Origin: Microbacterium sp. LWS13-1.2
Lineage (GTDB): Bacteria; Actinomycetota; Actinomycetes; Actinomycetales; Microbacteriaceae
Assembly: GCF_040144835.1 (NCBI RefSeq)
Contig: NZ_CP151632.1
Coordinates: forward strand, 1,178,001-1,242,000
Length of the DNA stretch: 64,000 bases
Direction: 5' to 3'
The notes beneath the pieces were generated by a model, which saw nothing but the letters and a program-made list of their open reading frames with translations, did not search any database and was not told the origin of the DNA. The first letter of the stretch is position 1; every line of letters begins with the position of its first letter. Below, piece after piece: positions 1 through 64,000 of this stretch. Made by a program: the position numbers and the translations under genes.

Positions 1-571
1 CTGCGGCGTCGACCTCGTCGCCGTCGGCGTTGCGGACGCGCCCCTCGCCCATCGCGGCGAGTGCCACGTGGGACAGCGGGGCGAGGTCCCCCGAGCAGCC
101 GAGCGAGCCGTACTCGCGGACGATCGGGGTGATGCCGGCGTTGAGCATGCCCGCGTAGGTCTCGACGACGACCGGGCGCACGCCGGTGTGGCCGGTGGAG
201 AGGGTCTGCAGCCGCAGCAGCATGAGGGCGCGCACGACCTCGCGCTCGACCTCGGGTCCGGTGCCGGCGGCGTGCGAACGGATCAGGCTCGCCTGCAGCT
301 GCACGCGGCGCTCGGCGGCGATGAAAGTGGTGGCGAGCGCGCCGAAGCCTGTCGAGATGCCGTAGTGCGGCTCGGGGTCGTCGGCGAGTCCTTCCACGAG
401 GGCGCGAGCGGCGACGACGCGCTCGAGTGCTTCGGGCGACAGGGCGACGTGCGCGCCGTGCCGGGCGACGGCGACGACGTCCGCGGGGTTGAGGGGCGCC
501 GCGCCGACGGTGACCGCACCGCGGGTGAAGGCACCGGTGTCGCTCGCGGGAGGGGGCGTGACGGTGGTCAT
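1..571 (-). CDS. hutH: Histidine ammonia-lyase HutH (5' part; gene continues past the left edge)
   Basis: First enzyme of histidine degradation: non-oxidative deamination of L-histidine to urocanate in the cytoplasm. The frame opens with ATG at 571 and stays open to base 1, giving about 190 N-terminal residues of a family usually near 510. Recognisable family blocks are YGISTGFG, SLIRSHAAG, a TGHTGVRP block and GSLGCSGDLAPLSH. The last holds the tripeptide that cyclises into the MIO electrophile; here it reads Cys-Ser-Gly rather than the textbook Ala-Ser-Gly. As far as I recall the Cys form is usual in actinobacterial HutH, so I read it as functional. It diverges from an IclR regulator across 61 bp, a usual arrangement for a catabolic gene and its regulator. 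Identity is firm; only the C-terminal part is missing. Confidence 0.93.
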   Translation of the reverse strand, partial: MTTVTPPPASDTGAFTRGAVTVGAAPLNPADVVAVARHGAHVALSPEALERVVAARALVEGLADDPEPHYGISTGFGALATTFIAAERRVQLQASLIRSHAAGTGPEVEREVVRALMLLRLQTLSTGHTGVRPVVVETYAGMLNAGITPIVREYGSLGCSGDLAPLSHVALAAMGEGRVRNADGDEVDAA

Positions 572-624
572 GCTCCGATTCCACACCGCGGGACTGCCGC
601 GCGACAGCAGACCGTGCCATCCTG

Positions 625-642
625 TGTCTGTCATGCCAGACA
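625..642. promoter_or_regulatory. Perfect inverted repeat overlapping the IclR start codon; candidate operator
   Basis: TGTCTG and CAGACA form a perfect 6-bp inverted repeat around a 6-bp spacer that contains the ATG of the regulator gene (633). Position and symmetry suit an autoregulatory site for the IclR protein that could also reach the divergent hutH promoter. Function is inferred from position only. Confidence 0.5.
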
Positions 643-1457
643 GCCACGATTCCTCGTCCGACCGGCAGCCGGCTGCCCCCGCACGCCCGCAGGTGCCCGC
701 CGCCGACCAGACGCTGCGGATCCTGACGTTCCTCGCACGTCAGCGCGGACCGGCGCCGGCGAGCGTGATCGCGACGGCGCTCGGCATCCCGCGCTCGAGC
801 GTCTATCACCTGCTCGCCACTCTGCAGGAGCACCATTTCGTGGTGCACCTCCCGGAGGAGCGGCGATGGGGCCTGGGCCTTGCCGCGTTCGAGCTCGCCG
901 GAGGGTACTCGCGGCAGGAGCCGCTCGCCCGTCTCGGACGCCCGGTGCTCGCCGATCTCGTCGATCGCGCCGGCGAGAGCGCGCACCTCGCCGTGATGCA
1001 CGGCCGCGACGTGCTGTACATCGTCGAGGAGCGCGCACCGCGTAGGCCCGCGCTTGTGACGGACGTCGGCGTCCGTCTGCCCGCGCACCTCACCGCGACG
1101 GGCCGGGCGATGCTCGCGGCGCTTCCTCGCGAGCAGGTGCGGGCACTCTTCCCGGATGCCGCGGCCTTCGCCGATCGCACCGGCCGCGGCCCCCGTCGGC
1201 CGAGCGAGCTGCGCGAGCTGCTGCGCGAAGTGCGGGTACAGGGCTGGGCCATCGAGGACGGCGAGGTGACGCTCGGGCTCGGGTCGGTCGGCGTCGCCGT
1301 ACTCGACCACGTCGGCTGGCCGATCGCGGCGATCGCGGTCACCTATCCCGCCGAGGGCAAGCGCGACCCGGCGGCGTTCGCCGCTCTCGTCGCCCCCATG
1401 GCGACGGAACTCGTCCGGCGGATCCGCGGCGCACGGCCCGCGAGACCAAAACTCTGA
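633..1457 (+). CDS. IclR-family transcriptional regulator, likely of histidine use
   Basis: 274-residue DNA-binding regulator. An N-terminal winged helix-turn-helix spans about residues 25-85 (ADQTLRILTFLARQRGPA, then IPRSSVYHLLATL), followed by the IclR ligand-binding domain (HLAVMHGRDVLYIVEE, then the block around TATGRAMLA). Start: the frame is open further upstream, but that part overlaps hutH on the other strand and has no family similarity. The ATG at 633 leaves a normal short N-terminus and sits inside an inverted repeat. The gene diverges from hutH, so control of histidine or urocanate use is the simplest reading; the effector cannot be told from sequence. The downstream neighbour is an unrelated ArsR-MFS pair with its own promoter. 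Confidence 0.88.
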   Translation: MPDSHDSSSDRQPAAPARPQVPAADQTLRILTFLARQRGPAPASVIATALGIPRSSVYHLLATLQEHHFVVHLPEERRWGLGLAAFELAGGYSRQEPLARLGRPVLADLVDRAGESAHLAVMHGRDVLYIVEERAPRRPALVTDVGVRLPAHLTATGRAMLAALPREQVRALFPDAAAFADRTGRGPRRPSELRELLREVRVQGWAIEDGEVTLGLGSVGVAVLDHVGWPIAAIAVTYPAEGKRDPAAFAALVAPMATELVRRIRGARPARPKL

Positions 1458-1464
1458 AAGGCTC

Positions 1465-1493
1465 TTGCAGATCTCTCCATCGGAGCGCATAAT
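1465..1493 (+). promoter_or_regulatory. Promoter of the ArsR-MFS operon
   Basis: TTGCAG (1465-1470) and CATAAT (1488-1493) are separated by exactly 17 bp, a good sigma-70-type promoter. The expected start of transcription is near 1500, about 20 nt before the start codon. The -10 element overlaps the operator at 1491-1513. Confidence 0.7.
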
Positions 1494-1513
1494 CTGAAAC
1501 GACCTTTCAGATT
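1491..1513. promoter_or_regulatory. Operator for the ArsR-family repressor
   Basis: AATCTGAAA and TTTCAGATT form a perfect 9-bp inverted repeat with a 5-bp centre, overlapping the -10 box and presumed start point. A further half-site, TCTGAAAG, lies at 1453-1460. This layout predicts repression of the gene's own operon by blocking RNA polymerase. Confidence 0.72.
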
Positions 1514-1518
1514 GGACG

Positions 1519-2106
1519 ATGATGGCCGAACCCGAGATCAGACGCACGATCACCGACCCGGCGGCCCTCGACGCCCTCGCCCACCCGGTGCGCCTCGACC
1601 TGCTGAGCTTCCTGATGTCGCACGGTGCGGCGACCGCCTCGGAGTGCGCGCGAGCGGTCGACGACAACCCTTCGAACTGCAGCTATCACCTCCGCGTGTT
1701 GGCCAAGCACGGCCTGGTCGAGCCGGTCGAGTCCGACGACGGCCGCGAGCGCCCGTGGCGTGCGACCATCACCGGCCTGAGCCTCGATCTCGACTCCGAC
1801 GACCCGTCGGTCGTCGCCAGCGCGACGGCGATGCTCGAGGCCTCCGTCCAGCTCGACTACCAGCTGGCCCGCGAGCATGTGCGGCGCCGCGACCGCATCG
1901 AGGGTCCGTGGCGAGATGTCGACGCCCACGCCCAGTACGGTCTGCAGGTCAGCCCGGACGAGCTGCGGTCCATCGTCGAGCGCATCGACGCCATCGTCCG
2001 TCCCTACATCGCGGCGACGCGGCAGGACGCTCCCGAAGACGCCGCCATCGCGAACCTCTCGCTGCTGGCGTTCCCGCGCCCGACGTTCGGCGAGGCCGCG
2101 AAATGA
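1519..2106 (+). CDS. ArsR-family winged-helix regulator, autoregulated
   Basis: 195-residue ArsR/SmtB-type regulator. The winged helix covers about residues 10-75 (ALDALAHPVRLDLLSFL, then SNCSYHLRVLAKHGLVEP). A longer C-terminal helical part of about 110 residues makes it larger than metal-sensing ArsR proteins, and the usual metal-binding cysteines are absent, so a small organic or toxic effector is more likely than a metal. It overlaps the MFS gene by an ATGA junction and is preceded by a perfect palindrome over its promoter, which together suggest a repressor of its own operon and of the downstream efflux pump. Two consecutive ATG codons (1519, 1522) make the start ambiguous by one residue. 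Confidence 0.88.
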   Translation: MMAEPEIRRTITDPAALDALAHPVRLDLLSFLMSHGAATASECARAVDDNPSNCSYHLRVLAKHGLVEPVESDDGRERPWRATITGLSLDLDSDDPSVVASATAMLEASVQLDYQLAREHVRRRDRIEGPWRDVDAHAQYGLQVSPDELRSIVERIDAIVRPYIAATRQDAPEDAAIANLSLLAFPRPTFGEAAK

Positions 2107-3389
2107 CCTCCCGCACCGCCTTCGCGATTCCCGCGTTCCGCCGACTCTGGGCGGCCGGGCTCATCTCCGACACCGGCGACTGGCTGCTGTTCATCGCGCT
2201 TCCGCTCGTCGTGTTCCAGCTCACCGGCTCGGCGCTCGGCACGTCCATCGCGTTCCTGGTGGAGCTCGTGCCCGCGGTCGTGGTGGCGCCGCTCGCCGCC
2301 CGGCTCATCGGCCGGTTCGACCGCCGTTGGATCATGGTCGCGGTCAACATCGGCCAGGCCCTCGCGCTCCTCCCCCTCCTCTGGGTGAACGAGGTCGCCG
2401 ACCTTCCGCTGGCGTACGCCGTCATCTTCGTGCACGCTTCGCTCAGCACGCTGTTCGAGCCGGCCAAGAACACGCTGCTGCCCGATCTCGTCGACACCGA
2501 GCAGCTGGTCTCGGCCAATGCACTGATCGGCCTGAACCAGAACCTCGGCAGGCTCATCGGCGGCCCGCTCGGCGGCGTCCTTCTCGCCGTCGGGGACCTT
2601 GGCCTGATCGTCGCCGCCGATGCCATCACGTACATCGTCTCGGCGGTGCTCATCGCGACGCTCCCCGCAGTGAAGACAGCCGCGCATGACGCCGGCAGCG
2701 CCGACGCGCCCGTCGATGCCGCCCGCCCCGACACCGCCGGCGCGCGACCGGTCGGTCTGGTCGAGGCGCTGCGCATCCCGCGGCTGCGCGGCGCGTTCGC
2801 GGTGATCCTCGTCTCGAGCGTCGCCCAGGGCATGTTCCTCGTGCTCTTCGTGCTGTTCGCGCTCGGCCCGTTGCGAGGGTCGGATGCCGGCGTGGGCCTG
2901 CTGCGCGGCATCCAGGCGGTCGGCGCGGTCCTCGCGGGCGTCGTCCTCGGGTTCATCGCCCGCGGATCGTCGCCGCGGGCGCTCACCGCGGCCAGCCTGT
3001 TCGCGTTCGGCGTCCTCTCCCTCGTCACCTGGAATCTTCCGACGGTCACCACCGAGATCTGGCCCTACGTCCTGCTGTTCGCGGCTGTCGGGGCGCCGGG
3101 GGTGATCATGATCGCCGGCCTGATGAGCGTGCTGCAGGAGCAGTCGGAGCCCCGTCAGCGAGGCGCCGTGTTCGCCGCGGTCGGGCTGGTCAGCGCCGTC
3201 GGGCAGGCGCTCGGCATCCTGCCGGGCGCTCTCTCCGACGGCGCGATCGGGCTGCTTCCGCTGCTGGAGGCACAGGGATGCCTGTACCTGCTGAGCGGCG
3301 TGATCGCGCTGCTGTGGCTCCCCCGCGCGGCGGATCGCCCGACACCGAAGGCGGCAGGCGCCAAGGATGCCGTGAGCCGCACGCCGTAG
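2103..3389 (+). CDS. MFS transporter (efflux-type)
   Basis: 428-residue polytopic membrane protein of the major facilitator superfamily, with about 12 predicted membrane segments in two halves. They are joined by an Ala/Asp/Pro-rich cytoplasmic loop around residues 195-220. The N-terminus (FRRLWAAGLISDTGDWLL) and the block ANALIGLNQNLGRLIGGPLGG are typical of the group that contains macrolide and other drug exporters. The start ATG at 2103 overlaps the ArsR stop by 4 bp, so the two are translationally coupled and controlled from the 1465-1513 region. Proton-driven export of a toxic compound sensed by the ArsR protein is the likely role; the substrate is not predictable. Confidence 0.87.
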   Translation: MTSRTAFAIPAFRRLWAAGLISDTGDWLLFIALPLVVFQLTGSALGTSIAFLVELVPAVVVAPLAARLIGRFDRRWIMVAVNIGQALALLPLLWVNEVADLPLAYAVIFVHASLSTLFEPAKNTLLPDLVDTEQLVSANALIGLNQNLGRLIGGPLGGVLLAVGDLGLIVAADAITYIVSAVLIATLPAVKTAAHDAGSADAPVDAARPDTAGARPVGLVEALRIPRLRGAFAVILVSSVAQGMFLVLFVLFALGPLRGSDAGVGLLRGIQAVGAVLAGVVLGFIARGSSPRALTAASLFAFGVLSLVTWNLPTVTTEIWPYVLLFAAVGAPGVIMIAGLMSVLQEQSEPRQRGAVFAAVGLVSAVGQALGILPGALSDGAIGLLPLLEAQGCLYLLSGVIALLWLPRAADRPTPKAAGAKDAVSRTP

Positions 3390-3419
3390 GCAGCGGCGGC
3401 GCAGGGAGTGGCCGCTCCG

Positions 3420-4430
3420 CTATCGCAGCACGAGCTGCGGCTCGACCAGCACGTGCGCCGACCCGGCGGCCGGAGTCCGCGGCGCGACGACGCTCCCCGA
3501 TGCGCCCATCAGCAGCTCGAGGACCCCCACCGCGACGCGCTCCGGCAGCTGCTCCACGCTGCTGAGCCCCATGGCCTCTGCGGCCGGGGTGTTGTCGAAC
3601 CCGATGATGGGCAGCTCGGCCATGCCGGCGGAGGCAGCGGCCAGATGCGCACCGATCGCGAGGGCGTCGCTGGCGCACACGATCCCGTCGACCCCTTCGC
3701 CGTCCGCGAGGAACTCCTCCACGACGGCGCGGGCGAGACCCACGCCCTCCTCGCTCACGAGCCGGCGGCCGTCGGCGTCCGCGGTCGCCATCGCCTCGCG
3801 CCAGCCCCGCTCCCGCTCGTCGCCGGTGCCCGATCCTACCGGCCACCCCAGGAAGGCGACTCGCGAACCGCCCCGTGCGAGCACCTCGACCGTGGCCGCG
3901 CGCGTTCCCGCTGCACCGTCGACGTCCACCCACAGGTGCGCGGGGACCGCCACGTCGTCCTCGCCCCACGGGCGCCCGAACGAGACGAAGGGGATGCCGC
4001 GGTCGGCGAGCCACCGTGTGCGCGGGTCGCCGGGGAAGGTTCCCGTGATGACGACCGCGTCGATCTCGCCGCCATCGGTGAGCTCGCGCATGCGGTCGAT
4101 CTCCTCGGCCGGCGATCGCGCTGCGTAGAGCTGGATGCGCATGCCACGATCGCTCGCGTGCTCGGTCAGCGCGTGCACGAATCGGTCGAGGACGACTCCG
4201 GAGATCCCGCCGGCGTACGGGTCGAGGTGGATGCCGATGGTCGAGCTGCGGCGCGTACGCAGCCGCCGCGCCGCCACCTGCGGGCGATAGCCCAGCTCCG
4301 AGATCGCCTGGCGCACGCGCTCGCGTGTCTTCTCGCGCACGATGTCGGGGGTGTTGAGGACGTTCGACACCGTCTGCCGTGAGACACCCGCGGCGAGCGC
4401 GACGTCTTCGACCGTGGGCGGCTTCGCCAT
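3420..4430 (-). CDS. LacI-family sugar-operon repressor
   Basis: 336-residue LacI/GalR regulator. The N-terminal helix-turn-helix (TVEDVALAAGVSRQTVSNVLN, residues 6-26) and hinge helix (PQVAARRLRTRRS, about 50-62) precede a periplasmic-binding-protein-like effector domain ending in the IIGFDNTPAAEAMGLSSVEQ block. It diverges from a sugar ABC transport operon, and two copies of a LacI-type half-site lie in the shared region, so it very probably represses that operon and itself until a sugar ligand binds. It converges with the MFS gene, 30 bp apart. Confidence 0.92.
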   Translation of the reverse strand: MAKPPTVEDVALAAGVSRQTVSNVLNTPDIVREKTRERVRQAISELGYRPQVAARRLRTRRSSTIGIHLDPYAGGISGVVLDRFVHALTEHASDRGMRIQLYAARSPAEEIDRMRELTDGGEIDAVVITGTFPGDPRTRWLADRGIPFVSFGRPWGEDDVAVPAHLWVDVDGAAGTRAATVEVLARGGSRVAFLGWPVGSGTGDERERGWREAMATADADGRRLVSEEGVGLARAVVEEFLADGEGVDGIVCASDALAIGAHLAAASAGMAELPIIGFDNTPAAEAMGLSSVEQLPERVAVGVLELLMGASGSVVAPRTPAAGSAHVLVEPQLVLR

Positions 4431-4464
4431 GATCGTTCCCTTCCCTGCCCTAGGCGTCGGATCG

Positions 4465-4476
4465 GATCGTTCAAAT
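4465..4476. promoter_or_regulatory. Upstream copy of the LacI-type operator half
   Basis: GATCGTTCAAAT is repeated exactly at 4553-4564. This copy lies 34 bp upstream of the lacI-type start codon, so it may serve autoregulation or DNA looping with the downstream site. Only one half matches well here. Confidence 0.5.
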
Positions 4477-4503
4477 CGTTATCCTACGGGCGCGCCAACC
4501 CCC

Positions 4504-4533
4504 TTGACACTCACGGTCGACAGTTTCTACCGT
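4504..4533 (+). promoter_or_regulatory. Promoter of the sugar ABC operon
   Basis: A consensus -35 TTGACA (4504-4509) is followed 18 bp later by TACCGT (4528-4533), a TANNNT -10 of actinobacterial type. The LacI-type operator lies immediately downstream, in the expected transcribed region, which would block elongation or escape. Confidence 0.6.
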
Positions 4534-4549
4534 GGCATCACGAACGAAC

Positions 4550-4563
4550 TTTGATCGTTCAAA
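4550..4563. promoter_or_regulatory. LacI-family operator
   Basis: TTTGATCGTTCAAA is a 14-bp near-palindrome with the central CG characteristic of LacI-family operators; 6 of 7 positions are symmetric. It lies just downstream of the promoter of the sugar transport operon and beside the divergent lacI-type gene. Confidence 0.7.
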
Positions 4564-4646
4564 TTTCGGGCGCCCCCCACAGTCGCTCGACAGCACATGC
4601 GCGATCGATGCCGATCCCGAAGCACTCATCGAAGGAGAAGAGACTC

Positions 4647-5909
4647 ATGACACGGCACACCACACGCGGCCTCCTCGGGGCGGGCGCGCTCCTGATAACC
4701 GGAGCGCTGGCCCTCACGTCCTGCGGCTCCGGATTCGACGACGGCGGGGGCGGGGGCGGCGGTGACGCCGGCTCCGGTGAACTGACGTCGAGCGACGATG
4801 CCCTCACCGTCCTCATCGGCACGTCGGGTGATGCGGAGACGACCGCCGTCGAGGACGCCGTCGCGGCATGGTCGGAGGAGGCCGGGGTCGAGGCGACCGT
4901 CCAGGTCGCCAACGACCTTCCGCAGCAGCTCTCGCAGGGCTTCGCGGCGGGCGATCCGCCCGACCTGTTCTACCTCGCGACCGAGGCGCTCGCCGGCTAC
5001 GCCGGGAACGGCTCGCTCGTGGCCTACGGCGACCAGCTGGAGAACAAGGACGACTTCTACCCGTCGCTCGTCGAGAACTTCACATTCGAGGACGAGTTCT
5101 ACTGCGCACCGAAGGACTTCTCGACCCTGGCTCTCGTCATCAACAAGGGACTGTGGGATGCCGCGGGCCTGACCGATGCCGACATCCCGACCACGTGGGA
5201 ACAGCTGGCGACCGTGGCGCAGACCCTGACGAAGGACGGCGTCGTCGGCCTCGGCTTCGGACCCGAGTACCAGCGCGTGGGCGCGTTCATGGCGCAGGCG
5301 GGCGGCGGCCTCGTGGAGGACGGTGAGGCCATCGCCAGCAGCCAGGAGAACGTCGACGCCCTCACCTACGTGCAGGGCAACATGACGGCGGGCACGTTCG
5401 CCTACTCATCCGACGTCGGTGCGGGATGGGGTGGCGAGGCGTTCGGCAAGCAACTGACCGCGATGACCATCGAGGGCAACTGGATCACGGGCGCGATGAC
5501 CAACGACTTCCCCGACGTGCAGTACGTGGTCGCCGAGCTTCCCGAGGGCCCCGCCGGCAAGGGCACGCTGCAGTACACCAACTGCTGGGGGATGGCGGCC
5601 GACAGCCCCAACCAGCAGGCGGCACTCGACCTCGTGCAGTACCTGACGAGCACCGAGCAGCAGCTCGCGTTCTCCGAGGCGTTCGGGGTCATGCCCTCCA
5701 TCGAGTCCGCGGCAGAGCAGTGGACCAGCGACAACCCCGATCTCGCCGCGTTCCTCGCGGGGGCGGACTACGCGCAGGGCATCCCGACGTACGACGGCAC
5801 GGCGGACGTCATCACCGACTTCAACGCCCAGCTCGAGGGCTTGAAGACCGGCGACCCGCAGGAGATCCTCGACTCGGTGCAGTCGAACCTCGAGGCGATC
5901 GTCGGCTGA
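4647..5909 (+). CDS. Sugar ABC transporter substrate-binding lipoprotein
   Basis: 420-residue family-1 extracellular solute-binding protein. A lipoprotein signal ends in LTSC with the lipidated Cys at 26, followed by a Gly/Asp-rich tether. Mature-domain features are VQVANDLPQQLSQGFAAGDPP and a C-terminal YLTSTEQQLAFSEAFGVMPS block. The ATG at 4647 is chosen because GAAGGAG lies at the right distance upstream and it gives a clean signal peptide; upstream in-frame sequence holds the operator. First gene of the operon, followed by two permeases and a glycosidase. Probably binds an oligosaccharide. Confidence 0.93.
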   Translation: MTRHTTRGLLGAGALLITGALALTSCGSGFDDGGGGGGGDAGSGELTSSDDALTVLIGTSGDAETTAVEDAVAAWSEEAGVEATVQVANDLPQQLSQGFAAGDPPDLFYLATEALAGYAGNGSLVAYGDQLENKDDFYPSLVENFTFEDEFYCAPKDFSTLALVINKGLWDAAGLTDADIPTTWEQLATVAQTLTKDGVVGLGFGPEYQRVGAFMAQAGGGLVEDGEAIASSQENVDALTYVQGNMTAGTFAYSSDVGAGWGGEAFGKQLTAMTIEGNWITGAMTNDFPDVQYVVAELPEGPAGKGTLQYTNCWGMAADSPNQQAALDLVQYLTSTEQQLAFSEAFGVMPSIESAAEQWTSDNPDLAAFLAGADYAQGIPTYDGTADVITDFNAQLEGLKTGDPQEILDSVQSNLEAIVG

Positions 5910-5916
5910 GCGAGCC

Positions 5917-7092
5917 ATGACCGCGACCGCCACCGCGCCTCGCCGCGCGCGGAGCCCCCGATCGGGGATCCGCCGCGGCGAGGCCGCCGCGGGGTGGATC
6001 TTCACCCTCCCCGTGATCATCATCCTGGGCGTCTTCCTGCTCATCCCGGTGCTCATGGCGCTGTGGGTGAGCGTCTCCGACTGGTCGGGCCGGGGCAGCC
6101 CCTTCTCGTCGGCCGTCGGGTTCGTGGGAATCGAGAACTACGCGGCCGTCACGACGGGCGACGGCCTCGCCACGCGCGACTTCGGCACGGCGATGCGCAA
6201 CAACGCCTGGTACGTGCTCCTCGTCGTGCCGCTGCAGACGGCGCTGTCGCTCTTCCTCGCGGTCCTGGTCAACGGCGCGGTGCTGCGCGGTCGCGGCCTC
6301 TTCCGCACCGCGTTCTACTTCCCCTCCGTCACCGCGACGGTGGCGATCATGGTGCTCTGGCTCTTCCTCTTCAACGCGATCGGTCCGGTCAACGCGATCC
6401 TCGCCGCGATCGGCATCGACGGCCCCAACTGGTGGGCGGATCCGAGCGGGATCCTCCACAACGCACTGGCCGCGGTGGGCATCACCGACGGCCCCGCCGT
6501 ACTGACCCAGAACGATTTCCTCGGCGTCTCGTGGTGGAACTGGCTCGCGGGTCCCTCGGTCGCGATGTCGGCGATCATCCTCATGGGGATCTTCACGACG
6601 AGCGGCACCTTCATGCTGCTGTTCCTCGCCGCGCTGCAGAACATCGGACCCGAGATCCAGGAGGCCGCAATGGTCGATGGAGCCAACGCGTGGCAGCGGT
6701 TCTGGCGGGTGACCCTGCCGCAGCTGAAGCCGGCGCTGTTCACGGTGCTCACCCTCGGTCTCATCGGCTGCTGGCAGGTCTTCGACCAGATCTACACCGG
6801 CACGCAGGGCGCGCCCGGCAAGACCACCCTGACCCCGGCGTATCTCTCGTACGACGCGGGCTTCCTCGATCAGCACTGGGGACAGGGCGCTGCGATCGCA
6901 TTCATCCTCTTCGCGATCATCGTGCTGTTCACGATCTTCCAGCGCTGGGTGCTGCGCGAGCGCCCGGTCTCACGGCGACGTGCGCGCCAGTACCAGCTGC
7001 CCACCCGCCCGGCGACCGCCACGCCGGCGACCGTCGCCGCCGACCAGGCACCGAGTCCACCCGATCCCGCCGAGACGAGGGGGCGATCATGA
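5917..7092 (+). CDS. Sugar ABC transporter permease 1 (MalF type)
   Basis: 391-residue inner-membrane permease, longer than typical MalF-like proteins of about 300 because of a Pro/Ala-rich hydrophilic C-terminal tail after residue 350. Six or more membrane segments are visible. The cytoplasmic EAA loop, EAAMVDGANAWQRFWRVTLP, docks the ATPase. The gene starts 7 bp after the binding-protein stop and overlaps the second permease by ATGA, so the three are one transcription unit. No ATP-binding subunit is encoded nearby, suggesting a shared MsiK/UgpC-type ATPase elsewhere, as is usual in actinobacteria. Confidence 0.93.
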   Translation: MTATATAPRRARSPRSGIRRGEAAAGWIFTLPVIIILGVFLLIPVLMALWVSVSDWSGRGSPFSSAVGFVGIENYAAVTTGDGLATRDFGTAMRNNAWYVLLVVPLQTALSLFLAVLVNGAVLRGRGLFRTAFYFPSVTATVAIMVLWLFLFNAIGPVNAILAAIGIDGPNWWADPSGILHNALAAVGITDGPAVLTQNDFLGVSWWNWLAGPSVAMSAIILMGIFTTSGTFMLLFLAALQNIGPEIQEAAMVDGANAWQRFWRVTLPQLKPALFTVLTLGLIGCWQVFDQIYTGTQGAPGKTTLTPAYLSYDAGFLDQHWGQGAAIAFILFAIIVLFTIFQRWVLRERPVSRRRARQYQLPTRPATATPATVAADQAPSPPDPAETRGRS

Positions 7093-8000
7093 CCGGCACG
7101 ACCATCGATGCCGCCCCCACGGCGGCGTCGCCGAAGCCCGCACCGCGCGCGCCATCCGATGCCCGTCGCAAGACCTCACGCATCGGCTGGCAGATCGCGC
7201 TTTACACCCTGCTCGTCGCGATCGCCCTGTTCTACATCTATCCCTTCCTGGTCCAGATCGGGACGTCCTTCAAGACCGACGCCGAGGCGGCGAGCAACCC
7301 CATCGCCCTCGTTCCGCAGACGTGGACGACGGCGGCGTACGAGCGGCTGTTCCTGCGGAGCGACTTCCCCGTGTGGTTCCAGAACTCCACGATCGTGACG
7401 ATCACCGTCACGCTCGGGCGCGTGTTCTTCGTGTCCCTCGCGGGCTACGCCCTGGCCCGGCTCAATTTCCGCGGGCGCGGCGTCGTGTACGCGGGGGTCA
7501 TCGCCGTGATGGCCGTGCCGGGCGTGGTGCTCCTCATCCCGCGGTTCCTCGTCATCAACCAGCTGGGCATCTACGACTCCTACGCCGGGATGATCCTTCC
7601 ACTCCTGGTGGACGCCGCCGGGGTGTTCATCATGAAGAACTTCTTCGAGTCGATCCCGGTCTCCGTGGAGGAGCAGGCGCGCATCGACGGCGCCGGGACG
7701 TTCCGGATCTTCTGGTCGGTGGTGCTGCCGATGGCACGTCCGGCGCTCATCACGATCATCATCCTGTCGTTCCAGGGTTCGTGGAACGAGCTCTCCCACT
7801 TCATCGTGTCCACACAGTCGCCGGAACTGACCACCCTCACCAAGGGCGTCGCGTCGCTGGCATCGGGTCAGCTCAGCCAGGGCAGCCAGTATCCGATCAA
7901 GCTCGCCGCGGCGCTGATCATGACAGTCCCCGTCGCCGTCATGTTCTTCATCTTCCAGCGACGGATCATGAATGCCAGTGAAGGAGCCGTCAAGGAATGA
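7089..8000 (+). CDS. Sugar ABC transporter permease 2 (MalG type)
   Basis: 303-residue inner-membrane permease with about six membrane segments and the EAA loop EEQARIDGAGTFRIFWSVVLP. It forms the channel with permease 1 for ATP-driven sugar import. The hydrophilic N-terminal 35 residues are rich in Ala and Pro. The ATG at 7089 overlaps the upstream stop (ATGA) and its own stop overlaps the next start in the same way, showing translational coupling along the operon. Confidence 0.93.
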   Translation: MTGTTIDAAPTAASPKPAPRAPSDARRKTSRIGWQIALYTLLVAIALFYIYPFLVQIGTSFKTDAEAASNPIALVPQTWTTAAYERLFLRSDFPVWFQNSTIVTITVTLGRVFFVSLAGYALARLNFRGRGVVYAGVIAVMAVPGVVLLIPRFLVINQLGIYDSYAGMILPLLVDAAGVFIMKNFFESIPVSVEEQARIDGAGTFRIFWSVVLPMARPALITIIILSFQGSWNELSHFIVSTQSPELTTLTKGVASLASGQLSQGSQYPIKLAAALIMTVPVAVMFFIFQRRIMNASEGAVKE

Positions 8001-9955
8001 GTCCCGCCTCGTCCCCCTCGTCCACCACGCCCTCGAAGCCGCTGCAGCCGCTGCTGAACGCGGCGACGATCGTCTTCCGGGCACCGACGCAGGCCTGGTC
8101 TGCTTCGAACGGTGAGCTCGGCTCCGCCGCCATCGACGGCGTCTATCACGGGGATGTGCGACACATCCGGGCGATCGCGCTGGCGTGCCCGGACTCGGCG
8201 ATCGAGTGGATATCGGCGGCGCCCGACGGCGCCGACCGGGTCGTGTTCGGCGGGCTGCTGCGCGGACTCGACGACCCCACCCCGGATCCCAAGGTCCGGC
8301 TGACGCGCGACCGCCGCGCGGCGGCAGGGCGGCTCACCGAGACGCTGACCATCGCCTCGCGGCTGACCACGCCGATAACGACGACTCTCTCGCTGCGACT
8401 GAGCCCCGAGTTCGCGCCGCTCCACGACGTGAAGGGCGGCCTCCCCCGTGCGCGCCCGGTCGACATCCAGATCGAGCAGGATCCGGATGCCGAGGCCACC
8501 GTCGCGGCGGGCCCGCAGCAGTTCGTCCTGCGCGCAGCCGACGCGCGACTCGAGCGCGAGGGCGACGACATCGTCGCGACCTGGGCTGTGCGGGTGGCCG
8601 CGGGTGGTCGCACCGAGCTGGCGTGGTCTGTCGAACTCCGAGACGACGCGCTGGTGGTGCGTGAGGCCTCGAGTCCCGCCCCTTGGAACGCGGGAGCGCT
8701 CGCCGAGGGTGTGCGCTCCGACCAGCCCCGGCTCGCCCGGTGGCTCGAGACGGCGCTGAGCGATCTCGACGCCCTGCGCCTGGCTCTTCCCGATCACCCT
8801 GAGGACGAGTTCTTCGCCGCGGGGACGCCGTGGTTCTTCACGCTGTTCGGGCGCGACGCGCTCTGGGCCGCGCGGCTCGCGCTGCCGGTCGACGTGGGCA
8901 TCGCGGCATCCACTCTCCGCGTGCTCGCCCGACTGCAGGGCACGGAGGACGACCCCGACACCGCGCAGGAGCCGGGCAAGATCCTGCACGAGCTGCGCGC
9001 GACGACGCTCGAGATGCCCGGCGAGGGCATCGTCCTGCCGCCGCTTTACTACGGAAGCGTCGACTCGACGCCGCTGTGGGTGTGCGTCCTCGCGGACGCG
9101 TGGCAGGCAGGGATGCCCGAGGCCGAGGTCCGCGACCTGCTTCCCGCGCTGGTCCGAGCGCTGCGGTGGATCATCGAGCACGGCGACAGCGACGGCGACG
9201 GCTTCCTGGACTACGTCGACCGCACCGGCCGAGGACTCGCCAACCAGGGCTGGAAGGATTCGGGCGACTCGATCCAGTGGCGCGACGGCACCCTCGCCCA
9301 GGGGCCGATCGCGCTGTGCGAGGTGCAGGCGTACGCGTATGAGGCGGCGATGTCGGGGGCGGAGCTGCTCGAAGCGCTGGGCGAGGACCTCGATCCAGAC
9401 CTCGCGGCACCGGTGCCGGAGGATCTGCGCACGTGGGCGGCCGGACTGCGCGCGCGGTTCGCCGAGGCGTACTGGGTGCAGACTCCGGAGGGCCGTTACC
9501 CGGCCATCGCCCTCGATCGCGACAAGCGGCCCGTCGACACGCTCACGAGCAACATCGGCCATCTGCTCGGCACCGGCCTGCTCGACCCGGATGACGAAGC
9601 CCACGTCGCGTCCCTGCTCGTGGGCCCGACTATGTCGAGCGGCTACGGCATCCGCACGATGTCCACGGCGGCCGCCGGGTACTGGCCGCTGTCGTATCAC
9701 GGCGGCAGCGTCTGGACCCACGACAGCGCGATCTGCGCGCATGGGATGGCGCGCGCAGGGCTCTGGATTCCCGCTCGCCGGGTCATCGAGGGCCTACTGG
9801 CGGCGGCCGACGGGTTCGCCTACAGGGTGCCGGAACTGCATTCCGGCGACCCGGCGTCCGCGACCTCCGTGCCGACACCGTATCCGGCGGCGTGTCGGCC
9901 GCAAGCGTGGTCGGCGGCCGCTGCGATCGTCTGTCGCGAGATCCTGCGGGAGTGA
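7997..9955 (+). CDS. Glycogen-debranching-type alpha-glycosidase (GDE_N_bis + MGH1-like six-hairpin domain)
   Basis: 652-residue cytoplasmic protein; no signal peptide. The N-terminal domain (about residues 20-230, with the SNGELGSAAIDGVYHGDVRH block) matches the bacterial debranching-enzyme N-terminal family GDE_N_bis. The C-terminal alpha/alpha six-hairpin domain carries FFTLFGRDALWAARLALP, DSDGDGFLDYVDRTGRG and NQGWKDSGDSI, typical of MGH1/GH63-like hydrolases. It is the last gene of the LacI-controlled importer operon, coupled by ATGA, so it probably hydrolyses the imported glycoside inside the cell. Exact substrate is unknown; annotation as amylo-alpha-1,6-glucosidase would be by homology only. 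Confidence 0.85.
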   Translation: MSPASSPSSTTPSKPLQPLLNAATIVFRAPTQAWSASNGELGSAAIDGVYHGDVRHIRAIALACPDSAIEWISAAPDGADRVVFGGLLRGLDDPTPDPKVRLTRDRRAAAGRLTETLTIASRLTTPITTTLSLRLSPEFAPLHDVKGGLPRARPVDIQIEQDPDAEATVAAGPQQFVLRAADARLEREGDDIVATWAVRVAAGGRTELAWSVELRDDALVVREASSPAPWNAGALAEGVRSDQPRLARWLETALSDLDALRLALPDHPEDEFFAAGTPWFFTLFGRDALWAARLALPVDVGIAASTLRVLARLQGTEDDPDTAQEPGKILHELRATTLEMPGEGIVLPPLYYGSVDSTPLWVCVLADAWQAGMPEAEVRDLLPALVRALRWIIEHGDSDGDGFLDYVDRTGRGLANQGWKDSGDSIQWRDGTLAQGPIALCEVQAYAYEAAMSGAELLEALGEDLDPDLAAPVPEDLRTWAAGLRARFAEAYWVQTPEGRYPAIALDRDKRPVDTLTSNIGHLLGTGLLDPDDEAHVASLLVGPTMSSGYGIRTMSTAAAGYWPLSYHGGSVWTHDSAICAHGMARAGLWIPARRVIEGLLAAADGFAYRVPELHSGDPASATSVPTPYPAACRPQAWSAAAAIVCREILRE

Positions 9956-9970
9956 CGTGCCGGCGGGCGC

Positions 9971-10453
9971 TCAGTCGACCTTGGCGACGGTGCCGTCCGT
10001 GAGGCGCACGAGCTCGTCGTACGTCATCGGGAAGACGGTGTGAGGAGTGCCCCCGGCGGCCCAGATCTCGGGGTACCCGGCGAGGTCCTCGTCGACGATG
10101 GTGCGCAGCGCCGACGGATGCCCCGTGGGGGCGACACCGCCGATCGCCTGGCCGGTGGCCTCGCGCACCTGCTCGGGCGTCGCGCGCTGGATCTTCCCGA
10201 GACCGAGGCGCTCGGCGAGCGCTGCGGTGTCGACCCGGTGCGCGCCGCTGGTCATGACAAGGAGCGGGGCGCTGTCGCAGGAGAAGACCAGGCTGTTGGC
10301 GATCGCGCCGACCTCGACTCCGAGTGCCGCGGCCGCCAGCGCAGCGGTGGATGCGGCATCCGGGAGCACGACGATATCACCGGTGATGCCGACGGCACGG
10401 ATCGCATCGTGGACGAGACGGCTGCGGGCGGGAAGCGAGGCGGGCGTCGTCAT
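9971..10453 (-). CDS. YbaK/EbsC-type aminoacyl-tRNA deacylase-like protein
   Basis: 160-residue single-domain protein of the YbaK/ProX superfamily, which hydrolyses mischarged aminoacyl-tRNAs such as Ala- or Cys-tRNA(Pro). Family marks are STAALAAAALGVEVGAIANSLVF near the N-terminus, a conserved GxxP-type block (IGGVAPTGHP) and a C-terminal AGGTPHTVFPMT. It lies 9 bp after the methyltransferase gene on the same strand, probably in one transcript, and converges with the glycosidase, 15 bp apart. Which tRNA it edits cannot be told. Confidence 0.85.
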   Translation of the reverse strand: MTTPASLPARSRLVHDAIRAVGITGDIVVLPDAASTAALAAAALGVEVGAIANSLVFSCDSAPLLVMTSGAHRVDTAALAERLGLGKIQRATPEQVREATGQAIGGVAPTGHPSALRTIVDEDLAGYPEIWAAGGTPHTVFPMTYDELVRLTDGTVAKVD

Positions 10454-10462
10454 CGGATCAGC

Positions 10463-11260
10463 CTAACGACGCGGCCCGCGGGCGAGGATCTCGCCGTGCG
10501 GCATCAGCAGCCAGCCGTCGTCCGCCGCGGCCCACTCCCGCCAACCCGCCGAGATGCGCTGCAGCTGCGCGTCGTCGGCGCCCGTCGCCCGGGCCGAGTC
10601 GGCGAACGCGGACTGCAGCACGCGGTCGGCCCACATCCCGCCCCACCAGGCGCGGTCGAACGCGTCCTCGAACAGCCACAGCGACGCGGTGACGCGGATG
10701 TCGGTGAGACCGGCCTCGCGCGCCCACGCCTTGAGGCGGCGACCGGCGGCGGGCTCACCGGCGACGCTGCGATGGGTCGTGAGGTAGAGCGCGAGCCATT
10801 CGTCGAGCGCCGGGATGAGCGGATACCAGATCACGCCCTCGTAGTCGACGTCGCGCGCGGCCACGAGTCCGTCCGGTCCGGCGACGCGGCCGAGCTCGCG
10901 CAGCATGTCGACCGGCCGGTCGACATGCTGCAGCACCTGATGGGCGTGCACGACGTCGAATTCGCCGTCCTCATACGGCAGGGCGTAGGCGTCGCCCACC
11001 TCGAACGACAGGCCGGGAGCCGTGTGATCGGCGGCCGCCTGTGCGACGACGTCGGTCGAGGCATCCGTCCCGACGACGCGTCCGGGCGCCACGATGGTCG
11101 CGAGGTCCGCAGTGATCGAGCCCGGTCCGCTCCCCACGTCGAGCACCGAGACGCCGGGCCGCAGGTGCGGCAGCAGGTAGGCGGCGGAGTTCTCGGCGGT
11201 GCGCCAGCGGTGCGACCGCAAGACGCTCTCGTGGTGACCGTGGGTGTAGGCGTCTGGCAT
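10463..11260 (-). CDS. Class I SAM-dependent methyltransferase
   Basis: 265-residue Rossmann-fold methyltransferase of the UbiE/Methyltransf_11 type. The SAM-binding motif is VLDVGSGPGSIT (about residues 40-51), followed by acidic post-II residues GTDAS and the motif IV region GEFDVVHAHQVLQHVDRP. A C-terminal region of about 100 residues may form the acceptor site. The substrate is unknown. Probably co-transcribed with the downstream YbaK-type gene. Confidence 0.85.
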   Translation of the reverse strand: MPDAYTHGHHESVLRSHRWRTAENSAAYLLPHLRPGVSVLDVGSGPGSITADLATIVAPGRVVGTDASTDVVAQAAADHTAPGLSFEVGDAYALPYEDGEFDVVHAHQVLQHVDRPVDMLRELGRVAGPDGLVAARDVDYEGVIWYPLIPALDEWLALYLTTHRSVAGEPAAGRRLKAWAREAGLTDIRVTASLWLFEDAFDRAWWGGMWADRVLQSAFADSARATGADDAQLQRISAGWREWAAADDGWLLMPHGEILARGPRR

Positions 11261-11352
11261 CCATCGATGCTATCGACGGCGCGCACTCTGCTGACACCTG
11301 CGCAGCATGCTGCGAATCGACCGCGCATTCTGCCCACCCGCCGCCGGCAGGC

Positions 11353-11381
11353 TTGAACAATCCGACGAATCGGTGTCCAAT
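11353..11381 (+). promoter_or_regulatory. Candidate promoter of the amino-acid dehydrogenase gene
   Basis: TTGAAC (11353-11358) and TCCAAT (11376-11381) with a 17-bp spacer lie about 70 bp upstream of the dehydrogenase start. Confidence 0.45.
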
Positions 11382-11452
11382 GAGGGTGGATACCGCAACG
11401 CCGCGGCGTCCGCAGCGCACTGCCCACGAGGCCCGCCGAAGGAAGTATCGCG

Positions 11453-12538
11453 ATGACGCACACTGTGCCCACACTGCCCCTCCCCGATTTCGCACACGAG
11501 CGGGTGGAGGTGATCACCGGACGGCGCAGCGGCCTGTTCATCACCGTCGCCCTGCACTCGTCCGTGCTCGGCTCGGCTCTCGGCGGCGCACGCCTGTGGA
11601 CGTATCCGCACTGGAGCGACGCGCTCGGCGACGCGCTGCGGCTGTCGGCCGCCATGACGCTCAAGAACGCCGCGGCCGGCCTCGACGCGGGTGGCGGCAA
11701 GTCCGTCATAGCCCTGCCGCCCGGCACGACCCTCGACGCCGACCGGCGTCGCGCCGCCTTCCTCGACCTCGGCGACGCGGTCGAATCGCTGCACGGCCTC
11801 TACCGCACCGCCGAGGACGTGGGCTCGACGACCGACGACATGCTCGTCGTCAGCGAGCGCACCGAGCACGTCGTCGGACTGCCCGACGCGGTGGGCGGTT
11901 CGGGCGAGCCCGCCGGGCCCACGAGCCTCGGCGTCTACGAGTCCCTCCGCGCGACGCTCGAGCGCGTCGCCGGAACCGCCGACATCGAGGGTCGCCGCAT
12001 CACCATCTCGGGTCTCGGACAGGTGGGCAGCCGTCTCGCCGTGCGCCTGTCGGCCGAGGGCGCGCGCCTCACGGTGACCGACGTCAACCCCGCGAAACGC
12101 GATCTGGCGGCCGAGCTGGGTGCCGACTGGGTCAGCCCGGGCGAGGAGCACCTCGTGCCCGCCGATGTGTTCGTGCCGGCCGGCATCGGCGGCCTGCTCA
12201 CGGATGAGGTCATCGACGCGCTCGACGCGAAGGCCGTGTGCGGACCCGCGAACAATCCGCTCGCCGATCACAGCGGCGCGGGGCGACTGGCCGGTCGCGG
12301 CATCCTGTACGCCCCCGACTTCGTGGTCAACGCCGGTGGTGTGATCTACCTCGATCTCGAGGCGAAGCATCTCGGCACCCGCACCGAGATCATGGAGCGT
12401 GTCGGGCAGATCGGCGACACCGTGCGCCGGATCTTCGACGAAGCAGAATCTCGCGGGGTCACGCCGCTCGAGGCGGCCGAGGGTCTGGCCGCCGAGCGGC
12501 TCGCCGCGGGTGGCCGTCAACCCGCTCTCGCCCGTTGA
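11453..12538 (+). CDS. Leu/Phe/Val dehydrogenase (Glu/Leu/Phe/Val dehydrogenase family)
   Basis: 361-residue NAD-dependent amino-acid dehydrogenase that reversibly deaminates branched-chain or aromatic amino acids to 2-oxoacids. The catalytic domain contains SALGGARLW and the lysine-bearing segment MTLKNAAAGLDAGGGKSVI. The Rossmann domain begins at about residue 175 with ITISGLGQVGSRLAVRL, followed by the acidic NAD-selecting residue in VTDVNPAK and a late CGPANNPLAD motif. Length fits leucine or valine dehydrogenases. Strong SD AAGGAAG about 8 nt upstream of the ATG. The following acyl-CoA ligase could act on the same branched-chain route, but there is a 171-bp gap. Confidence 0.9.
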   Translation: MTHTVPTLPLPDFAHERVEVITGRRSGLFITVALHSSVLGSALGGARLWTYPHWSDALGDALRLSAAMTLKNAAAGLDAGGGKSVIALPPGTTLDADRRRAAFLDLGDAVESLHGLYRTAEDVGSTTDDMLVVSERTEHVVGLPDAVGGSGEPAGPTSLGVYESLRATLERVAGTADIEGRRITISGLGQVGSRLAVRLSAEGARLTVTDVNPAKRDLAAELGADWVSPGEEHLVPADVFVPAGIGGLLTDEVIDALDAKAVCGPANNPLADHSGAGRLAGRGILYAPDFVVNAGGVIYLDLEAKHLGTRTEIMERVGQIGDTVRRIFDEAESRGVTPLEAAEGLAAERLAAGGRQPALAR

Positions 12539-12709
12539 CACCGGCTCCACCCTGCCCGCTGCGGCGCGGCCGGGTGGACTGGGCTGACACTGCGTTCCAC
12601 ACCTCGCGGAATCGCGTCCCAGAATCCGCGGTCGGGGTGGCATGATGGTCGCACGGCGCGGCCCTGGCCCGTCCACGGCGACTCACGCCGCCCGATCAAA
12701 GGAGATCCG

Positions 12710-14302
12710 GTGTTCACCAGCCCCCAACCTGATGTCGAGATCCCCGAGCTCAGCATCTACGACTACCTCTTCGCGAGCCTGACGGACGAGGATCTGGGGC
12801 GCGTCGCGCTCATCGATCCGGCCACCGGCGCCGAGACCACGTACGGCGCTCTGCGCGGGCAGATCGACCTGTTCGCGGGCGCCCTCGCGGCCCGTGGCGT
12901 CGAGGTCCACACGGTCGTCGGCCTGTTGTGCCCGAACGTCCCGGCGTTCGCGACGGTCTTCCACGGCATCCTGCGTGCGGGTGCGACCGTGACGACCGTG
13001 AACTCGCTCTATACGGCGGGCGAGATCGAGAAGCAGCTGAGGGATGCCGGGGCGACGTGGCTCATCACCGTCAGCCCGCTGCTCCCCCAGGCCGCGACCG
13101 CCGCCGAGGCGGTCGGCATCCCGCACGAGCGCGTCATCGTGCTCGACGGCGCCGCGGGGCACCCGAACCTGCGTCAACTGCTCTCCGAGGGGGCGCCGGC
13201 TCCCGAGGTGTCGTTCGACCCCGCAACGCATGTCGCCGTGCTGCCCTACTCGTCGGGCACGACCGGCATCCCGAAGGGCGTGATGCTCTCGCATCGCAAC
13301 CTCGTCGCGAACGTCGCGCAGTGCCGCGTGGCGCTCGACCTCAGTGAGAACGACCGCGTGCTGGCGGTGCTGCCGTTCTTCCACATCTATGGCATGACGG
13401 TGCTGCTCAACCTCGCGCTGCGTCAGCGGGCGAGTCTCGTGACGATGCCGAAGTTCGACCTCGTCGAGTTCCTCACGAACATTCAGAAGTTCCAGTGCAC
13501 CTACCTGTACATCGCGCCGCCGATCGCGGTGGCGCTGGCCAAGCATCCGATCGTCGACCAGTTCGACATCTCGAGCGTGCACACGGTGTTCTCGGGGGCC
13601 GCTCCCTTGGATGGCGAGACAGCCGAGACCGCGGGTCGTCGCATCAACTCCCGCATGATGCAGGGGTATGGCATGAGCGAGCTGAGCCCGGTCTCGCACG
13701 CGATGCCCACCGATCGCTACGACATCCCGGTGAGCTCGGTCGGCGTGATGCTGCCGAACACGCTCAACAAGCTCATCGACACCGAGACGGGTGAGGAGAT
13801 CACCGAGGTCGGCGCCGACGGCGTGACGAAGCCCGGCGAGCTCTGGGTCAAGGGACCGAACGTGATGCTCGGCTACCTCAACCAGCCCGAGGCGACGGCC
13901 GAGACGCTCGATGCCGACGGCTACCTCCACACCGGCGACATCGCGGTGTACCACGACGGCGGATACTTCTCGATCGTCGATCGGGTGAAGGAGCTCATCA
14001 AGTACAAGGGCTACCAGATCGCCCCGGCCGAGCTCGAGGCACTGCTTCTCAGTCACCCGAAGGTGATGGATGCCGCGGTCATCGGCGTGCTGGACGAGGA
14101 CAAGCAGGAGATTCCCAAGGCCTTCATCGTGCCCGCGCCCGACTCGGGGCTCACCGAGGACGAGGTCATGGCGTTCGTCGCGGAGCAGGTGGCCCCGCAC
14201 AAGAAGATCCGTCGCGTCGAGTTCATCGAGGCGATCCCCAAGTCGAGCTCCGGCAAGATCCTCCGCAAGGACCTGCGAGCCCGGGAGGCCGCGACCGTCT
14301 GA
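12710..14302 (+). CDS. Acyl-CoA synthetase / 4-coumarate-CoA ligase-like (AMP-binding)
   Basis: 530-residue ANL-superfamily enzyme that activates a carboxylic acid to an acyl-adenylate and then to the CoA thioester. Motifs in order: P-loop YSSGTTGIPKGV, acyl-pocket region FFHIYGMTVL, YGMSELSPV, adenine-binding DGYLHTGD, hinge DRVKELIKYKGYQI and the C-terminal SSSGKILRKDL with the catalytic lysine. Start is GTG at 12710, preceded by AAAGGAG. Substrate class (aryl versus fatty acid) is not fixed by sequence, though overall resemblance is to 4-coumarate-CoA-ligase-like proteins. Confidence 0.92.
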   Translation: MFTSPQPDVEIPELSIYDYLFASLTDEDLGRVALIDPATGAETTYGALRGQIDLFAGALAARGVEVHTVVGLLCPNVPAFATVFHGILRAGATVTTVNSLYTAGEIEKQLRDAGATWLITVSPLLPQAATAAEAVGIPHERVIVLDGAAGHPNLRQLLSEGAPAPEVSFDPATHVAVLPYSSGTTGIPKGVMLSHRNLVANVAQCRVALDLSENDRVLAVLPFFHIYGMTVLLNLALRQRASLVTMPKFDLVEFLTNIQKFQCTYLYIAPPIAVALAKHPIVDQFDISSVHTVFSGAAPLDGETAETAGRRINSRMMQGYGMSELSPVSHAMPTDRYDIPVSSVGVMLPNTLNKLIDTETGEEITEVGADGVTKPGELWVKGPNVMLGYLNQPEATAETLDADGYLHTGDIAVYHDGGYFSIVDRVKELIKYKGYQIAPAELEALLLSHPKVMDAAVIGVLDEDKQEIPKAFIVPAPDSGLTEDEVMAFVAEQVAPHKKIRRVEFIEAIPKSSSGKILRKDLRAREAATV

Positions 14303-14395
14303 GTCGGTCCGGGGTTCTTTGCTTCTCCGTTCTTCGGCTGGGCGAGCGCGTGGCGTGCGTTCGTCGCGCCTCGCTCGTTCGACGATCGCGGTGAC

Positions 14396-14401
14396 TAGGT
14401 T
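14396..14401 (+). promoter_or_regulatory. -10 element for a leaderless start of the ZIP gene
   Basis: TAGGTT is followed after 6 nt by the ATG at 14408, so transcription would begin on or next to the start codon. No SD sequence is present. Confidence 0.5.
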
Positions 14402-14407
14402 GGCGCC

Positions 14408-15352
14408 ATGGATGGCGTATGGCTTGCAGCGCTGAGCGGTCTTATCGCGGGTGGGACGCTTCTCGTCGGTGCTGCGGTCGCCTGGTTCGTCGACATCCCG
14501 CAACGCCTCGTCGCAGGCATCATGGCGCTCGGCGCGGGGGTGCTCATCTCGACGCTCGCGTTCGAACTCGTCGAGGAGGCCGCCGACGACGGCGGGCTGG
14601 TCCCGACGACCGTCGGATTCCTCGGCGGCGCGATCCTCTACATCGTCGCGGATCAGCTGGTCTCCCGCCCCCGGAAGCACAAGCCGGGTTCTCCGGGAGA
14701 GGGCGGTGCCGCAGGCCGTCCGCAGACGAACGACGCGACAGGGGGCGACGCGACAGCCGACGCGACAGCGGGCGACGCGACAGCCGACGCGACAGCGGCC
14801 AACGCGACGACCGGCGCGCGAGCGACCGCCGCGCCCGCGGTGAGCCCTGCGCCCTCGCGCGGTGCATCCCTGAGCGAGCTGCCCGCGAACATCGTGGCGC
14901 GGCGCGCTGCCGGGGCCGCGGGCAGCGCGGGCGTCGTGATCGCCATCGGCGCCTTGATCGACGGCATCCCGGAGTCGATCGTGATGGGGTTGTCGGTTCT
15001 GCAGGGCGGGATCAGCATCCCCATCGTCGCGGCGATCGCGATCAGCAACATTCCCGAGGGCCTGGGGTCGACGGCGGCTCTGAAGCGCGGCGGCCGTCAC
15101 GGCCGTTTCGTCGCGCTGCTGTGGCTCGGGATCGCCCTGGTGACGGTCGTCGCATCGGTTTCCGGTTATATGCTGTTCCAGTCAGCGTCCCCGGATCTCA
15201 TCGCGCTGATCACCACGATCGCCGCCGGCGGCCTGCTGGCCATGGTCTGCAACACGATGATTCCCGAGGCGTTCGACGAGCAGCACGCGCTCACGGGCCT
15301 CTGGGCGACGATCGGGTTCCTCGGCGCCTTCCTCCTCCACGAGCTCGCCTGA
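14408..15352 (+). CDS. ZIP-family divalent metal transporter
   Basis: 314-residue membrane protein with about eight predicted segments. The two ZIP signature helices are visible: GALIDGIPESIVMGL (about residues 178-192) and AIAISNIPEGLGSTAALK (about 208-225), supplying the metal-binding Asp/Glu and Asn/Pro-Glu residues. Unlike many ZIPs the central cytoplasmic loop (residues 97-155) is not His-rich. It is an Ala/Thr/Asp low-complexity stretch encoded by two exact 27-bp copies (14744-14797) plus decayed continuations. Import of zinc, iron or manganese is the family role; direction and metal are not determined. It appears leaderless. Confidence 0.87.
   Translation: MDGVWLAALSGLIAGGTLLVGAAVAWFVDIPQRLVAGIMALGAGVLISTLAFELVEEAADDGGLVPTTVGFLGGAILYIVADQLVSRPRKHKPGSPGEGGAAGRPQTNDATGGDATADATAGDATADATAANATTGARATAAPAVSPAPSRGASLSELPANIVARRAAGAAGSAGVVIAIGALIDGIPESIVMGLSVLQGGISIPIVAAIAISNIPEGLGSTAALKRGGRHGRFVALLWLGIALVTVVASVSGYMLFQSASPDLIALITTIAAGGLLAMVCNTMIPEAFDEQHALTGLWATIGFLGAFLLHELA
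14744..14797 (+). repeat. 27-bp tandem duplication in the ZIP cytoplasmic loop
   Basis: Two exact head-to-tail copies of a 27-bp unit encode nine residues each (GDATADATA). Degenerate continuations lie on both sides, so the loop length may vary between strains. Confidence 0.85.
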
Positions 15353-15552
15353 CCCGGCGAGACGCCGGAAGGACCGATGGTCGTCGAAGCGCCGGCAACC
15401 ACCGAGACGCCGAACGCCGGTTAGGACCGATGGGCGTGGACCCCGACCGATGGACGACGAAACGGGCGAGGCCCGATTCGCATCGAACCCCATCGGCGAA
15501 CCGCTTGGCCGACCAGGCCGTGCCGCTCCGAACCGGAAGCTCATGCTCGGGG

Positions 15553-16893
15553 TCAGAACGGCGCGCCGTGGGCGCTCGCTGGATGGCCGGCGAGCTCACG
15601 TCCGCCGCCCGCGACGGTGAAGGTGGGCACCCTGCGCTCCGGCGCCACGACGTACCGCCGCCCGGTGGGCGAGGTCCACTCGACAGCCCCGCCGCTGCCA
15701 TCGATCTGCTGCACGTCCCAGCCGCCGTGATGCTTCACGGTGTGATGGCCTTTGCAGAGTGGCGCGAGGTTGTCGAGGCTCGTTTCGCCGTCGTCGCGAC
15801 TCCATGCCATCTGGTGGTCGACCTCGCATCGCGAGGCGGGCATGCCGCATCCCGGTCCCATGCATCGATCGGCTCGCCACTTCACCAGCTTTCGCAGGGC
15901 CGGTGGCGGCGAATACTGTGCACGCCCCACCGAGAGGACCATGCCGGTCTCCGGATGCGTGAGCACCCGCATCCACTTCGCATCGCCGCCGCACAGCTCG
16001 CGGGCGCGCGAGAGCGGGATCGGTCCGACGCCCTCGACGACCGGAGCGTCTCCCGCCGCACCCGCGTTGTCGTCCAGAAGCGACAGCGCCGGAACCGTCA
16101 CGACCACCGACGCCCGGATACCGGACGCCGCGCCAGGAAGGTGCGTCGTCGTACCGTCGATGAGCAGGTCGGAGACCACATCGGCGCGGATCTGGTCCAG
16201 CGTGCGCGTCTCACCCTCGGTGGTCTTGATCACTTTCGCCATCGCCGTGACCCGGCCGTCGATCGCCTGCAGCTCCACGAGAGGCGCGTGCAGGAGCAGA
16301 AGGCCCATACCGTCAGTGCCGGCTTCGACCGCGATACACCGACCGGCGACCGCTGACGCGTATCGCTCCTCGAGCGTCTTGGTCTCGACCCGCGCGATCA
16401 GATCGCGCAGACGACGCCGGAACGTCCCGACCGGTTCTGCCTCGGCCAACGCCACCGCGCGGTCCACGATGTCGGCACGCAGCTCCGGCATCACCTGGTC
16501 CAGGAGGTCGACGAGGATCTCAGCGTGCTTCTCCGTGATCCGCGCCTGGCCGAGAGCATCCAACGCGCCGGAGTAGCGGTTCACCAGGGCATCGGCCTGC
16601 AGAAGCAGACGACCCGCCGCGTACTCGGTGATGCGCATGGCGGCCGACAGCTCGAGTCGGATGGAGCGCTCCGCCACGTCGATCGCACCGCTACCAAGAC
16701 CGACGATGAGCGCGAGTTCTTCGCGACGCAGCGCCTCGATCCGGCGAAGTCGCTCCGCGGCGAAAACCGACAGCATGGTCGCGGTCTCCAGCACCAGGTC
16801 CACAGCGTCCGGCACCGGAGGGATGAAGTCGTCGACGTCGTCCTCCCAGCGCGCCGCCACTATGCGGGGTGCTGACAACGGAGGGTGAGTCAC
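15553..16893 (-). CDS. DUF222 + HNH endonuclease (13E12-type)
   Basis: 446-residue protein with a helical DUF222 domain over about residues 30-340 and a C-terminal HNH nuclease. The HNH part has RCMGPGCGMPASRCEVDHQ (zinc cysteines and catalytic His) and LDNLAPLCKGHHTVKHHGGW. This family is multicopy in actinobacteria (13E12 repeats in M. tuberculosis) and is thought to be mobile or DNA-repair related; no biochemical role is established. It starts with GTG. An SOS-like box overlaps its promoter and a TAAACT -10 lies 6 nt from the GTG, suggesting damage-inducible leaderless expression. It converges with the ZIP gene across 200 bp that hold no gene. Confidence 0.9.
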   Translation of the reverse strand: MTHPPLSAPRIVAARWEDDVDDFIPPVPDAVDLVLETATMLSVFAAERLRRIEALRREELALIVGLGSGAIDVAERSIRLELSAAMRITEYAAGRLLLQADALVNRYSGALDALGQARITEKHAEILVDLLDQVMPELRADIVDRAVALAEAEPVGTFRRRLRDLIARVETKTLEERYASAVAGRCIAVEAGTDGMGLLLLHAPLVELQAIDGRVTAMAKVIKTTEGETRTLDQIRADVVSDLLIDGTTTHLPGAASGIRASVVVTVPALSLLDDNAGAAGDAPVVEGVGPIPLSRARELCGGDAKWMRVLTHPETGMVLSVGRAQYSPPPALRKLVKWRADRCMGPGCGMPASRCEVDHQMAWSRDDGETSLDNLAPLCKGHHTVKHHGGWDVQQIDGSGGAVEWTSPTGRRYVVAPERRVPTFTVAGGGRELAGHPASAHGAPF

Positions 16894-16899
16894 GACTCC

Positions 16900-16919
16900 A
16901 GTTTAGAACATAGTTTCGA
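16900..16919 (-). promoter_or_regulatory. LexA-like SOS box overlapping the DUF222-HNH promoter
   Basis: Read on the minus strand, TCGAAACTATGTTCTA (16919-16904) matches the Gram-positive/mycobacterial SOS box TCGAAC-N4-GTTCGA at 10 of 12 specified positions. It abuts the -10 TAAACT (16905-16900), which lies 6 nt before the GTG start. As I recall, several 13E12-family genes of M. tuberculosis have LexA sites, which fits. Confidence 0.6.
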
Positions 16920-17341
16920 TTCACGCAACGATCATTTGAGTCGGACTTCGGCGCGACAGGGGCCTCGGACGGCGGTCCATGCGCGGGAGTGACAATGGAT
17001 CCCGCTCGGCCGCTTCGGGCATGACAGCCATCCGCGACGACTCCCGGTCATCGACGAGCTGCCCCCGAACTCGTGTGTGTCGTTCTGGTTCACGCCGAAA
17101 GGACACCGACGTTCGCCCGACGACGACGAGCAGACCGGCGCCGATGATCGATGCGAGCGTCTGCGGCAGGTCGACCAGGTCGTTCGCGGCGGCGCCGGTG
17201 CGTCCCTGCAGCGCGCGGACGCAGCATCCGCTCAGCGGTCACCGTGGGGCGGTCATGGCTGCACTCACGGCGACGGGGCCGTCGCGCGCTCGCCGGCGTT
17301 CGGTCGTCGCGAAGATGGTGCCCGGCAGCGCGACGTTTGCG
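16920..17341. other. No convincing gene; possible decayed minus-strand remnant
   Basis: About 420 bp without a recognisable product. On the minus strand one frame is open from about 17237 down to 16921. It includes a hydrophobic stretch (QTLASIIGAGLLVVVG) that resembles the last membrane helix of a transporter, but it has no good start, no ribosome-binding site and no family match that I can name. I treat it as non-coding or a gene remnant. No promoter or repeat stands out. Confidence 0.4.
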
Positions 17342-18181
17342 TCAATCCCTCTCTACGGGAACCTGCAGTTCGGTGATCCAGTCCGACTGAGGGATATCGG
17401 GCTCGGCGACGAGATAGACCTCGCGGCACGGGCCGACCATGCGGTAGCCGTCGTCGATGAGGCCGGTCATCAAGAGACTGTACGACTCGCCGATGCTGGG
17501 CATGTCTCCGCGGTGCGTGACGACCGCGGCGAGCGGCACGGCGGGGAGCTCCACGACGTCGTAGCCCTCCCCCGGCTGCGGCACGTCGTCGGCGGTGAAC
17601 GAGACGTGCACGCCGAGCTCCTCCGAGCCCTCGACGTCTTCGTACCAGAAGATGCCGGGCTCGATCAGATCGCGACCCGCGGCACGGAGGGCAGCGGTCA
17701 GGCACCCCAGCAGCGGGTCGATGACCGGCGACACGTTCTCGGGGCCCGCGCCCGGCGCGCGCCCCTCGACGGCGTAGACGGTGACAGGGTCGATGGGGCG
17801 GTATTCGATGGGTGCGGACATGGCGTCCACGTCTCCTTCCAAAGCGCGGAGGCGCTCGCCGATCAGGGCGATCCGTGCGGTGTCGACGGCGACGGATGCC
17901 TCGAGCTCGGCGCCGCGGCGGACGAGGAGCGGGAGCAGCGCCCCCCGCTCGTCGTCGGCCCCGAGCACGACTGCGATGTCGTCCAGCCCGCAGCCCAGCT
18001 GACGCAGCTCGACGATGCGCAGCAGGTCGCGGAGCTGCCCCGTCTCGTAATACCGGTAGCCGCTGCGGTCGTCGACCCGCGCGGGCTGAAGCAGCCCGAT
18101 CGCGTCATAGTGCCGCAGCATCCGCACGCTCACGCGCCCGAAGGCGGCGAACTCTCCGATGGTGTACATGGTGGAGCCCAT
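17342..18181 (-). CDS. MerR-family regulator with GyrI-like effector domain
   Basis: About 279 residues. The N-terminal MerR helix-turn-helix reads TIGEFAAFGRVSVRMLRHYDAIGLLQPA and the RSGYRYYETGQL wing follows. A linker coiled coil (about 85-125) leads to a C-terminal AraC-E/GyrI-like ligand domain that typically binds drugs or hydrophobic cations. ATG at 18181 is preferred over a GTG 15 nt upstream because the GTG lies inside the operator; an ATG at 18169 is also possible. A MerR-type promoter with a perfect inverted repeat lies immediately upstream, implying autoregulation. No efflux pump sits beside it, so the target is unknown. Confidence 0.85.
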   Translation of the reverse strand: MGSTMYTIGEFAAFGRVSVRMLRHYDAIGLLQPARVDDRSGYRYYETGQLRDLLRIVELRQLGCGLDDIAVVLGADDERGALLPLLVRRGAELEASVAVDTARIALIGERLRALEGDVDAMSAPIEYRPIDPVTVYAVEGRAPGAGPENVSPVIDPLLGCLTAALRAAGRDLIEPGIFWYEDVEGSEELGVHVSFTADDVPQPGEGYDVVELPAVPLAAVVTHRGDMPSIGESYSLLMTGLIDDGYRMVGPCREVYLVAEPDIPQSDWITELQVPVERD

Positions 18182-18185
18182 GCTC

Positions 18186-18210
18186 GACCCTGACACAGCG
18201 TGAGGGTCAA
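18186..18210 (-). promoter_or_regulatory. MerR-type promoter/operator
   Basis: On the minus strand TTGACC (-35, 18210-18205) overlaps a perfect 6-bp inverted repeat, GACCCT/AGGGTC (18186-18191 and 18203-18208), with an 11-bp centre. This is the geometry MerR proteins use to distort a long-spacer promoter. It lies directly upstream of the merR-type gene. Confidence 0.7.
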
Positions 18211-18223
18211 CCGGAACGGCGGA

Positions 18224-19474
18224 TCAGGCCGATGCCGACCAGGCCTGGCCGTCGGCCTGACCGCTGTCGTCGTCGACCGCGAGTCCGTGGAGGGTCTCGA
18301 GCGCCGCGGTGACCTCGTCGAGGCGGCCCTCGACCGCGAGTTCGCGGATGCGGACCGACGGACGGTGCAGCAGCACCCCGGCGAGGTGGCGCAACGCAGC
18401 CTCGGTGTCGTCGCCGGCGCCGCGTGCGCGCGCGCGGGCGATCTCCTGCTCGACGATGCCCAGCACCTCTGTGCGCAGGGTCGTGATCGCCGGCCCGGCA
18501 AGGCGGTCGGCGTGGAACTCGGTCGCCGCATCCCCGACGATCGCCCGCGCGTCGGCGTGCGCGCTGAACTCCTGCAGCGGCGCGTGCAGGCGGATGGTCT
18601 CGAGGTCCAGCAGCTCGACCGCCTCGACGGCGCCCACGGCGGGGTCGACATTGCGCGGAAGACCGAGGTCGATCACGAGCAGCCGGTGTCCGGGCACGAA
18701 GGCATCGGCGTGCACCACGGCGTCGGCGGTGCAGGTGATGACGACGTTCGCCTCGGCGGCGGCGGCGGCGAAGTCCGACACCGGGATGAGCCCGTGCTGC
18801 GTCGCGAACGCCTGCGCACGACCCGACGGGGAGAAGACGTGGATGTCGCCGGCGCCGCGGGCGCGCAGTGCGTCGACGGTGCGGGCGGCGTAGCGTCCCG
18901 TGCCGACGAGCACAACGCGGGCGGCGGCCCAGTCGGAGACGCGGCTGGAGGCGAGCTCGAGGGCGAGGCGTACGAGCGAACGGTGCGCGCCACGCAACTG
19001 CGTGCGGTTGCGCACGCCGCGGCTCGTGTGGGTCGCCTTCTGGAACAGGCGCTCCAGCTCACTGCTCGTCATGCCGTCGGCGCGCGCGGCGTCGAGGGCG
19101 CGGCGCACCTGGCCCGAGATCTCGTCCTCACCGACGACCATCGACTCGAGGCCGCTGGTGACGGCGAACAGGTGGGCGGCAGCATCCGCTCCCTGGTGCA
19201 CCGCGACAGACGCACGCAGCAGGTCGACGGAGACGCCGGACGCCTCGGCCATCGCCTCGACGACCGACTCCACCGCGACGGCCTCGCCGCCGGTGAGCGG
19301 CTCGTCGATGTCGAGATATGCCTCGAACCGGTTGCACGTCGCGAGCACGACCGCGCCGGAGACGAAGAGCTCGTCATCCACGAGAGCGCGCGTCGCCGTG
19401 GGCGCTCCCACAGAGAGACGCTCCAAGATGTCGAGGCTCGCGTTCCGATGGTTCGCGGTCAGACAGAGGAGCAC
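18224..19474 (-). CDS. hemA: Glutamyl-tRNA reductase HemA
   Basis: 416 residues. Reduces glutamyl-tRNA(Glu) to glutamate-1-semialdehyde with NADPH, the committed step of C5-route tetrapyrrole synthesis. Catalytic Cys47 lies in ATCNRFE, the substrate-binding region is SGLESMVVGEDEISGQVR, and the NADP domain starts with VVLVGTGRYAARTVDALRARG. The C-terminal dimerisation helix is shorter and Ala-rich. Start is GTG at 19474, only 17 bp from the hemE start on the other strand. A TAAGAT -10 lies 7 nt upstream of the GTG, so the mRNA is probably leaderless. The rest of the pathway is encoded divergently. Confidence 0.96.
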   Translation of the reverse strand: MLLCLTANHRNASLDILERLSVGAPTATRALVDDELFVSGAVVLATCNRFEAYLDIDEPLTGGEAVAVESVVEAMAEASGVSVDLLRASVAVHQGADAAAHLFAVTSGLESMVVGEDEISGQVRRALDAARADGMTSSELERLFQKATHTSRGVRNRTQLRGAHRSLVRLALELASSRVSDWAAARVVLVGTGRYAARTVDALRARGAGDIHVFSPSGRAQAFATQHGLIPVSDFAAAAAEANVVITCTADAVVHADAFVPGHRLLVIDLGLPRNVDPAVGAVEAVELLDLETIRLHAPLQEFSAHADARAIVGDAATEFHADRLAGPAITTLRTEVLGIVEQEIARARARGAGDDTEAALRHLAGVLLHRPSVRIRELAVEGRLDEVTAALETLHGLAVDDDSGQADGQAWSASA

Positions 19475-19491
19475 AGACCTAATCTTAACGT
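19475..19491. promoter_or_regulatory. Divergent hemA/hemE start region with overlapping -10 boxes
   Basis: The 17-bp gap holds TAATCT (19480-19485, plus strand, 6 nt before the hemE GTG) and TAAGAT (19487-19482, minus strand, 7 nt before the hemA GTG). The two boxes share 4 bp, so polymerase probably cannot occupy both at once. Neither gene has an SD sequence; both look leaderless. Confidence 0.62.
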
Positions 19492-20550
19492 GTGTCTTTG
19501 CATGACTCTCACCCTTCCGTTCTTCAGAGAAACGATCCCGCTCCGCTGATACGTGCGTATCGCGGTGAGCGGCCGACCAGGACGCCGGTGTGGTTCATGC
19601 GCCAGGCGGGGCGCTCCCTGCCCGAATACCGCGAGCTGCGGGTGGGCACCGACATGCTCGACGCCTGTCTGAACCCCGAGCTCGCCAGCGAGATCACGCT
19701 GCAGCCCGTGCGCCGTCACGGCGTCGACGCGGGCATCTTCTTCAGCGACATCGTGATCCCGGTGCGCCTGTCGGGCGTCGACGTGCGCATCGTCGCCGGG
19801 CGCGGTCCAGTTCTCGCGAACCCGGTGAGGACGGCGGCGGATGTCGCGGCCCTGCCTCCACTGGACCCCGAAGCGCTCGCGCCCATCCGTGAAGCGGTCG
19901 CCCTCACCGTCGCGGAACTGGGCTCGACGCCGCTCATCGGCTTCGCGGGCGCCCCCTACACGCTGGCGTCGTACCTCGTCGAGGGCGGACCGTCGAAGGA
20001 GCAGCTCAAGACCCGCGCGCTCATGCACTCCGACCCAGAGACCTGGTCGGCGCTGCTGACGTGGTGCGCCGAGATCACCGGCGCGTTCCTCGCCGCGCAG
20101 ATCGAGGCGGGTGCGTCCGCCGGGCAGCTCTTCGACTCGTGGGCGGGCTCCCTCAGCCTCTCCGATTACACCCGTCACGTCGCGCCCTTCTCGGCACGCG
20201 CCCTGGAGCCGGTGCGTGAGCTGGGCGTGCCGCTCGTGCACTTCGGCGTCGGCACCGGCGAGCTGCTCGCCGCGATGCGCGACGTCGGCGTGGACACGAT
20301 CGGCGTCGACTGGCGCCTGCCGCTCGACGAGGCCGTCCGACGCGTCGGCCCCGACGTGTCGGTGCAGGGCAACATCGACCCGGCGTTGCTGCGCGCCCCC
20401 TGGCCGGTGCTCGAGGCCCACATCGTCGATGTGCTGGAGCGCGGCCGTGCGGCCCGTGCCCACGTGCTGAACCTCGGCCACGGCGTCCCGCCCGACACCG
20501 ACCCGACCGTACTGACGCGCATCGTGGAGTTCGTCCACGCGCATGGCTGA
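19492..20550 (+). CDS. hemE: Uroporphyrinogen decarboxylase HemE
   Basis: 352 residues. Decarboxylates the four acetate side chains of uroporphyrinogen III to give coproporphyrinogen III. Family signatures are [16 protein letters not shown] near the N-terminus, [25 protein letters not shown] and the C-terminal [12 protein letters not shown]. Start is GTG at 19492, apparently leaderless. Its stop codon lies 8 bp inside the following oxidase gene, so expression is coupled. First gene of the hemE-cgoX-chdC-hemC-hemB-hemL row. Confidence 0.96.
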
Positions 20551-21763
20551 GCCCTCCTCCGCCGGGCGCTTCTCGGTCGTCGGCGGCGGCGTCGCGGGCC
20601 TGGTCGTCGCCCGCCGGCTCGCGGCGTCGGGCGCGGCGGTCACCCTGTTCGAGGCATCCGATCGCCTCGGCGGAACGGTGGCGCGGCACGACGTCGGCGG
20701 GATCGCGTTGGATGCCGGCGCCGAGAGCTTCGCCGTCCGCGGCGGGGCCGTCGCGGCCCTACTGGCGGAGCTCGGCCTCGCCGACGACATCGTGGCTCCC
20801 GCGCCGGGACCGGCGTGGCTCCAGCCCGCGATCGGCGACGCAGTGCCGCTGCCGGCGACCGCGCTGCTCGGCATCCCGTCCGACCCCCTCGCCGACGACG
20901 TGGTGCGCGTGATCGGCAGACCCGCCGCGGAGCGGGCAGTCGGGCTCGACGCTCGCCCGCTGGGAACGGTGCCGTCGACACTCGGCGCCCTCGTCCGCGA
21001 GCGCTACGGCGACGACATGCTCGACCTGCTCGTGGCACCCGTGGTGCACGGCGTGCACTCGCAGCATCCCGACGAGCTGCCCGTCACCCGCGCGCATCCC
21101 GGGCTCCCCGACGCCCTCACGAGCGCCGGATCGCTCGGCGGCGCCGTCGCGCAGCTGCGCGCCGCCGCTCCCCCGGGCGCGGCGGTCGCCGGCATCCGCG
21201 GGGGTGTCAACCGCGTCGTGCCGGCACTCGCCGAGGATCTCGCGCGCCTCGGCGGCGACATCCGCCTCCGCACCCCCGTCGACGACCTCGCGACGCTCGA
21301 CGGAACGGTGGTCGTCGCGGCGCCCAGCCTCGCGGCGCCCGCCGCCCCAGGGCGACGCATCGACCTCGTGACTCTCGTCGTGGAGCAGGACGAACTGGAT
21401 GCCGCACCCCGCGGCACCGGGCTGCTCGTCGCCGCAGGAGCACCGGTGGGCGCGCGCGCCCTGACCCACGCCACAGCGAAGTGGGCGTGGCTGCGGGACG
21501 CCGCCGCCGGCCGCCACGTGCTCCGTCTGTCGTACGACGCCACCCCCGCCGATCCCGTCGCCGCCGCGCGCGCCGACGCCGAGACGCTCCTCGGCGTGCC
21601 GCTGCCGGTGGTCGTCGACGCCGCACACGTCTCGTGGGTGCGGCCCGCCGCCGCGACTGCGCCCGCCGGGCTGACCGTCGTCGGCGAGACCGTCGCCGGG
21701 TCGGGCCTCGCCGGCCTCATCGCCCATGCCGAGCGCACCGCCGCCAGCCTGCTCGCCCGCTGA
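20543..21763 (+). CDS. hemY: Coproporphyrinogen III oxidase, HemY/HemG type (CgoX)
   Basis: 406-residue FAD enzyme. The N-terminal dinucleotide-binding motif [16 protein letters not shown] is followed by [23 protein letters not shown], and the C-terminal FAD block reads [17 protein letters not shown]. In actinobacteria this protoporphyrinogen-oxidase-like enzyme oxidises coproporphyrinogen III to coproporphyrin III in the coproporphyrin-dependent route; the chdC gene just downstream supports this. At 406 residues it is shorter than the usual 450-470. The 3' end of the gene, including the stop, is partly duplicated in the intergenic region that follows. Confidence 0.93.
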
Positions 21764-21850
21764 GCCCCCCGCCGGCCTGCGGAGCCCGCCGCCGCCCCGC
21801 CCGCCCGCTGAGCCCGCCGCCGGCCTGCTCGCCCGTTGAGCCCCCCGCCG
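21747..21850 (+). repeat. Duplicated 3' end of the hemY gene
   Basis: The 28-bp segment 21747-21774, covering the last codons, stop and first downstream bases of hemY, recurs at 21823-21850 with one substitution, and a more decayed copy lies between (about 21797-21822). All are C-rich. This looks like tandem slippage across a stop codon. Confidence 0.8.
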
Positions 21851-21863
21851 CCCCGCCCGCGCC

Positions 21864-21946
21864 GTCACCGGATCAGGTGATCTCACGGGTGCAGGACGAT
21901 TCGCAGCGAAACGTCCTGCACCCGCCGCATCACCTGATCTCGTGAC
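21864..21946. repeat. Nested palindromic intergenic element between cgoX and chdC
   Basis: Three concentric perfect arms: GTCAC/GTGAC (21864-21868, 21942-21946), GATCAGGTGAT with its complement (21871-21881, 21929-21939) and GGGTGCAGGACG with its complement (21887-21898, 21912-21923), around a 13-nt loop. Transcribed RNA would fold into a long interrupted hairpin between two haem genes. A decayed relative lies at 26214-26282. It has no T-run and no coding potential. Confidence 0.85.
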
Positions 21947-22033
21947 ACGCGGCGCGCGGGCTCACGGCAGACGGCGGATGCCGGGAACGGCGCCACCGGA
22001 AACGCTCCGCGCGAGGAGTGAAAGGATAGGAGC

Positions 22034-22717
22034 ATGACCGATGTCTCGGCGAGCCCCCCCACGGAAACCCTCGGCTACACCATGTGGGCTGTGTTCCGAC
22101 GCGATCCCCAGCGCCCTGCGCCGGCCGGCGATCTGACGGCCGCGGTCGCCGAGGTCGAGGCATCCGGAGTCACCGTCCGCGGGTTCTACGACGTCTCGGG
22201 CCTGCGCGCCGACGCCGACCTCATGATCTGGCTCACCGGCATCGGTGTCGCGCCCGAGGTCCTGCAGTCCGCCCTGCGGACGCTGCGCCGCGCCGAACCG
22301 CTCGCCTCGCTCGTGCCGGTGTGGAACGCGATGGGCGTGCACCGCGACGCCGAGTTCACCGCCAGCCACCTGCCCGCATTCATGCGCGACAAGGACCCCG
22401 AGACGTGGCTCACCGTGTACCCGTTCGTGCGCTCGTACGACTGGTACATCCTGCCCGACGAGGAGCGCCGCCAGATGCTCGCCGACCACGGCCGCAAGGG
22501 TGCGGCGCACCGCAGCGTGCTGAGCAACACCGTGGCGTCGTTCGCCCTCGGCGACTACGAGTGGATCCTCGCGCTCGAGGCTCCCGAGCTCGTCGAGCTG
22601 GTCGACCTCATGCGTGACCTCCGTCAGACCGAGGCGCGCCGCCACGTGCGCGAGGAGGTGCCGTTCTACACCGGCCGCCGCATCGGACTCGACGAGATCT
22701 CCGAGGTGCTCTCGTGA
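22034..22717 (+). CDS. hemQ: Coprohaem decarboxylase ChdC (HemQ)
   Basis: 227 residues, chlorite-dismutase superfamily. Uses peroxide to decarboxylate two propionates of coprohaem III to give haem b, the last step of the actinobacterial/firmicute route. Landmarks are TMWAVFRRD, VRGFYDVSGLRADADLMIW, TVYPFVRSYDWYIL (containing the catalytic Tyr in actinobacterial enzymes) and the C-terminal MRDLRQTEARRHVREEVPFYTGR. AGGAG-type SD upstream (GTGAAAGGATAGGAGC before ATG 22034). It is separated from hemY by a 270-bp repeat-rich gap and overlaps hemC by GTGA. Confidence 0.95.
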   Translation: MTDVSASPPTETLGYTMWAVFRRDPQRPAPAGDLTAAVAEVEASGVTVRGFYDVSGLRADADLMIWLTGIGVAPEVLQSALRTLRRAEPLASLVPVWNAMGVHRDAEFTASHLPAFMRDKDPETWLTVYPFVRSYDWYILPDEERRQMLADHGRKGAAHRSVLSNTVASFALGDYEWILALEAPELVELVDLMRDLRQTEARRHVREEVPFYTGRRIGLDEISEVLS

Positions 22718-23631
22718 CCACCCTGCGCATCGGCACCCGCGGCAGCACGCTCGCGCTCGCGCAGACGGGCATGGTCGCGGACGACCTGGCCGACGCGACG
22801 GGCGTCACCACCGAGCTCGTCACGATCACCACCGACGGCGACCGCTCGAACGAGCCGCTCTCCCGCGCCGGCGGCACGGGGCTCTTCACCGGAGCGCTGC
22901 GCGACGCGCTGCTGGCCGGGCAGTGCGACGTCATCGTGCACTCGCTCAAGGACCTCCCGACCGCACGGCACGACCAGCTCGTCGTCGCCGCGATCCCGGC
23001 ACGGGAAGACCCCCGCGACGCCCTCTGCGCGCGCGACGGGCTCACCCTCGCCACGCTCCCCGCCGGCGCACGGGTGGGCACCGGCTCGCCCCGGCGCATG
23101 GCCCAGCTGCGCGCGCGACGTCCCGATCTCGAGGTCGTCGACATCCGCGGCAACGTCGACACCCGCCTCGGCAAAGTGGCCGGCGGAGAGCTGGATGCCG
23201 TCATCCTCGCCGCCGCGGGCCTGCGCCGCATCGGCCGCACCGAGGTCGTGACCGACTACCTCGACGCCGACTCCTGGCCGACCGCCCCCGGCCAGGGCGC
23301 CCTAGCGATCGAGGTGCGCCGCGGCGAGGAGGACCTCGTCAGCGCGCTCGACCACGCCGAGACCCGTGCTGCGGTGGAGGCCGAGCGCGAAGTCCTCGCT
23401 CTGCTCGAGGCCGGATGCTCCGCGCCCGTCGGCGCGCGCGCCGTCGTCGACGCGGGACTCCTGCTGCTGTCGGCACGCGTGTACAGCCTCGACGGCGCCA
23501 CCGCCCTGACCTCCTCCCATGCCACCACGTGGCCCGAGGACGAGGGCGACCCGCCGCGGGAGGTCGCGGCATCCGTCGCCCGTGAACTGCTCGACGCCGG
23601 CGCCGCCGGCCTGACGGGAGAACGCCCGTGA
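22714..23631 (+). CDS. hemC: Porphobilinogen deaminase HemC
   Basis: 305 residues. Polymerises four porphobilinogen molecules to hydroxymethylbilane. The N-terminal [10 protein letters not shown], the cofactor loop HSLKDLPT, the arginine-rich [19 protein letters not shown] and the dipyrromethane-attachment Cys in [11 protein letters not shown] are all present. GTG start at 22714 overlaps the chdC stop (GTGA), and its own stop overlaps hemB in the same way, showing strict coupling. Confidence 0.96.
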
Positions 23632-24605
23632 CGTACGCCCCGACTGACCGCCCCCGCCGCCTGCGCTCCACCCCGGCGATGCGGCGGCTCGTCGCCGAGA
23701 CGCGGCTGCACCCGGCCGAGCTGATCCTCCCGATGTTCGTGCGCGAAGGCGCTGCCGAGCCTGTGCCGATCTCCTCGATGCCGGGGGTCGTGCAGCACAC
23801 GACCGAGAGCCTGAAGAAGGCGGTGACGGATGCCGCGACCGCCGGCATCGGCGGCATCATGCTGTTCGGCGTGCCCGAGCACAAGGACGCCACGGGCTCC
23901 GGTGCGACCGATCCCGACGGCATCCTGAACGTCGCCACCCGCATCGCGGCCGCCGAGGCCGGCGACGCGCTCGTCGTGCAGACCGACCTCTGCCTCGACG
24001 AGTTCACGGACCACGGCCACTGCGGCGTGCTCGATGGGAACGGCTACGTCGACAACGACGCCACGCTCGAGCGCTACCGCGACATGGGCGTGGCGCAGGC
24101 CGAGGCGGGCTCGCAGCTGCTGGGCCTCTCGGGCATGATGGACGGCCAGGTCGCCGCCGTGCGCGATGCGCTCGATGACGCCGGCCATGCGAACACCCCG
24201 ATCCTGGGCTACGCCGCCAAGTACGCCTCCGCCTTCTACGGCCCCTTCCGCGAGGCGGTGCAGTCGTCGCTCGAGGGCGACCGCCGCACGTACCAGCAGG
24301 ACCCCGCGAACCGCCGCGAGGGCGCGCGCGAGCTCGACCTCGACCTCGCCGAGGGCGCCGACATCGTGATGGTCAAGCCCGCGATGAGCTACCTCGACGT
24401 GCTGTCGGATGCCGCGGCCACGAGCCCCGTCCCCGTCTGGGCGTACCAGGTGTCGGGCGAGTACGCGATGATCGAGGCCGCCGCGGCGAACGGCTGGATC
24501 GACCGGCGGCGTGCGATCGAGGAGTCGGTGATCGGCATCCGCCGCGCCGGTGCCGACGCCGTGCTCACCTACTGGGCTCTCGAACTCGCGGAGTGGATCC
24601 GATGA
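23628..24605 (+). CDS. hemB: Porphobilinogen synthase (ALA dehydratase) HemB
   Basis: 325 residues. Condenses two 5-aminolevulinate molecules to porphobilinogen. The Schiff-base lysines lie in [16 protein letters not shown] and [11 protein letters not shown]. The metal region reads [14 protein letters not shown]: the outer two of the three zinc-type cysteines are kept but the middle one is Asp. This intermediate form is, as I recall, common in actinobacteria and leaves metal use (zinc or magnesium) uncertain. GTG start overlaps hemC; its stop overlaps hemL (ATGA). Confidence 0.95.
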
Positions 24606-26179
24606 CGACCAACGCACAGGAATTCGCCCGCGCCCGCGGTGCCATGCCCGGCGGGGTGAACTCGCCGGTGCGCGCGTTCGGCTCCGTGCACGAGACCCCC
24701 CGCTTCTTCGTGTCGGCGTCGGGTCCGTATGTGACCGACGTCGAGGGCCGCGAGTACGTCGATCTCGTCGGCTCGTGGGGTCCGGCGATCCTCGGGCACG
24801 CGCATCCCGCCGTCGTGAAGGCGGTGCAGGATGCCGCGGCCCACGGCCTCGGCTTCGGCGCGAGCACACCGAGCGAGACCGAGCTGGCCGAGCTCATCGC
24901 CGGCCGCGTCACCCGCCCCTCCCCGGTCGTTAAGCGAGCGAGGAACGAGCGAGACGAAACGCGCCCCACCAACCCCCCGGTCGTTGAGCGAGCGAGGAAC
25001 GAGCGAGACGAAACGCGCCCCACCAACCCCCCGGTCGTTGAGCGAGCGAGGAACGAGCCAGACGAAACGCGCCCCTCCAACCCCCCGGTCGTTGAGCGAG
25101 CGAGGAACGAGCGAGACGAAACGCGCCGAACCGACGCGAACTCGCCGGTTCACGACGCTTCGTCTCATTTCGCTCGCTCGACCGGTATGCGCCCGATCGA
25201 GCGCGTGCGCCTGGTGTCGACCGGCACCGAGGCGACGATGACCGCGATCCGCCTCGCGCGCGGCGCGACCGGGCGCGACCTGATCGTGAAGTTCGCGGGG
25301 CACTACCACGGCCACTCCGACGGCCTCCTGGCCGAGGCCGGATCGGGCGTCGCCACGTTGGCGATGCCGGGCTCGGCGGGCGTTCCCGCCCCCATCGCCG
25401 CGCAGACGCTCGTGATCCGCTACAACGAGCTCGACGCGGTGCGCGAGGTGTTCGCCGCCCGCGGGGACGACATCGCCGCTGTGATCGTCGAGGCCGCACC
25501 CGCGAACATGGGCATCGTGCCGCCGGCGCACGGCTTCAACGCCGCCCTCGCCGACATCGCCCACGCGCACGGCGCGCTGCTGATCCTCGACGAGGTGCTG
25601 ACCGGCTTCCGCGTGGGACCCGCCGGCTGGTACGGCATCGACCCCGTGCCCTTCACCCCCGACCTCATCACGTTCGGCAAGGTCGTCGGCGGCGGGCTGC
25701 CGCTCGCCGCACTCGGCGGCTCCGCGGCGCTCATGGAGCTGCTCGCCCCGCTCGGGCCGGTGTACCAGGCCGGCACGCTGAGCGGCAATCCGCTCGCCGT
25801 CGCGGCCGGCCGCGCCACCCTCGACCACCTCGACGCGGACGCTTACGCCCGCATCGACGCCGCTGCGACGACGATCGCGGATGCCGCGGCATCCGCCCTC
25901 TCCGAAGCCGGCGTGACGCACGTGGTGCAGCGCTCGGGCAACCTGTTCTCGATCCAGTTCGCGGCGACGCCGCCCGTCGACTACGACACCGTGAAGGCGC
26001 AGGAGGCGTACCGCTACGCGCCGTTCTTCCGCGCCATGCTCGCGCAGGGCGTCTCGCTGCCGCCGTCGGTGTTCGAGGCGTGGTTCGTCTCGTCCGCCCA
26101 CGACGACGCCGCGGTGGCACGGATCATCGACGCGCTGCCGGCCGCCGCCCGGGCCGCGGCCGAGGCTCGACCCGACTGA
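24602..26179 (+). CDS. hemL: Glutamate-1-semialdehyde 2,1-aminomutase HemL with in-frame repeat insertion
   Basis: 525 residues against a usual 430-440. PLP enzyme converting glutamate-1-semialdehyde to 5-aminolevulinate. Conserved parts: [38 protein letters not shown] (PLP phosphate site), [12 protein letters not shown] and the PLP lysine in [10 protein letters not shown] (Lys360; about 267 without the insertion). Between AELIAGRV and [11 protein letters not shown], residues about 104-197 are extra. Four 18-residue units of [18 protein letters not shown] type come from 54-bp tandem repeats, followed by a segment from an inverted copy of the same element. The reading frame and all catalytic parts are intact, so I expect an active enzyme with a long charged surface loop. 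Coupled to hemB by ATGA. Confidence 0.95.
24923..25138 (+). repeat. Four 54-bp tandem units of a dispersed 41-bp element inside hemL
   Basis: Units begin at 24923, 24977, 25031 and 25085, exactly 54 bp apart, so the frame is preserved (18 codons each). The 41-bp core of unit 2 is identical to the intergenic copy at 40900-40940. Units 1 and 3 differ by single substitutions; unit 4 decays after its core. Confidence 0.95.
25153..25185 (-). repeat. Inverted, diverged copy of the same element inside hemL
   Basis: The reverse complement reads CCGGTCGAGCGAGCGAAATG then AGACGAAGCG, matching the core CCGGTCGTTGAGCGAGCG...GAGACGAAACG with an internal deletion. It encodes [12 protein letters not shown] in hemL. 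Confidence 0.75.
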
Positions 26180-26213
26180 CGCCGTCGGGAGGCTGACATC
26201 GTCGCTTGCCGGG

Positions 26214-26282
26214 AACAGGTGATCCGGCGGACACAGGATGGCCGGCGCCGAGACCTCCGGTATGCGCCGAATCGCCTGATCT
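26214..26282. repeat. Decayed relative of the nested palindromic element
   Basis: Outer arms CAGGTGAT (26217-26224) and ATCGCCTG (26271-26278) pair at 7 of 8 positions and resemble those at 21872-21939. The inner arms pair only partly. Same overall length and spacing as the chdC-upstream element. Confidence 0.5.
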
Positions 26283-26327
26283 GGGCAGCAGGGCAGAGCG
26301 TCCGGGCCGCTGACGCATGATGGAGCC

Positions 26328-27242
26328 ATGACCACGCTCGTCGCCGTCCATGGAGACATCACCGCCCAGACGACGGATGCCGTCGTCAATGCCGCGAACA
26401 ACGCCATGCGCGGCGGTGGCGGCGTCGACGGAGCGATCCACCGGGCCGGCGGACCCGAGATCCTGCGGGACTGCATCGCCCGCTTCCCGGACGGGCTCGG
26501 CACCGGGGACGCCGGCTGGACCACCGCCGGCGCCCTGCCGGCACGCTGGGTCGTGCACACGGTGGGTCCGAACTTCGGCGCCGGGCAGCGCGATCGCGGA
26601 CTCCTGGAGTCCTGCTACCGCCGCTCGCTCGCGGTCGCCGCCGAGGTGGGCGCGCGAAGCGTCTCCTTCCCGCTCATCAGCGCCGGCATCTACGCGTGGC
26701 CTCGACGCGCCGCCATCACCACCGCCATCGACGCGATCGCCGCCGCGCACCCCGCCGTGGACGAGGTGCGGCTCGTCGCGCACGATGAGTCCGCGCATCA
26801 CGAGATCGCGTCGGCGCTGCTCATGACGACCTCGGTGCGCATCCTGCAGGGCGTGCGTGAACTGCACCGACGGGGCTTCCACCGGCTCCGAGTGTCGCCG
26901 GGCCTCGCCCCCTCCGGCATGTACCACCGGATCGTGCTGACGGATGCCGCCGACCCGGACGCGACGATCCACTACACGTCGGGCGCCGAGACCGAGTTCG
27001 CCGGTGGCACCGTCGACGCGATGTCGACGCCGGGCGATGTCGCCGAGCTCATCCTGCGGGCTCTCCCCCGCCTCGCTGCGACGCACGACGCAACCGAGTA
27101 CGCCGCATGGTTCGCGGGCCTGCTCGCGGCGGTCGAACCGGAGCACGCGCTGCCGGTCTCGTTCGCGGACTACTTCGACGACAGCGCCGGCTGGGAGATC
27201 GGCTGGGGCAGCGGCCTGCGGTATCCAGCGCCGCCCGACTGA
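26328..27242 (+). CDS. Macrodomain protein with extra C-terminal domain
   Basis: 304 residues. The N-terminal about 165 residues are a MacroD-type ADP-ribose-binding domain: VVNAANNAMRGGGGVDGAIHRAGG, TGDAGWTTAGALPARWVVHTVGP and FPLISAGIYAWP. Such domains bind or hydrolyse O-acetyl-ADP-ribose or ADP-ribosylated proteins. The remaining about 140 residues (from RILQGVRELHRRGFHRLRVSPG onward) are not part of the macro fold and I cannot name them; the PSGMYHRIVLTD block and acidic WGSGLRYPAPPD end look like a discrete domain. The gene stands alone. Confidence 0.85.
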   Translation: MTTLVAVHGDITAQTTDAVVNAANNAMRGGGGVDGAIHRAGGPEILRDCIARFPDGLGTGDAGWTTAGALPARWVVHTVGPNFGAGQRDRGLLESCYRRSLAVAAEVGARSVSFPLISAGIYAWPRRAAITTAIDAIAAAHPAVDEVRLVAHDESAHHEIASALLMTTSVRILQGVRELHRRGFHRLRVSPGLAPSGMYHRIVLTDAADPDATIHYTSGAETEFAGGTVDAMSTPGDVAELILRALPRLAATHDATEYAAWFAGLLAAVEPEHALPVSFADYFDDSAGWEIGWGSGLRYPAPPD

Positions 27243-27249
27243 CCCTCCC

Positions 27250-27397
27250 GATCGTTCGGGGGTCATGATACGCGGCTTGCGCACGCCCGCACCCACCATT
27301 CGCGACTCCTGAACAATCCACCCGCTCGGTCGGGGGTCACGACACGCGGCTTCCGCACGACCGAATCCACCATTCGCGACCCTCGAACGCGCCGCCA
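27250..27397. repeat. Pair of 74-bp direct repeats 3' of the macrodomain gene
   Basis: Segments starting near 27250 and 27324 share the order TCGGGGGTCA, ACGCGGCTT, CGCAC and CACCATTCGCGAC with scattered substitutions at a constant 74-bp offset. They lie between convergent genes and have no credible coding capacity. Confidence 0.8.
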
Positions 27398-27434
27398 CCC
27401 CGGAACCCCCGTCCAACCCGAGTCGCCGGCGACG

Positions 27435-28580
27435 TCAGACGGCGGCTGCCACCTGCGGCAGGATGACGTCGAACCGGCAGCCGCCCGGCACGTTGCGGGC
27501 CGAGATGTCGCCCTCGTGCGCCTTGACGATGCCGTGCGCGATCGCCAGTCCCAGACCGGAACCACCCGCCTGCGGTGTCGGAGCGGGCGTGCGTGACGCG
27601 TCCGACCGCCACCCGGCGAGGAAGATCTTCGGCAGGTCGGCGTCCGCGATACCGCCTCCCGCATCGACAACCGACAGCATCGCGGTCCCGTCATCCATGC
27701 CACGAGTGGTGACGGAGATGACGCTGCCCGGCGGTGAGTGCTGGATGGCGTTGATGAGGAGGTTGCTCACGACCCGCGCCAACTCGCGCGCGTCGCCCAC
27801 GACCGCGAGGTCGGGACGGGGCGATTCCTTGATCGTGATGTTGTGGGCGGCGGCCAGCACCCGCAGCTCGGCGACGGCGTCGCTGACCAGGTCGTACAGG
27901 GACACCGGCTCCATGGCGAGCGACAGACGACCGGATTGGATCTTCGACAGTTCGAAGAGCTCGTCCACCAGCGCCGAGAGGTGGTCCACCTGCGTGCGCA
28001 TCTGACGGTGGAAGCGCTCGGGATCGTCTGCCAGCCCGTCCTCCAGCGCCTCCGCCATGGCGCGCAGTCCGGCGAGCGGAGTGCGCAGATCGTGCGAGAT
28101 CCACGCAACGAGTTCGCGCCGCGAGGTGTCGAGGGCGTCGACCTCGGCACGCGCCTCCTCGAGCCGGCGTCCGGTGCGCGCCAGCTCGCCCTGCAGGGTC
28201 GCGAGCTCGGATCGATCGAAGGATGCCGGCGGCTCGACCTGTGCGCCGTCGCCGATGTCGCGGGCGTAGCGCTGCAGCCGGGCGCTCTGCCGCGTGAAGG
28301 TGCGTCCGAGCACCACGGCGCCGCCGAGCGACACGAGCGTGGCGCTGGCGGACACCCAGATGCCCACGAGCAGGTCGTGCGGCGACAGGTACATCGCCTG
28401 CGCGACGGCGATCATGCCGCTCGTGACCGAGAGCATCGCCGTCAGCACCACGATCAGCACCTGTACCAAGAGCGGCGATCGGCGGGCGATGCGCAGCGCG
28501 ATCAGCCCCAGCGCGCCGACCACGACGGCGCAGAGCAGCGCGATGCCGACGATGGCAGCCAAGTCGGCGAGGGGGATCAT
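27435..28580 (-). CDS. Sensor histidine kinase
   Basis: 381 residues. Two N-terminal membrane-helix regions (about residues 5-30 and 38-85) with almost no extracellular domain, suggesting it senses within or at the membrane. A HAMP-like linker and coiled coil follow, then the dimerisation/phosphoacceptor helix VAWISHDLRTPLAGLRAMAEAL (the His after S), N-box NLLINAIQHSPPG, and ATP-lid motifs DAGGGI and GGSGLGLAIAHGIV. Starts with ATG at 28580 overlapping the response regulator stop (ATGA), so the pair is one operon. Signal unknown. Confidence 0.92.
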   Translation of the reverse strand: MIPLADLAAIVGIALLCAVVVGALGLIALRIARRSPLLVQVLIVVLTAMLSVTSGMIAVAQAMYLSPHDLLVGIWVSASATLVSLGGAVVLGRTFTRQSARLQRYARDIGDGAQVEPPASFDRSELATLQGELARTGRRLEEARAEVDALDTSRRELVAWISHDLRTPLAGLRAMAEALEDGLADDPERFHRQMRTQVDHLSALVDELFELSKIQSGRLSLAMEPVSLYDLVSDAVAELRVLAAAHNITIKESPRPDLAVVGDARELARVVSNLLINAIQHSPPGSVISVTTRGMDDGTAMLSVVDAGGGIADADLPKIFLAGWRSDASRTPAPTPQAGGSGLGLAIAHGIVKAHEGDISARNVPGGCRFDVILPQVAAAV

Positions 28581-29305
28581 TCGGTCTCCTCGGGCTCGAA
28601 GCGGTAGCCCACGCCCCAGACGGTGCGCAACCGGCGCGGGCGGGCGGGATCGTCCTCGATCTTCTCGCGCAGCCGACGCATCGTGACGGTGACGGTGGAC
28701 AGATCGCCGAACTCCCATCCCCACACCGCGCGCAGCAGCTCCTCGCGTGTGAACACGCGGCGCGGATGCTTGAGCAGGAACGAGAACAGGTCGAACTCAC
28801 GGGTCGACAGCGCGAGCGGCTGCCCGTCCCGAGCGACGATACGCGCCGACGGATCGAGGTGGAAGGGGCCGATGTCGAACGGCGCCTCCGGAGCGAACTC
28901 GGTGAGACTGCGGCGCATCACCGCCTGCACCCGCAGCACCAGCTCCCGCGGTGAGAACGGTTTCGTGATGTAGTCGTCGGCGCCTGCCTCCAGCCCGCCC
29001 ACGCGGTCCTCGGGCGCGCCCAGAGCGGTGAGGAGGATCACCGGGATGTCAGCCGCCTGTCGGATCCGACGGCACACCTCGGCGCCGTCGATGCCCGGCA
29101 GCATCCGGTCGAGCACGACCAAGTCGGGCGCGCGCTCGGCGATCGCGTCGAGCGCCGCGAAGCCGTCGGTTGCGACGTCGACGATGAAGCCGGCGGCCTC
29201 GAGATACGTCTCGACGACCTCGCGCACAGTCGGATCGTCCTCGACGACCAGCACGCGCCGATCGGCCAGGTCGGCCAGGGGCTGTGCCGTCCGCGGGGTG
29301 GACAT
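28577..29305 (-). CDS. OmpR/PhoB-family response regulator
   Basis: 242 residues. Receiver domain: RVLVVEDDPTVREVV, phosphoacceptor Asp in LVVLDRMLPGIDGAEV, LLTALG and the lysine in DDYITKPFSPREL. C-terminal winged helix with LSTREFDLFSFLLKHPRRVFTREELL and VTVTMRRLREKIEDD, then the wing RTVWGVGYRFEP. ATG at 29305 is chosen over longer in-frame sequence because it matches the family start. First gene of the operon with the kinase. Confidence 0.93.
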   Translation of the reverse strand: MSTPRTAQPLADLADRRVLVVEDDPTVREVVETYLEAAGFIVDVATDGFAALDAIAERAPDLVVLDRMLPGIDGAEVCRRIRQAADIPVILLTALGAPEDRVGGLEAGADDYITKPFSPRELVLRVQAVMRRSLTEFAPEAPFDIGPFHLDPSARIVARDGQPLALSTREFDLFSFLLKHPRRVFTREELLRAVWGWEFGDLSTVTVTMRRLREKIEDDPARPRRLRTVWGVGYRFEPEETE

Positions 29306-29427
29306 GTGGCCAGAATAAGCCGCCCACCTCGGTGGGAGGCTGCCAGGCACCCGTTCCGGGCCGGTTGTCCGCGCTTCGTAATCCTTTGAGCGCGCTCGCA
29401 TGCCGCCCTCGCGCCTACCGTCGGGGC

Positions 29428-30090
29428 ATGGCCGCTGGAGTCGACGTCATCTTCCCGTGTCTCAACGAGGCGCGGGCGCTGCCGGGCGTGCTCGCGGCCC
29501 TGCCGAGCGGCATGCGCGCGATCGTCGTCGACAACGGGTCGACCGACGGATCTGCCGAGATCGCCGCTGTACGCGGCGCCGTCGTCGTCACCGAGTCGCG
29601 ACGCGGATTCGGCTCCGCGGCCCATGCCGGGCTGCTCTCCGCCACGGCGCCGATCGTCGCCTTCTGCGACGCCGACGGATCGTTCGACTCCGCGGAGCTC
29701 GCCCGCGTCGTCGCGCCCGTCACCGCCGGCGACGCCGACCTCGTGCTGGGGCGCCGGCGCGCCCAGCGGAACTCGTGGCCGCTGCACGCGCGCATCGCCA
29801 ACGCCTTCCTGGCCGCGCGGCTGCGGGCGTTCACCCCGGCGAGCCTCCACGATCTGGGGCCGATGCGCGCCGCGCGCCGCGAAGCGCTCCTCGACCTCGA
29901 CCTGCGCGACCGGCGGAGCGGCTACCCCCTCGAGATGGTGCTCCGCGCCGCACGCCGGCAGTGGCGCATCGCCGAGGTCGACGTCAGCTATCGCCCGCGC
30001 ATCGGGCGATCCAAGGTCACCGGCACCGTGCGCGGGACGGCGACGGCGATCGCCGACATGTCGCGGGTGCTGCGCGAGGAGGCGCGATGA
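29428..30090 (+). CDS. Family-2 glycosyltransferase (dolichyl/polyprenyl-phosphate sugar synthase-like)
   Basis: 220 residues, soluble GT-A fold. N-terminal DVIFPCLNEARALPGVLAAL and VVDNGSTDGSAEIA, then the metal-binding AFCDADGSFD, are typical GT2 motifs; the protein resembles dolichyl-phosphate-mannose-synthase-like enzymes that load sugar onto a polyprenyl phosphate. ATG at 29428 is chosen because similarity begins there; the longer frame runs across the divergent response-regulator promoter. Overlaps the DUF2064 gene (ATGA). In M. tuberculosis a GT2 of this kind is adjacent to a DUF2064 gene in the Rv0535-Rv0541c region. Confidence 0.88.
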   Translation: MAAGVDVIFPCLNEARALPGVLAALPSGMRAIVVDNGSTDGSAEIAAVRGAVVVTESRRGFGSAAHAGLLSATAPIVAFCDADGSFDSAELARVVAPVTAGDADLVLGRRRAQRNSWPLHARIANAFLAARLRAFTPASLHDLGPMRAARREALLDLDLRDRRSGYPLEMVLRAARRQWRIAEVDVSYRPRIGRSKVTGTVRGTATAIADMSRVLREEAR

Positions 30091-30698
30091 CCACCGTCGT
30101 GGTGATGGCCAAGGAGTGCCGTCCCGGCCGCGTGAAGACCCGGCTGCACCCGCCGTTCACCCTCGAGGAGGCGGCGCGCATCGCCGAGGCGAGCCTCGGC
30201 GACACGATCGCGACCGTCACCTCGCTGCCGGTCGACCGGCGCGTGCTGTGCCTCGACGGCGACACCGCTCCACTGATGCCGACGGGGTGGGAGGTGCACG
30301 CACAGACCGCGGGAGGCCTCGACGAACGGATCGCTGCGGCCCTCGATGCCTGCACGGGTCCGACGCTGCTCGTCGGCATGGACACGCCCCAACTGCGACC
30401 CTCCGACCTGGCCCTCCTGACCGACTGGCCGGACGACGTCGACGCATGGCTGGGCCCGGCGTCCGACGGTGGCTACTGGGCTCTCGCACTCCGCGAACCG
30501 CACGGCGATGTGGTCCGCGGAGTACCGATGTCACGCGGCGATACCGGCGCCGAGCAGCGTCGGCGACTGCGCGCCGCCGGCCTCCGCGTCGGCATGCTGC
30601 CCGTGCTCACCGACATCGACGACGTCGCCGCGCTGCGCGCCGTCGAGCCATTCCTGGCGGACGGGCATCTGGCACGAGTGCTGCGGGAGACCGCATGA
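30087..30698 (+). CDS. DUF2064 (TIGR04282-type) glycosyl/nucleotidyl-transferase-like protein
   Basis: 203 residues, GT-A-like fold. N-terminal VVVMAKECRPGRVKTRLHPPFT contains the pyrophosphorylase-like phosphate/base-binding signature, LVGMDTPQLRP the metal-binding Asp, and LGPASDGGYWALALR the active-site loop. The family was named from arsenosugar clusters but occurs widely; a pyrophosphorylase-like role loading an activated sugar is plausible. Here it is coupled by ATGA to a GT2 upstream and a methyltransferase downstream, and an MTA/nucleoside phosphorylase is encoded nearby. Confidence 0.85.
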   Translation: MTTVVVMAKECRPGRVKTRLHPPFTLEEAARIAEASLGDTIATVTSLPVDRRVLCLDGDTAPLMPTGWEVHAQTAGGLDERIAAALDACTGPTLLVGMDTPQLRPSDLALLTDWPDDVDAWLGPASDGGYWALALREPHGDVVRGVPMSRGDTGAEQRRRLRAAGLRVGMLPVLTDIDDVAALRAVEPFLADGHLARVLRETA

Positions 30699-31459
30699 GC
30701 GGCGCCGCGGCGCAGGCCGACGTCTTCGGCGAGCACTACGAGCGCGCGCTGCGCACGCCGACGGGTCCTCTGCTGCTCCGCGAGGCGGCATCCTCCGACG
30801 GCACCCGGCACGATCTCGACCGCTACCTCGGCGAGGCCGACGAGGTCGAGGTGCGGCTCACCCGCGATCTGCCCGCGCCGGTGCTCGACGTCGGGTGCGG
30901 GCCGGGCCGGATGGTGCGCGCGGCGCGCGAGGCGGGACTGTCTGCCCTCGGTGTGGATGTCTCGGCGACGGCAGCTCGGATCGCCCGGCGCCGCGGCATC
31001 CCGGTGTGGCACGGTTCGGTCTTCGACGCGCTGCCGGCCGAGGGCGCGTGGGGTACCGCACTGCTGCTCGACGGCAACATCGGGATCGGGGGCGATCCGC
31101 TCGCCCTGCTGGTGCGCTGTCGGGCCCTCGTGCGGCCGGACGGGCGGGTCATCGTGGAGACCCACACCGACTCCCGGCGCGATCGCCGCTTCTACGGCGT
31201 GCTCGCCGATGCCGACGGCACGGCAGCCGGCGAGCCGTTCCCCTGGGCCGAGCTGGGTCGGCGACCGCTCCGGCGCTGGTCGCGCGAGGCGGGACTCGTC
31301 CTCGTGCGCGAGTGGAGTGCGCGAGGACGGACGTTCGCGGAGTACGCCCGGCCGGCGCAGAGCTCCACGCAGCCACTCAGCACGGCGCAGCCGCTCAGCG
31401 CCGCGCCGCCACTCAGCCGCGCTCAGTCGCGGAGCGTCGCCGGCAGATTCTCCAGGTGA
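30695..31459 (+). CDS. Class I SAM-dependent methyltransferase of the glycosylation cluster
   Basis: 254 residues. SAM-binding motif VLDVGCGPGRMVRAA (about residues 66-80), acidic loop GVDVSA and a motif-IV-like ALLLDGNIGIGGDPL. The last about 35 residues are low-complexity Ser/Gln/Pro/Ala (QPLSTAQPLSAAPPLS) encoded by imperfect short tandem repeats, and the final 47 nt overlap the end of a gene on the opposite strand. The core enzyme is credible; the tail looks like recent 3'-end expansion. Substrate unknown; context suggests a sugar or lipid-linked intermediate. It lacks the cysteines of arsenite methyltransferases. Confidence 0.83.
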   Translation: MSGAAAQADVFGEHYERALRTPTGPLLLREAASSDGTRHDLDRYLGEADEVEVRLTRDLPAPVLDVGCGPGRMVRAAREAGLSALGVDVSATAARIARRRGIPVWHGSVFDALPAEGAWGTALLLDGNIGIGGDPLALLVRCRALVRPDGRVIVETHTDSRRDRRFYGVLADADGTAAGEPFPWAELGRRPLRRWSREAGLVLVREWSARGRTFAEYARPAQSSTQPLSTAQPLSAAPPLSRAQSRSVAGRFSR

Positions 31460-31841
31460 CGAGCACGACGAGCGCTACCGCGGCCCACACGATCACCAGG
31501 CGCAACGCGTAGTCGCCGACGAGGATCGTCGGGTTCGCCGACCCTCTCCCCTGCACCCAGATCTCGGGCAGCACGAACAGCGAGAGCACCGCCCCCGTCA
31601 CGAACGCGATCTGACCGACCGCCGACACCACCTGCGCGCGGTCGCCGGCATCGCGCCACCACCGTGCACGCAGCGCCGACATCGCCGGAGCGAGGATCGC
31701 GTCGTGCACGACGACGACCGCGGCCAGCCACACGGCGAGCGCGAGCAGCAGCGACGGTGAGAGGGCGGTGATCAGCAGCACCACGCCGTACCCGGCGAGG
31801 CCGATCCCCGCGGCGATGACCGCGACCCTGGCGAATCTCAC
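31413..31841 (-). CDS. Small polytopic membrane protein after the Mo-oxidoreductase
   Basis: 142 residues with four predicted membrane segments (about 5-25, 28-50, 70-92, 110-132) and a basic C-terminus. No family that I recognise. GTG start at 31841 overlaps the oxidoreductase stop (GTGA), so it belongs to the cytochrome b/Mo-protein operon and may help assemble or anchor that complex. Its 3' end overlaps the convergent methyltransferase gene by 47 bp. Confidence 0.75.
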   Translation of the reverse strand: MRFARVAVIAAGIGLAGYGVVLLITALSPSLLLALAVWLAAVVVVHDAILAPAMSALRARWWRDAGDRAQVVSAVGQIAFVTGAVLSLFVLPEIWVQGRGSANPTILVGDYALRLVIVWAAVALVVLVTWRICRRRSATERG

Positions 31842-32452
31842 GGCGGCAGCTCCTCGATCCGGGACAGCCATTTCGTCTGCAGGACGCCAGGGCGCCCGGG
31901 CGCGATGATGCGGGCCGGATAGCCGTGATCGATGTCGAGCGGGGCGCCGTTGACCTCGAGGGCCACGAGCGTGAGCGGGTCCCACGCGTAGTGCGGGGGC
32001 ATCGTCGTCGTCCGGTACGCACCCCGCTGCTGGAGGCTCTCGAGCCGGATCGTGTGAGCGGGGTCGACGCCGACAGCCGTCAGCAGATCGCTCAGCCGTA
32101 CTCCCCGCCACTCGGCCGTCGTGCTCCACCCCTCGACGCACGCGATCGGCAGCACGGCCTCGGTCTGCGGCATCCGTGACAGCTCCTCGCGTCCGTACAC
32201 GCGTCGCCCGTCACCCGCACTGCGCACTTCGAGCGACCAGGCAGGATCGAGCGCCCGCTCCGAGACCTCCGCCTGGGCGGCGGTGCGGTTGACGGGGAGC
32301 GCCTGCGGCCCTTGCCCCTTCACCCGCGGCGCGAAGAGATTGAGCGGCGCCAGCACGTCGAACGACTGGCCCGCTGTCAGGGCGACCAGCGCCGTGGCGG
32401 ACACGCCCACCCCGGCGAGGAAGACCCGCCGCTCCATGTCGGCGGGCGTCAT
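31838..32452 (-). CDS. Molybdopterin-dependent oxidoreductase, sulfite-oxidase/MsrP-like fold, Tat-exported
   Basis: 204 residues. The N-terminus MERRVFLAGVGVSATALVAL fits a twin-arginine signal or signal anchor. The molybdenum-ligating Cys is in LPIACVEGWSTTAEWRGVRLSDLL, and the C-terminal KWLSRIEELPP is typical of the single-domain sulfite-oxidase-fold family that includes the methionine-sulfoxide reductase subunit MsrP (YedY). It is encoded between a b-type cytochrome (ATGA overlap) and a small membrane protein, so an electron-transfer chain from the membrane to an extracytoplasmic Mo enzyme is likely. Substrate unknown; the cluster suggests a sulfur compound or sulfoxide. Confidence 0.85.
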   Translation of the reverse strand: MTPADMERRVFLAGVGVSATALVALTAGQSFDVLAPLNLFAPRVKGQGPQALPVNRTAAQAEVSERALDPAWSLEVRSAGDGRRVYGREELSRMPQTEAVLPIACVEGWSTTAEWRGVRLSDLLTAVGVDPAHTIRLESLQQRGAYRTTTMPPHYAWDPLTLVALEVNGAPLDIDHGYPARIIAPGRPGVLQTKWLSRIEELPP

Positions 32453-33018
32453 GTCGGATCCTGCGGCGCCGCCTCGCGTCGCCAGTGCCGCGCGATGAGT
32501 GGCAGCTTGATGCCGAGATGGACGGCGATCGCGCCCACGACCACCCACGACAGCCCCCAGTGGGTGCGCGGGAACGAGAAGGGCCATGGATACCACTGGA
32601 ACGTGTTCAAGACGCCCATGACCAGCTGCAGCAGGCTCGCCGATACCAGGATCGCAACGGATCCTCGCTCGACCACGTCGACGAGCGACCGTACCGGCGG
32701 CCAGGCGAAGAGCCGCGGGTACACGACCCAGAGCTTGGCCAGCACGAGGGGCAGCAGCGCGGTTCCCACCGTGACGTGCAGGCCCTGCGTCCACGCGTAG
32801 AGGTCGACGGGGCGCGTGGGCAACGGCAGCCAGTCGAGCGGATGCTGCTGCAGGTGGCTGTACACCCCCGTGAGGAAGCACACCGCGAAGCCGACCCCGA
32901 CCACCCTGCCGAGCACCACCGCGGAGCGCGGCGTGCGCTCCGGCGCGTCGAGAGCGCGACGGATGCCGACAGCACGATGCTCGAGCACAGTGCCGAGCCG
33001 CTGCGTGAACCCCGTCAT
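32449..33018 (-). CDS. Cytochrome b561-like membrane haem protein
   Basis: 189 residues, four predicted membrane segments. Potential haem-ligand histidines occur in SHLQQHP, TQGLHVTVG, THWGLSW and AVHLGIKLPL. First gene of a three-gene minus-strand operon; overlaps the Mo-oxidoreductase start. The probable role is electron transfer between quinol pool and the exported Mo protein, comparable in arrangement to MsrQ with MsrP although the sequence family differs. A TTGACA (33146-33141) lies upstream on this strand but its -10 is weak. Confidence 0.82.
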   Translation of the reverse strand: MTGFTQRLGTVLEHRAVGIRRALDAPERTPRSAVVLGRVVGVGFAVCFLTGVYSHLQQHPLDWLPLPTRPVDLYAWTQGLHVTVGTALLPLVLAKLWVVYPRLFAWPPVRSLVDVVERGSVAILVSASLLQLVMGVLNTFQWYPWPFSFPRTHWGLSWVVVGAIAVHLGIKLPLIARHWRREAAPQDPT

Positions 33019-33155
33019 GCCGCTCAGTGTCCCCCGCAGGCGCGACGCGTGTCCGCAGCATCCGCTTACGAAGCGGAGACAACGCCGTCACTCCGTCACC
33101 GAACCGTAAGGTTCCACCCTGCCGGAGACCGGCATCGTCTTGTCAAGCTGGGGGC

Positions 33156-33983
33156 GTGAGTGAGATCGACGCACAGGGCCCGAGGATCGGCGTGATCGGC
33201 GGATCGGGGCTGTACACGCTCCTGGAGCGATCGCGGACGCTCGAGGTCGCGACCCCCTACGGATCGCCCTCATCGCCGCTGTGGATCGGGACGCTCGGCA
33301 AGGTCGAGGTCGCCTTCCTCCCGCGCCACGGCGCCGAACACGCCATCGCGCCGCACCGTGTGAATTACCGTGCCAACCTGTGGGCGCTGGCATCCGTCGG
33401 CGTCCGAGCGGTGTTCGCGTCCTCCGCCGTCGGAAGCATCACGCCAGACCTGCCCGCGGACACGTTCGCGGTGCCCGATCAGCTCATCGACCGCACCCGC
33501 GGCCGCGCCGACACGTACTTCGACGGCGCCGAAGTGCAGCACCTCGCGTTCGCCGACCCGTTCGATCCCGTGATGCGCGCCGCGCTGTGCGAGGCGCTCA
33601 CCGCGCGCGGCGAGCGCTTCGCGTCGACCGCCACGACCCTCGTCATCCCAGGCCCTCGCTTCTCGACACGAGCCGAATCGCGGGGATGGCGCCTGCTGGG
33701 CGCCGACATCCTGAACATGACCCAATACCCCGAGGCGGCGCTGGCGGCGGAGCTCGGCCTGGGTTACGCCAGCCTCTCGTTCGTGACGGATGCCGATGTC
33801 GGCCACCACTCCGACGACGAGGCGGTGACGGCCGGAGCCGTTTTCGCACGGCTGACGGCCGCGCGAGACCGGTTCACTGGCACGATCGCCGATGCCGTTC
33901 GGCGTCTGCCGGCCGACTTCCGGCCGCGGCAGCTCATCGACCCCGCCGCGGCGGCGCGGGTGCTCGCCCTCCCGGTCGCGTGA
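33156..33983 (+). CDS. 5'-methylthioadenosine / purine nucleoside phosphorylase
   Basis: 275 residues, PNP/MTAP family. Phosphate-binding GVIGGSGLYTLLE, PRHGAEHAIAPHRVNYRANLWAL and the purine/ribose site LLGADILNMTQYPEAALAAELGLGYASL, with SFVTDADVG giving the catalytic Asp region. Phosphorolysis of MTA yields adenine and 5-methylthioribose-1-phosphate. GTG at 33156 is used because similarity begins there. It overlaps the epimerase gene by one base (TGATG). The pairing with an epimerase and nearby GT2/DUF2064 genes matches the mycobacterial pnp-galE3 locus, where MTA is thought to feed a methylthio-pentose. Confidence 0.9.
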   Translation: MSEIDAQGPRIGVIGGSGLYTLLERSRTLEVATPYGSPSSPLWIGTLGKVEVAFLPRHGAEHAIAPHRVNYRANLWALASVGVRAVFASSAVGSITPDLPADTFAVPDQLIDRTRGRADTYFDGAEVQHLAFADPFDPVMRAALCEALTARGERFASTATTLVIPGPRFSTRAESRGWRLLGADILNMTQYPEAALAAELGLGYASLSFVTDADVGHHSDDEAVTAGAVFARLTAARDRFTGTIADAVRRLPADFRPRQLIDPAAAARVLALPVA

Positions 33984-35047
33984 TGACGGAGACGCTGCTC
34001 GTCACCGGCGGTGCCGGGTTCATCGGGACGCACATCGTCGCCCAGGCGATCGCCGCGGGCTGGTGTGTGCGAGTGCTGGACAGCCTTCGCCCCGACGTGC
34101 ATCCCGTCGATGCTGCGGCACCGGCCGGCACGGAGTTCGTGCGCGCCGACATGACGGACGCCGACGCCATGACACCCGCGGTCGAGGGTGCCGACGTCGT
34201 GTGTCACCAGGCCGCGAAAGTGGGGCTCGGCGTGGATCTCGGAGATGCACCGGACTACGTCCGCTCCAACGACCTCGGCACCGCCGTGCTGCTCGCGGCG
34301 ATGGCGCGCGCCGGGGTCGGGCGACTCGTGCTCGCGTCGTCGATGGTGGTCTACGGGGAGGGCAACTACCGCGACCGGCAGGGCCCGATCGCGGCACCGC
34401 CCCGCGACCTCGCCGACCTCGCGGCGGGCAGATTCGAGCCGATCTCGCCGCGCACCGGCGAGGCTCTCGTTCCCGAGCTCATCGACGAGTCCGCACCGCT
34501 CGATCCCCGCAACGTGTACGCGGCGTCGAAGGTCGCGCAGGAGAACCTGGTGCGAGCGTGGGCGCGCGAGACCGGCGGCCACGGCGCGCTGCTGCGCTAC
34601 CACAACGTGTACGGACCCGGGATGCCGCAGGCCACCCCGTATGCGGGCGTGGCCTCGCTCTTCCGCTCGGCGCTCGAGGCGGGCCTGGCGCCCACCGTGC
34701 TCGAAGACGGCGCACAGCGGCGGGACTTCGTGCACGTGTCCGACGTCGCCGCGGCGAACCTCGCGGCGATCGACTGGACCGCCTCCGCCGGCGCGGGCAC
34801 CGCCCGCCCGTTCAACGTCGCGAGCGGCGAAGTGCACACGGTCGGCGAAATGGCCGACGCGCTGGCCGACGCCTTCGGCGGGCCCGCCCCCGTGATCACT
34901 GGCGGCTACCGACTCGGCGACGTACGGCACATCACCGCTTCCTCGCAGCGTCTGCGCGACGAGCTCGGGTGGCGCGCGCGGGTCGGCTTCGCCGACGGCA
35001 TGCGCGAGTTCGCCCGCGCACCGCTGCGCGATCCGGCGGCATCGTGA
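33983..35047 (+). CDS. NAD-dependent sugar epimerase/dehydratase (GalE-like SDR)
   Basis: 354 residues, extended SDR. NAD motif LLVTGGAGFIGTHIV, then CHQAAKVGLGVDL, active-site SSMVVYGEGNY and YAASKVAQENLVRAWA (the YxxxK pair), and the substrate-side GAQRRDFVHVSDVAAANL. Epimerises or modifies a nucleotide-sugar or sugar phosphate. ATG at 33983 overlaps the phosphorylase stop. The last codons and stop lie in the first unit of a 17-bp tandem repeat that links it to the next gene. Confidence 0.9.
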   Translation: MTETLLVTGGAGFIGTHIVAQAIAAGWCVRVLDSLRPDVHPVDAAAPAGTEFVRADMTDADAMTPAVEGADVVCHQAAKVGLGVDLGDAPDYVRSNDLGTAVLLAAMARAGVGRLVLASSMVVYGEGNYRDRQGPIAAPPRDLADLAAGRFEPISPRTGEALVPELIDESAPLDPRNVYAASKVAQENLVRAWARETGGHGALLRYHNVYGPGMPQATPYAGVASLFRSALEAGLAPTVLEDGAQRRDFVHVSDVAAANLAAIDWTASAGAGTARPFNVASGEVHTVGEMADALADAFGGPAPVITGGYRLGDVRHITASSQRLRDELGWRARVGFADGMREFARAPLRDPAAS

Positions 35048-35137
35048 AAGAGGCGGCATCGTGAAAGAGGCGGTATCGTGCGCGAGTCGGCATCGTGCGC
35101 GAGGCTGCATCGTGAGCGAGATCGCATCGTGAGCGAG
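35036..35137 (+). repeat. Six 17-bp tandem units carrying GTG starts and TGA stops
   Basis: Units start at 35036, 35053, 35070, 35087, 35104 and 35121, each with the core ATCGTG. The first two are identical; later ones differ at 2-5 positions. Because 17 is not divisible by 3, successive GTG codons fall in all three frames. Several units give GTGA, which is both a start and, one base on, a stop. The first TGA ends the epimerase. Confidence 0.95.
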
Positions 35138-36490
35138 ACGATCGCGCCCGCGCCCGCGAAGACGCGAACCCGTGAACGCGCGGCCCTCGCCGGGCTCGTC
35201 ACGACGGTGGTGCTCGTGGTCGCGGCCATCGCTGTGCCGGCGCTCACCGGCTGGGACGTCCGCGCGGGCTCCTTCCCTCCGCTGCATTCGATACTCGTAC
35301 TGCGGATCGGCCCGGGCACACCCGCCGCGATGCTCCTCGCCGTGCTGGCGGTGGTCTACGCGCCGCGGGCGATGCACTGGTCGTGGCGGAGGCTTCTGGC
35401 GGTGGTCTACGCCTACGGCGTGGCGTGGATGCTGAGCCTGGCGACCGTCTACGGGCTCGACGGCGTCGGGGCGATCCTCGACCGCACCTCCGAGTATCTG
35501 GGCACGGCCCGCCAGGTCACCGACCTGGGGCAGACACTGCGCATCTACATCGAGCACATCCCTCTCGACAGCGCCGACAACTGGCCGGTGCACATCGCGG
35601 GGCACCCGCCGGGAGCCCTGCTGTTCTTCGTCGCTCTGGTCGCCCTCGGTCTCGGCAGCGCTCTGGCAGCGGGCGCCGTCATCACCGTGATCGCGGGCTC
35701 GACGGCCGTCGCCGTCATGGCGACCGCGCGCCGGCTCGGCGCGGAGACGTACGCCCGGCGCGCAGCGCCGTTCCTCACCGTCGGTCCGGCCGCGATCTGG
35801 ATGAGCGTCTCGGCCGACGCGATGTTCGCGGCGGTCGCTGCCTGGGCGACGCTTCTGCTCGCCGTCGCCGCGACCTCGCGCCGGTTCGTTGCGCAGGCAC
35901 TCGTTGGACTCGTCGCCGGCCTGCTGTACGGATACTGCGTCATGCTCTCGTACGGCCTGCCACTGCTGGGAGTGCTGGCAGTGACGGTGCTGCTGCTGGC
36001 ACGGGCGTGGCGGCCGCTGCCGTTCGCGATCGCGGGCGCTGTGCTCGTGATCGGCGCGTTCGCCCTCGCCGGCTTCGCCTGGTGGGAAGCCTTGCCGGTG
36101 CTGCAGCAGCGGTACTGGGACGGCATCGCGAGCGACCGCCCGGGCGCCTACTGGACATGGGCGAACCTCGCCGCGGTGGCGATCAGCGCGGGGCCGTGGG
36201 TGGGCGCCGGCCTCGGGGTCGCCCTCGTGGACTGGGCGGCTCACGGCACGGACGACGATGCACGTGCGCGCCGCCGGATCGCTCTGCTCGCGACCGCTGG
36301 GCTGGGCATGTGCATCGCGGCCACGCTGTCGCAGATGAGCCGTGCCGAGGTGGAGCGCATCTGGCTGCCGTTCGTGCCGTGGATGCTCCTCGCGACCGCA
36401 TTGCTGCCCGAGCGTTGGCGGCGCACCGGACTCATCGTGCAGGCATCGTTCGCGATCGTCGTGCAGACGCTGTTCTACACACGATGGTAG
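35078..36490 (+). CDS. Polytopic membrane protein, probable GT-C-type glycosyltransferase
   Basis: 470 residues from GTG 35078 (or 453 from GTG 35129; both lie in the 17-bp repeat and are in frame). At least ten predicted membrane segments. A large extracytoplasmic loop after the third segment contains IYIEHIPLDSADNWPVHIAGHPPGALLFF, and a second long loop contains YWDGIASDRPGAYWTWANL, resembling the acidic-loop layout of polyprenyl-phosphate-dependent GT-C enzymes. I prefer 35078 because AAAGAGG lies 7 nt upstream of it; 35129 gives the cleaner N-terminus. The context (GT2, DUF2064, MTA phosphorylase, epimerase) parallels the integral membrane gene of the mycobacterial Rv0535-Rv0541c locus. 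Confidence 0.85.
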   Translation: MRESASCARLHRERDRIVSETIAPAPAKTRTRERAALAGLVTTVVLVVAAIAVPALTGWDVRAGSFPPLHSILVLRIGPGTPAAMLLAVLAVVYAPRAMHWSWRRLLAVVYAYGVAWMLSLATVYGLDGVGAILDRTSEYLGTARQVTDLGQTLRIYIEHIPLDSADNWPVHIAGHPPGALLFFVALVALGLGSALAAGAVITVIAGSTAVAVMATARRLGAETYARRAAPFLTVGPAAIWMSVSADAMFAAVAAWATLLLAVAATSRRFVAQALVGLVAGLLYGYCVMLSYGLPLLGVLAVTVLLLARAWRPLPFAIAGAVLVIGAFALAGFAWWEALPVLQQRYWDGIASDRPGAYWTWANLAAVAISAGPWVGAGLGVALVDWAAHGTDDDARARRRIALLATAGLGMCIAATLSQMSRAEVERIWLPFVPWMLLATALLPERWRRTGLIVQASFAIVVQTLFYTRW

Positions 36491-36568
36491 GCATCAGGTG
36501 CGAAGTCTGCCCGGGGGGCGTACACCTCAGGCGCGACCGCGCGAAACGCTGCACAGCCGGGGAAAAGC

Positions 36569-36598
36569 AGAAGGCCCCCGACGTGACGGGCGCCTTCT
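36569..36598 (-). terminator. Intrinsic terminator of the tRNA-Ala gene
   Basis: Minus-strand hairpin with AGAAGGC and GCCTTCT arms, extended by a G/C-rich inner stem, followed on that strand by GCTTTTC. It lies just 3' of the tRNA. Confidence 0.75.
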
Positions 36599-36600
36599 TG

Positions 36601-36676
36601 TGGTGGACCTGAGGGGAATCGAACCCCTGACCTCCTCGATGCGAACGAGGCGCGCTACCAACTGCGCTACAGGCCC
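36601..36676 (-). tRNA. tRNA-Ala (anticodon CGC)
   Basis: Minus-strand cloverleaf: acceptor GGGCCTG/CAGGTCC, D-arm GCGC/GCGC, anticodon stem CCTCG/CGAGG with loop TTCGCAT (anticodon CGC), T-arm GGGG-TTCGATT-CCCC. Discriminator A at 36604; CCA is encoded at 36601-36603. Confidence 0.95.
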
Positions 36677-36742
36677 GTGAACCTCAGAAACACTATCACG
36701 GTTCGAGGTGCGTCCCGAATCGACGAGGGCCCCGCGGAGGGC

Positions 36743-37768
36743 CTATTCGCCGGCTGCGCGACGGGTGAGAAGCTGCCGCACGTGGGCCTCGATCTCGGCG
36801 TCGTCGACGTACCCCATGCGGGCGTATTCGGAGTCGGCCGAGGCCGTGCGGGCCGTGCGCGCCGTGTCGATCGACGGCGGCTTCTGGGCTTCTGCGCGGG
36901 CCAGCATGGCCTGCTCGAGCGCGGCCTGGCGCAGGGCCGCGCGAGCGGCTTCGGCATCCAGCACGGCTGCGGCACGCGATCCCGCCGACGCCGTGAGCGG
37001 CCGCGGCAGGTCGCGCGGCGCCCAGGCGCGCTGCTCGCGTTCGAGCGCAACATCCTGCAGTACGGCGGCACGGCGCGGCGCGGTATCCGTCTCCCGCGCC
37101 ACGGCACGCGCCGCAACGCGGGACAGGCGATGAAGCGTGATGCTCGACGCCATCACGAGACCGACGCCCAGCCACAGCAGCGTCTGCGCCCCCGCGGTGA
37201 GCGTCTCGAACACGCCCCAGCCGGCGACGGCGAGGCCGCCGAGCCCGACGAGGGTGGCGACAAGACGGAAGGCGCGACGCACGCGCGCGCGGCGCGCAGC
37301 GGGAATCGCCCGCGCGGCGGCCAGTTCGGCGCGTGCGGCCGCCTCGGCCGACGCGCGTTCGGCGCGAGCGCGCTCGAGGTCGACGCGAGCAGCTGCCTCG
37401 GCGGCGACGCGCTCGGTGCGAGCCCGCTCGCGCTCGAGACGTGCAGTGGCCTCGGCCACCTCGCGCTCGGTGCGTGCACGCTCGAGGTCGACCCGCGCCT
37501 CTTCGAGGGCGGCATGCTCGCGCTCGGCGAGCGCGCGCTTCGCGAGCCGCTGCTGTGCGGCCGCGGTGCGGGCGTTCAACTCGAGGCGCACTTCCTCCGG
37601 CGTCTCGCTCGTCTCGGCGAGAACGCGCAGCGCCTGGTTCAGGCGGACGGCGTTGCGCTCTGCCGCGTCGAACTGGCGGCGGCTGTGCCACGTCGGCAGC
37701 AGATAGACGAGCCACAAGCCCACGGCGACGAGAACGATGACTCCCCCGCCCCACACCTGCCCACCCAT
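36743..37768 (-). CDS. Membrane-anchored coiled-coil protein of unknown function
   Basis: 341 residues. An N-terminal membrane segment (about residues 8-25, VIVLVAVGLWLVYLLPTW) is followed by a long Ala/Glu/Arg coiled coil (about 50-155) with many ERA, AAA and LERAR heptad-like repeats, then two further membrane segments (about 163-205) and a charged C-terminus. I do not know its function; similar proteins are found in Microbacteriaceae next to galU/GNAT genes. ATG at 37768 is chosen because TACCGT lies 7 nt upstream (leaderless pattern) while the alternative GTG 9 nt upstream falls inside that -10 box. Follows the GNAT gene on the same strand. Confidence 0.78.
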   Translation of the reverse strand: MGGQVWGGGVIVLVAVGLWLVYLLPTWHSRRQFDAAERNAVRLNQALRVLAETSETPEEVRLELNARTAAAQQRLAKRALAEREHAALEEARVDLERARTEREVAEATARLERERARTERVAAEAAARVDLERARAERASAEAAARAELAAARAIPAARRARVRRAFRLVATLVGLGGLAVAGWGVFETLTAGAQTLLWLGVGLVMASSITLHRLSRVAARAVARETDTAPRRAAVLQDVALEREQRAWAPRDLPRPLTASAGSRAAAVLDAEAARAALRQAALEQAMLARAEAQKPPSIDTARTARTASADSEYARMGYVDDAEIEAHVRQLLTRRAAGE

Positions 37769-37787
37769 GCAGACCACGGTATGCGAC

Positions 37788-37810
37788 GGATGCCGGTCGC
37801 CCCGGCATCC
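37788..37810. repeat. Perfect hairpin built from GGATGCC and GGCATCC
   Basis: GGATGCCGG and CCGGCATCC form a perfect 9-bp stem with a 5-nt loop just upstream of the membrane-protein promoter and downstream of the GNAT gene. No T-run. It could end or stabilise the galU-GNAT transcript. Confidence 0.6.
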
Positions 37811-37890
37811 GCTGGCGTGTCCCTCAACACCAGCCGGCGGCCCGAATCGACGCGCTCACCTGGGAAAGGGCGTCGCGCGACCCGTATCGC

Positions 37891-38520
37891 CTACGCGTGC
37901 AAGCGATCCGTGGGCGGGACGGTCGCGGCGTCCTGGGGCGCCCGGCCCGAGATCCAGCGCTGCAGGACGCCCTCGGGGACGTCCTCCCGCACGAGGGCGA
38001 ACGCGTAGTGGTCGCGCCAGTCGCCGTCGATGTGGATGAACCGGCGGCGGAGCCCTTCGTAGCGGAAGCCCAGCTTCTCGACGACGCGCAGGCTCGCACG
38101 GTTCTCGGGTCGGATGCAGATCTCCATGCGGTGCAGCCGCAACTCGGAGAAGCAGATGTCGGTGGCGAGCGCGACGGCAGTCGGCGTGATGCCCCGGCCC
38201 GCGAACCGCTCGCTCACCCAATAGCCGATCGTGGCCGATGCGAGCGAGCCGCGCGCGATGCCCCAGACGTTCAGCTGGCCCGCGACCTCACCGTCGTACT
38301 CCATGACGAACGGCACGCCGGCGCCGTCGCGATACTGCTGGAGCAGCCGGCGCACACCCATCCGCATGTCGAACGACACCGGCCCATCGGGGCTGGTCGC
38401 CTCCCACGGCCGAAGCCAGCCCCGATTGGACAGCAGTTCGTTCTGCAGCACGCGCGCGTCGCGCTGCTTCACGAGGCGGATCGCCACCGACCCGTGCCGA
38501 CGAGGAGCCGACAGATCCAC
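37891..38520 (-). CDS. RimJ/RimL-type GNAT N-acetyltransferase
   Basis: 209 residues, GNAT fold of the RimJ/L (Acetyltransf_3) group that acetylates N-terminal residues of ribosomal or other proteins. The acetyl-CoA pyrophosphate loop is SERFAGRGITPTAVALATD, followed by LHRMEICIRPENRASLRVVEKLGFRYEG. GTG start at 38520, 23 bp after galU, so the two are probably co-transcribed. A galU-rimJ neighbourhood is common in actinobacteria. Confidence 0.88.
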   Translation of the reverse strand: MDLSAPRRHGSVAIRLVKQRDARVLQNELLSNRGWLRPWEATSPDGPVSFDMRMGVRRLLQQYRDGAGVPFVMEYDGEVAGQLNVWGIARGSLASATIGYWVSERFAGRGITPTAVALATDICFSELRLHRMEICIRPENRASLRVVEKLGFRYEGLRRRFIHIDGDWRDHYAFALVREDVPEGVLQRWISGRAPQDAATVPPTDRLHA

Positions 38521-38543
38521 GTGACTCCCTCGAACGGGCGGCG

Positions 38544-39431
<888 letters not shown>

Positions 39432-39494
39432 CCCCCGAGTCTAGGTGGCACGGACCACCCGGCACGGGCGCACCGACCCGTGTCACGCGCGCCG

Positions 39495-39500
39495 TAGAAT
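39495..39500 (+). promoter_or_regulatory. -10 element for leaderless expression of the cyclo-ligase gene
   Basis: TAGAAT is followed by 7 nt and then ATG 39508, placing the transcription start at the A of the ATG. No SD is present. Confidence 0.6.
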
Positions 39501-39507
39501 CGACTGC

Positions 39508-40104
39508 ATGTCCGACGCCATCGCCGATGCGAAGCGCGCACTGCGCGCCGAGCTGCGCGAGCGCCGCCAGCTGATCACACCGCAGGCGCGCGAATACGCC
39601 GAGGCCGGCGTCCACGCTCAGCTCGACACCCTCGTCGCCGAGCACGGTGCGCGATCGATCTCGTGCTTCCTGTCGACCACCACCGAGCCGGGCACGCGTT
39701 CCTTCGTGACGGATGCCGTGGCCCGCGGCATCCGCGTGCTCCTTCCGGTGACGCGCACCGACGGCCTCCTCGACTGGGCCGTCGCGACCGCCGACGGCGA
39801 TATCGCCGAGGGCATGTTCGGACTCCCCGAGCCGGTCGGCGAGCTGCTCGGACCGATCGCGGTCAACGACGTCGACCTGCTCGTCATCCCGGCGGCCTCG
39901 GTCGACCGCAACGGCATGCGGCTGGGATGGGGCCGCGGCTTCTACGACAAGACCCTCGGATCGATGGAGCGCTGCCCGCCCGTGTACGCCGTCGTCTTCG
40001 ACTCCGAGTTCGTCGACGAGGTTCCGAGCGACGAACTCGACCAGCCCGTGACCGGCGTCGTCACGCCCACGCGCACCATCACCCTCGCGCCCAGCCGGCG
40101 CTGA
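39508..40104 (+). CDS. 5-formyltetrahydrofolate cyclo-ligase
   Basis: 198 residues. ATP-dependent conversion of 5-formyl-THF to 5,10-methenyl-THF. N-terminal KRALRAELRERRQLI is the basic ATP-site region, and the C-terminal signature RLGWGRGFYDKTL binds ATP/folate. First gene of a three-gene operon with a FmdB-type zinc ribbon and mscL, an order conserved in many actinobacteria. Apparently leaderless. Confidence 0.93.
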   Translation: MSDAIADAKRALRAELRERRQLITPQAREYAEAGVHAQLDTLVAEHGARSISCFLSTTTEPGTRSFVTDAVARGIRVLLPVTRTDGLLDWAVATADGDIAEGMFGLPEPVGELLGPIAVNDVDLLVIPAASVDRNGMRLGWGRGFYDKTLGSMERCPPVYAVVFDSEFVDEVPSDELDQPVTGVVTPTRTITLAPSRR

Positions 40105-40121
40105 CACCCACCGAGAGAGCC

Positions 40122-40421
40122 ATGCCCACCTACGCCTACGCCTGCAAGCAGTGCGGCCACCGCTTCGACGCGGTGCAGTCCTTCGCCGACCCCACCCTCA
40201 CCGAATGCCCCGAGTGCGGCGGCGCGCTGCGCAAGGAGTACGGCTCGATCGGCGTGACCTTCAACGGCTCGGGCTTCTACCGCACCGACTCGCGCGCCGG
40301 CGCGAAGAGCGGTGGAGCCCCGGCGACCGGCGGCGCGGATGCGTCGAGTGGCGCCTCCTCGTCGACTTCGACATCATCGAAGTCCGAGGCGAAGGCCTCA
40401 CCCGCGTCGCCCGGATCCTGA
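40122..40421 (+). CDS. FmdB-family zinc-ribbon protein
   Basis: 99 residues. N-terminal zinc ribbon with two CxxC knuckles (YACKQCGHRF and TECPECGGAL, about residues 7-40), a conserved GVTFNGSGFYRTDSR motif, then a Ser/Ala/Gly-rich disordered tail. The family is often annotated as a regulatory protein; the molecular role is unknown. 17 bp after the cyclo-ligase and 43 bp before mscL. Confidence 0.9.
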   Translation: MPTYAYACKQCGHRFDAVQSFADPTLTECPECGGALRKEYGSIGVTFNGSGFYRTDSRAGAKSGGAPATGGADASSGASSSTSTSSKSEAKASPASPGS

Positions 40422-40464
40422 TCGTCCGGAGCCCCCGGCGCGGGCGGACACCCAGGGGGTACGC

Positions 40465-40875
40465 GTGATCAAGGGCTTCAAAGAATTCATCCTGCGCGGC
40501 AACGTCATCGACCTCGCGGTCGCCGTCGTCATCGGCGCGGCGTTCACCGCAGTGGTGAACGCGATCGTGTCGAGCATCATCAATCCGATCATCGCGCTCG
40601 TCTGGAAGCCGGACGAGAACGGCAACATCGGCATCACTGTGAACGGCCTATGGGGACCCGTGACGTTCCCGATCAGCGACCTGATCAACGCCATCATCGC
40701 CTTCTTCGCGGTCGCGATCGTGGTCTACTTCGTGTTCGTGCACCCGATGAATGTGCTCAAGGAGCGGGCAGCCGCCAAGGCCGGCCTCACCGAGGCCGAT
40801 GAGGAGCCGAAGCTGCCGACCGAGCAGGAGATCCTGGTGCAGATCCGCGACATCCTGGAGAAGCAGAAGTCCTGA
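40465..40875 (+). CDS. mscL: Large-conductance mechanosensitive channel MscL
   Basis: 136 residues. Pentameric membrane channel opened by membrane tension under hypo-osmotic shock. N-terminal amphipathic FKEFILRGNVIDLAVAVVIGAAFTAVVNAIVSSIINPII is the classical S1/TM1 signature (gate region). TM2 is LINAIIAFFAVAIVVYFVFV, and the cytoplasmic bundle ends in EQEILVQIRDILEKQ. GTG start with an AGGGGG SD. Confidence 0.96.
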   Translation: MIKGFKEFILRGNVIDLAVAVVIGAAFTAVVNAIVSSIINPIIALVWKPDENGNIGITVNGLWGPVTFPISDLINAIIAFFAVAIVVYFVFVHPMNVLKERAAAKAGLTEADEEPKLPTEQEILVQIRDILEKQKS

Positions 40876-40899
40876 GCGTCTCCGCGGCGCGAAACGCAC

Positions 40900-40940
40900 C
40901 CGGTCGTTGAGCGAGCGAGGAACGAGCGAGACGAAACGCG
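40900..40940 (+). repeat. Intergenic copy of the 41-bp dispersed element
   Basis: Identical over 41 bp to the core of hemL unit 2 (24977-25017). It lies between the convergent mscL and small-protein genes. A further possible decayed relative on the minus strand is near 14350-14390. Confidence 0.9.
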
Positions 40941-40947
40941 GCCGGTT

Positions 40948-41148
40948 CTAATAATGCGGGGGGACGTCGCGCCGCAGGCGCTCGTCGTTCGGCCCCGCTG
41001 ACCCGGGGGTCGCGTCGGGCGCCGCGGTGGCGGCATCCGTCTCGTCGTCGCCCGGGACGGGCTCGGCGCTCGTTCCAGGCGCGGGCGTCAGCTTCGCCCG
41101 CCGGGAGCCCTTGACCCGCTCGATGCGCTGGCGGTCACTCGACGACAT
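40948..41148 (-). CDS. Small acidic protein coupled to the helicase/nuclease gene
   Basis: 66 residues: a basic N-terminus (MSSSDRQRIERVKGSRRAKL), an Ala/Asp/Pro-rich middle and a C-terminal NDERLRRDVPPHY. The ATG at 41148 lies 14 bp inside the 3' end of the large upstream gene, so it is translationally coupled to it. I recall similar short proteins with the same C-terminal motif in Microbacteriaceae but no function. Its position suggests a partner of the nuclease; this is inference. Confidence 0.65.
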   Translation of the reverse strand: MSSSDRQRIERVKGSRRAKLTPAPGTSAEPVPGDDETDAATAAPDATPGSAGPNDERLRRDVPPHY

Positions 41149-44100
41149 CGATCGGCTGGGTCTCGTTGTCGACCCGCGGCGCGTCGGGCGGCACGCCGAG
41201 CATCGCGGCGATGCGCTGCGCGACGTCGGCGGGGTCGCGGTACAGGTCGAACGAGTGCACGCGCACGTAGTGCCAGCCGAGGCGCCGCAGGATCTGCGGG
41301 CGCAGGCGCAACGACTCGCGCAGCGACTCCCCGATCGTCTCTGGGTCGCTCTCGACCACGACCGCCTTGCCGTCGTACTGCGCGACCAGCGGCAGCAGGC
41401 CGCGGTAGTGCACGTCGACTGAGAGTCCGGCGCGGCGCAGCTCACGGGCGAGGCCGCGGGTCAGCGGATCGGCGAGATCTTCGAGGCGCGCTTCCCGTGA
41501 GCGCGCGGCGATGCCGCCGAGGATCGTCATGAGCGTCGCGGCACCGTACTCGAGGCGTCCGTCGTCGAAGGCCGAGGGCCGGATCGACGACACGATCACC
41601 ATCGAGCGGCGGGCACGGGTCATGCCGACGGTCAGCAGCCGCTCGCCGTCGGGCGACGAGAGGTCGCCGAAGTCGCTCAGCACACGGCCGTGCTTGGTGA
41701 GGCCGAAGCCGAGGGAGAAGACGACGCGGTCCCGGCTCTCGGCGACCGACTCCTCGAGGGTCAGCACGGCGAAGGGCTCGGCGGTGTCGCGCGAGACGAA
41801 GTCGGCGACGTCGGAGCGCCCGGCGAAGGCTGCCTCGACGGCGGCGCGGATCCGCTCGGCGTGCCGCGCGCTCGCGGTCACGACCATGAGCGACTCGCTC
41901 CCCCGGTTGACCGCGTGCTCGACCACGAGAGTCACCACGCGGGCGACCTCGGAGTCGGGACTCTCGACGGCCCCGGTGACGGGGTCGGGCGTGCCGTGGC
42001 CGCCCTCCACGTAGTCGACGGCGAGGCTGCCGCGTCCGAGGTACGAACCCGCCCAGGGCAGCGACACGAGCTCGCCGCCGTAGAACGCGTCGTTCACGAG
42101 CGCCGCCAGGTCTTCGCCGCCCGCGCGGTAGCTGCGGGTGAGCGTCTCGACTGGCAGCAGTTCGGCGAGGCGCTCGAACACGCTCGTCGAATCGAAGGGC
42201 ACCTCGTCGTCCTCCGGCCGGTCGGCCGGGGCCGCTGCGGCGGTGGCAACGGTCCCGTTGTTCTGAGGCGGCGTGGTGGCGCCCGACACCGCGGATCCGG
42301 CGGCGACGCGGAACGGCGTGGGCTTCTGCGTGACCGGATCGCCGAACGCGACGACCTGCCCGGCCCGGCGGAGCGCCGGCGCGGCCTCAGCGAGGCACAG
42401 GGCGCCGGCATCCGCCAGAATCACGACGTCGAACCCCACAGCGTCGGGGATGCGCGGCACCTCGTACGGCGACGCCAGCCACACCGGTGCCAGCGTGCGC
42501 GAGAGCACCGGAGCGACCGTCGCGAGCTCGGCGGGGGTGATCGCCCCGCGCTTGAGCGCCTGCTTCAGCCCGTCGGCCTCGTTCTTGTGGTCCACGATCC
42601 CGATGCGCCATTGCGTGGCGAGGTGGGCGGCGAGAAGGGGGCCGGATGCCGAGGCGTGAGCCTCGTCGACGAGCCGGAAGTCGCGCTCCAGCCGATCGAC
42701 GACGGCGGTGTTCGCGCCGAGCACGGCGCGGTCGGTGCGCAGCAGCAACTCGAGCGCGGACTGCCACCAGGCGTACTCGAGCTCGGCGGCCACCTGGTCT
42801 TCGGGCACGTGCCGCACCGACAGCTCCAGCAGGAGGGGCTCGAGGCCCATCGCGGCGAGCTCGGTGCGCAGCGTCGCGCGCTCCTTGAGGTTGTCGAACA
42901 CGTCGGAGTCGGCGGCAAGGCCGGCGAGCGTGCGCACCAGCTGCTTGACGGGGAGCGTCGCGAGCCGGTCGGCCTCGCTGCGGCCGAGAGCGGCGTCGAG
43001 TTCGGCGAGCTCGGCGTCCACGCGCTGCCATGCGACCTGCACATCGGCGAGGCCGAGCGGCAGCTCGGGCGTCACGCCCGTGTCGACGTACCGCTGCCAC
43101 TCGGTGCGCTGCTGCTGGATGCGCACGAGCGCCTCGTACATGTCGGGCACGTGGACGCCGGGGCGCAGGTACTCTCGCGACAACCGGCGTAGTCGGCGAC
43201 GGTTGGCGCCGGTCATGTCGGGCGCGTCGCGCCGCGGCGCATGCGCCTGGATCAGCTCGCCCAGCGGCCGCTCGAAGACGGTGAGGCTGAATCGGTCGAG
43301 GGAGTCGCGGATGCCGCGCAGCAGGCGCAGGTACACACCGAGTTCTGCGATCGTCCGGAACGGACGCATGCGCGTCTGGGCGATGAGCTCGTAGCCGCGC
43401 TCGAGCAAAGTGGGCACGTCGCTGCGGTGCAGCTTGCCGGCGAGCCCGTGGGCGCCGCGGGCCTCTTCCACGGTCGCGAAGGTCACGCCGTACCAGGGCG
43501 AGTCGTCAGGACCGAACCGGAACTCGCCGAGCCGTGCGGCGGCGGCGAGCTTGGCCGCGGCATCCTGTCGGGTCGTGGCGAGGTTGGCGAGCGCCTCGGC
43601 ATCGAAGCGGGCCTCGGTCACCGGTGCGACGCCGCCCGCTGCCAGTTGCGCGAGCTCGCGGAGGATGTCGAGGACCGACACCCCGAACGCGGGATGCTGC
43701 GCGGTCACCGCCGAGCGATAGTCGCGGAGCACGCCGCGCAGGCGCACGAGCGCGTCGTCGATGTCGGAGACCTTCGGCGCCTGGGCCTTCTCGTTGCGGC
43801 CGATGGCACGGATGAGATCGCGCTGCAGACGGTCTGGCGAGACCGCCAGCCCCGGGAGCCCGATGCCGGCGAGCCGATGGCGCACGCCGTCGAGCGTCGA
43901 GCGCCGGGCACTCACGACCAGCACCCGCTTGCCGTCGCGCACGAGGGCGCCGACGGCGTTGATCACGGTCTGGGTGCCGCCGGTGCCGGGGAGCGTGTGG
44001 ACGACGAGCGACTGGCCGTCGGTCACCCGCGCGAGCACGCGCTCCTGCTCGGAGTCGGCATCCAGCAGCAGCATGTCGGCGGCGGGCGGGCGCTCGTCGG

Positions 44101-44935
44101 GGCTCGTGGGCACGGGTCCGCGGCGGTGGAGCGTGAGCGACTCGCGGTCGGCGACGTGGCCGGCCAGCGCGTTGAGCACACGGTGATCGAGGTTCGATGC
44201 GTCGAGCGCCATGTCACCGCCCACGTCGGCGAAGCTCGACACGAGCAGGCGCGGCTTCACCGCGAAGCTGTCGATGGATGCCGTCAGGGCACGGATGTGG
44301 TCGATCACCGGCTGCGGCTTGAAGACGCCGTTCTCATAGGCGAGGGCGGCGAGACCGCCGGCGTCGATCATGATGCCGAAGTGGCTGCGCATCGCTCGGA
44401 CCAGTTCGGGGTTGACCGAGAACGTGCCGTGCAGCTTGAGCTCGAAGTCGCCGTGATGACGGCGGATCGCGAGCGGCCGCAGCAGCACCGGCGCGCTCCA
44501 GCTGATCCCGCCGACACGCCAGGTCGCGAGGCCGACGGCCAGGCGCACGGCATCCAGCCCGCGCGTCGTCCGGAGCTCCTGGTCCTTCGCGGTGATGCGC
44601 TCAGCGGCCAGCCTTGCGTTGCGCAGCGCGACTTCGTCGCGGAAGAGGTTCGACAGCAGCGTCGAGCGCCCGGTGATGAACTGGGGCAGGCTGCCGGGGT
44701 GCGCCTTCGTGATCTCGATGGACGCGTCCTCGCCGTCCGTGAAGTGCAGGAGCGTCGACCTGCCGCCGAGGGCGGCGGACTGCAGGCGGAGCCGGTCGCG
44801 CTCGGACTCGGCGACGTGCACGACGGCGACGTCGGGTTCGGCGAGACCCAGATCGCCCGGGGTCACGTCATACCCGCGCTCGGCGTCTGCTGGGCCCAGC
44901 ACGGCGCTCCGTTCTGCTCGCCACACACGTGCCAC
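41135..44935 (-). CDS. Large SF1-helicase-like protein with C-terminal MTES_1575-type nuclease; degenerate Walker A
   Basis: About 1266 residues. An N-terminal region of unknown fold (about 1-290) precedes a superfamily-1 helicase core. The Walker A position reads LPGTGGTQT (residues 315-323), where helicases of this group have PGTGKTQT, so the ATP-binding Lys is Gly (Gly320). The Walker B/III region is also atypical (VVILADAGALCLAEAAPAL, then AFGDPVTQKPTPF). Motif VI-like MTRARRSMVIVSS is present. The C-terminal about 110 residues (VDVHYRGLLPL, AVVVESDPETI, RPQILRRLGWHYVRVHSFDLYRDP) match the Vsr/PD-(D/E)XK-type domain named after M. testaceum MTES_1575. Start is GTG 44935; GTG 44926, 7 nt after a TAGGGT, is a good alternative. 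Likely nucleic-acid processing or defence; no methylase is nearby. Confidence 0.85.
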   Translation of the reverse strand: MARVWRAERSAVLGPADAERGYDVTPGDLGLAEPDVAVVHVAESERDRLRLQSAALGGRSTLLHFTDGEDASIEITKAHPGSLPQFITGRSTLLSNLFRDEVALRNARLAAERITAKDQELRTTRGLDAVRLAVGLATWRVGGISWSAPVLLRPLAIRRHHGDFELKLHGTFSVNPELVRAMRSHFGIMIDAGGLAALAYENGVFKPQPVIDHIRALTASIDSFAVKPRLLVSSFADVGGDMALDASNLDHRVLNALAGHVADRESLTLHRRGPVPTSPDERPPAADMLLLDADSEQERVLARVTDGQSLVVHTLPGTGGTQTVINAVGALVRDGKRVLVVSARRSTLDGVRHRLAGIGLPGLAVSPDRLQRDLIRAIGRNEKAQAPKVSDIDDALVRLRGVLRDYRSAVTAQHPAFGVSVLDILRELAQLAAGGVAPVTEARFDAEALANLATTRQDAAAKLAAAARLGEFRFGPDDSPWYGVTFATVEEARGAHGLAGKLHRSDVPTLLERGYELIAQTRMRPFRTIAELGVYLRLLRGIRDSLDRFSLTVFERPLGELIQAHAPRRDAPDMTGANRRRLRRLSREYLRPGVHVPDMYEALVRIQQQRTEWQRYVDTGVTPELPLGLADVQVAWQRVDAELAELDAALGRSEADRLATLPVKQLVRTLAGLAADSDVFDNLKERATLRTELAAMGLEPLLLELSVRHVPEDQVAAELEYAWWQSALELLLRTDRAVLGANTAVVDRLERDFRLVDEAHASASGPLLAAHLATQWRIGIVDHKNEADGLKQALKRGAITPAELATVAPVLSRTLAPVWLASPYEVPRIPDAVGFDVVILADAGALCLAEAAPALRRAGQVVAFGDPVTQKPTPFRVAAGSAVSGATTPPQNNGTVATAAAAPADRPEDDEVPFDSTSVFERLAELLPVETLTRSYRAGGEDLAALVNDAFYGGELVSLPWAGSYLGRGSLAVDYVEGGHGTPDPVTGAVESPDSEVARVVTLVVEHAVNRGSESLMVVTASARHAERIRAAVEAAFAGRSDVADFVSRDTAEPFAVLTLEESVAESRDRVVFSLGFGLTKHGRVLSDFGDLSSPDGERLLTVGMTRARRSMVIVSSIRPSAFDDGRLEYGAATLMTILGGIAARSREARLEDLADPLTRGLARELRRAGLSVDVHYRGLLPLVAQYDGKAVVVESDPETIGESLRESLRLRPQILRRLGWHYVRVHSFDLYRDPADVAQRIAAMLGVPPDAPRVDNETQPIDVVE

Positions 44936-45108
44936 CCTAAAGGCGACGTCCGCCGGTCACTTGCAATGGACCTGAGTTTCGCGGTATTGGACGCGACGCG
45001 ATCGGGCATCGAGCTCCCCTTCCTCCCCAGGATGCGGTGCGACGCGGCATCCCACAGATCCCGCTCCGACGCCTCCGCCGCGTCGGCGCACGGGGCCAGG
45101 ATGGTCGC

Positions 45109-45801
45109 ATGACCCCTGAGGAACCGCCTCGCTTCCGCGTCCACCCGTCGCCGATCGGCGACATCCTCATCGTCACGACCGCTGATGGCATCGTGACTCT
45201 CCATCCCTTCGACGGCCCCCTGCGCACCGAGATCGAACGCGTCGCGCTGCAGCTGCGCGCAGTGCCGGTTCCTGACGAGGGGACGGATGCTTCGTCTCCT
45301 TCCTCGCGCCGCACACGAGCCGCGGACAGCGTCTTCGATGTCGCGATCGCGCAGCTCGACGAGTACTTCGAGGGCGAACGCCGCGGGTTCGAGTTGCCGC
45401 TGGACTGGCGGCTGGTCCGCGGCTTCACGCACGCGGCGCTCGAGGCGGTGTGCGACATCCCCTACGGCGAGACGGCGAGCTACGGCGAAGTGGCCGTCAT
45501 GGCGGGCACCGCTCGCGCGGCCCGGGCCGTCGGCACGGCGTGTGCGACCACTCCGTTCTCGATCGTGGTCCCGGTGCATCGGGTGGTTCGTGCCGACGGA
45601 TCGCTCGGCGAGTACGGCGGGCGGCCCGACTTGAAGCGGTTCCTCATCGAGCTCGAGCAGGGGCCAGGCATTCCCCCCGCGCCGAGCGGTGCCCACGCGA
45701 CCGACGCGGAAGCGGCGTCCGACGCGCCGAGCGGGGCCGACGCGACCGGCGCCGGGGCCCCCGCCGCGCCGGTCGGCGCGAAGCCGGCGGCGGGCGTGTA
45801 G
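45109..45801 (+). CDS. Alkyltransferase-like protein (Ogt/MGMT fold lacking the acceptor cysteine)
   Basis: 230 residues. An N-terminal Ada/Ogt ribonuclease-like domain (FRVHPSPIGDILIVTT) is followed by the DNA-binding alkyltransferase domain: YGETASYGEVAVMAGTARAARAVG (recognition helix with arginine finger) and VVPVHRVVRADGSLGEYGG. Active enzymes have PCHRV here; the codon for residue 156 is GTG (Val), so methyl transfer is impossible. Cysteine-free ATLs bind alkylated bases and recruit nucleotide excision repair, a reasonable role here. The C-terminal about 45 residues are Ala/Gly/Asp-rich and disordered. It diverges from the helicase/nuclease gene across 173 bp. Confidence 0.85.
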   Translation: MTPEEPPRFRVHPSPIGDILIVTTADGIVTLHPFDGPLRTEIERVALQLRAVPVPDEGTDASSPSSRRTRAADSVFDVAIAQLDEYFEGERRGFELPLDWRLVRGFTHAALEAVCDIPYGETASYGEVAVMAGTARAARAVGTACATTPFSIVVPVHRVVRADGSLGEYGGRPDLKRFLIELEQGPGIPPAPSGAHATDAEAASDAPSGADATGAGAPAAPVGAKPAAGV

Positions 45802-45816
45802 GCCGCCCGCGCGCCG

Positions 45817-45849
45817 CGAGGCCCGGGCGGAGTGTCCGCCCGGGCCTCG
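45817..45849. terminator. Strong 15-bp hairpin after the alkyltransferase-like gene
   Basis: A perfect 15-bp stem (45817-45831 with 45835-45849) and a 3-nt loop directly 3' of the gene. No T-run follows, as is common in high-GC actinobacteria. Confidence 0.6.
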
Positions 45850-46079
45850 CATTCCCGATCGATGTGGGGTAGGCCCGCCGTCTCCGAGCCCGGGCGCGGT
45901 GGCGGGCGAGCAGATCCCACGGTCGGCGCCGCGCGGAGGCCCGGTGCGATGATCGTGTCCGGGGCGCTTCATCGCGCCCACCGGGGAGACCCGGACCACC
46001 TGTGCGCGGTGCCCCGGGTGGTAAAGTCGGCGCTACGAAAGGCGGCGAGGACGCCGTCACCCCTCGGAAGCAGGTAGTC

Positions 46080-47003
46080 GTGGGCGCGTCCCTCCCACCA
46101 CGTGCACCGAACCCCGATCGCACTCGCGCGGGAGCCGGTGCCGCTGCCGCTGCACTCGACGGCGACAGCGGCGATGCACGGGCGCTCGATCACGCCGTCG
46201 CCGAACTCGTGCGCCGCACGCGATTCCCGGTCGGGTTCGGCGGACTCGCGCAAGGCGATGCGATCCATGTCACCTCGATCCACGGCGCTCGCACGCGCCG
46301 GCTCGAGGGCCTCGTGGTCGAGGCGTCCCGCGGACTCGGCGGGCGCGCACTCGTTGAGAAGCGCCCCCGGCTCGCGCTGGACTACGGGTCGTCGCGCAGC
46401 ATCACACACGACTACGACCGCGCCGTCCTCGGCGAGGGCATCGCCACGCTGTTCGCCGTTCCGGTGATGGTGGGCAACCGCGCGCGCGGCGTCATCTACT
46501 GCGGGTCGTGGGCCGAGTCGCCGGTCGGCGATGTCGTCGCCCGGCCCGCGTTCGCGGTCGCCGAAGAACTCTCGGCCGAGCTGCGCATCCGAGAAGAGGT
46601 GCAGCGCAGGCTGACCCTCTCCCCCGCGCCGGCCGGCCAGGTCACGATGCCGGCCACCACACGAGAAGAACTGCGCGAGACCTACGCCGAACTGCGCAGC
46701 ATCGCCGCGGTCGTCGACGACCCCGCGCTGCGTGCGCGACTGGACCGCCTCGAGAAGCGCCTCGCCGCGCTCTCCCACGATGCGACAGAACCGTCGCTCG
46801 ACCTCGACGTCAGGCTGTCGCCGCGCGAGATCGACGTGCTGGCGTGCGCCGCGCTCGGCGCGACGAACGCCGAGATCGCCTCGACGCTTGATCTCAAAGA
46901 GGGCACCGTCAAGTCGTATCTGCAGTCGGCGATGGCGAAACTGGATGCCTCGACCCGGCACGCCGCGGTCGTCACGGCTCGTCGCGCCGGGCTCCTTCCC
47001 TGA
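46080..47003 (+). CDS. GAF-domain LuxR-type transcriptional regulator
   Basis: About 307 residues. A GAF-like sensory domain (about 35-175, with EASRGLGGRALVEKRPRLALDY and GEGIATLFAVPVMVGNRARGVIYCG) is followed by a helical linker and a C-terminal LuxR helix-turn-helix: LSPREIDVLACAALGATNAEIASTLDLKEGTVKSYLQSAMAKLDASTRHAAV. One-component regulators of this kind in actinobacteria control aromatic-acid or betaine-type catabolism. No catabolic gene lies beside it here, so the target is unknown. GTG 46080 is chosen because an AGG motif lies 5 nt upstream and the GAF domain follows normally; an in-frame GTG at 46002 is possible. A TAAAGT -10-like element is at 46022-46027. Confidence 0.85.
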   Translation: MGASLPPRAPNPDRTRAGAGAAAAALDGDSGDARALDHAVAELVRRTRFPVGFGGLAQGDAIHVTSIHGARTRRLEGLVVEASRGLGGRALVEKRPRLALDYGSSRSITHDYDRAVLGEGIATLFAVPVMVGNRARGVIYCGSWAESPVGDVVARPAFAVAEELSAELRIREEVQRRLTLSPAPAGQVTMPATTREELRETYAELRSIAAVVDDPALRARLDRLEKRLAALSHDATEPSLDLDVRLSPREIDVLACAALGATNAEIASTLDLKEGTVKSYLQSAMAKLDASTRHAAVVTARRAGLLP

Positions 47004-47157
47004 CCCTCGAACGCTCGTTCGGCGTCCCACGCGACATGTCGCGAAATCCGCTGCTGTCAGGGTGAATCATCGGTATTCGACCGACGGTCCGAATTACCTC
47101 GGATAGAAGTTCTCCAGACCGCGAAAATACCCGATGGTCGGGAGCGACAATTGGGCG

Positions 47158-47163
47158 TATTGT
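47158..47163 (+). promoter_or_regulatory. -10 element for leaderless lsr2
   Basis: TATTGT is followed by 6 nt and the ATG at 47170. The preceding 100 bp are the most A/T-rich in the neighbourhood, which could also be an Lsr2 autoregulatory site. Confidence 0.5.
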
Positions 47164-47169
47164 GCCACC

Positions 47170-47523
47170 ATGGCCCGAAGAATCGTTCACCAGCTCGTCG
47201 ATGACATCGACGGTACCCTTTTGGAAGCCGGCGAAGGCGAAACAGTACTGTTCTCGCTCGACGGCGTCGCTTACGAAATCGACCTCACCGAAGAGAATGC
47301 CAGCGCTCTGCGCAGCGCTCTCGAGCGGTACACCAAGGCGGCTCGCGCCGTCTCCTCCTCCCGTGCGACATCCAGCACCGCGTCGGCCGGGCGAAAGCGC
47401 CGCCGCAGCGGGCAGCAGGATTTCAGCGCCGTCCGCGAATGGGCGAAGCAGAACGGCTATCAGGTGTCGGAGCGGGGCCGGGTTCCGGCATCCGTTCTCG
47501 AGGCCTATGAGGCGGCGCACTGA
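47170..47523 (+). CDS. lsr2: Lsr2 nucleoid-associated protein
   Basis: 117 residues, normal Lsr2 length. N-terminal dimerisation domain (RRIVHQLVDDIDG, then VAYEIDLTEENASALRSALERY), a basic linker (GRKRRRSGQQ) and the C-terminal DNA-binding domain with VREWAKQNGYQVSERGRVPASVLEAYEAAH; the RGR motif inserts in the minor groove of A/T-rich DNA. H-NS-like silencer of horizontally acquired DNA. Apparently leaderless, with an A/T-rich upstream region. Confidence 0.95.
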   Translation: MARRIVHQLVDDIDGTLLEAGEGETVLFSLDGVAYEIDLTEENASALRSALERYTKAARAVSSSRATSSTASAGRKRRRSGQQDFSAVREWAKQNGYQVSERGRVPASVLEAYEAAH

Positions 47524-47528
47524 CGCAC

Positions 47529-47541
47529 GCCGCCTCGCGGC
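47529..47541. terminator. Short hairpin between convergent lsr2 and pntB
   Basis: GCCGC and GCGGC around CTC, followed on the plus strand by TATTC. A weak bidirectional terminator at best. Confidence 0.3.
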
Positions 47542-47551
47542 TATTCACGAT

Positions 47552-48988
47552 TCAGCGCAGTTCGGACGTGCGTGAGAGCTGGAAGAGAATCTCCTCGACT
47601 TTCTCCTTCGCGTCTCCGAAGAGCATCTGCGTGTTCTCGCGATAGAAGAGCGGATTCTGCACGCCCGCATATCCGGATGCCATCGACCTCTTGAAGACGA
47701 TGACATTGCGGGCCTCCCAAACACGCAGCACCGGCATCCCGGCGATGGGGCTGCCCGGATCTTCGGCGGCGGCCGGATTGACAGTGTCGTTCGCGCCGAT
47801 GACGAGCACGACGTCGGCGGCTGAAAGGTCGTCGTTGATCTCGTCCATCGAGAGGACGATGTCGTAGGGCACCTTGGCCTCCGCCAGCAGCACGTTCATG
47901 TGCCCGGGCAGGCGGCCGGCGACCGGATGGATGCCGAACCGCACGTCGACGCCGTGCTCGCGCAGCTTCTGCACGAGGTCGGCGACCCCATGCTGCGCCT
48001 GGGCGACGGCCATGCCGTAGCCCGGTGTGATCACGACGGTCGACGCGCCCACGAGCATGTCGGCCGCGCTCTCGGCGTCGATCTCGCGGTGCTCGCCATA
48101 CTCCTGGCCACTGCTCGTAGGCGCCTCGATGCCGAAGCCGCCGGCGATCACCGAGAAGAACGAGCGGTTCATGGCCTTGCACATGATGTAGCTCAGGTAC
48201 GCACCCGACGAACCCACGAGCGCGCCCGTAACGATCAGCAGGTCGTTGTTCAGCAGGAAACCGGCCGCGGCGGCCGCCCATCCGGAGTAGCTGTTCAGCA
48301 TCGAGACGACGACAGGCATGTCGCCGCCGCCGATCGAGGCGACCAGATGCCAGCCCAGCAGGAATGCGAGCATGGTGACGAGAAAGAGCAACCGCATGTC
48401 CGGTGTGATGACGTACCAGACCGTGAGGACGAGGAATGCGACGAGCGCGCAGATGTTCAGCGCATTCTTGCCGGGCAGCATGAGCGGTTTCGACGAGATG
48501 CGTGCCGACAGCTTGAGGAACGCCACGATCGATCCGGTGAAGGTCACGCCGCCGATGAAGACGCCGATGAACACCTCGGCGTGGTGGATGTCGGCGAGCG
48601 CACCCTCGAGGCCGGTGTCGTAAAGGGCGCCGTTCCAGCCGACCAACACGGCAGCCAGCCCCACGAAGGAGTGCAGCAGGGCGATGAGCTCCGGCATCCC
48701 GGTCATCTCCACTACCCGCGCGCGCCAGAGCCCGATCGCGCCGCCGACGACGACCGCGACCACAAGCAGCGCCAGCCCCGTGATGGCGGCACTTCCGGAG
48801 GCGGAGTCCCACGCGCCGGCGGCCGTCACCCACACCGTGGCACCGAGCGCGATGGCCATGCCGACGATGCCGAATGTCACCCCGCGGCGACTGGTCTCGT
48901 GCTTGCTGAGCCCCGCGAGGCTGAGGATGAACAGCAGCGCGGCGACGATGTACGCGGCGCCTGCCACCTGGCCGGCGACCGCGGTCAT
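47552..48988 (-). CDS. pntB: NAD(P) transhydrogenase subunit beta PntB
   Basis: 478 residues. Nine or so N-terminal membrane segments (to about residue 260) form the proton channel with PntA; the C-terminal dIII domain binds NADP(H): [58 protein letters not shown] and [20 protein letters not shown]. Couples proton entry to NADPH formation. Overlaps pntA by 4 bp; converges with lsr2. Confidence 0.96.
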
Positions 48989-50529
48989 CGGGTCTCACCC
49001 TTCTGGAACATCGCGAGCATGCGCCGCGTGACGGCGAAGCCGCCGAAGATGTTGATACTGGCGAGCAGCACTGCCACCGCGGCGAGGATCTGAACGGTCA
49101 GATCGGGCAGCGTGATCTGCACCATCGCGCCGACCACGATGATGCCCGAGATCGCATTGGTGACGCTCATGAGCGGCGTGTGCAGCGCGTGGGCGACGTG
49201 GCCGATGACGTAGAAGCCGACGACGATGGCGAGGGTCAGCACGAGGAAGTGCTGCGGTAGCGGGGGCGGTGCGAACGCGCAGATCGCGAACACCGCCGCG
49301 ATGCCGGCGACCACGATGCCGGTCCGGCCGCCCGCCGACATCGGCTTCTTCGCCGCGACCGCTGGCGCCGCCGCCTTCGCCGCCGCCGGGGCGGCGGAGA
49401 CCTGAACCGGCGGCGGCGGCCACGTGATCGCGCCGTTCCGCACGACGGTGACCGTGCGCTGAACGACGTCGTCGAAGTCCAGCGCGAGAACGCCGTCCTT
49501 GCCGGGGGTGAGCAGTTTCAGCAGGTTGACGAGGTTCGTCGCGAACAGTTGTGACGCCTGCTGCGGCAGACGGCCGGGCAGATCCGTGTAGCCGAGGATC
49601 ACGACGCCGTTCTCTGTCACGGTTCGCTCCCCCGCGACCGACCCCTCGACGTTGCCGCCCTGCCCCGCGGCCATGTCGACGATCACGCTGCCCGGCCGCA
49701 TCGAGGCGACGTCTGCGGCGGTGATGAGGCGCGGCGCCGGACGGCCCGGAATCAGCGCGGTGGTGATGATGATGTCGACATCGGCCGCCTGCTCCGAGTA
49801 GATCTCGGCGGCACGCCGGTCGTACGCCTCGCTCGTGGCCTTGGCGTAGCCGTCGGCGGAGACCTGCTTCGCCTCGTCGGGCACGACCACCTCGAGGAAC
49901 TCGCCGCCGATCGACGCGACCTGATCCGCCACTTCGGGCCGCGGGTCGGTGGCACGGACGATCGCACCGAGGCTGGATGCCGCACCGATCGCGGCGAGCC
50001 CTGCCACACCGGCACCCGCGACGAGCACCTTCGCCGGGGGCACCTTGCCCGCCGCGGTCACCTGCCCGGTGAAGAAGCGGCCGAACTCGTGCGCGGCCTC
50101 GACGACGGCGCGGTAGCCGGCGATGTTCGCCATAGAGCTCAGCACGTCCATCGACTGCGCGCGTGAGATCCGAGGCACGGCGTCGAGCGCGATGGCCGTG
50201 ATCCCCCGGTTGGCGAGCGCCTCGACCAGGTCGGGCCGCAGCGCCGGCGTCAGCGTCGCGACGATCGTGGCGCCGTCGGCCAACCGGTCGATCTCGGCCG
50301 ACGTCGGCGCGACGACCTTGAGCACGATCGGCGACGCCCAGGCGTTCATCCCGTCGACGACGGTCGCTCCCGCCTGCGCGAACGCGGAGTCCGGGAAGGA
50401 CGAGGCGGCGCCGGCGCCGGCTTCGACGACGACGTCGTAACCCAGCGAGATGAGTTTGGGGACGGTGTTCGGGGTCGCCGACACCCGGTTCTCTCCGGGC
50501 GCTTCGGCGACGATGCCAATGCGTGTCAT
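48985..50529 (-). CDS. pntA: NAD(P) transhydrogenase subunit alpha PntA (fused alpha1/alpha2)
   Basis: 514 residues. The N-terminal AlaDH/PNT-like dI domain binds NAD(H): [31 protein letters not shown], with [13 protein letters not shown] and a conserved [27 protein letters not shown] stretch. An Ala/Pro linker (about 385-410) precedes four membrane segments. Many actinobacteria split this subunit; here it is a single chain. ATG at 50529 has GAGGA upstream and matches the family start. Confidence 0.96.
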
Positions 50530-50875
50530 GTCGTTCCTCACGGTTGGGTGGGCACGGTCGGGTCGGCAGCGCGTTGCTGCCGGGACAGAAGCCGGCAAGC
50601 ACCTTCCCCGGCGCTCGCGACGACGCCTCCACCATGTCAGACCACGGCGCGGATAGCCCCCGCGTTGCGCCCGACACGATGACAAGAATCACAGATCTTG
50701 CTGTCCGCGCATCACAGTCGGGCTTCTTCGGCCGCTCCCCCTGCCTGCCCCCGCCCGGCGGCGACCGAACGTGGGAACTCCCTCCGAATGCGCGGCTCTC
50801 GGCGCGTAGGGGTTGCATCCGCGCTGGGATCTCGGAATCGTGGCCGACTCGGAACCGCACGAGGAAAGGAAAAGC
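50530..50875. other. Divergent regulatory region of pntA and the HesB-like gene; no gene
   Basis: 346 bp. On the pntA side, a stem with TTGCCGG and CCGGCA arms lies in the leader. Two CTGTGAT copies (50708-50702 and 50687-50681 on the minus strand, approximately) and a TTGTCA-like hexamer lie near 50680-50710, where the pntA promoter probably is. The frames open across pntA's leader have no family similarity. On the plus side only the SD (AAGGA) of the HesB-like gene is clear. I recognise no riboswitch. Confidence 0.45.
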
Positions 50876-51157
50876 ATGCTCACGCTGACCCAGACCGCCG
50901 CCGAGGCCGTCGAAGAACTCATCGCCCGCGTCCCGCTCGCCGAAGACGGAGGGGTGCGTATCCGCGACACGGGAACCTCCGAAGGATTCGAACTGAGCGT
51001 CGTTCCCGCTCCCGAGGCGACCGACACCGTCGTACGCGAGGGCGGCGCCCGCGTCTTCCTCGACGAGACGGCGGCTTCGGTACTCGAGAACCGCGTTCTC
51101 GACGCGGAGCTGTCGAACGACGGCGCCGTGCGTTTCGCCCTCGCAACCCAGGGCTGA
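50876..51157 (+). CDS. HesB/IscA-like domain protein without cysteines
   Basis: 93 residues. The fold pattern (LTLTQTAAEAVEELIA, GGVRIRDTG, ARVFLDETAASVLENRVLDAEL) follows A-type iron-sulfur carriers, but none of the three metal-binding cysteines is present; there is no Cys in the protein. It is therefore unlikely to carry a cluster and may be a diverged scaffold or regulator. ATG at 50876 with AAGGA 6 nt upstream. Followed by a strong hairpin terminator, so it is monocistronic. Confidence 0.75.
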   Translation: MLTLTQTAAEAVEELIARVPLAEDGGVRIRDTGTSEGFELSVVPAPEATDTVVREGGARVFLDETAASVLENRVLDAELSNDGAVRFALATQG

Positions 51158-51165
51158 CGATCTCA

Positions 51166-51207
51166 CGAAGAGCCCCGGCATCCGTTCATGGATGCCGGGG
51201 CTCTTCG
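51166..51207. terminator. Perfect 18-bp hairpin after the HesB-like gene
   Basis: Arms 51166-51183 and 51190-51207 are perfectly complementary around a GTTCAT loop. The inner ends of the arms are the favoured heptamers GGCATCC and GGATGCC. Likely intrinsic terminator. Confidence 0.75.
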
Positions 51208-51232
51208 CATGCCGCTCGCTACTGTCGGAGCT

Positions 51233-51859
51233 ATGAGAGGCGAACCCGTCGATGAGCCCGACACTGCGTGGGAGAGCTGCGATGCGCGCTACCGGGTATT
51301 CGTGTACACAGGCCCCGAAGCCGCGGTGAAGGCGATCGACATCGTGGACGCCTCCCTCCACGAGGTGATGGACTCGACGCGGGCGCTGGCCGAGAACGAC
51401 CGGAACATGTGGTCCCTCGCCCTCGTGATGGATGCGGCCGAGCCTCGCGGTCGCGGGCTGGTCTGGCTGTCGGGGATGGACTATCACTGTGCTCCGGCAT
51501 CCGCATTCGAATGGCGCCTGCGCGCCGAGATGCAGGACCGCTACCTGTCGGCGCGCAGCCGCCGCCACGAGGCCGTCGTGCTGCCGAACGGTCTGCGTGT
51601 GGTCCGCATGTTCCCCGAGTGGGGTGTGACCTGGCCGCTCTGGGAGTCCTTCACCGACAATTACCCGATGGATGCCGCGGCCCTCGGCCTATCGGACTCA
51701 CTCGCCGCGGAGCTGGCCGCCTGGAACGACCGGTGGCAGGACGGCGGCCTCGAAGGGCCACTCCCCGTGGGCTGGCACGACGAGGGATGGGCGCTGTACG
51801 GCCGTCTGCAGGCCGAGCTCGACGGCATCGCCGAGGTGCGCCCCGACTTCGGCCGCTGA
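51233..51859 (+). CDS. Conserved hypothetical protein, function unknown
   Basis: 208 residues, soluble, acidic and Trp-rich (AWNDRWQDG, GWHDEGWALYGRL), no signal peptide or membrane segment. No domain that I recognise. The N-terminal half (VFVYTGPEAAVKAIDIVDASLHEVMDSTRALAENDRNMWSLAL, read in pieces) looks like an alpha/beta fold; codon use is normal for the region, so the gene is real. ATG at 51233 lies 7 nt after TACTGT (leaderless pattern). The last 12 bases and stop are in the first copy of a 26-bp tandem duplication. Confidence 0.75.
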   Translation: MRGEPVDEPDTAWESCDARYRVFVYTGPEAAVKAIDIVDASLHEVMDSTRALAENDRNMWSLALVMDAAEPRGRGLVWLSGMDYHCAPASAFEWRLRAEMQDRYLSARSRRHEAVVLPNGLRVVRMFPEWGVTWPLWESFTDNYPMDAAALGLSDSLAAELAAWNDRWQDGGLEGPLPVGWHDEGWALYGRLQAELDGIAEVRPDFGR

Positions 51860-51899
51860 CGGGCCGTCGCGAGTTCGGCCGCTGACGGGGCGTCGCGAG
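51848..51899 (+). repeat. 26-bp tandem duplication across the stop codon
   Basis: Units 51848-51873 and 51874-51899 differ at one base. The first contains the end of the hypothetical gene; the second lies just upstream of the tRNA-Arg promoter. Confidence 0.9.
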
Positions 51900-51923
51900 C
51901 AAGCCCGTAGACTGTGGGGGCCA

Positions 51924-51995
51924 GCCTCTGTAGCTCAATGGAAGAGCAGTTCCGTCCTAAGGAAACGGTTGGGGGTTCGAGTCCCTCCAGGGGCA
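51924..51995 (+). tRNA. tRNA-Arg (anticodon CCT)
   Basis: Cloverleaf with acceptor GCCTCTG/CAGGGGC, D-arm GCTC/GAGC, anticodon loop GTCCTAA (anticodon CCT), T-arm around GGTTCGAGTCC and discriminator A at 51995. CCA is not encoded. TAGACT at 51908-51913 is a likely -10. Confidence 0.92.
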
Positions 51996-52074
51996 ACGGT
52001 GCGGTTGTTGACTTTTGATCTCGGATTTATTGTGTGAATCGGCCTGCCTTGCCCTCGCCTGTTGGCCTCTTTGA

Positions 52075-52416
52075 TTACGACACTGCGACGGTGATCACCA
52101 CTGCGAAGCTGAGGATTGCGGCGCCGAGCGTGAAGAGGGTGAGGGCGAGGAGGGGCCGGGCGCCCGGCATCCGTCCTCTGTCGCCGTCGCGGGCGAGGGT
52201 GTCGTTGAAGGCGCGATAGCGACGACGGGCCCACAGCCACGAGATGCCGGACATGACGAGTCCGGCGGCGCCGACGAGTATCCACCAGCCGCTGCCGAAT
52301 GCCGCGGGGATTAGTCGCATCGCGACGATCGAGCCCGCGCCGAGCGCGAGGGCGGTGCGGCGCCAGGCCAGCTCGGTGCGTTCGGGCTGCAGTCCGGGGT
52401 CGAACAGCTCAGTCAT
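52075..52416 (-). CDS. DUF202 membrane protein (second of a pair)
   Basis: 113 residues, three predicted membrane segments, with the family signature ERTELAWRRTALALGAGSIVAMRL near the N-terminus. Function unknown. ATG at 52416 overlaps the stop of the first DUF202 gene (ATGA). Paired DUF202 proteins are common; here the pair is downstream of, and coupled to, the formylglycine-generating enzyme. Confidence 0.85.
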   Translation of the reverse strand: MTELFDPGLQPERTELAWRRTALALGAGSIVAMRLIPAAFGSGWWILVGAAGLVMSGISWLWARRRYRAFNDTLARDGDRGRMPGARPLLALTLFTLGAAILSFAVVITVAVS

Positions 52417-52778
52417 GCGAGCAGGATCGCCAGCAGCACGAGGGCGCCGGCGACGGTAACCGCGCCGGCGAGCACCGGACCCAGTTGCGACGCAGGCAGC
52501 GGCTCGGCTCGGCGCAGGGCGCGTTCGGTGTGTGTCCAGTTCAGCCAGGCCAATGCGGGCACAAGCACGCCTACGATCACGAGCACGAGGCTGGCGGCCA
52601 GCCGCAGTCCGGCATGCAGCTCGAGGCCGAGCAGCTCGAGCGCGACGCCGCCAGCGACGAGGGCGAGGGCGGTGCGGATCCATGCCAGGAAGGTGCGCTC
52701 GTTGGCGAGAGTGAACCGGGCGTCCGGCTCGCTGCCGTGACGGTACACCGATGCGGGGAAGCGGCGGTCGGCGTTCAT
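52413..52778 (-). CDS. DUF202 (YidH-like) membrane protein (first of a pair)
   Basis: 121 residues, three predicted membrane segments, with the signature ANERTFLAWIRTALALVAGGVALE and a later WTHTERALRR. Function unknown; the family is found in bacteria and in fungal vacuolar proteins. Its ATG (52778) overlaps the FGE stop by 4 bp, so the FGE and both DUF202 proteins are made from one message. Confidence 0.87.
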   Translation of the reverse strand: MNADRRFPASVYRHGSEPDARFTLANERTFLAWIRTALALVAGGVALELLGLELHAGLRLAASLVLVIVGVLVPALAWLNWTHTERALRRAEPLPASQLGPVLAGAVTVAGALVLLAILLA

Positions 52779-53752
52779 GCGGCGACCGTCCGAAACCCGG
52801 CGTTGCCCATCGACGAATCAGGAGTGTTCTGCGACCTGGCCGCGTTGCGATACCGGTTGCAGTACGAGATGTGGCACAGGTAGCTGCCGCCACGCAGCAC
52901 CCGCGCCGCCCCCAGTGCCGGGCCGGGCGGGGCGGTGCCGGGAGAGCGGCGGTAATAGCCGGGGTCGAACCAGTCCCGGCACCACTCCCACACGTTGCCG
53001 ACCGGCTGCCAGAGCCCATACCCGTTGGGTGAGAAGGTGCGCACAGGGGCAGTGGTGAGGAAGCCATCCTCGCGGGTGTTCACACCGGGGAACTGCCCCT
53101 GCCAGATATTCGCGCGCCATCCACCCTCGTCGACCTCCTCGTCGCCCCACGGGTACTTCGCCTGGTCGATGCCGCCGCGCGCGGCGTACTCCCACTCGGC
53201 CTCGGTGGGGAGGCGTCGACCGGACCACGCGCAGTAGGCCTGCGCGTCGTTCCAGCTCACGTGCACAACCGGGTGATCGCCGATCTCGTCGATCGACGAG
53301 TCCCGCCCGCCGGGATGAGCCCAGTCCGCGCCGCGCACCCCGAACCACCACGCTGTCCCCGTCGCCGGCCCCATCACATCCTGCGCCGGTGCCTGCACGG
53401 CCAGGTGGAACACGGCGGAGAACCCGAACGTCTCCGCCTCCGTGCGGTACCCGGTGGCGTCCACGAACCGGGCGAAGGCGTCGTTGGTGACCGTGGTCGC
53501 GTCGATCGAGAAGCTCTCGAGGGTGACCGGATGCTGTGGCACTTCCCCGTCTCCCGGATTGCGGTCACCCGACGAGTCGCCCATGACGAAGGTGCCCGCC
53601 GGGACCACGACCTGCCCCACAGCATGCCCGCCATCACCCGCAGCCGACACAGCACCGGCGGCAGCCGCGGTGCCGATGGTGAGGAACTGCGAGCGGCCTG
53701 GTGCCCCGCACGTACACGATGGACCGCAGCCCGCCTCGTTCTCGGAACTCAT
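52775..53752 (-). CDS. Formylglycine-generating enzyme (sulfatase-maturating, SUMF1/EgtB-like fold)
   Basis: 325 residues. Oxidises the Cys of the CxPxR motif of sulfatases to formylglycine, using O2 and copper. FGE-sulfatase domain from about residue 45: VVVPAGTFVMGDSSGDRNPGDGE, RRLPTEAEWEYAARGG, PVGNVWEWCRDWF and RVLRGGSYLCHISYCNRYRNAA, in which Cys293 and Cys298 are the copper-binding pair; so it should be active. The N-terminus is odd: AGCGPSCTCG, a CxxxCxC cluster, then a Gly/Ala stretch of moderate hydrophobicity rather than a clear signal. It follows two sulfatase genes and serves three in this locus. A good GATAAT -10 lies in the 132-bp gap upstream. Confidence 0.93.
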   Translation of the reverse strand: MSSENEAGCGPSCTCGAPGRSQFLTIGTAAAAGAVSAAGDGGHAVGQVVVPAGTFVMGDSSGDRNPGDGEVPQHPVTLESFSIDATTVTNDAFARFVDATGYRTEAETFGFSAVFHLAVQAPAQDVMGPATGTAWWFGVRGADWAHPGGRDSSIDEIGDHPVVHVSWNDAQAYCAWSGRRLPTEAEWEYAARGGIDQAKYPWGDEEVDEGGWRANIWQGQFPGVNTREDGFLTTAPVRTFSPNGYGLWQPVGNVWEWCRDWFDPGYYRRSPGTAPPGPALGAARVLRGGSYLCHISYCNRYRNAARSQNTPDSSMGNAGFRTVAA

Positions 53753-53802
53753 GTGGGAAACCTCACCTCTGTTCGGACGCCAGCCGACATGCGTGAACGT
53801 CG

Positions 53803-53830
53803 ATTATCGCGTGGCTCGAATATCGTCATA
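53803..53830 (-). promoter_or_regulatory. Internal promoter for FGE and the DUF202 pair
   Basis: On the minus strand TATGAC (53830-53825) and GATAAT (53808-53803) are 16 bp apart; a TTGACT further upstream (53847-53842) offers a second -35. This would allow FGE expression independent of the transporter operon. Confidence 0.5.
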
Positions 53831-53884
53831 CGGCCGCTCACAGTCAATTCTCACCGCTGCACTGCTCTCTCGCTGTGCGCAGCT

Positions 53885-55240
53885 TCAGACGCCGCTCGGC
53901 AACGAAACGGTAGCTTCGAATCGGCCTAAGAGCGGGTCTTCCGTGGTTGCCATCCAAGCAAGCAGCGCCGACTGACATGCGCGGAGCGATCCCTTGTGTG
54001 CTGGGTCGTCGGCCAGGTTCTCCAGGCAACTCGGATCTTTGGCGAGGTCGTACAGCTCATGGACTGCGCGCGTCCGGTAGAACTCGACGCGCTGCCGCAC
54101 CGCATCATCAGAATCAGCGCGATCCTGCATGGCCTTCCACGTGAGCCCCAGCATGTTCTCGGCGACGTACTCCTCGCTGCCATCCGCCCATCCGTTCCAG
54201 ATGTAGCCGAAGCCACGAGCATGAATGCATCGCATCTCGTACCGACGTTTGGCAGCGGTCTCATGGAATACGGTGACAATCGTCGCCGCCTCCGGGGTAT
54301 CCTCCGTGCCGGTCAGAATGGGAACCAGGCTGGAGCCATCGACGCTGCCCGGCTCGACGCCCGCGACTTCGCACATCGTTGGGAACAGGTCGAGCATGGA
54401 GGTCAGCCCGACCCACTCGGACGCGGGTGTGACGACGCCCGGCCACCGCACGATCAACGGGGTGAGCGTCGACTGGAGGTAACAGTTCGCCTTCGAGAAC
54501 GGAAAGGCCATCCCGTTGTCCGACAGGAAGATGACAAGGGTCCTGTCGGCGTGCCCCGCCGCGTCAAGTTCGTCCAGAACCGCCCGTACCACGTCATCAC
54601 AGCGTCGCGCGGAACTCAGGTACTGCGCGTACTCGATCCGCACGTCCGGGAGATCCGGAAGATACCCCGGCACCGGGCCCGCATCGTCGGCGCGGAAGAC
54701 CCGCGAGGGCTGCGGGATGACATCCGCCGCTTCGCCGAACATCGCCTCAACGTCGGCTGCGCCATGGAACGGGCGGTGCGGGTCGTGCGCGTTGACCATC
54801 GCGAACCACGGAGCGTCGGCCGACTCATCGAGGAACGACGCGAACGCCTCGGCGTACCGCCGAGGGTCGCGCCCCAGCCCGAGTTGCTTCATCTCGACAA
54901 CCCTGTCCCAGCCGAATCGAGGGACCGGTTGCAGATGATTCACCTTCCCGAAGATCGCCGTGCGGTACCCGGCACCACCAAGAAGCTCGGTCAGGACCGG
55001 GATGTGATCCTGGATCGGTTCGAACCCTTCGGCGCCGTTGCGATGCGGCCACAACCCCGTCATGATCGCCGACCGGCTCGGTTGACAGACCGCGACTGCC
55101 ACGTGTGCGCGCGTGAAGACCATCCCTTCCGCGGCAAGCCGGTCGAGTCGAGGCGTCGCGTCCCGATGGCCCCCGAAGGCACCAGGCGTGGTGCCCTCCA
55201 TGTCATCGGCCGTGATGAGGAGGATGTTCCACTTCTCCAT
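53885..55240 (-). CDS. Sulfatase 1 (FGly-dependent, cytoplasmic)
   Basis: 451 residues, alkaline-phosphatase superfamily. N-terminal metal site LLITADDMEG, FGly site AVCQPSRSAIMTG with Cys52 in C-x-P-x-R, GKVNHLQPVPRF with the active-site Lys, and FLSDNGMAFPFSKAN for the second metal ligands. No signal peptide, so it acts in the cytoplasm on an imported sulfate ester. Starts 12 bp after sulfatase 2 and is followed by the FGE that would mature it. Substrate not predictable; among the three it is closest in layout to choline/heparan-sulfatase-like proteins. Confidence 0.92.
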   Translation of the reverse strand: MEKWNILLITADDMEGTTPGAFGGHRDATPRLDRLAAEGMVFTRAHVAVAVCQPSRSAIMTGLWPHRNGAEGFEPIQDHIPVLTELLGGAGYRTAIFGKVNHLQPVPRFGWDRVVEMKQLGLGRDPRRYAEAFASFLDESADAPWFAMVNAHDPHRPFHGAADVEAMFGEAADVIPQPSRVFRADDAGPVPGYLPDLPDVRIEYAQYLSSARRCDDVVRAVLDELDAAGHADRTLVIFLSDNGMAFPFSKANCYLQSTLTPLIVRWPGVVTPASEWVGLTSMLDLFPTMCEVAGVEPGSVDGSSLVPILTGTEDTPEAATIVTVFHETAAKRRYEMRCIHARGFGYIWNGWADGSEEYVAENMLGLTWKAMQDRADSDDAVRQRVEFYRTRAVHELYDLAKDPSCLENLADDPAHKGSLRACQSALLAWMATTEDPLLGRFEATVSLPSGV

Positions 55241-55252
55241 GAGATCTCCCGG

Positions 55253-56815
55253 TCAGCCCACAGCACGCGCGGTGGGGATCCCCCGCGCCTCGTGATCTGC
55301 CAGCACGTCCTGCCAAGGAATGACGCCGTGGCTCTCCGCCCATCTCCGGTACGACTCCGCGAGGTCCGCCACCAGCTCAGGTTCCCGCGTTGCGAGGTTG
55401 CGCGACTCGGTCCGATCATGGCGGATGTTGTACAGCTCCCAGTCCCCGCCCCATTCGCGGACGAGTTTCCAATCTCCGCGACGTACCGCGCTGTTTCCGA
55501 TGTGCTCCCAGAACACCTCACGCTCCGCGCCTCGCTCGTCCGGAGCCCTGAGGATCGGAAGCAGACTGGTGCCTTCGGTGTCAGCGGTCGCGCCTAACGC
55601 ATCCATCACTGTCGGCACGACGTCGATGACATGGCCGACCGCATGGCTGATCGTCCCCCCGGAGGGGACGCCGCCGTGAGGCCAGGCCGCGATGAAGGGT
55701 GTGGAAATGCCGCCTTCGTGCACCCATCGCTTCCACAAGCGGAAGGGTGTGTTCGAGACCGTCGCCCAGTCAGCACCATAACTCTGATAGGTCGTCGCAG
55801 GCCCGGGCATGATGCTCGGATCGTTGCCGATCGAGATCGGCTCGCCTTCTCGCGTCGTCGTCGGGCACACCATCTCGTTGAACGCCGACAGCCCGGGCGG
55901 AAGCTCCTCGGCGCATCCGCCGTTGTCGGAGAAGAAGAGGATGAGGGTGTCGTCGGCAACACCCGCCGCGTCCAGCGCGTCAAGGATCCTGCCCACGCCG
56001 CGGTCGAGTGATTCGACCTGCGCAGCGTATACCGACATGCGTTCGATCTGCCAGGCGGCCTCGTCTGCGGGCCATTCCGTCGCTACTTGGGCAGGTGGGA
56101 GCTTGTCCACGTCGGGCACCATGCCGATCTCTTGAAGTCGCTGGAGTCGTGCCGCACGAATCTCGTCCCAGCCGCCCGCGAATCGCTCACGGTACTTCTC
56201 GATGTCCTCGGGTGCGGCGTGGAGCGGCCAGTGGGGAGCCGTGTACGTGAGGAAAAGGAAGAAGGGCTCGTCGACGGCGGCGTGACGGCTGATGAAGTCG
56301 GCACCGTGCTCGGAGATGTCGTCGGTGAAGTAGAAGTCATCCGCCAGCGTCTCGATCGGCACGCGCTCCTCTCCCTCGACCAGCGGCGGCTGATAGAAGC
56401 TCGAGGCCCCTGGGAGGATTCCCCGGAATTCGTCGAAGCCGCGACGGGTCGGCCAGGTGGGCGACGGGGTGGTGAAGTCGCTGGCGAGGTGCCACTTGCC
56501 GAACAGCCCGGTCGTGTACCCGCGCTCGGACAGCCGCTCCGCGAGCGTGGGTACGTCGGTGGTGAGGGAGCCTGGATAGCCGTTCGGTCGATTGTCGGTG
56601 GTCAAGACGCCAATGCCCACGCTGTGCGGGTGGTGTCCCGTCATTAGTGCCGCGCGAGACGGCGAGCATCGAGGCGTCACGTAGTACGAGCTCATGCGGA
56701 CGCCCCGGTCGGCAAGGCGTTGGAGCGCCGGCGTGTCGATCTCTCCTCCGAATGGCGCAATGTCGGAGAACCCGAGGTCGTCGGCAAGGATGATGATGAC
56801 GTTTGGCGTGCTCAC
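55253..56815 (-). CDS. Sulfatase 2 (arylsulfatase-type, FGly-dependent)
   Basis: 520 residues. IIILADDLGFSDIAPFGGEI supplies the N-terminal metal ligands, FGly site TPRCSPSRAALMTG (Cys50, C-x-P-S-R), GLFGKWHLAS, LTYTAPHWPLHA and FFSDNGGCAEELPPG complete the active site. No signal peptide, unlike typical exported arylsulfatases, so cytoplasmic. GTG start at 56815. Lies 50 bp after tetR and 12 bp before sulfatase 1. Confidence 0.93.
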   Translation of the reverse strand: MSTPNVIIILADDLGFSDIAPFGGEIDTPALQRLADRGVRMSSYYVTPRCSPSRAALMTGHHPHSVGIGVLTTDNRPNGYPGSLTTDVPTLAERLSERGYTTGLFGKWHLASDFTTPSPTWPTRRGFDEFRGILPGASSFYQPPLVEGEERVPIETLADDFYFTDDISEHGADFISRHAAVDEPFFLFLTYTAPHWPLHAAPEDIEKYRERFAGGWDEIRAARLQRLQEIGMVPDVDKLPPAQVATEWPADEAAWQIERMSVYAAQVESLDRGVGRILDALDAAGVADDTLILFFSDNGGCAEELPPGLSAFNEMVCPTTTREGEPISIGNDPSIMPGPATTYQSYGADWATVSNTPFRLWKRWVHEGGISTPFIAAWPHGGVPSGGTISHAVGHVIDVVPTVMDALGATADTEGTSLLPILRAPDERGAEREVFWEHIGNSAVRRGDWKLVREWGGDWELYNIRHDRTESRNLATREPELVADLAESYRRWAESHGVIPWQDVLADHEARGIPTARAVG

Positions 56816-56865
56816 AGAGTGGTCTTTCAGCGTTCGGGGTGAGAGGTGGGATGACGGGCGCGGCG

Positions 56866-57522
56866 TCACGCCTGTGCTCGAGGTGAGTTGAGATAGGGCT
56901 CGAGGAGGTTCAGGAACAGCTCGACGTGACCGGCCCGGTCGAACGAAGGATCCAGCACCCATTGAGCGCCGAGACCGTGGGCGATCCCAAGCACCCATCG
57001 GGCGATCACCGTGGCGTCGACTCCTGGCGGGAGTTTCGATTCGTCGATCTCTCGGCGCACGGATTCGGTCATGCTCTGCGTGAGGTCGATGTTGCGCTGA
57101 ACGAACCACTCATGACCCGGATGGCCCTCCGCCGTCGCCTCCGCGGCGAGGATGACGAAGAGCTGGACGAGCTCGGGTCGCCGGTCGTTGTCTTTGAGGG
57201 TTGAGACGTACGCATCCAGCGGCCGGACGCCTTCGGCCTCGCGGGCTCGCTTATCTTCCGTGTTGCGAGCTTCCCGCTCCTGCAGGACGGCGATCAGCAA
57301 TGCCGCCTTCGACGGGAAATAGTGCAGGACGCCTGCCTGGGTGATGCCCACTTCCGCGGCGATATCCGCGAGACTTACACGGTTGAAGCCGGCTCCTGAA
57401 AACAGGGTCATTGCCGTGTCGAGGATCTCTCGTCGGCGGGCCTCGCCCTTCGCCTTGGTCGCGGTGCCGGGGCGGGCCGCGGCGCGCGGATCATCCAGGT
57501 CGTAAGCTTCAGCTCGTCTCAT
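56866..57522 (-). CDS. TetR-family regulator of the sulfatase/transport operon
   Basis: 218 residues. N-terminal helix-turn-helix: RREILDTAMTLFSGAGFNRVSLADIAAEVGITQAGVLHYFPSKAALLIAVL (about residues 29-80); the rest is the helical ligand-binding/dimerisation domain. It lies within the row of same-strand genes, 18 bp after the ABC ATPase and 50 bp before sulfatase 2, and probably controls the whole locus in response to an imported sulfated compound or its product. No clear palindrome is visible next to it. Confidence 0.9.
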   Translation of the reverse strand: MRRAEAYDLDDPRAAARPGTATKAKGEARRREILDTAMTLFSGAGFNRVSLADIAAEVGITQAGVLHYFPSKAALLIAVLQEREARNTEDKRAREAEGVRPLDAYVSTLKDNDRRPELVQLFVILAAEATAEGHPGHEWFVQRNIDLTQSMTESVRREIDESKLPPGVDATVIARWVLGIAHGLGAQWVLDPSFDRAGHVELFLNLLEPYLNSPRAQA

Positions 57523-57540
57523 GATCTTCCTTCCCGCCGT

Positions 57541-59172
57541 TCAGGCGATCGCCTTGTCGAGATCCGGCGTCGCCGACAACAGCGTCCGGGTGTAGTCGTC
57601 CTGCGGGGCGCCGAAGATCTGCTCGGTCGTTCCCGTCTCCACGATCTGTCCCTTGTACATCACGGCGACGCGATGGCTGATCTCGCGGACCACGGCGAGG
57701 TCGTGGGAGATGAAGAGGAACGCCAGGTTGAACTCCTCCTGCAGGTTTCGCAGGAGGTCCAGGATCTGGGCCTGGATAGACACGTCGAGCGCCGACACCG
57801 GCTCATCGAGGATGAGGAGGCGAGGATTCGATGCAAGGGCCCGCGCGATGCCGATGCGCTGACGCTGACCGCCCGAGAACGCCCACGGGTACCGGTCGAG
57901 GTAGTCGGGACCGAGGCTCACGCGCTCGAGCAGTTCGATACTCCTCTCCCGCACCTGCCTGCCCGGTACGCCGGCGATCCGCAGGGCCTCCTCGAGGCTC
58001 TGTCCGGCGGTACGACGTGGGTTCAGTGAAGAGTAGGGGTCTTGGAAGACGTACTGGACGCTGCGGGCGACCTTTCGACGGTCTTCGGCGCTCAGCTCCA
58101 GGATCGAACGGCCGTCGACTCGGATATCGCCCTCCGTGACCTTGTTGATTCCTACGATGGTTCGCGAGAGGGTCGATTTGCCGCACCCGGATTCCCCGAC
58201 GAGGGCGAGAGTCTCACCTGGTGCCACCGAGAGACTGACCCCGTCGACGGCGAAGAACGGCACGGGCGGTCGGAACATGCTGCGCCGTCGCGTGTTCACG
58301 TCGACGCGCAAGCCTTCGACCTCCAGTACAGGCGAATTCCGTTCATCTGGAGCGTCATCCCGCAACGGCGAGTCCATCTTCGGGATGGCCGCCATCAGAC
58401 CGATCGTGTACGGCTCGCTGGGATCGGCCAGCACCTTGCGGACGGGGCCGCGCTCCACGATATCGCCGCGGTACATCACGACGACGTCGTCGCACAGCTC
58501 GGCGACGACACCCATGTCGTGCGTGATGAAGAGGATTGCGACCCCGAGGTCATCGCGAAGGCGACGCAGCAGATCGAGGATCTGCGCCTGGATCGTCACA
58601 TCGAGCGCGGTGGTGGGTTCATCGGCGATGAGCACCGACGGGTTGTTGGCGAGCGCGATCGCGATAACCACACGCTGTCGCATGCCGCCGGAGAACTGGT
58701 GCGGATACTTTTCGGCGGCGACTTCAGGCTCGGGGATGCCGACCTTCCCAAGGAGTTCGATCGCACGCGCCTGGGCGGTCTTGGCATCCACGTCGTGGAT
58801 GAGCATCGCCTCGGTGATCTGGTCTTTCACACGCATCACCGGGTTGAGCGCGGCCTGCGGGTCCTGGAAGATCATCGCGATCTCTTTGCCGCGCACGTCG
58901 AGCATCTGCTGCTCGGTGAGGGAGACGACATCCTTGCCACGGAGGCGCACGCTCCCGCCGGTCACCCGGCCTGGATGCCGGATCATCCGCATGATGGCCC
59001 GCGAGGTCACCGACTTCCCGGAGCCGGACTCGCCGACGATGCCCAGGATCTGTCCGGGGCGCAGATCGAAGGAGATTCCGTTGACCGCCTTGAGCGGACC
59101 GTTCGGCAGGTCGAAGGTCACCTCGAGGTCCTCGACCTCCAACAGCGGCGCCGTGGGGCTTGAACTGATCAT
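57541..59172 (-). CDS. Fused dipeptide/oligopeptide-type ABC ATPase (DppD-DppF)
   Basis: 543 residues with two complete ATP-binding cassettes. First: GIVGESGSGKSVTSRA, QFSGGMRQRVVIAIALA, LIADEPTTALDVT. Second (from about residue 280): LALVGESGCGKSTLSRT, AFSGGQRQRIGIARALA, LLILDEPVSALDVS. Each half carries the oligopeptide-transporter C-terminal region (VRKVLADPSEPYT, FGAPQDDYT). Both nucleotide sites look active. Powers the DppB/DppC permeases; start overlaps dppC (ATGA). Confidence 0.95.
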   Translation of the reverse strand: MISSSPTAPLLEVEDLEVTFDLPNGPLKAVNGISFDLRPGQILGIVGESGSGKSVTSRAIMRMIRHPGRVTGGSVRLRGKDVVSLTEQQMLDVRGKEIAMIFQDPQAALNPVMRVKDQITEAMLIHDVDAKTAQARAIELLGKVGIPEPEVAAEKYPHQFSGGMRQRVVIAIALANNPSVLIADEPTTALDVTIQAQILDLLRRLRDDLGVAILFITHDMGVVAELCDDVVVMYRGDIVERGPVRKVLADPSEPYTIGLMAAIPKMDSPLRDDAPDERNSPVLEVEGLRVDVNTRRRSMFRPPVPFFAVDGVSLSVAPGETLALVGESGCGKSTLSRTIVGINKVTEGDIRVDGRSILELSAEDRRKVARSVQYVFQDPYSSLNPRRTAGQSLEEALRIAGVPGRQVRERSIELLERVSLGPDYLDRYPWAFSGGQRQRIGIARALASNPRLLILDEPVSALDVSIQAQILDLLRNLQEEFNLAFLFISHDLAVVREISHRVAVMYKGQIVETGTTEQIFGAPQDDYTRTLLSATPDLDKAIA

Positions 59173-60080
59173 TTGCGGTTCACCGTTTCATTGAGAGCGT
59201 CGGAGAGCAGGCTGAACGACATGGCCAGCAGGATGAGGATGATCGTCGGGCCGATGATGAACATGGGGGCCTGCTCGATGAAGCGCATGCCGATATTCAG
59301 CAGTGACCCGAGTGACGGCTCGGGCGGCTGGATGCCAAGTCCGATGATGCTCAGGCCGGCCTCGATGAAGATCGCGGCGACCACGAAGATGGCGCCGCCC
59401 ACCAGGATCGGGTCGGCCACGTTCGGAAGTATGTGTCGGACGAGGATTGTGCCCTTGCCCACACCGAGCGTGCGAGCAGCGGTCACGTACTCGCGCTGCT
59501 CCTGCTCGAGAAGCGCCGCTCGCGCCTGCCGGCCGAAGAACGGCAGACCCGCGATCGTGATCGCGACCACGAGCGCACCCCACCCGGGACCCATGATCAG
59601 CACGATGCAGACTCCGAGCACGACCCCCGGGAATCCGAGGATGATGTCCAGCAGACGCTGCACGAACACCCCGGCGAACCGGGAGAGAGCACCGAGGAGT
59701 CCGAGTGCCGTGCCGATGATCATGCTCGCCGGCACGGCCACGATGATGATGGAGAAGTCCGTGCGAAGCCCGTAGAGCGTGCGGACGAGGAGGTCGCGTC
59801 CGAGCTCGTCGGTCCCGAAGGGGTGCGCCAGGCTCGGAGTCTGCAGAGCGTCGGCACTCTGCTGGTCGTAACCGTCCGGGAAGAGCACCGGGGCGAGAAG
59901 GGCGAGCAGCACCAGGATCGAGAGGATCACCAAGCCGGTGATACCGCGCCCGGTCTTAAAGGCCGCGAGGTAGCGGCGGAGCGTGGCGTTGGGAGTGAGG
60001 CGCCGCTGGCGACGCTGCAGGTTCCGTACGGTCTCCGTCGAGGGGACGGTCGCGTACTTCTGGGCATTCATCTCGGTCAT
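59169..60080 (-). CDS. ABC permease, DppC type
   Basis: 303 residues, six membrane segments. N-terminal DppC extension (LRRYLAAFKTGRGITGLVILSIL), LAHPFGTDELGRDLLVRTLYGLRTDFSI, and the EAA-like loop YVTAARTLGVGKGTILVRHILPN. Forms the channel with DppB. Starts 1 bp after dppB's stop and is coupled to the ATPase gene. Confidence 0.94.
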   Translation of the reverse strand: MTEMNAQKYATVPSTETVRNLQRRQRRLTPNATLRRYLAAFKTGRGITGLVILSILVLLALLAPVLFPDGYDQQSADALQTPSLAHPFGTDELGRDLLVRTLYGLRTDFSIIIVAVPASMIIGTALGLLGALSRFAGVFVQRLLDIILGFPGVVLGVCIVLIMGPGWGALVVAITIAGLPFFGRQARAALLEQEQREYVTAARTLGVGKGTILVRHILPNVADPILVGGAIFVVAAIFIEAGLSIIGLGIQPPEPSLGSLLNIGMRFIEQAPMFIIGPTIILILLAMSFSLLSDALNETVNRK

Positions 60081-60081
60081 C

Positions 60082-61029
60082 TCAAGCGTCCAATCTCACG
60101 CGCGGGTCTAGCGCGGCGAGGATGATTTCGGTGATGAGCTGGGACAGCACGGCGATCAGCACTGCACCCATGATGAGTATCTGGACCAGCTGATAGTCGC
60201 GGGAGTTCACGGCCTGCACGGCGAGCTGCCCGAGCCCGTTGCGGGCGAAGATCGCCTCGATGATGATGGCGCCGCCGAACAACTCGCCGACACGGAGCCC
60301 GATTGCCACGACGGCAGCTCCGAGGCTGGTGCGCAGCACATGTCGATATGCGATGCGGCGCGGGGACGCACCCTTCGCCCGGGCGAGGTCGACGAACTCT
60401 TCGCCCCGCGTGGTGTTCATGGTGGTCTGCAGCAGCCGCGAGATCGCAGGCGCCTGTGCCAGTCCCAGCGCAAAGGCTGGCAGGAGGAGGTATTGGATGC
60501 CGATCCCAGGATTCTCCAGCAGCCCCACCTCACCGCTCACGGGGAGCAGGCGCCACGTCACGCCGAACAGCACGATCAGCAGCAGGCCCGCGAGGAACGC
60601 CGGCGTGGCCAGCAGGAGGGTGTTGGTCGCGTCGACAGCGAAGCGACCCAGCTTGGACCGCTCGGACCCGCCCAGGATGCCCAGCCCCATCCCGATCACG
60701 ATCATGAAGACGGAGGCAAGGAGTGCGAGTTCGATCGTGCTCTCGAGCCGGGTGGTGATCAGGTCGCTCACCGGACGGTTGAAGATGTACGACATCCCCA
60801 GGTTTCCCCGGAACACACCGCCGAGCCATGTGAGGTACTGCACCCACAGGGGCTGATCCAGACCGAGCGCTTGGCGGATCTCGTCCACCTGCTCGGGCGT
60901 CGCGTCCGATCCCGCGATTGTCTGTGCGGGATCACCGGGAGCGAATCGCGGCAGGAGGAACGCGATGATCGAGGTCGCGAACAGGACGAGGAGGATCGAC
61001 GGGATCTTCCTGATGAGGAACTGGATCAT
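60082..61029 (-). CDS. ABC permease, DppB type
   Basis: 315 residues, six membrane segments. N-terminal FLIRKIPSILLVLFATSIIAFLLPRFAPGDPA is the DppB/OppB signature, with GLDQPLWVQYLTWLGGVFRGNLGMSY, and the EAA loop FVDLARAKGASPRRIAYRHVLR. ATG at 61029 overlaps the sulfatase 3 stop (ATGA), tying import directly to desulfation. Confidence 0.94.
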   Translation of the reverse strand: MIQFLIRKIPSILLVLFATSIIAFLLPRFAPGDPAQTIAGSDATPEQVDEIRQALGLDQPLWVQYLTWLGGVFRGNLGMSYIFNRPVSDLITTRLESTIELALLASVFMIVIGMGLGILGGSERSKLGRFAVDATNTLLLATPAFLAGLLLIVLFGVTWRLLPVSGEVGLLENPGIGIQYLLLPAFALGLAQAPAISRLLQTTMNTTRGEEFVDLARAKGASPRRIAYRHVLRTSLGAAVVAIGLRVGELFGGAIIIEAIFARNGLGQLAVQAVNSRDYQLVQILIMGAVLIAVLSQLITEIILAALDPRVRLDA

Positions 61030-62423
61030 GACATGCTCACTTCTGCGCCCCGGGGCTCGACGTTGAGGTACGCTCGCAGCCGCTGCACCGATTCGGGGCG
61101 CTGCTGCGCGAGGTCGTTCTCCTCGAACGGGTCGGAACTCACGTCGGTCAAGTAAGGATGCTCGAGATCGTCGCTCACGATCATCTTCTCCTCCGATGTG
61201 GTGACGGTCCTCCAGTCGCGCAGTTCGACCCACTTGTTCGCACCGTAGTGGCCGACCGCGGCCGCGATCTCCCGGGGAGACCTGGTGAGACCTGAGACGA
61301 CGAACTCCCGGTGCACTTCGGTAGAGCCCTGCAGGACCCCCAGCACCGATCGCGCAGTCATGTGTCGAGGCTGCGCGACATCGGCGATTTCGAGGACCGT
61401 CGCTGCGATGTCCTCGAGGGACACCAGGGCATCGGACTGGACGCCATGCGCGGCGACGACGGGACCGCTGATGATCAGCGGGATGCGGATGCTGGGATCG
61501 AGGGCTATCTGCTTCCCCCAGATGCCGTGGTCCCCCAGCATCTCGCCATGGTCGCTCGTGTAGATGACGACGGTGTTGTCGAGGTCTCCCTCTTCTTCCA
61601 GGCGATCCAGGAAGATGCCCAAGTGCCGATCGATGTTCTCGATCATCGCCGCGTAGCGTCGGCGCACCTCGTTGTGGTCGCCGTCGAACGGGGCCGCGTT
61701 GTGAGGAGCAGGGAAGTCCACATCCGCCCACGCATCCCTCATCCGCTCCGTGACGTCCATGGGGTCGTGGGGGCCTGCGAAGTTGACGACGAGGTGCCAG
61801 GGCGTGTCACGAGGACGGCGATCCAGTAGCGAGTGCGCGTTGGCGGCGATCCAGTTGTCGAGATATGACTCCTCCGGCAGCGGACTGAGGGAGACATCAC
61901 TGTAGGGGGCCTTCGCGCGTCGGCTGAAGTCGGAGAGGTGCGCTTCCGCCAGTCCGGCCTCGTAGAGGTGATGCATATACGGTCCGTGTGGCTGTTCACG
62001 TCCAGACCAGAGGGAATCGAACTTGCCCTCGTTGTCGATGCCGTCCGACATCCCCCACTCGCCCAGCAGGCGTGAGCCGTCGAGGTTCCAGTCGAATGTG
62101 GCCTTATGGAGATCGAACTTCCCCACTCCGGCGACGAAGTATCCCGCTTCGTCGCGCAGCTGGCGGTAATAGGTTCCGGCGTCCAGTGGGAGGTCGTGAA
62201 AGTTGTTCGGCACGGGAGTCGAGTCGTAGTCCAAGCCGGTCGCGAGGCAGGCGCGGGCCGGCGCGCACAGCGGCGACGGGGTCGTCGCGCGGCGGAACGT
62301 CACTCCATGTTCCTGGAGCCGCCGGATGTTCGGGGTGCGCACGGGAAGCTCACCCAGCCCTTCGAGCCAGTCGAAGCGGTGCTGGTCAGCGATGACGAGC
62401 AGCACGTTAGGTGCGGAAGTCAC
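61026..62423 (-). CDS. Sulfatase 3 (FGly-dependent, cytoplasmic)
   Basis: 465 residues. LLVIADQHRFDWLEG (metal ligands), FGly site PSPLCAPARACLATG with Cys53 (C-x-P-x-R), GVGKFDLHKATFDWN with the active-site Lys/His, and IYTSDHGEMLGDHGIWGKQ for Asp/His ligands and a Lys. No signal peptide. GTG start at 62423. Sits between the substrate-binding protein and the DppB gene, so it is expressed with the importer. Confidence 0.93.
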   Translation of the reverse strand: MTSAPNVLLVIADQHRFDWLEGLGELPVRTPNIRRLQEHGVTFRRATTPSPLCAPARACLATGLDYDSTPVPNNFHDLPLDAGTYYRQLRDEAGYFVAGVGKFDLHKATFDWNLDGSRLLGEWGMSDGIDNEGKFDSLWSGREQPHGPYMHHLYEAGLAEAHLSDFSRRAKAPYSDVSLSPLPEESYLDNWIAANAHSLLDRRPRDTPWHLVVNFAGPHDPMDVTERMRDAWADVDFPAPHNAAPFDGDHNEVRRRYAAMIENIDRHLGIFLDRLEEEGDLDNTVVIYTSDHGEMLGDHGIWGKQIALDPSIRIPLIISGPVVAAHGVQSDALVSLEDIAATVLEIADVAQPRHMTARSVLGVLQGSTEVHREFVVSGLTRSPREIAAAVGHYGANKWVELRDWRTVTTSEEKMIVSDDLEHPYLTDVSSDPFEENDLAQQRPESVQRLRAYLNVEPRGAEVSMS

Positions 62424-62442
62424 GGGGTGCCTTTCTCTTAGT

Positions 62443-62471
62443 GCCCCTCGCCCGCTGGCCGGGCGAGGGGC
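62443..62471. terminator. 12-bp hairpin between the binding protein and sulfatase 3
   Basis: GCCCCTCGCCCG (62443-62454) pairs perfectly with 62460-62471. Inside the operon it probably stabilises the upstream binding-protein mRNA or partly terminates, giving more binding protein than permease. No T-run follows on the minus strand. Confidence 0.55.
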
Positions 62472-62478
62472 GCGTCCA

Positions 62479-64000
62479 TCATTCGCTGACGAATGCGGCC
62501 TTCGCGTCGAGGTATCCCCGGGACGACAGCGTCAGCCCCTGGGCGGTGTCGGCCTGAACGACCTGACCGAGCACCTGAACGATATTGGCGGTGAACGCCT
62601 CATCGGCGATGTACTCCGTCAGCGCCTCGAGCGCTTGCCGATACTCGTCGTCATCCGATGCCGCAACCAGGTCGTCGCGCAAGGTTGCGTACTCGTCGGT
62701 CCAGAAATGCGAGGGGTTGCCTTCTCGCAGCGACGGCAGGGTATTCATCAGCGTGATCGGCCCTAGGCCGTTGAGACCATGCAGTGGCATGAAGGCCTGG
62801 CCGAGATCGCCGGCGATCTGCTGCTGTCCGAAAGCCTGGGTTTCGATCGGATTGATCGTGGGCACCAGTCCCACTTCTTCCAGGTTGTTCCGCACTACTT
62901 CGGCGACGCTCGTGTTGGAGGGAAGGCTGATGACGCTGATCGTCACGGCGGCACCGGCGGCACCGGCGTCTTCGAGCATCTGCTTCGCCTTCTCGGGGTC
63001 GTACTCGTACGCGTTCGCGAACTCATCCAGGTAGTCGGGTCCGTTCAGGTCCCAGAACTGGGTCGTCGCGACCGCGGAGTCGCCGAAGATCTGCTCGGCG
63101 ATACGTTCGCGGTCGATGGCGAAGTTGACGGCCTGCCGCGCTTCCTTGCTGTCGAACGGGGCCTGCGTGACGTCGATGCCGAACGGGTACACGCTGCCGG
63201 CGGTGTTCGCGATTGTGAATGCACTGTTGGAGCTGAGGGACTGCACATCGACCGGGTTCATGCCGATCGCGATCTGGGACCGGTCGCTGCGCACCGCGTT
63301 CAGCATCGCCGTGCTGTCGGTGATCACCGCGATTTCGATGCCATCGAGGTGAGGAGACTCGCCCCAGTAGTCGTCGTTCTTGGTCAGGATGATCTCAGAT
63401 CCCGGTGTCCAGCTCTCGAAGAGAAAGGGACCGGTGCCGACGACTTGCGAGCCATCGGCCAGTCCCGCCGCCGTCTCGGAGTCGAGGACGTAGGTCTGCT
63501 CGAAGAAATCGAAGATATTGGGAATCGGCGCCGCGAAGCTGATGACGAGCTCGGTGTCACTGACGACCTCGACGTCGGAGAACTGCTTGGCGATATAGCC
63601 GACCTGGGCGCTCGAGGCTGCGGACTGTTCGATTGAATACTTGACATCGTCCGCTGTCATGGGCCGCCCCGTGTGGAAAGTCACGTCGTCCCGAAGCGTG
63701 ACCTCCATTGAGAGGCCGTCGTCGGCGACGGACCATCCGGTCGCAAGCAGCGGCTGAGGCTCGCCCTCCTCGTCGAGGAGCGTCAGGGTCTCGAACACAT
63801 TCGATGCCCAGCTGGAGTTGCCGAGCCTGCCCGCCAGCACGTTGTTCGGCTGGGCGTCGGAACTCTGCGCGATGGTGAGTACCCCACCGTCGACGGGCTC
63901 GCCGGACGGGCCACCGGATTCCTCGAGGTCGACCGCCGACTGACAGCCACCCAGGGCGATCGCCAGGGCCGCCACCCCGGCGGTGACCGCGAGCCAAGGA
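62479..64000 (-). CDS. ABC substrate-binding lipoprotein, DppA/OppA type (5' end beyond the window)
   Basis: At least 507 residues of a family-5 extracellular solute-binding protein. The visible N-terminus, VTAGVAALAIALGGCQS, is the end of a lipoprotein signal with lipobox LGGC, so only a few residues of the signal are missing. Family marks: GGVLTIAQSSDAQPNNVL, LRDDVTFHTGRPMTADDVKYSIEQS, GTGPFLFESW and AVNFAIDRERIAEQIFG. The family binds peptides, glycosides or opines; here a sulfated ligand is likely from the three neighbouring sulfatases. The frame has no stop up to base 64000. Confidence 0.92.
   Translation of the reverse strand, partial: PWLAVTAGVAALAIALGGCQSAVDLEESGGPSGEPVDGGVLTIAQSSDAQPNNVLAGRLGNSSWASNVFETLTLLDEEGEPQPLLATGWSVADDGLSMEVTLRDDVTFHTGRPMTADDVKYSIEQSAASSAQVGYIAKQFSDVEVVSDTELVISFAAPIPNIFDFFEQTYVLDSETAAGLADGSQVVGTGPFLFESWTPGSEIILTKNDDYWGESPHLDGIEIAVITDSTAMLNAVRSDRSQIAIGMNPVDVQSLSSNSAFTIANTAGSVYPFGIDVTQAPFDSKEARQAVNFAIDRERIAEQIFGDSAVATTQFWDLNGPDYLDEFANAYEYDPEKAKQMLEDAGAAGAAVTISVISLPSNTSVAEVVRNNLEEVGLVPTINPIETQAFGQQQIAGDLGQAFMPLHGLNGLGPITLMNTLPSLREGNPSHFWTDEYATLRDDLVAASDDDEYRQALEALTEYIADEAFTANIVQVLGQVVQADTAQGLTLSSRGYLDAKAAFVSE

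What the first reader, a model, noticed from the sequence alone, without database searches (positions are those of the whole stretch)
24923..25185. Dispersed 41-bp element expanded as in-frame tandem repeats inside hemL
hemL is about 90 codons longer than normal. The excess is four 54-bp units (18 codons each) of a dispersed element plus an inverted diverged copy, exactly at the junction AELIAGRV / [11 protein letters not shown] before the PLP phosphate site. The 41-bp core is identical to an intergenic copy at 40900-40940. An intergenic repeat has invaded an essential gene, amplified in multiples of 3 and been tolerated as a charged loop. Near-identity of the units implies recent amplification, so copy number may vary between strains.
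Basis: partly seen in the sequence, partly recalled or inferred. Interest (0 to 1): 0.85.

Follow-up and report, generated by a model that had tools for sequence, protein, structure and literature searches.

The report
Roving DNA repeat lengthens enzyme loop
In bacteria of the genus Microbacterium a short dispersed DNA repeat has landed again and again, in reading frame, at the same loop of the haem-synthesis enzyme HemL, and here it sits there in four tandem copies, so a known but rare way of lengthening proteins can be watched recurring at one spot.

Summary
Confirmed. hemL (24602-26176+, 525 aa) carries four 54-bp in-frame units starting at 24923, 24977, 25031 and 25085, plus a diverged inverted arm. 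Units 2 and 4 are identical to the 41-bp intergenic copy at 40900-40940; units 1 and 3 differ by one base. The unit is one arm of a modular palindrome with 110 arm copies in this genome; the arm was found in none of 293 sampled family genomes outside the genus. In the stretches examined 62 of 75 copy sites are intergenic and 13 lie inside 12 predicted genes. The HemL junction is a recurrent target: element-bearing loops need 11 changes on a 90-row hemL tree built without the loop, involve at least three arm families, and the sister M. psychrotolerans keeps a 9-residue loop. A close strain (ZW CA_36) has three forward units instead of four. AlphaFold leaves the insert disordered between an intact helix and strand; the flanking hemL sequence stays under constraint. 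It works like Rickettsia palindromic elements, but sequence kinship was not tested, and no transposase or target-site duplication was found. New variant of a known kind; the surprise is the recurrence at one codon junction.

The parts
24602..26179 (+). hemL, glutamate-1-semialdehyde 2,1-aminomutase, 525 aa plus stop, with lengthened loop
   Evidence: ORF (listed there from a GTG 9 bases upstream); NCBIfam; Pfam Aminotran_3
24911..25198 (+). lengthened loop, residues 104-199 (96 aa; 8-9 aa in most relatives)
   Evidence: flank mapping; DNA of filled and empty sites; AF2 pLDDT <50 for residues 111-187
24923..24976 (+). unit 1 (one change from the 41-bp core, E to K)
24977..25030 (+). unit 2 (core identical to 40900-40940)
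25031..25084 (+). unit 3 (one change in core, R to P; one in spacer, T to S)
25085..25125 (+). unit 4, left arm of the remaining palindrome (core identical to 40900-40940)
25148..25185 (-). diverged inverted right arm of the palindrome (boundaries by eye)
   Evidence: sequence; pairs with unit 4 in fold
40900..40940 (+). solitary intergenic arm, 41 bp, between convergent predicted genes
   Evidence: lone arm does not fold better than shuffles

Best explanation
The repeat is an arm of a dispersed, modular palindromic element of Microbacterium (arm CCGGTCGTTGAG...CGAGACGAAACGC, spacer, inverted arm). It spreads mainly between genes, and copies that land in a gene survive only if they keep the frame and fall in a loop, linker or terminus. 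In hemL an element entered the loop between the helix ending ELIAGRV and the strand RVRLVSTG; its left arm then multiplied to four 54-bp units by slippage or unequal recombination between arms. HemL makes the insert as a charged, disordered loop and stays functional. Shown: dispersal, open frame, repeated hits at the junction, 3-versus-4 unit variation, constraint on the flanking hemL sequence. Inferred: spread by some transposition-like or copy process (agent unknown), slippage as the amplifier, full enzyme function.
For: 110 copies with up to 3 mismatches, reversed control 0; 148 exact arms of various inner types. 41 of 111 copies in the fetched stretches have an inverted arm within 95 nt; one full element folds with z = -8.9. 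13 of 75 sites intragenic where 0.875 of the fetched sequence is predicted coding. Element-bearing loops at the hemL junction in 12 of 90 distinct rows, 11 changes; many ingroup rows without insert keep the same kind of 8-residue loop (TRDGARPV and the like) as outgroup rows. Outside the loop, hemL of this strain and of M. psychrotolerans differ in 61 of 359 codons, 56 silently and 5 with an amino-acid change, so the gene is constrained. The four insert units (the last over 42 bases) differ by three amino-acid changes and no silent one, as expected of a tolerated filler. AF2: insert disordered, neighbours kept.
Against: No agent of movement found: Y1 transposase absent, no clear target-site duplication in 41 full elements, no match of a 51-base query in phage or plasmid collections at megablast sensitivity. 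The AF2 model rests on 40 sequences (mean pLDDT 70). No expression or activity data. The loop also grows without a recognisable element, in Galbitalea, Frigoribacterium and a MAG and perhaps G097. Copy number does not decide it: G100 (122 copies) and G183 (51) have 8-residue loops.
Confidence: 0.85

Rival explanations
1. The junction is a hotspot because the empty site resembles the element's head (gene CCGGTCGAGCGCGTGCG, element CCGGTCGTTGAGCGAGCG), so arms enter by microhomology, for example template switching or gene-conversion-like replacement.
For: DNA of empty and filled sites. Over 17 empty hemL genes the median fraction of windows scoring above the site is 0.045 (arm A), 0.031 (B), 0.071 (C). 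The three arm families share the head.
Against: The site score is the best of several windows, the species are not independent, and the opposite strand also gives 0.118, 0.131 and 0.083. The same test was not done for other genes. Permissiveness alone could explain the hotspot.
Confidence: 0.2
2. One old insertion in the ancestor, followed by many losses.
For: 11 of the 12 element-bearing rows lie in one 27-row Microbacterium clade.
Against: Loss would have to restore nearly the same 8-residue loop many times; the arms belong to different families in near relatives; starred branches force at least 10 changes of the 'loop of 14 or more' label.
Confidence: 0.06
3. The lengthened loop is selected for a function in HemL (for example partner binding) rather than tolerated.
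For: 12 of 13 intragenic sites read the arm in sense, giving charged peptides, against 16 sense and 14 antisense in intergenic sites between co-directional genes (Fisher p = 0.017).
Against: Insert sequence and length differ between sisters and many close relatives do without; the changes between units alter the amino acid each time.
Confidence: 0.1
4. Assembly artefact.
For: Near-identical tandem units can be miscounted.
Against: The genome is one contig; NCBI protein P0001 shows a related array with variant units, and named records of other species carry their own inserts.
Confidence: 0.03

Closest known systems
Rickettsia palindromic elements (RPE)
   Same: Dispersed palindromic repeats of about 150 bp, many inserted in frame in unrelated metabolic genes (review PMC10969869, passages seen)
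   Different: Actinobacterium; shorter, modular arms; most sites examined are intergenic; repeated hits at the same codon junction and tandem amplification inside it; sequences were not compared with RPE
Protein-coding palindromic repeats of Wolbachia (WPE) and Methanocaldococcus jannaschii
   Same: In-frame palindromic insertions in housekeeping genes, typically in non-structured segments (as told in PMC2996958, passages seen)
   Different: Other hosts; their sequences were not compared here
REP elements, GTAG and CGTC super-families
   Same: High copy, often paired inverted units, mainly between convergent and co-directional genes, some inside genes (PMC3733652, passages seen)
   Different: A single arm here does not fold on its own better than shuffles (z = 0.55); no Y1/RAYT gene in the genome
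MITEs
   Same: Short, terminal inverted repeats, dispersed
   Different: No clear target-site duplication and no matching transposase found

Membership tests
Rickettsia palindromic elements | palindromic repeat inserted in frame in protein-coding genes | tested here: met
   13 sites inside 12 predicted genes, frame open (at gene ends the predicted ORF may simply read on into the repeat); a full element folds
Rickettsia palindromic elements | belongs to a described RPE sequence family in Rickettsia | not tested
   RPE sequences were not fetched or aligned; within its own bacterial family the A arm was found in 1 of 85 genera
REP (GTAG type) | associated RAYT (Y1) transposase | tested here: not met
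   PF01797: 0 matches in the own genome, control genomes ring in 5 of 14; relatives not searched
REP | single unit forms its own short stem-loop | tested here: not met
   lone arm window 40890-40960 z = 0.55; one copy tested
MITE | terminal inverted repeats | tested here: met
   41 of 111 copies with inverted arm within 95 nt
MITE | target-site duplication | tested here: not met
   flanking direct repeats observed against shuffled mean: k=2 3 v 1.4, k=3 1 v 0.3, k=4-8 0, k=9 1 v 0.1, the last inside an array of direct repeats
MITE | mobilised by a known transposase sharing its ends | tested here: inconclusive
   only Y1 (and DUF222) were searched genome-wide; other transposases not surveyed
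GSAM / HemL | glutamate-1-semialdehyde aminomutase sequence, family columns kept | tested here: met
   solved homologues found with the insert-free M. psychrotolerans HemL, best 3k28 E 5e-122; activity not testable here

The most novel reading that the evidence does not exclude
A live, genus-wide supply of linker peptides: modular palindromic arms enter particular codon junctions again and again, steered by likeness between the gene's own sequence and the arm's head, then expand and shrink in 18-codon steps, so that loops of core enzymes (HemL, a CydC-like exporter, an HrpA-like helicase, DNA polymerase III gamma/tau) turn over between sister species.
Probability: 0.2. Interest if true: 0.8.

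Novelty: new variant of a known kind. Interest (0 to 1): 0.6.

Why it matters
In-frame invasion of genes by palindromic repeats is known from Rickettsia, and the review seen there calls its share in protein evolution unexplored. Here sister species with and without the insert, several arm families at one codon junction, and a 3-versus-4 unit difference between close strains make the process observable in bacteria that are held as named strains, and make 'can selfish repeats build protein loops?' testable with a single well-known enzyme.

Tried and rejected
REP/RAYT system: no Y1 transposase in the genome. Link to the 12 DUF222 matches: one lies close to copies (2442457, copies at 2442092-2442191); positions were compared by eye, no statistic. 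Phage or plasmid carriage: no megablast match of a 51-base query. MITE with target duplication: not found. Microhomology steering: suggestive only. Paper search for the sequence GAGCCTGTCGAA gave 4 papers unrelated by title; searches pairing Microbacterium with 'repetitive extragenic palindromic' (14 papers) and with 'miniature inverted-repeat transposable' (1 paper), and Microbacteriaceae with palindromic or intergenic repeats (10 of 19 listed), showed no paper that by title or start of abstract describes this element; only listings were seen, and most subscription papers are not held. One fold (L046, z = -0.4) used a window that cut the element off and says nothing.

Rows dropped: of 110 hemL loci, L024 and L113 (contig edges) were skipped and L107 gave no left flank, leaving 107, of which 17 were identical to others, so 90 in the tree. 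The first loop parse failed on many loci; the counts given are. The 20 extra hemL loci were hand-picked (some for odd match starts or many copies), not random. Family labels A/B/C and the sense/antisense counts in co-directional gaps were assigned by eye. One search lists only the first places of its 110; the 57 stretches cover the places listed, and with the window they hold 110 copies with up to 2 mismatches to the 32-mer against 113 in the genome.

Full report
Observation. The window lies in a single-contig genome of 4,326,447 bases. By the named loci that encode its nearest HemL relatives it is a Microbacterium. hemL at 24602-26176 holds a 54-bp tandem array: units start at 24923, 24977, 25031 and 25085; units 2 and 4 are identical over 41 bp to the intergenic copy at 40900-40940, and units 1 and 3 differ by one base. 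The three codon differences between the units (the last unit compared over 42 bases) all change the amino acid. A diverged inverted arm follows at about 25148-25185; with unit 4 it folds better than shuffled DNA (z = -4.0, 1 of 200 shuffles as good).

The element. The 39-mer occurs 110 times with up to 3 mismatches and its reversed control 0 times. A looser arm pattern with a free middle gives 148 exact matches with several inner cores. In 57 stretches around listed copies plus the window, 111 copies (up to 4 mismatches to the 32-mer core) fall in 75 sites; all 23 multi-copy sites hold copies of one orientation. Of the 111 copies, 41 are followed by an inverted arm within 95 nt, giving elements of 75-134 bp. 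One such element folds with z = -8.9; a lone arm does not fold better than shuffles (z = 0.55). The A arm was found in 25 of 198 genus genomes and, in a family sample, in 2 of 299 genomes, both among the 6 of this genus and none among the 293 of 84 other genera. Other arm types were not searched outside the genus. No clear target-site duplication was seen and no Y1 transposase is present.

Where it sits. 62 of 75 sites are intergenic (30 between co-directional, 24 between convergent, 8 between divergent genes) and 13 are inside predicted genes, while 0.875 of the fetched sequence is predicted coding. Convergent gaps are over-represented (24 of 62 sites; Fisher p = 1.5e-5), but this is rough: the background comes from the same stretches and two sites can share a gap. 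Gene prediction was my own simple codon model. The 12 genes hit, by Pfam, are hemL, an HrpA-like helicase (DUF3418; two sites), an ABC exporter of CydC type (between membrane and ATPase parts), DUF993, an epimerase tail, a CofG/CofH-like fusion linker, a DUF1980 protein, a doubled ABC ATPase linker, a peptidase C26 tail, a PLP-dependent enzyme tail, a sugar transferase N-terminus and a linker between FAA-hydrolase and RraA domains. By these positions I count 5 genes hit in linkers, 4 at an end and 3 inside a domain. The names CydC, HrpA and CofG/CofH are my reading of the domains. In two further genes (L074, L087) the element's head supplies the predicted stop codon. In 12 of 13 intragenic sites the arm is read in sense (binomial p = 0.003), against 16 sense and 14 antisense in co-directional gaps (the gap counts were read off by eye).

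Recurrence at one junction. HemL loops were read from 107 of 110 loci; of 90 distinct rows 64 have 8 or 9 residues. Element-bearing loops occur in 12 of 90: arm A in this strain, G101 (M. hibisci), G073 (M. salsuginis), G160 and G028 (M. jejuense); a shorter arm B in G177 (M. flavescens) and G086 (sp. 2FI); a TTCGACAGGCTCAG-type arm C in G049, G175, M. yannicii and Leaf288; and a fourth kind in M. luticocti (names of G genomes by identical hemL flanks). On a tree from which the loop was left out, these 12 rows need 11 changes, 10 of them within one 27-row clade; for the wider label 'loop of at least 14 residues' (16 rows) the tree needs 14 changes and starred branches force at least 10. Sister pairs with and without an element include this strain and M. 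psychrotolerans, Leaf288 and G061, G073 and HD4P20, G049 and G100. That wider label is not clustered on the tree more than shuffled labels (149 of 500 shuffles as low), as scattered gains would give. Against a simple rule: four of the 16 long loops (Galbitalea, two Frigoribacterium, one MAG) show no recognisable element, and G100 with 122 copies keeps a short loop. In a hand-picked set of 20 more genus genomes 17 have 8-residue loops, G183 with 51 copies among them, and 3 are longer: G136 reads like a diverged arm C, one is M. luticocti again, and G097 has 37 residues of unclear origin.

Copy-number change. A search with the insert region found 6 proteins among 4,491 candidates. HemL of Microbacterium sp. 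ZW CA_36 (508 aa, 98% identical) has three forward units and a like inverted arm; its last two units share this strain's variants (NEPDETRPS and the final unit), so the array predates the split and the number changed later. Only its protein was seen. The others are HemL of M. salsuginis (listed as sp. CFH 90308) and M. hibisci, DNA polymerase III gamma/tau of M. candidum with three tandem units, a sugar transferase and a permease subunit.

Other recurrent loops. Orthologues of the HrpA-like and CydC-like proteins were found in 20 of 20 relatives searched, two of which (G100, G201) are one genome. Their target loops vary in length; element peptides appear in the CydC-like linker of this strain, G049, G100, Leaf288, M. 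yannicii and G101, and three tandem copies of another arm in G160, while several others have linkers without it; the second HrpA-like site is filled the same way in G100 alone, and the first by arm A only in this strain.

Is HemL still an enzyme? Outside the loop, this strain and M. psychrotolerans differ at 62 of 1077 bases; 56 codons differ silently and 5 with an amino-acid change. Four HemLs, with inserts of different length, align without gaps outside the loop. The AF2 model (40 sequences, mean pLDDT 70.1, pTM 0.72) leaves residues 111-187 below 50 as coil between helix 90-102 and strand 201-205. In the two solved GSAM sequences whose alignments were shown the loop is shorter still. Activity is inferred, not shown.

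Mechanism. Shown: a dispersed element, open frame, repeated independent-looking arrivals, differing unit number. Inferred: arms spread by an unidentified copy process, survive in genes only where frame and fold allow, and multiply by slippage or unequal exchange. Likeness of the empty site to the arm's head may steer insertion; the test favours it weakly. The pace seems high: with the same pattern this genome has 113 copies and the sister M. psychrotolerans (a draft in contigs) 1.

Comparison. Papers describe Rickettsia palindromic elements inserted in frame in metabolic genes (PMC10969869, passages), similar repeats in Wolbachia and M. jannaschii (PMC2996958, passages), and REPs inside genes (PMC3733652, passages). 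The present element works like an RPE; membership in any of these families is not shown, and two features of REPs and one of MITEs were tested and not met. In the searches I saw no report of it, from listings only.

Noticed in passing
L070:2602-3768 (+): A 388-aa transposase-like ORF (IS30-like by eye, no family search run) sits inside an array of the element, with a repeat of about 57 bp on both sides; it may have inserted into the array.
   Followed up: partly
L074:2504-2535 and L087:2505-2536: The element's head (GGTCGTTGA) provides the predicted stop codon of the neighbouring gene in both.
   Followed up: partly
own genome, contig C1: No listed A-type copy in the first 669 kb, though four arms of other types are there; the 71 listed A sites lean towards the middle of the contig (KS p = 0.012). 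The origin was not located.
   Followed up: partly
L092 genome (M. psychrotolerans) against G000: 1 against 113 copies of the 32-mer in near relatives: rapid gain or loss of the whole family.
   Followed up: no
P0002: DNA polymerase III gamma/tau of M. candidum carries three tandem in-frame units.
   Followed up: no
window 27247-27388: A 74-bp unit, 1.9 copies, just beyond the end of the predicted gene 26328-27242; a different repeat.
   Followed up: no
window 35035-35137 and 37326-37492: A 17-bp unit repeated about 6 times and a 54-bp unit repeated about 3 times (76% matches); not examined.
   Followed up: no
L218 (G097 hemL): A 37-residue loop at the same HemL junction; its DNA holds CCTCGCTCAGG and CCTGAGCGAG, perhaps a further inverted-repeat family.
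   Followed up: partly
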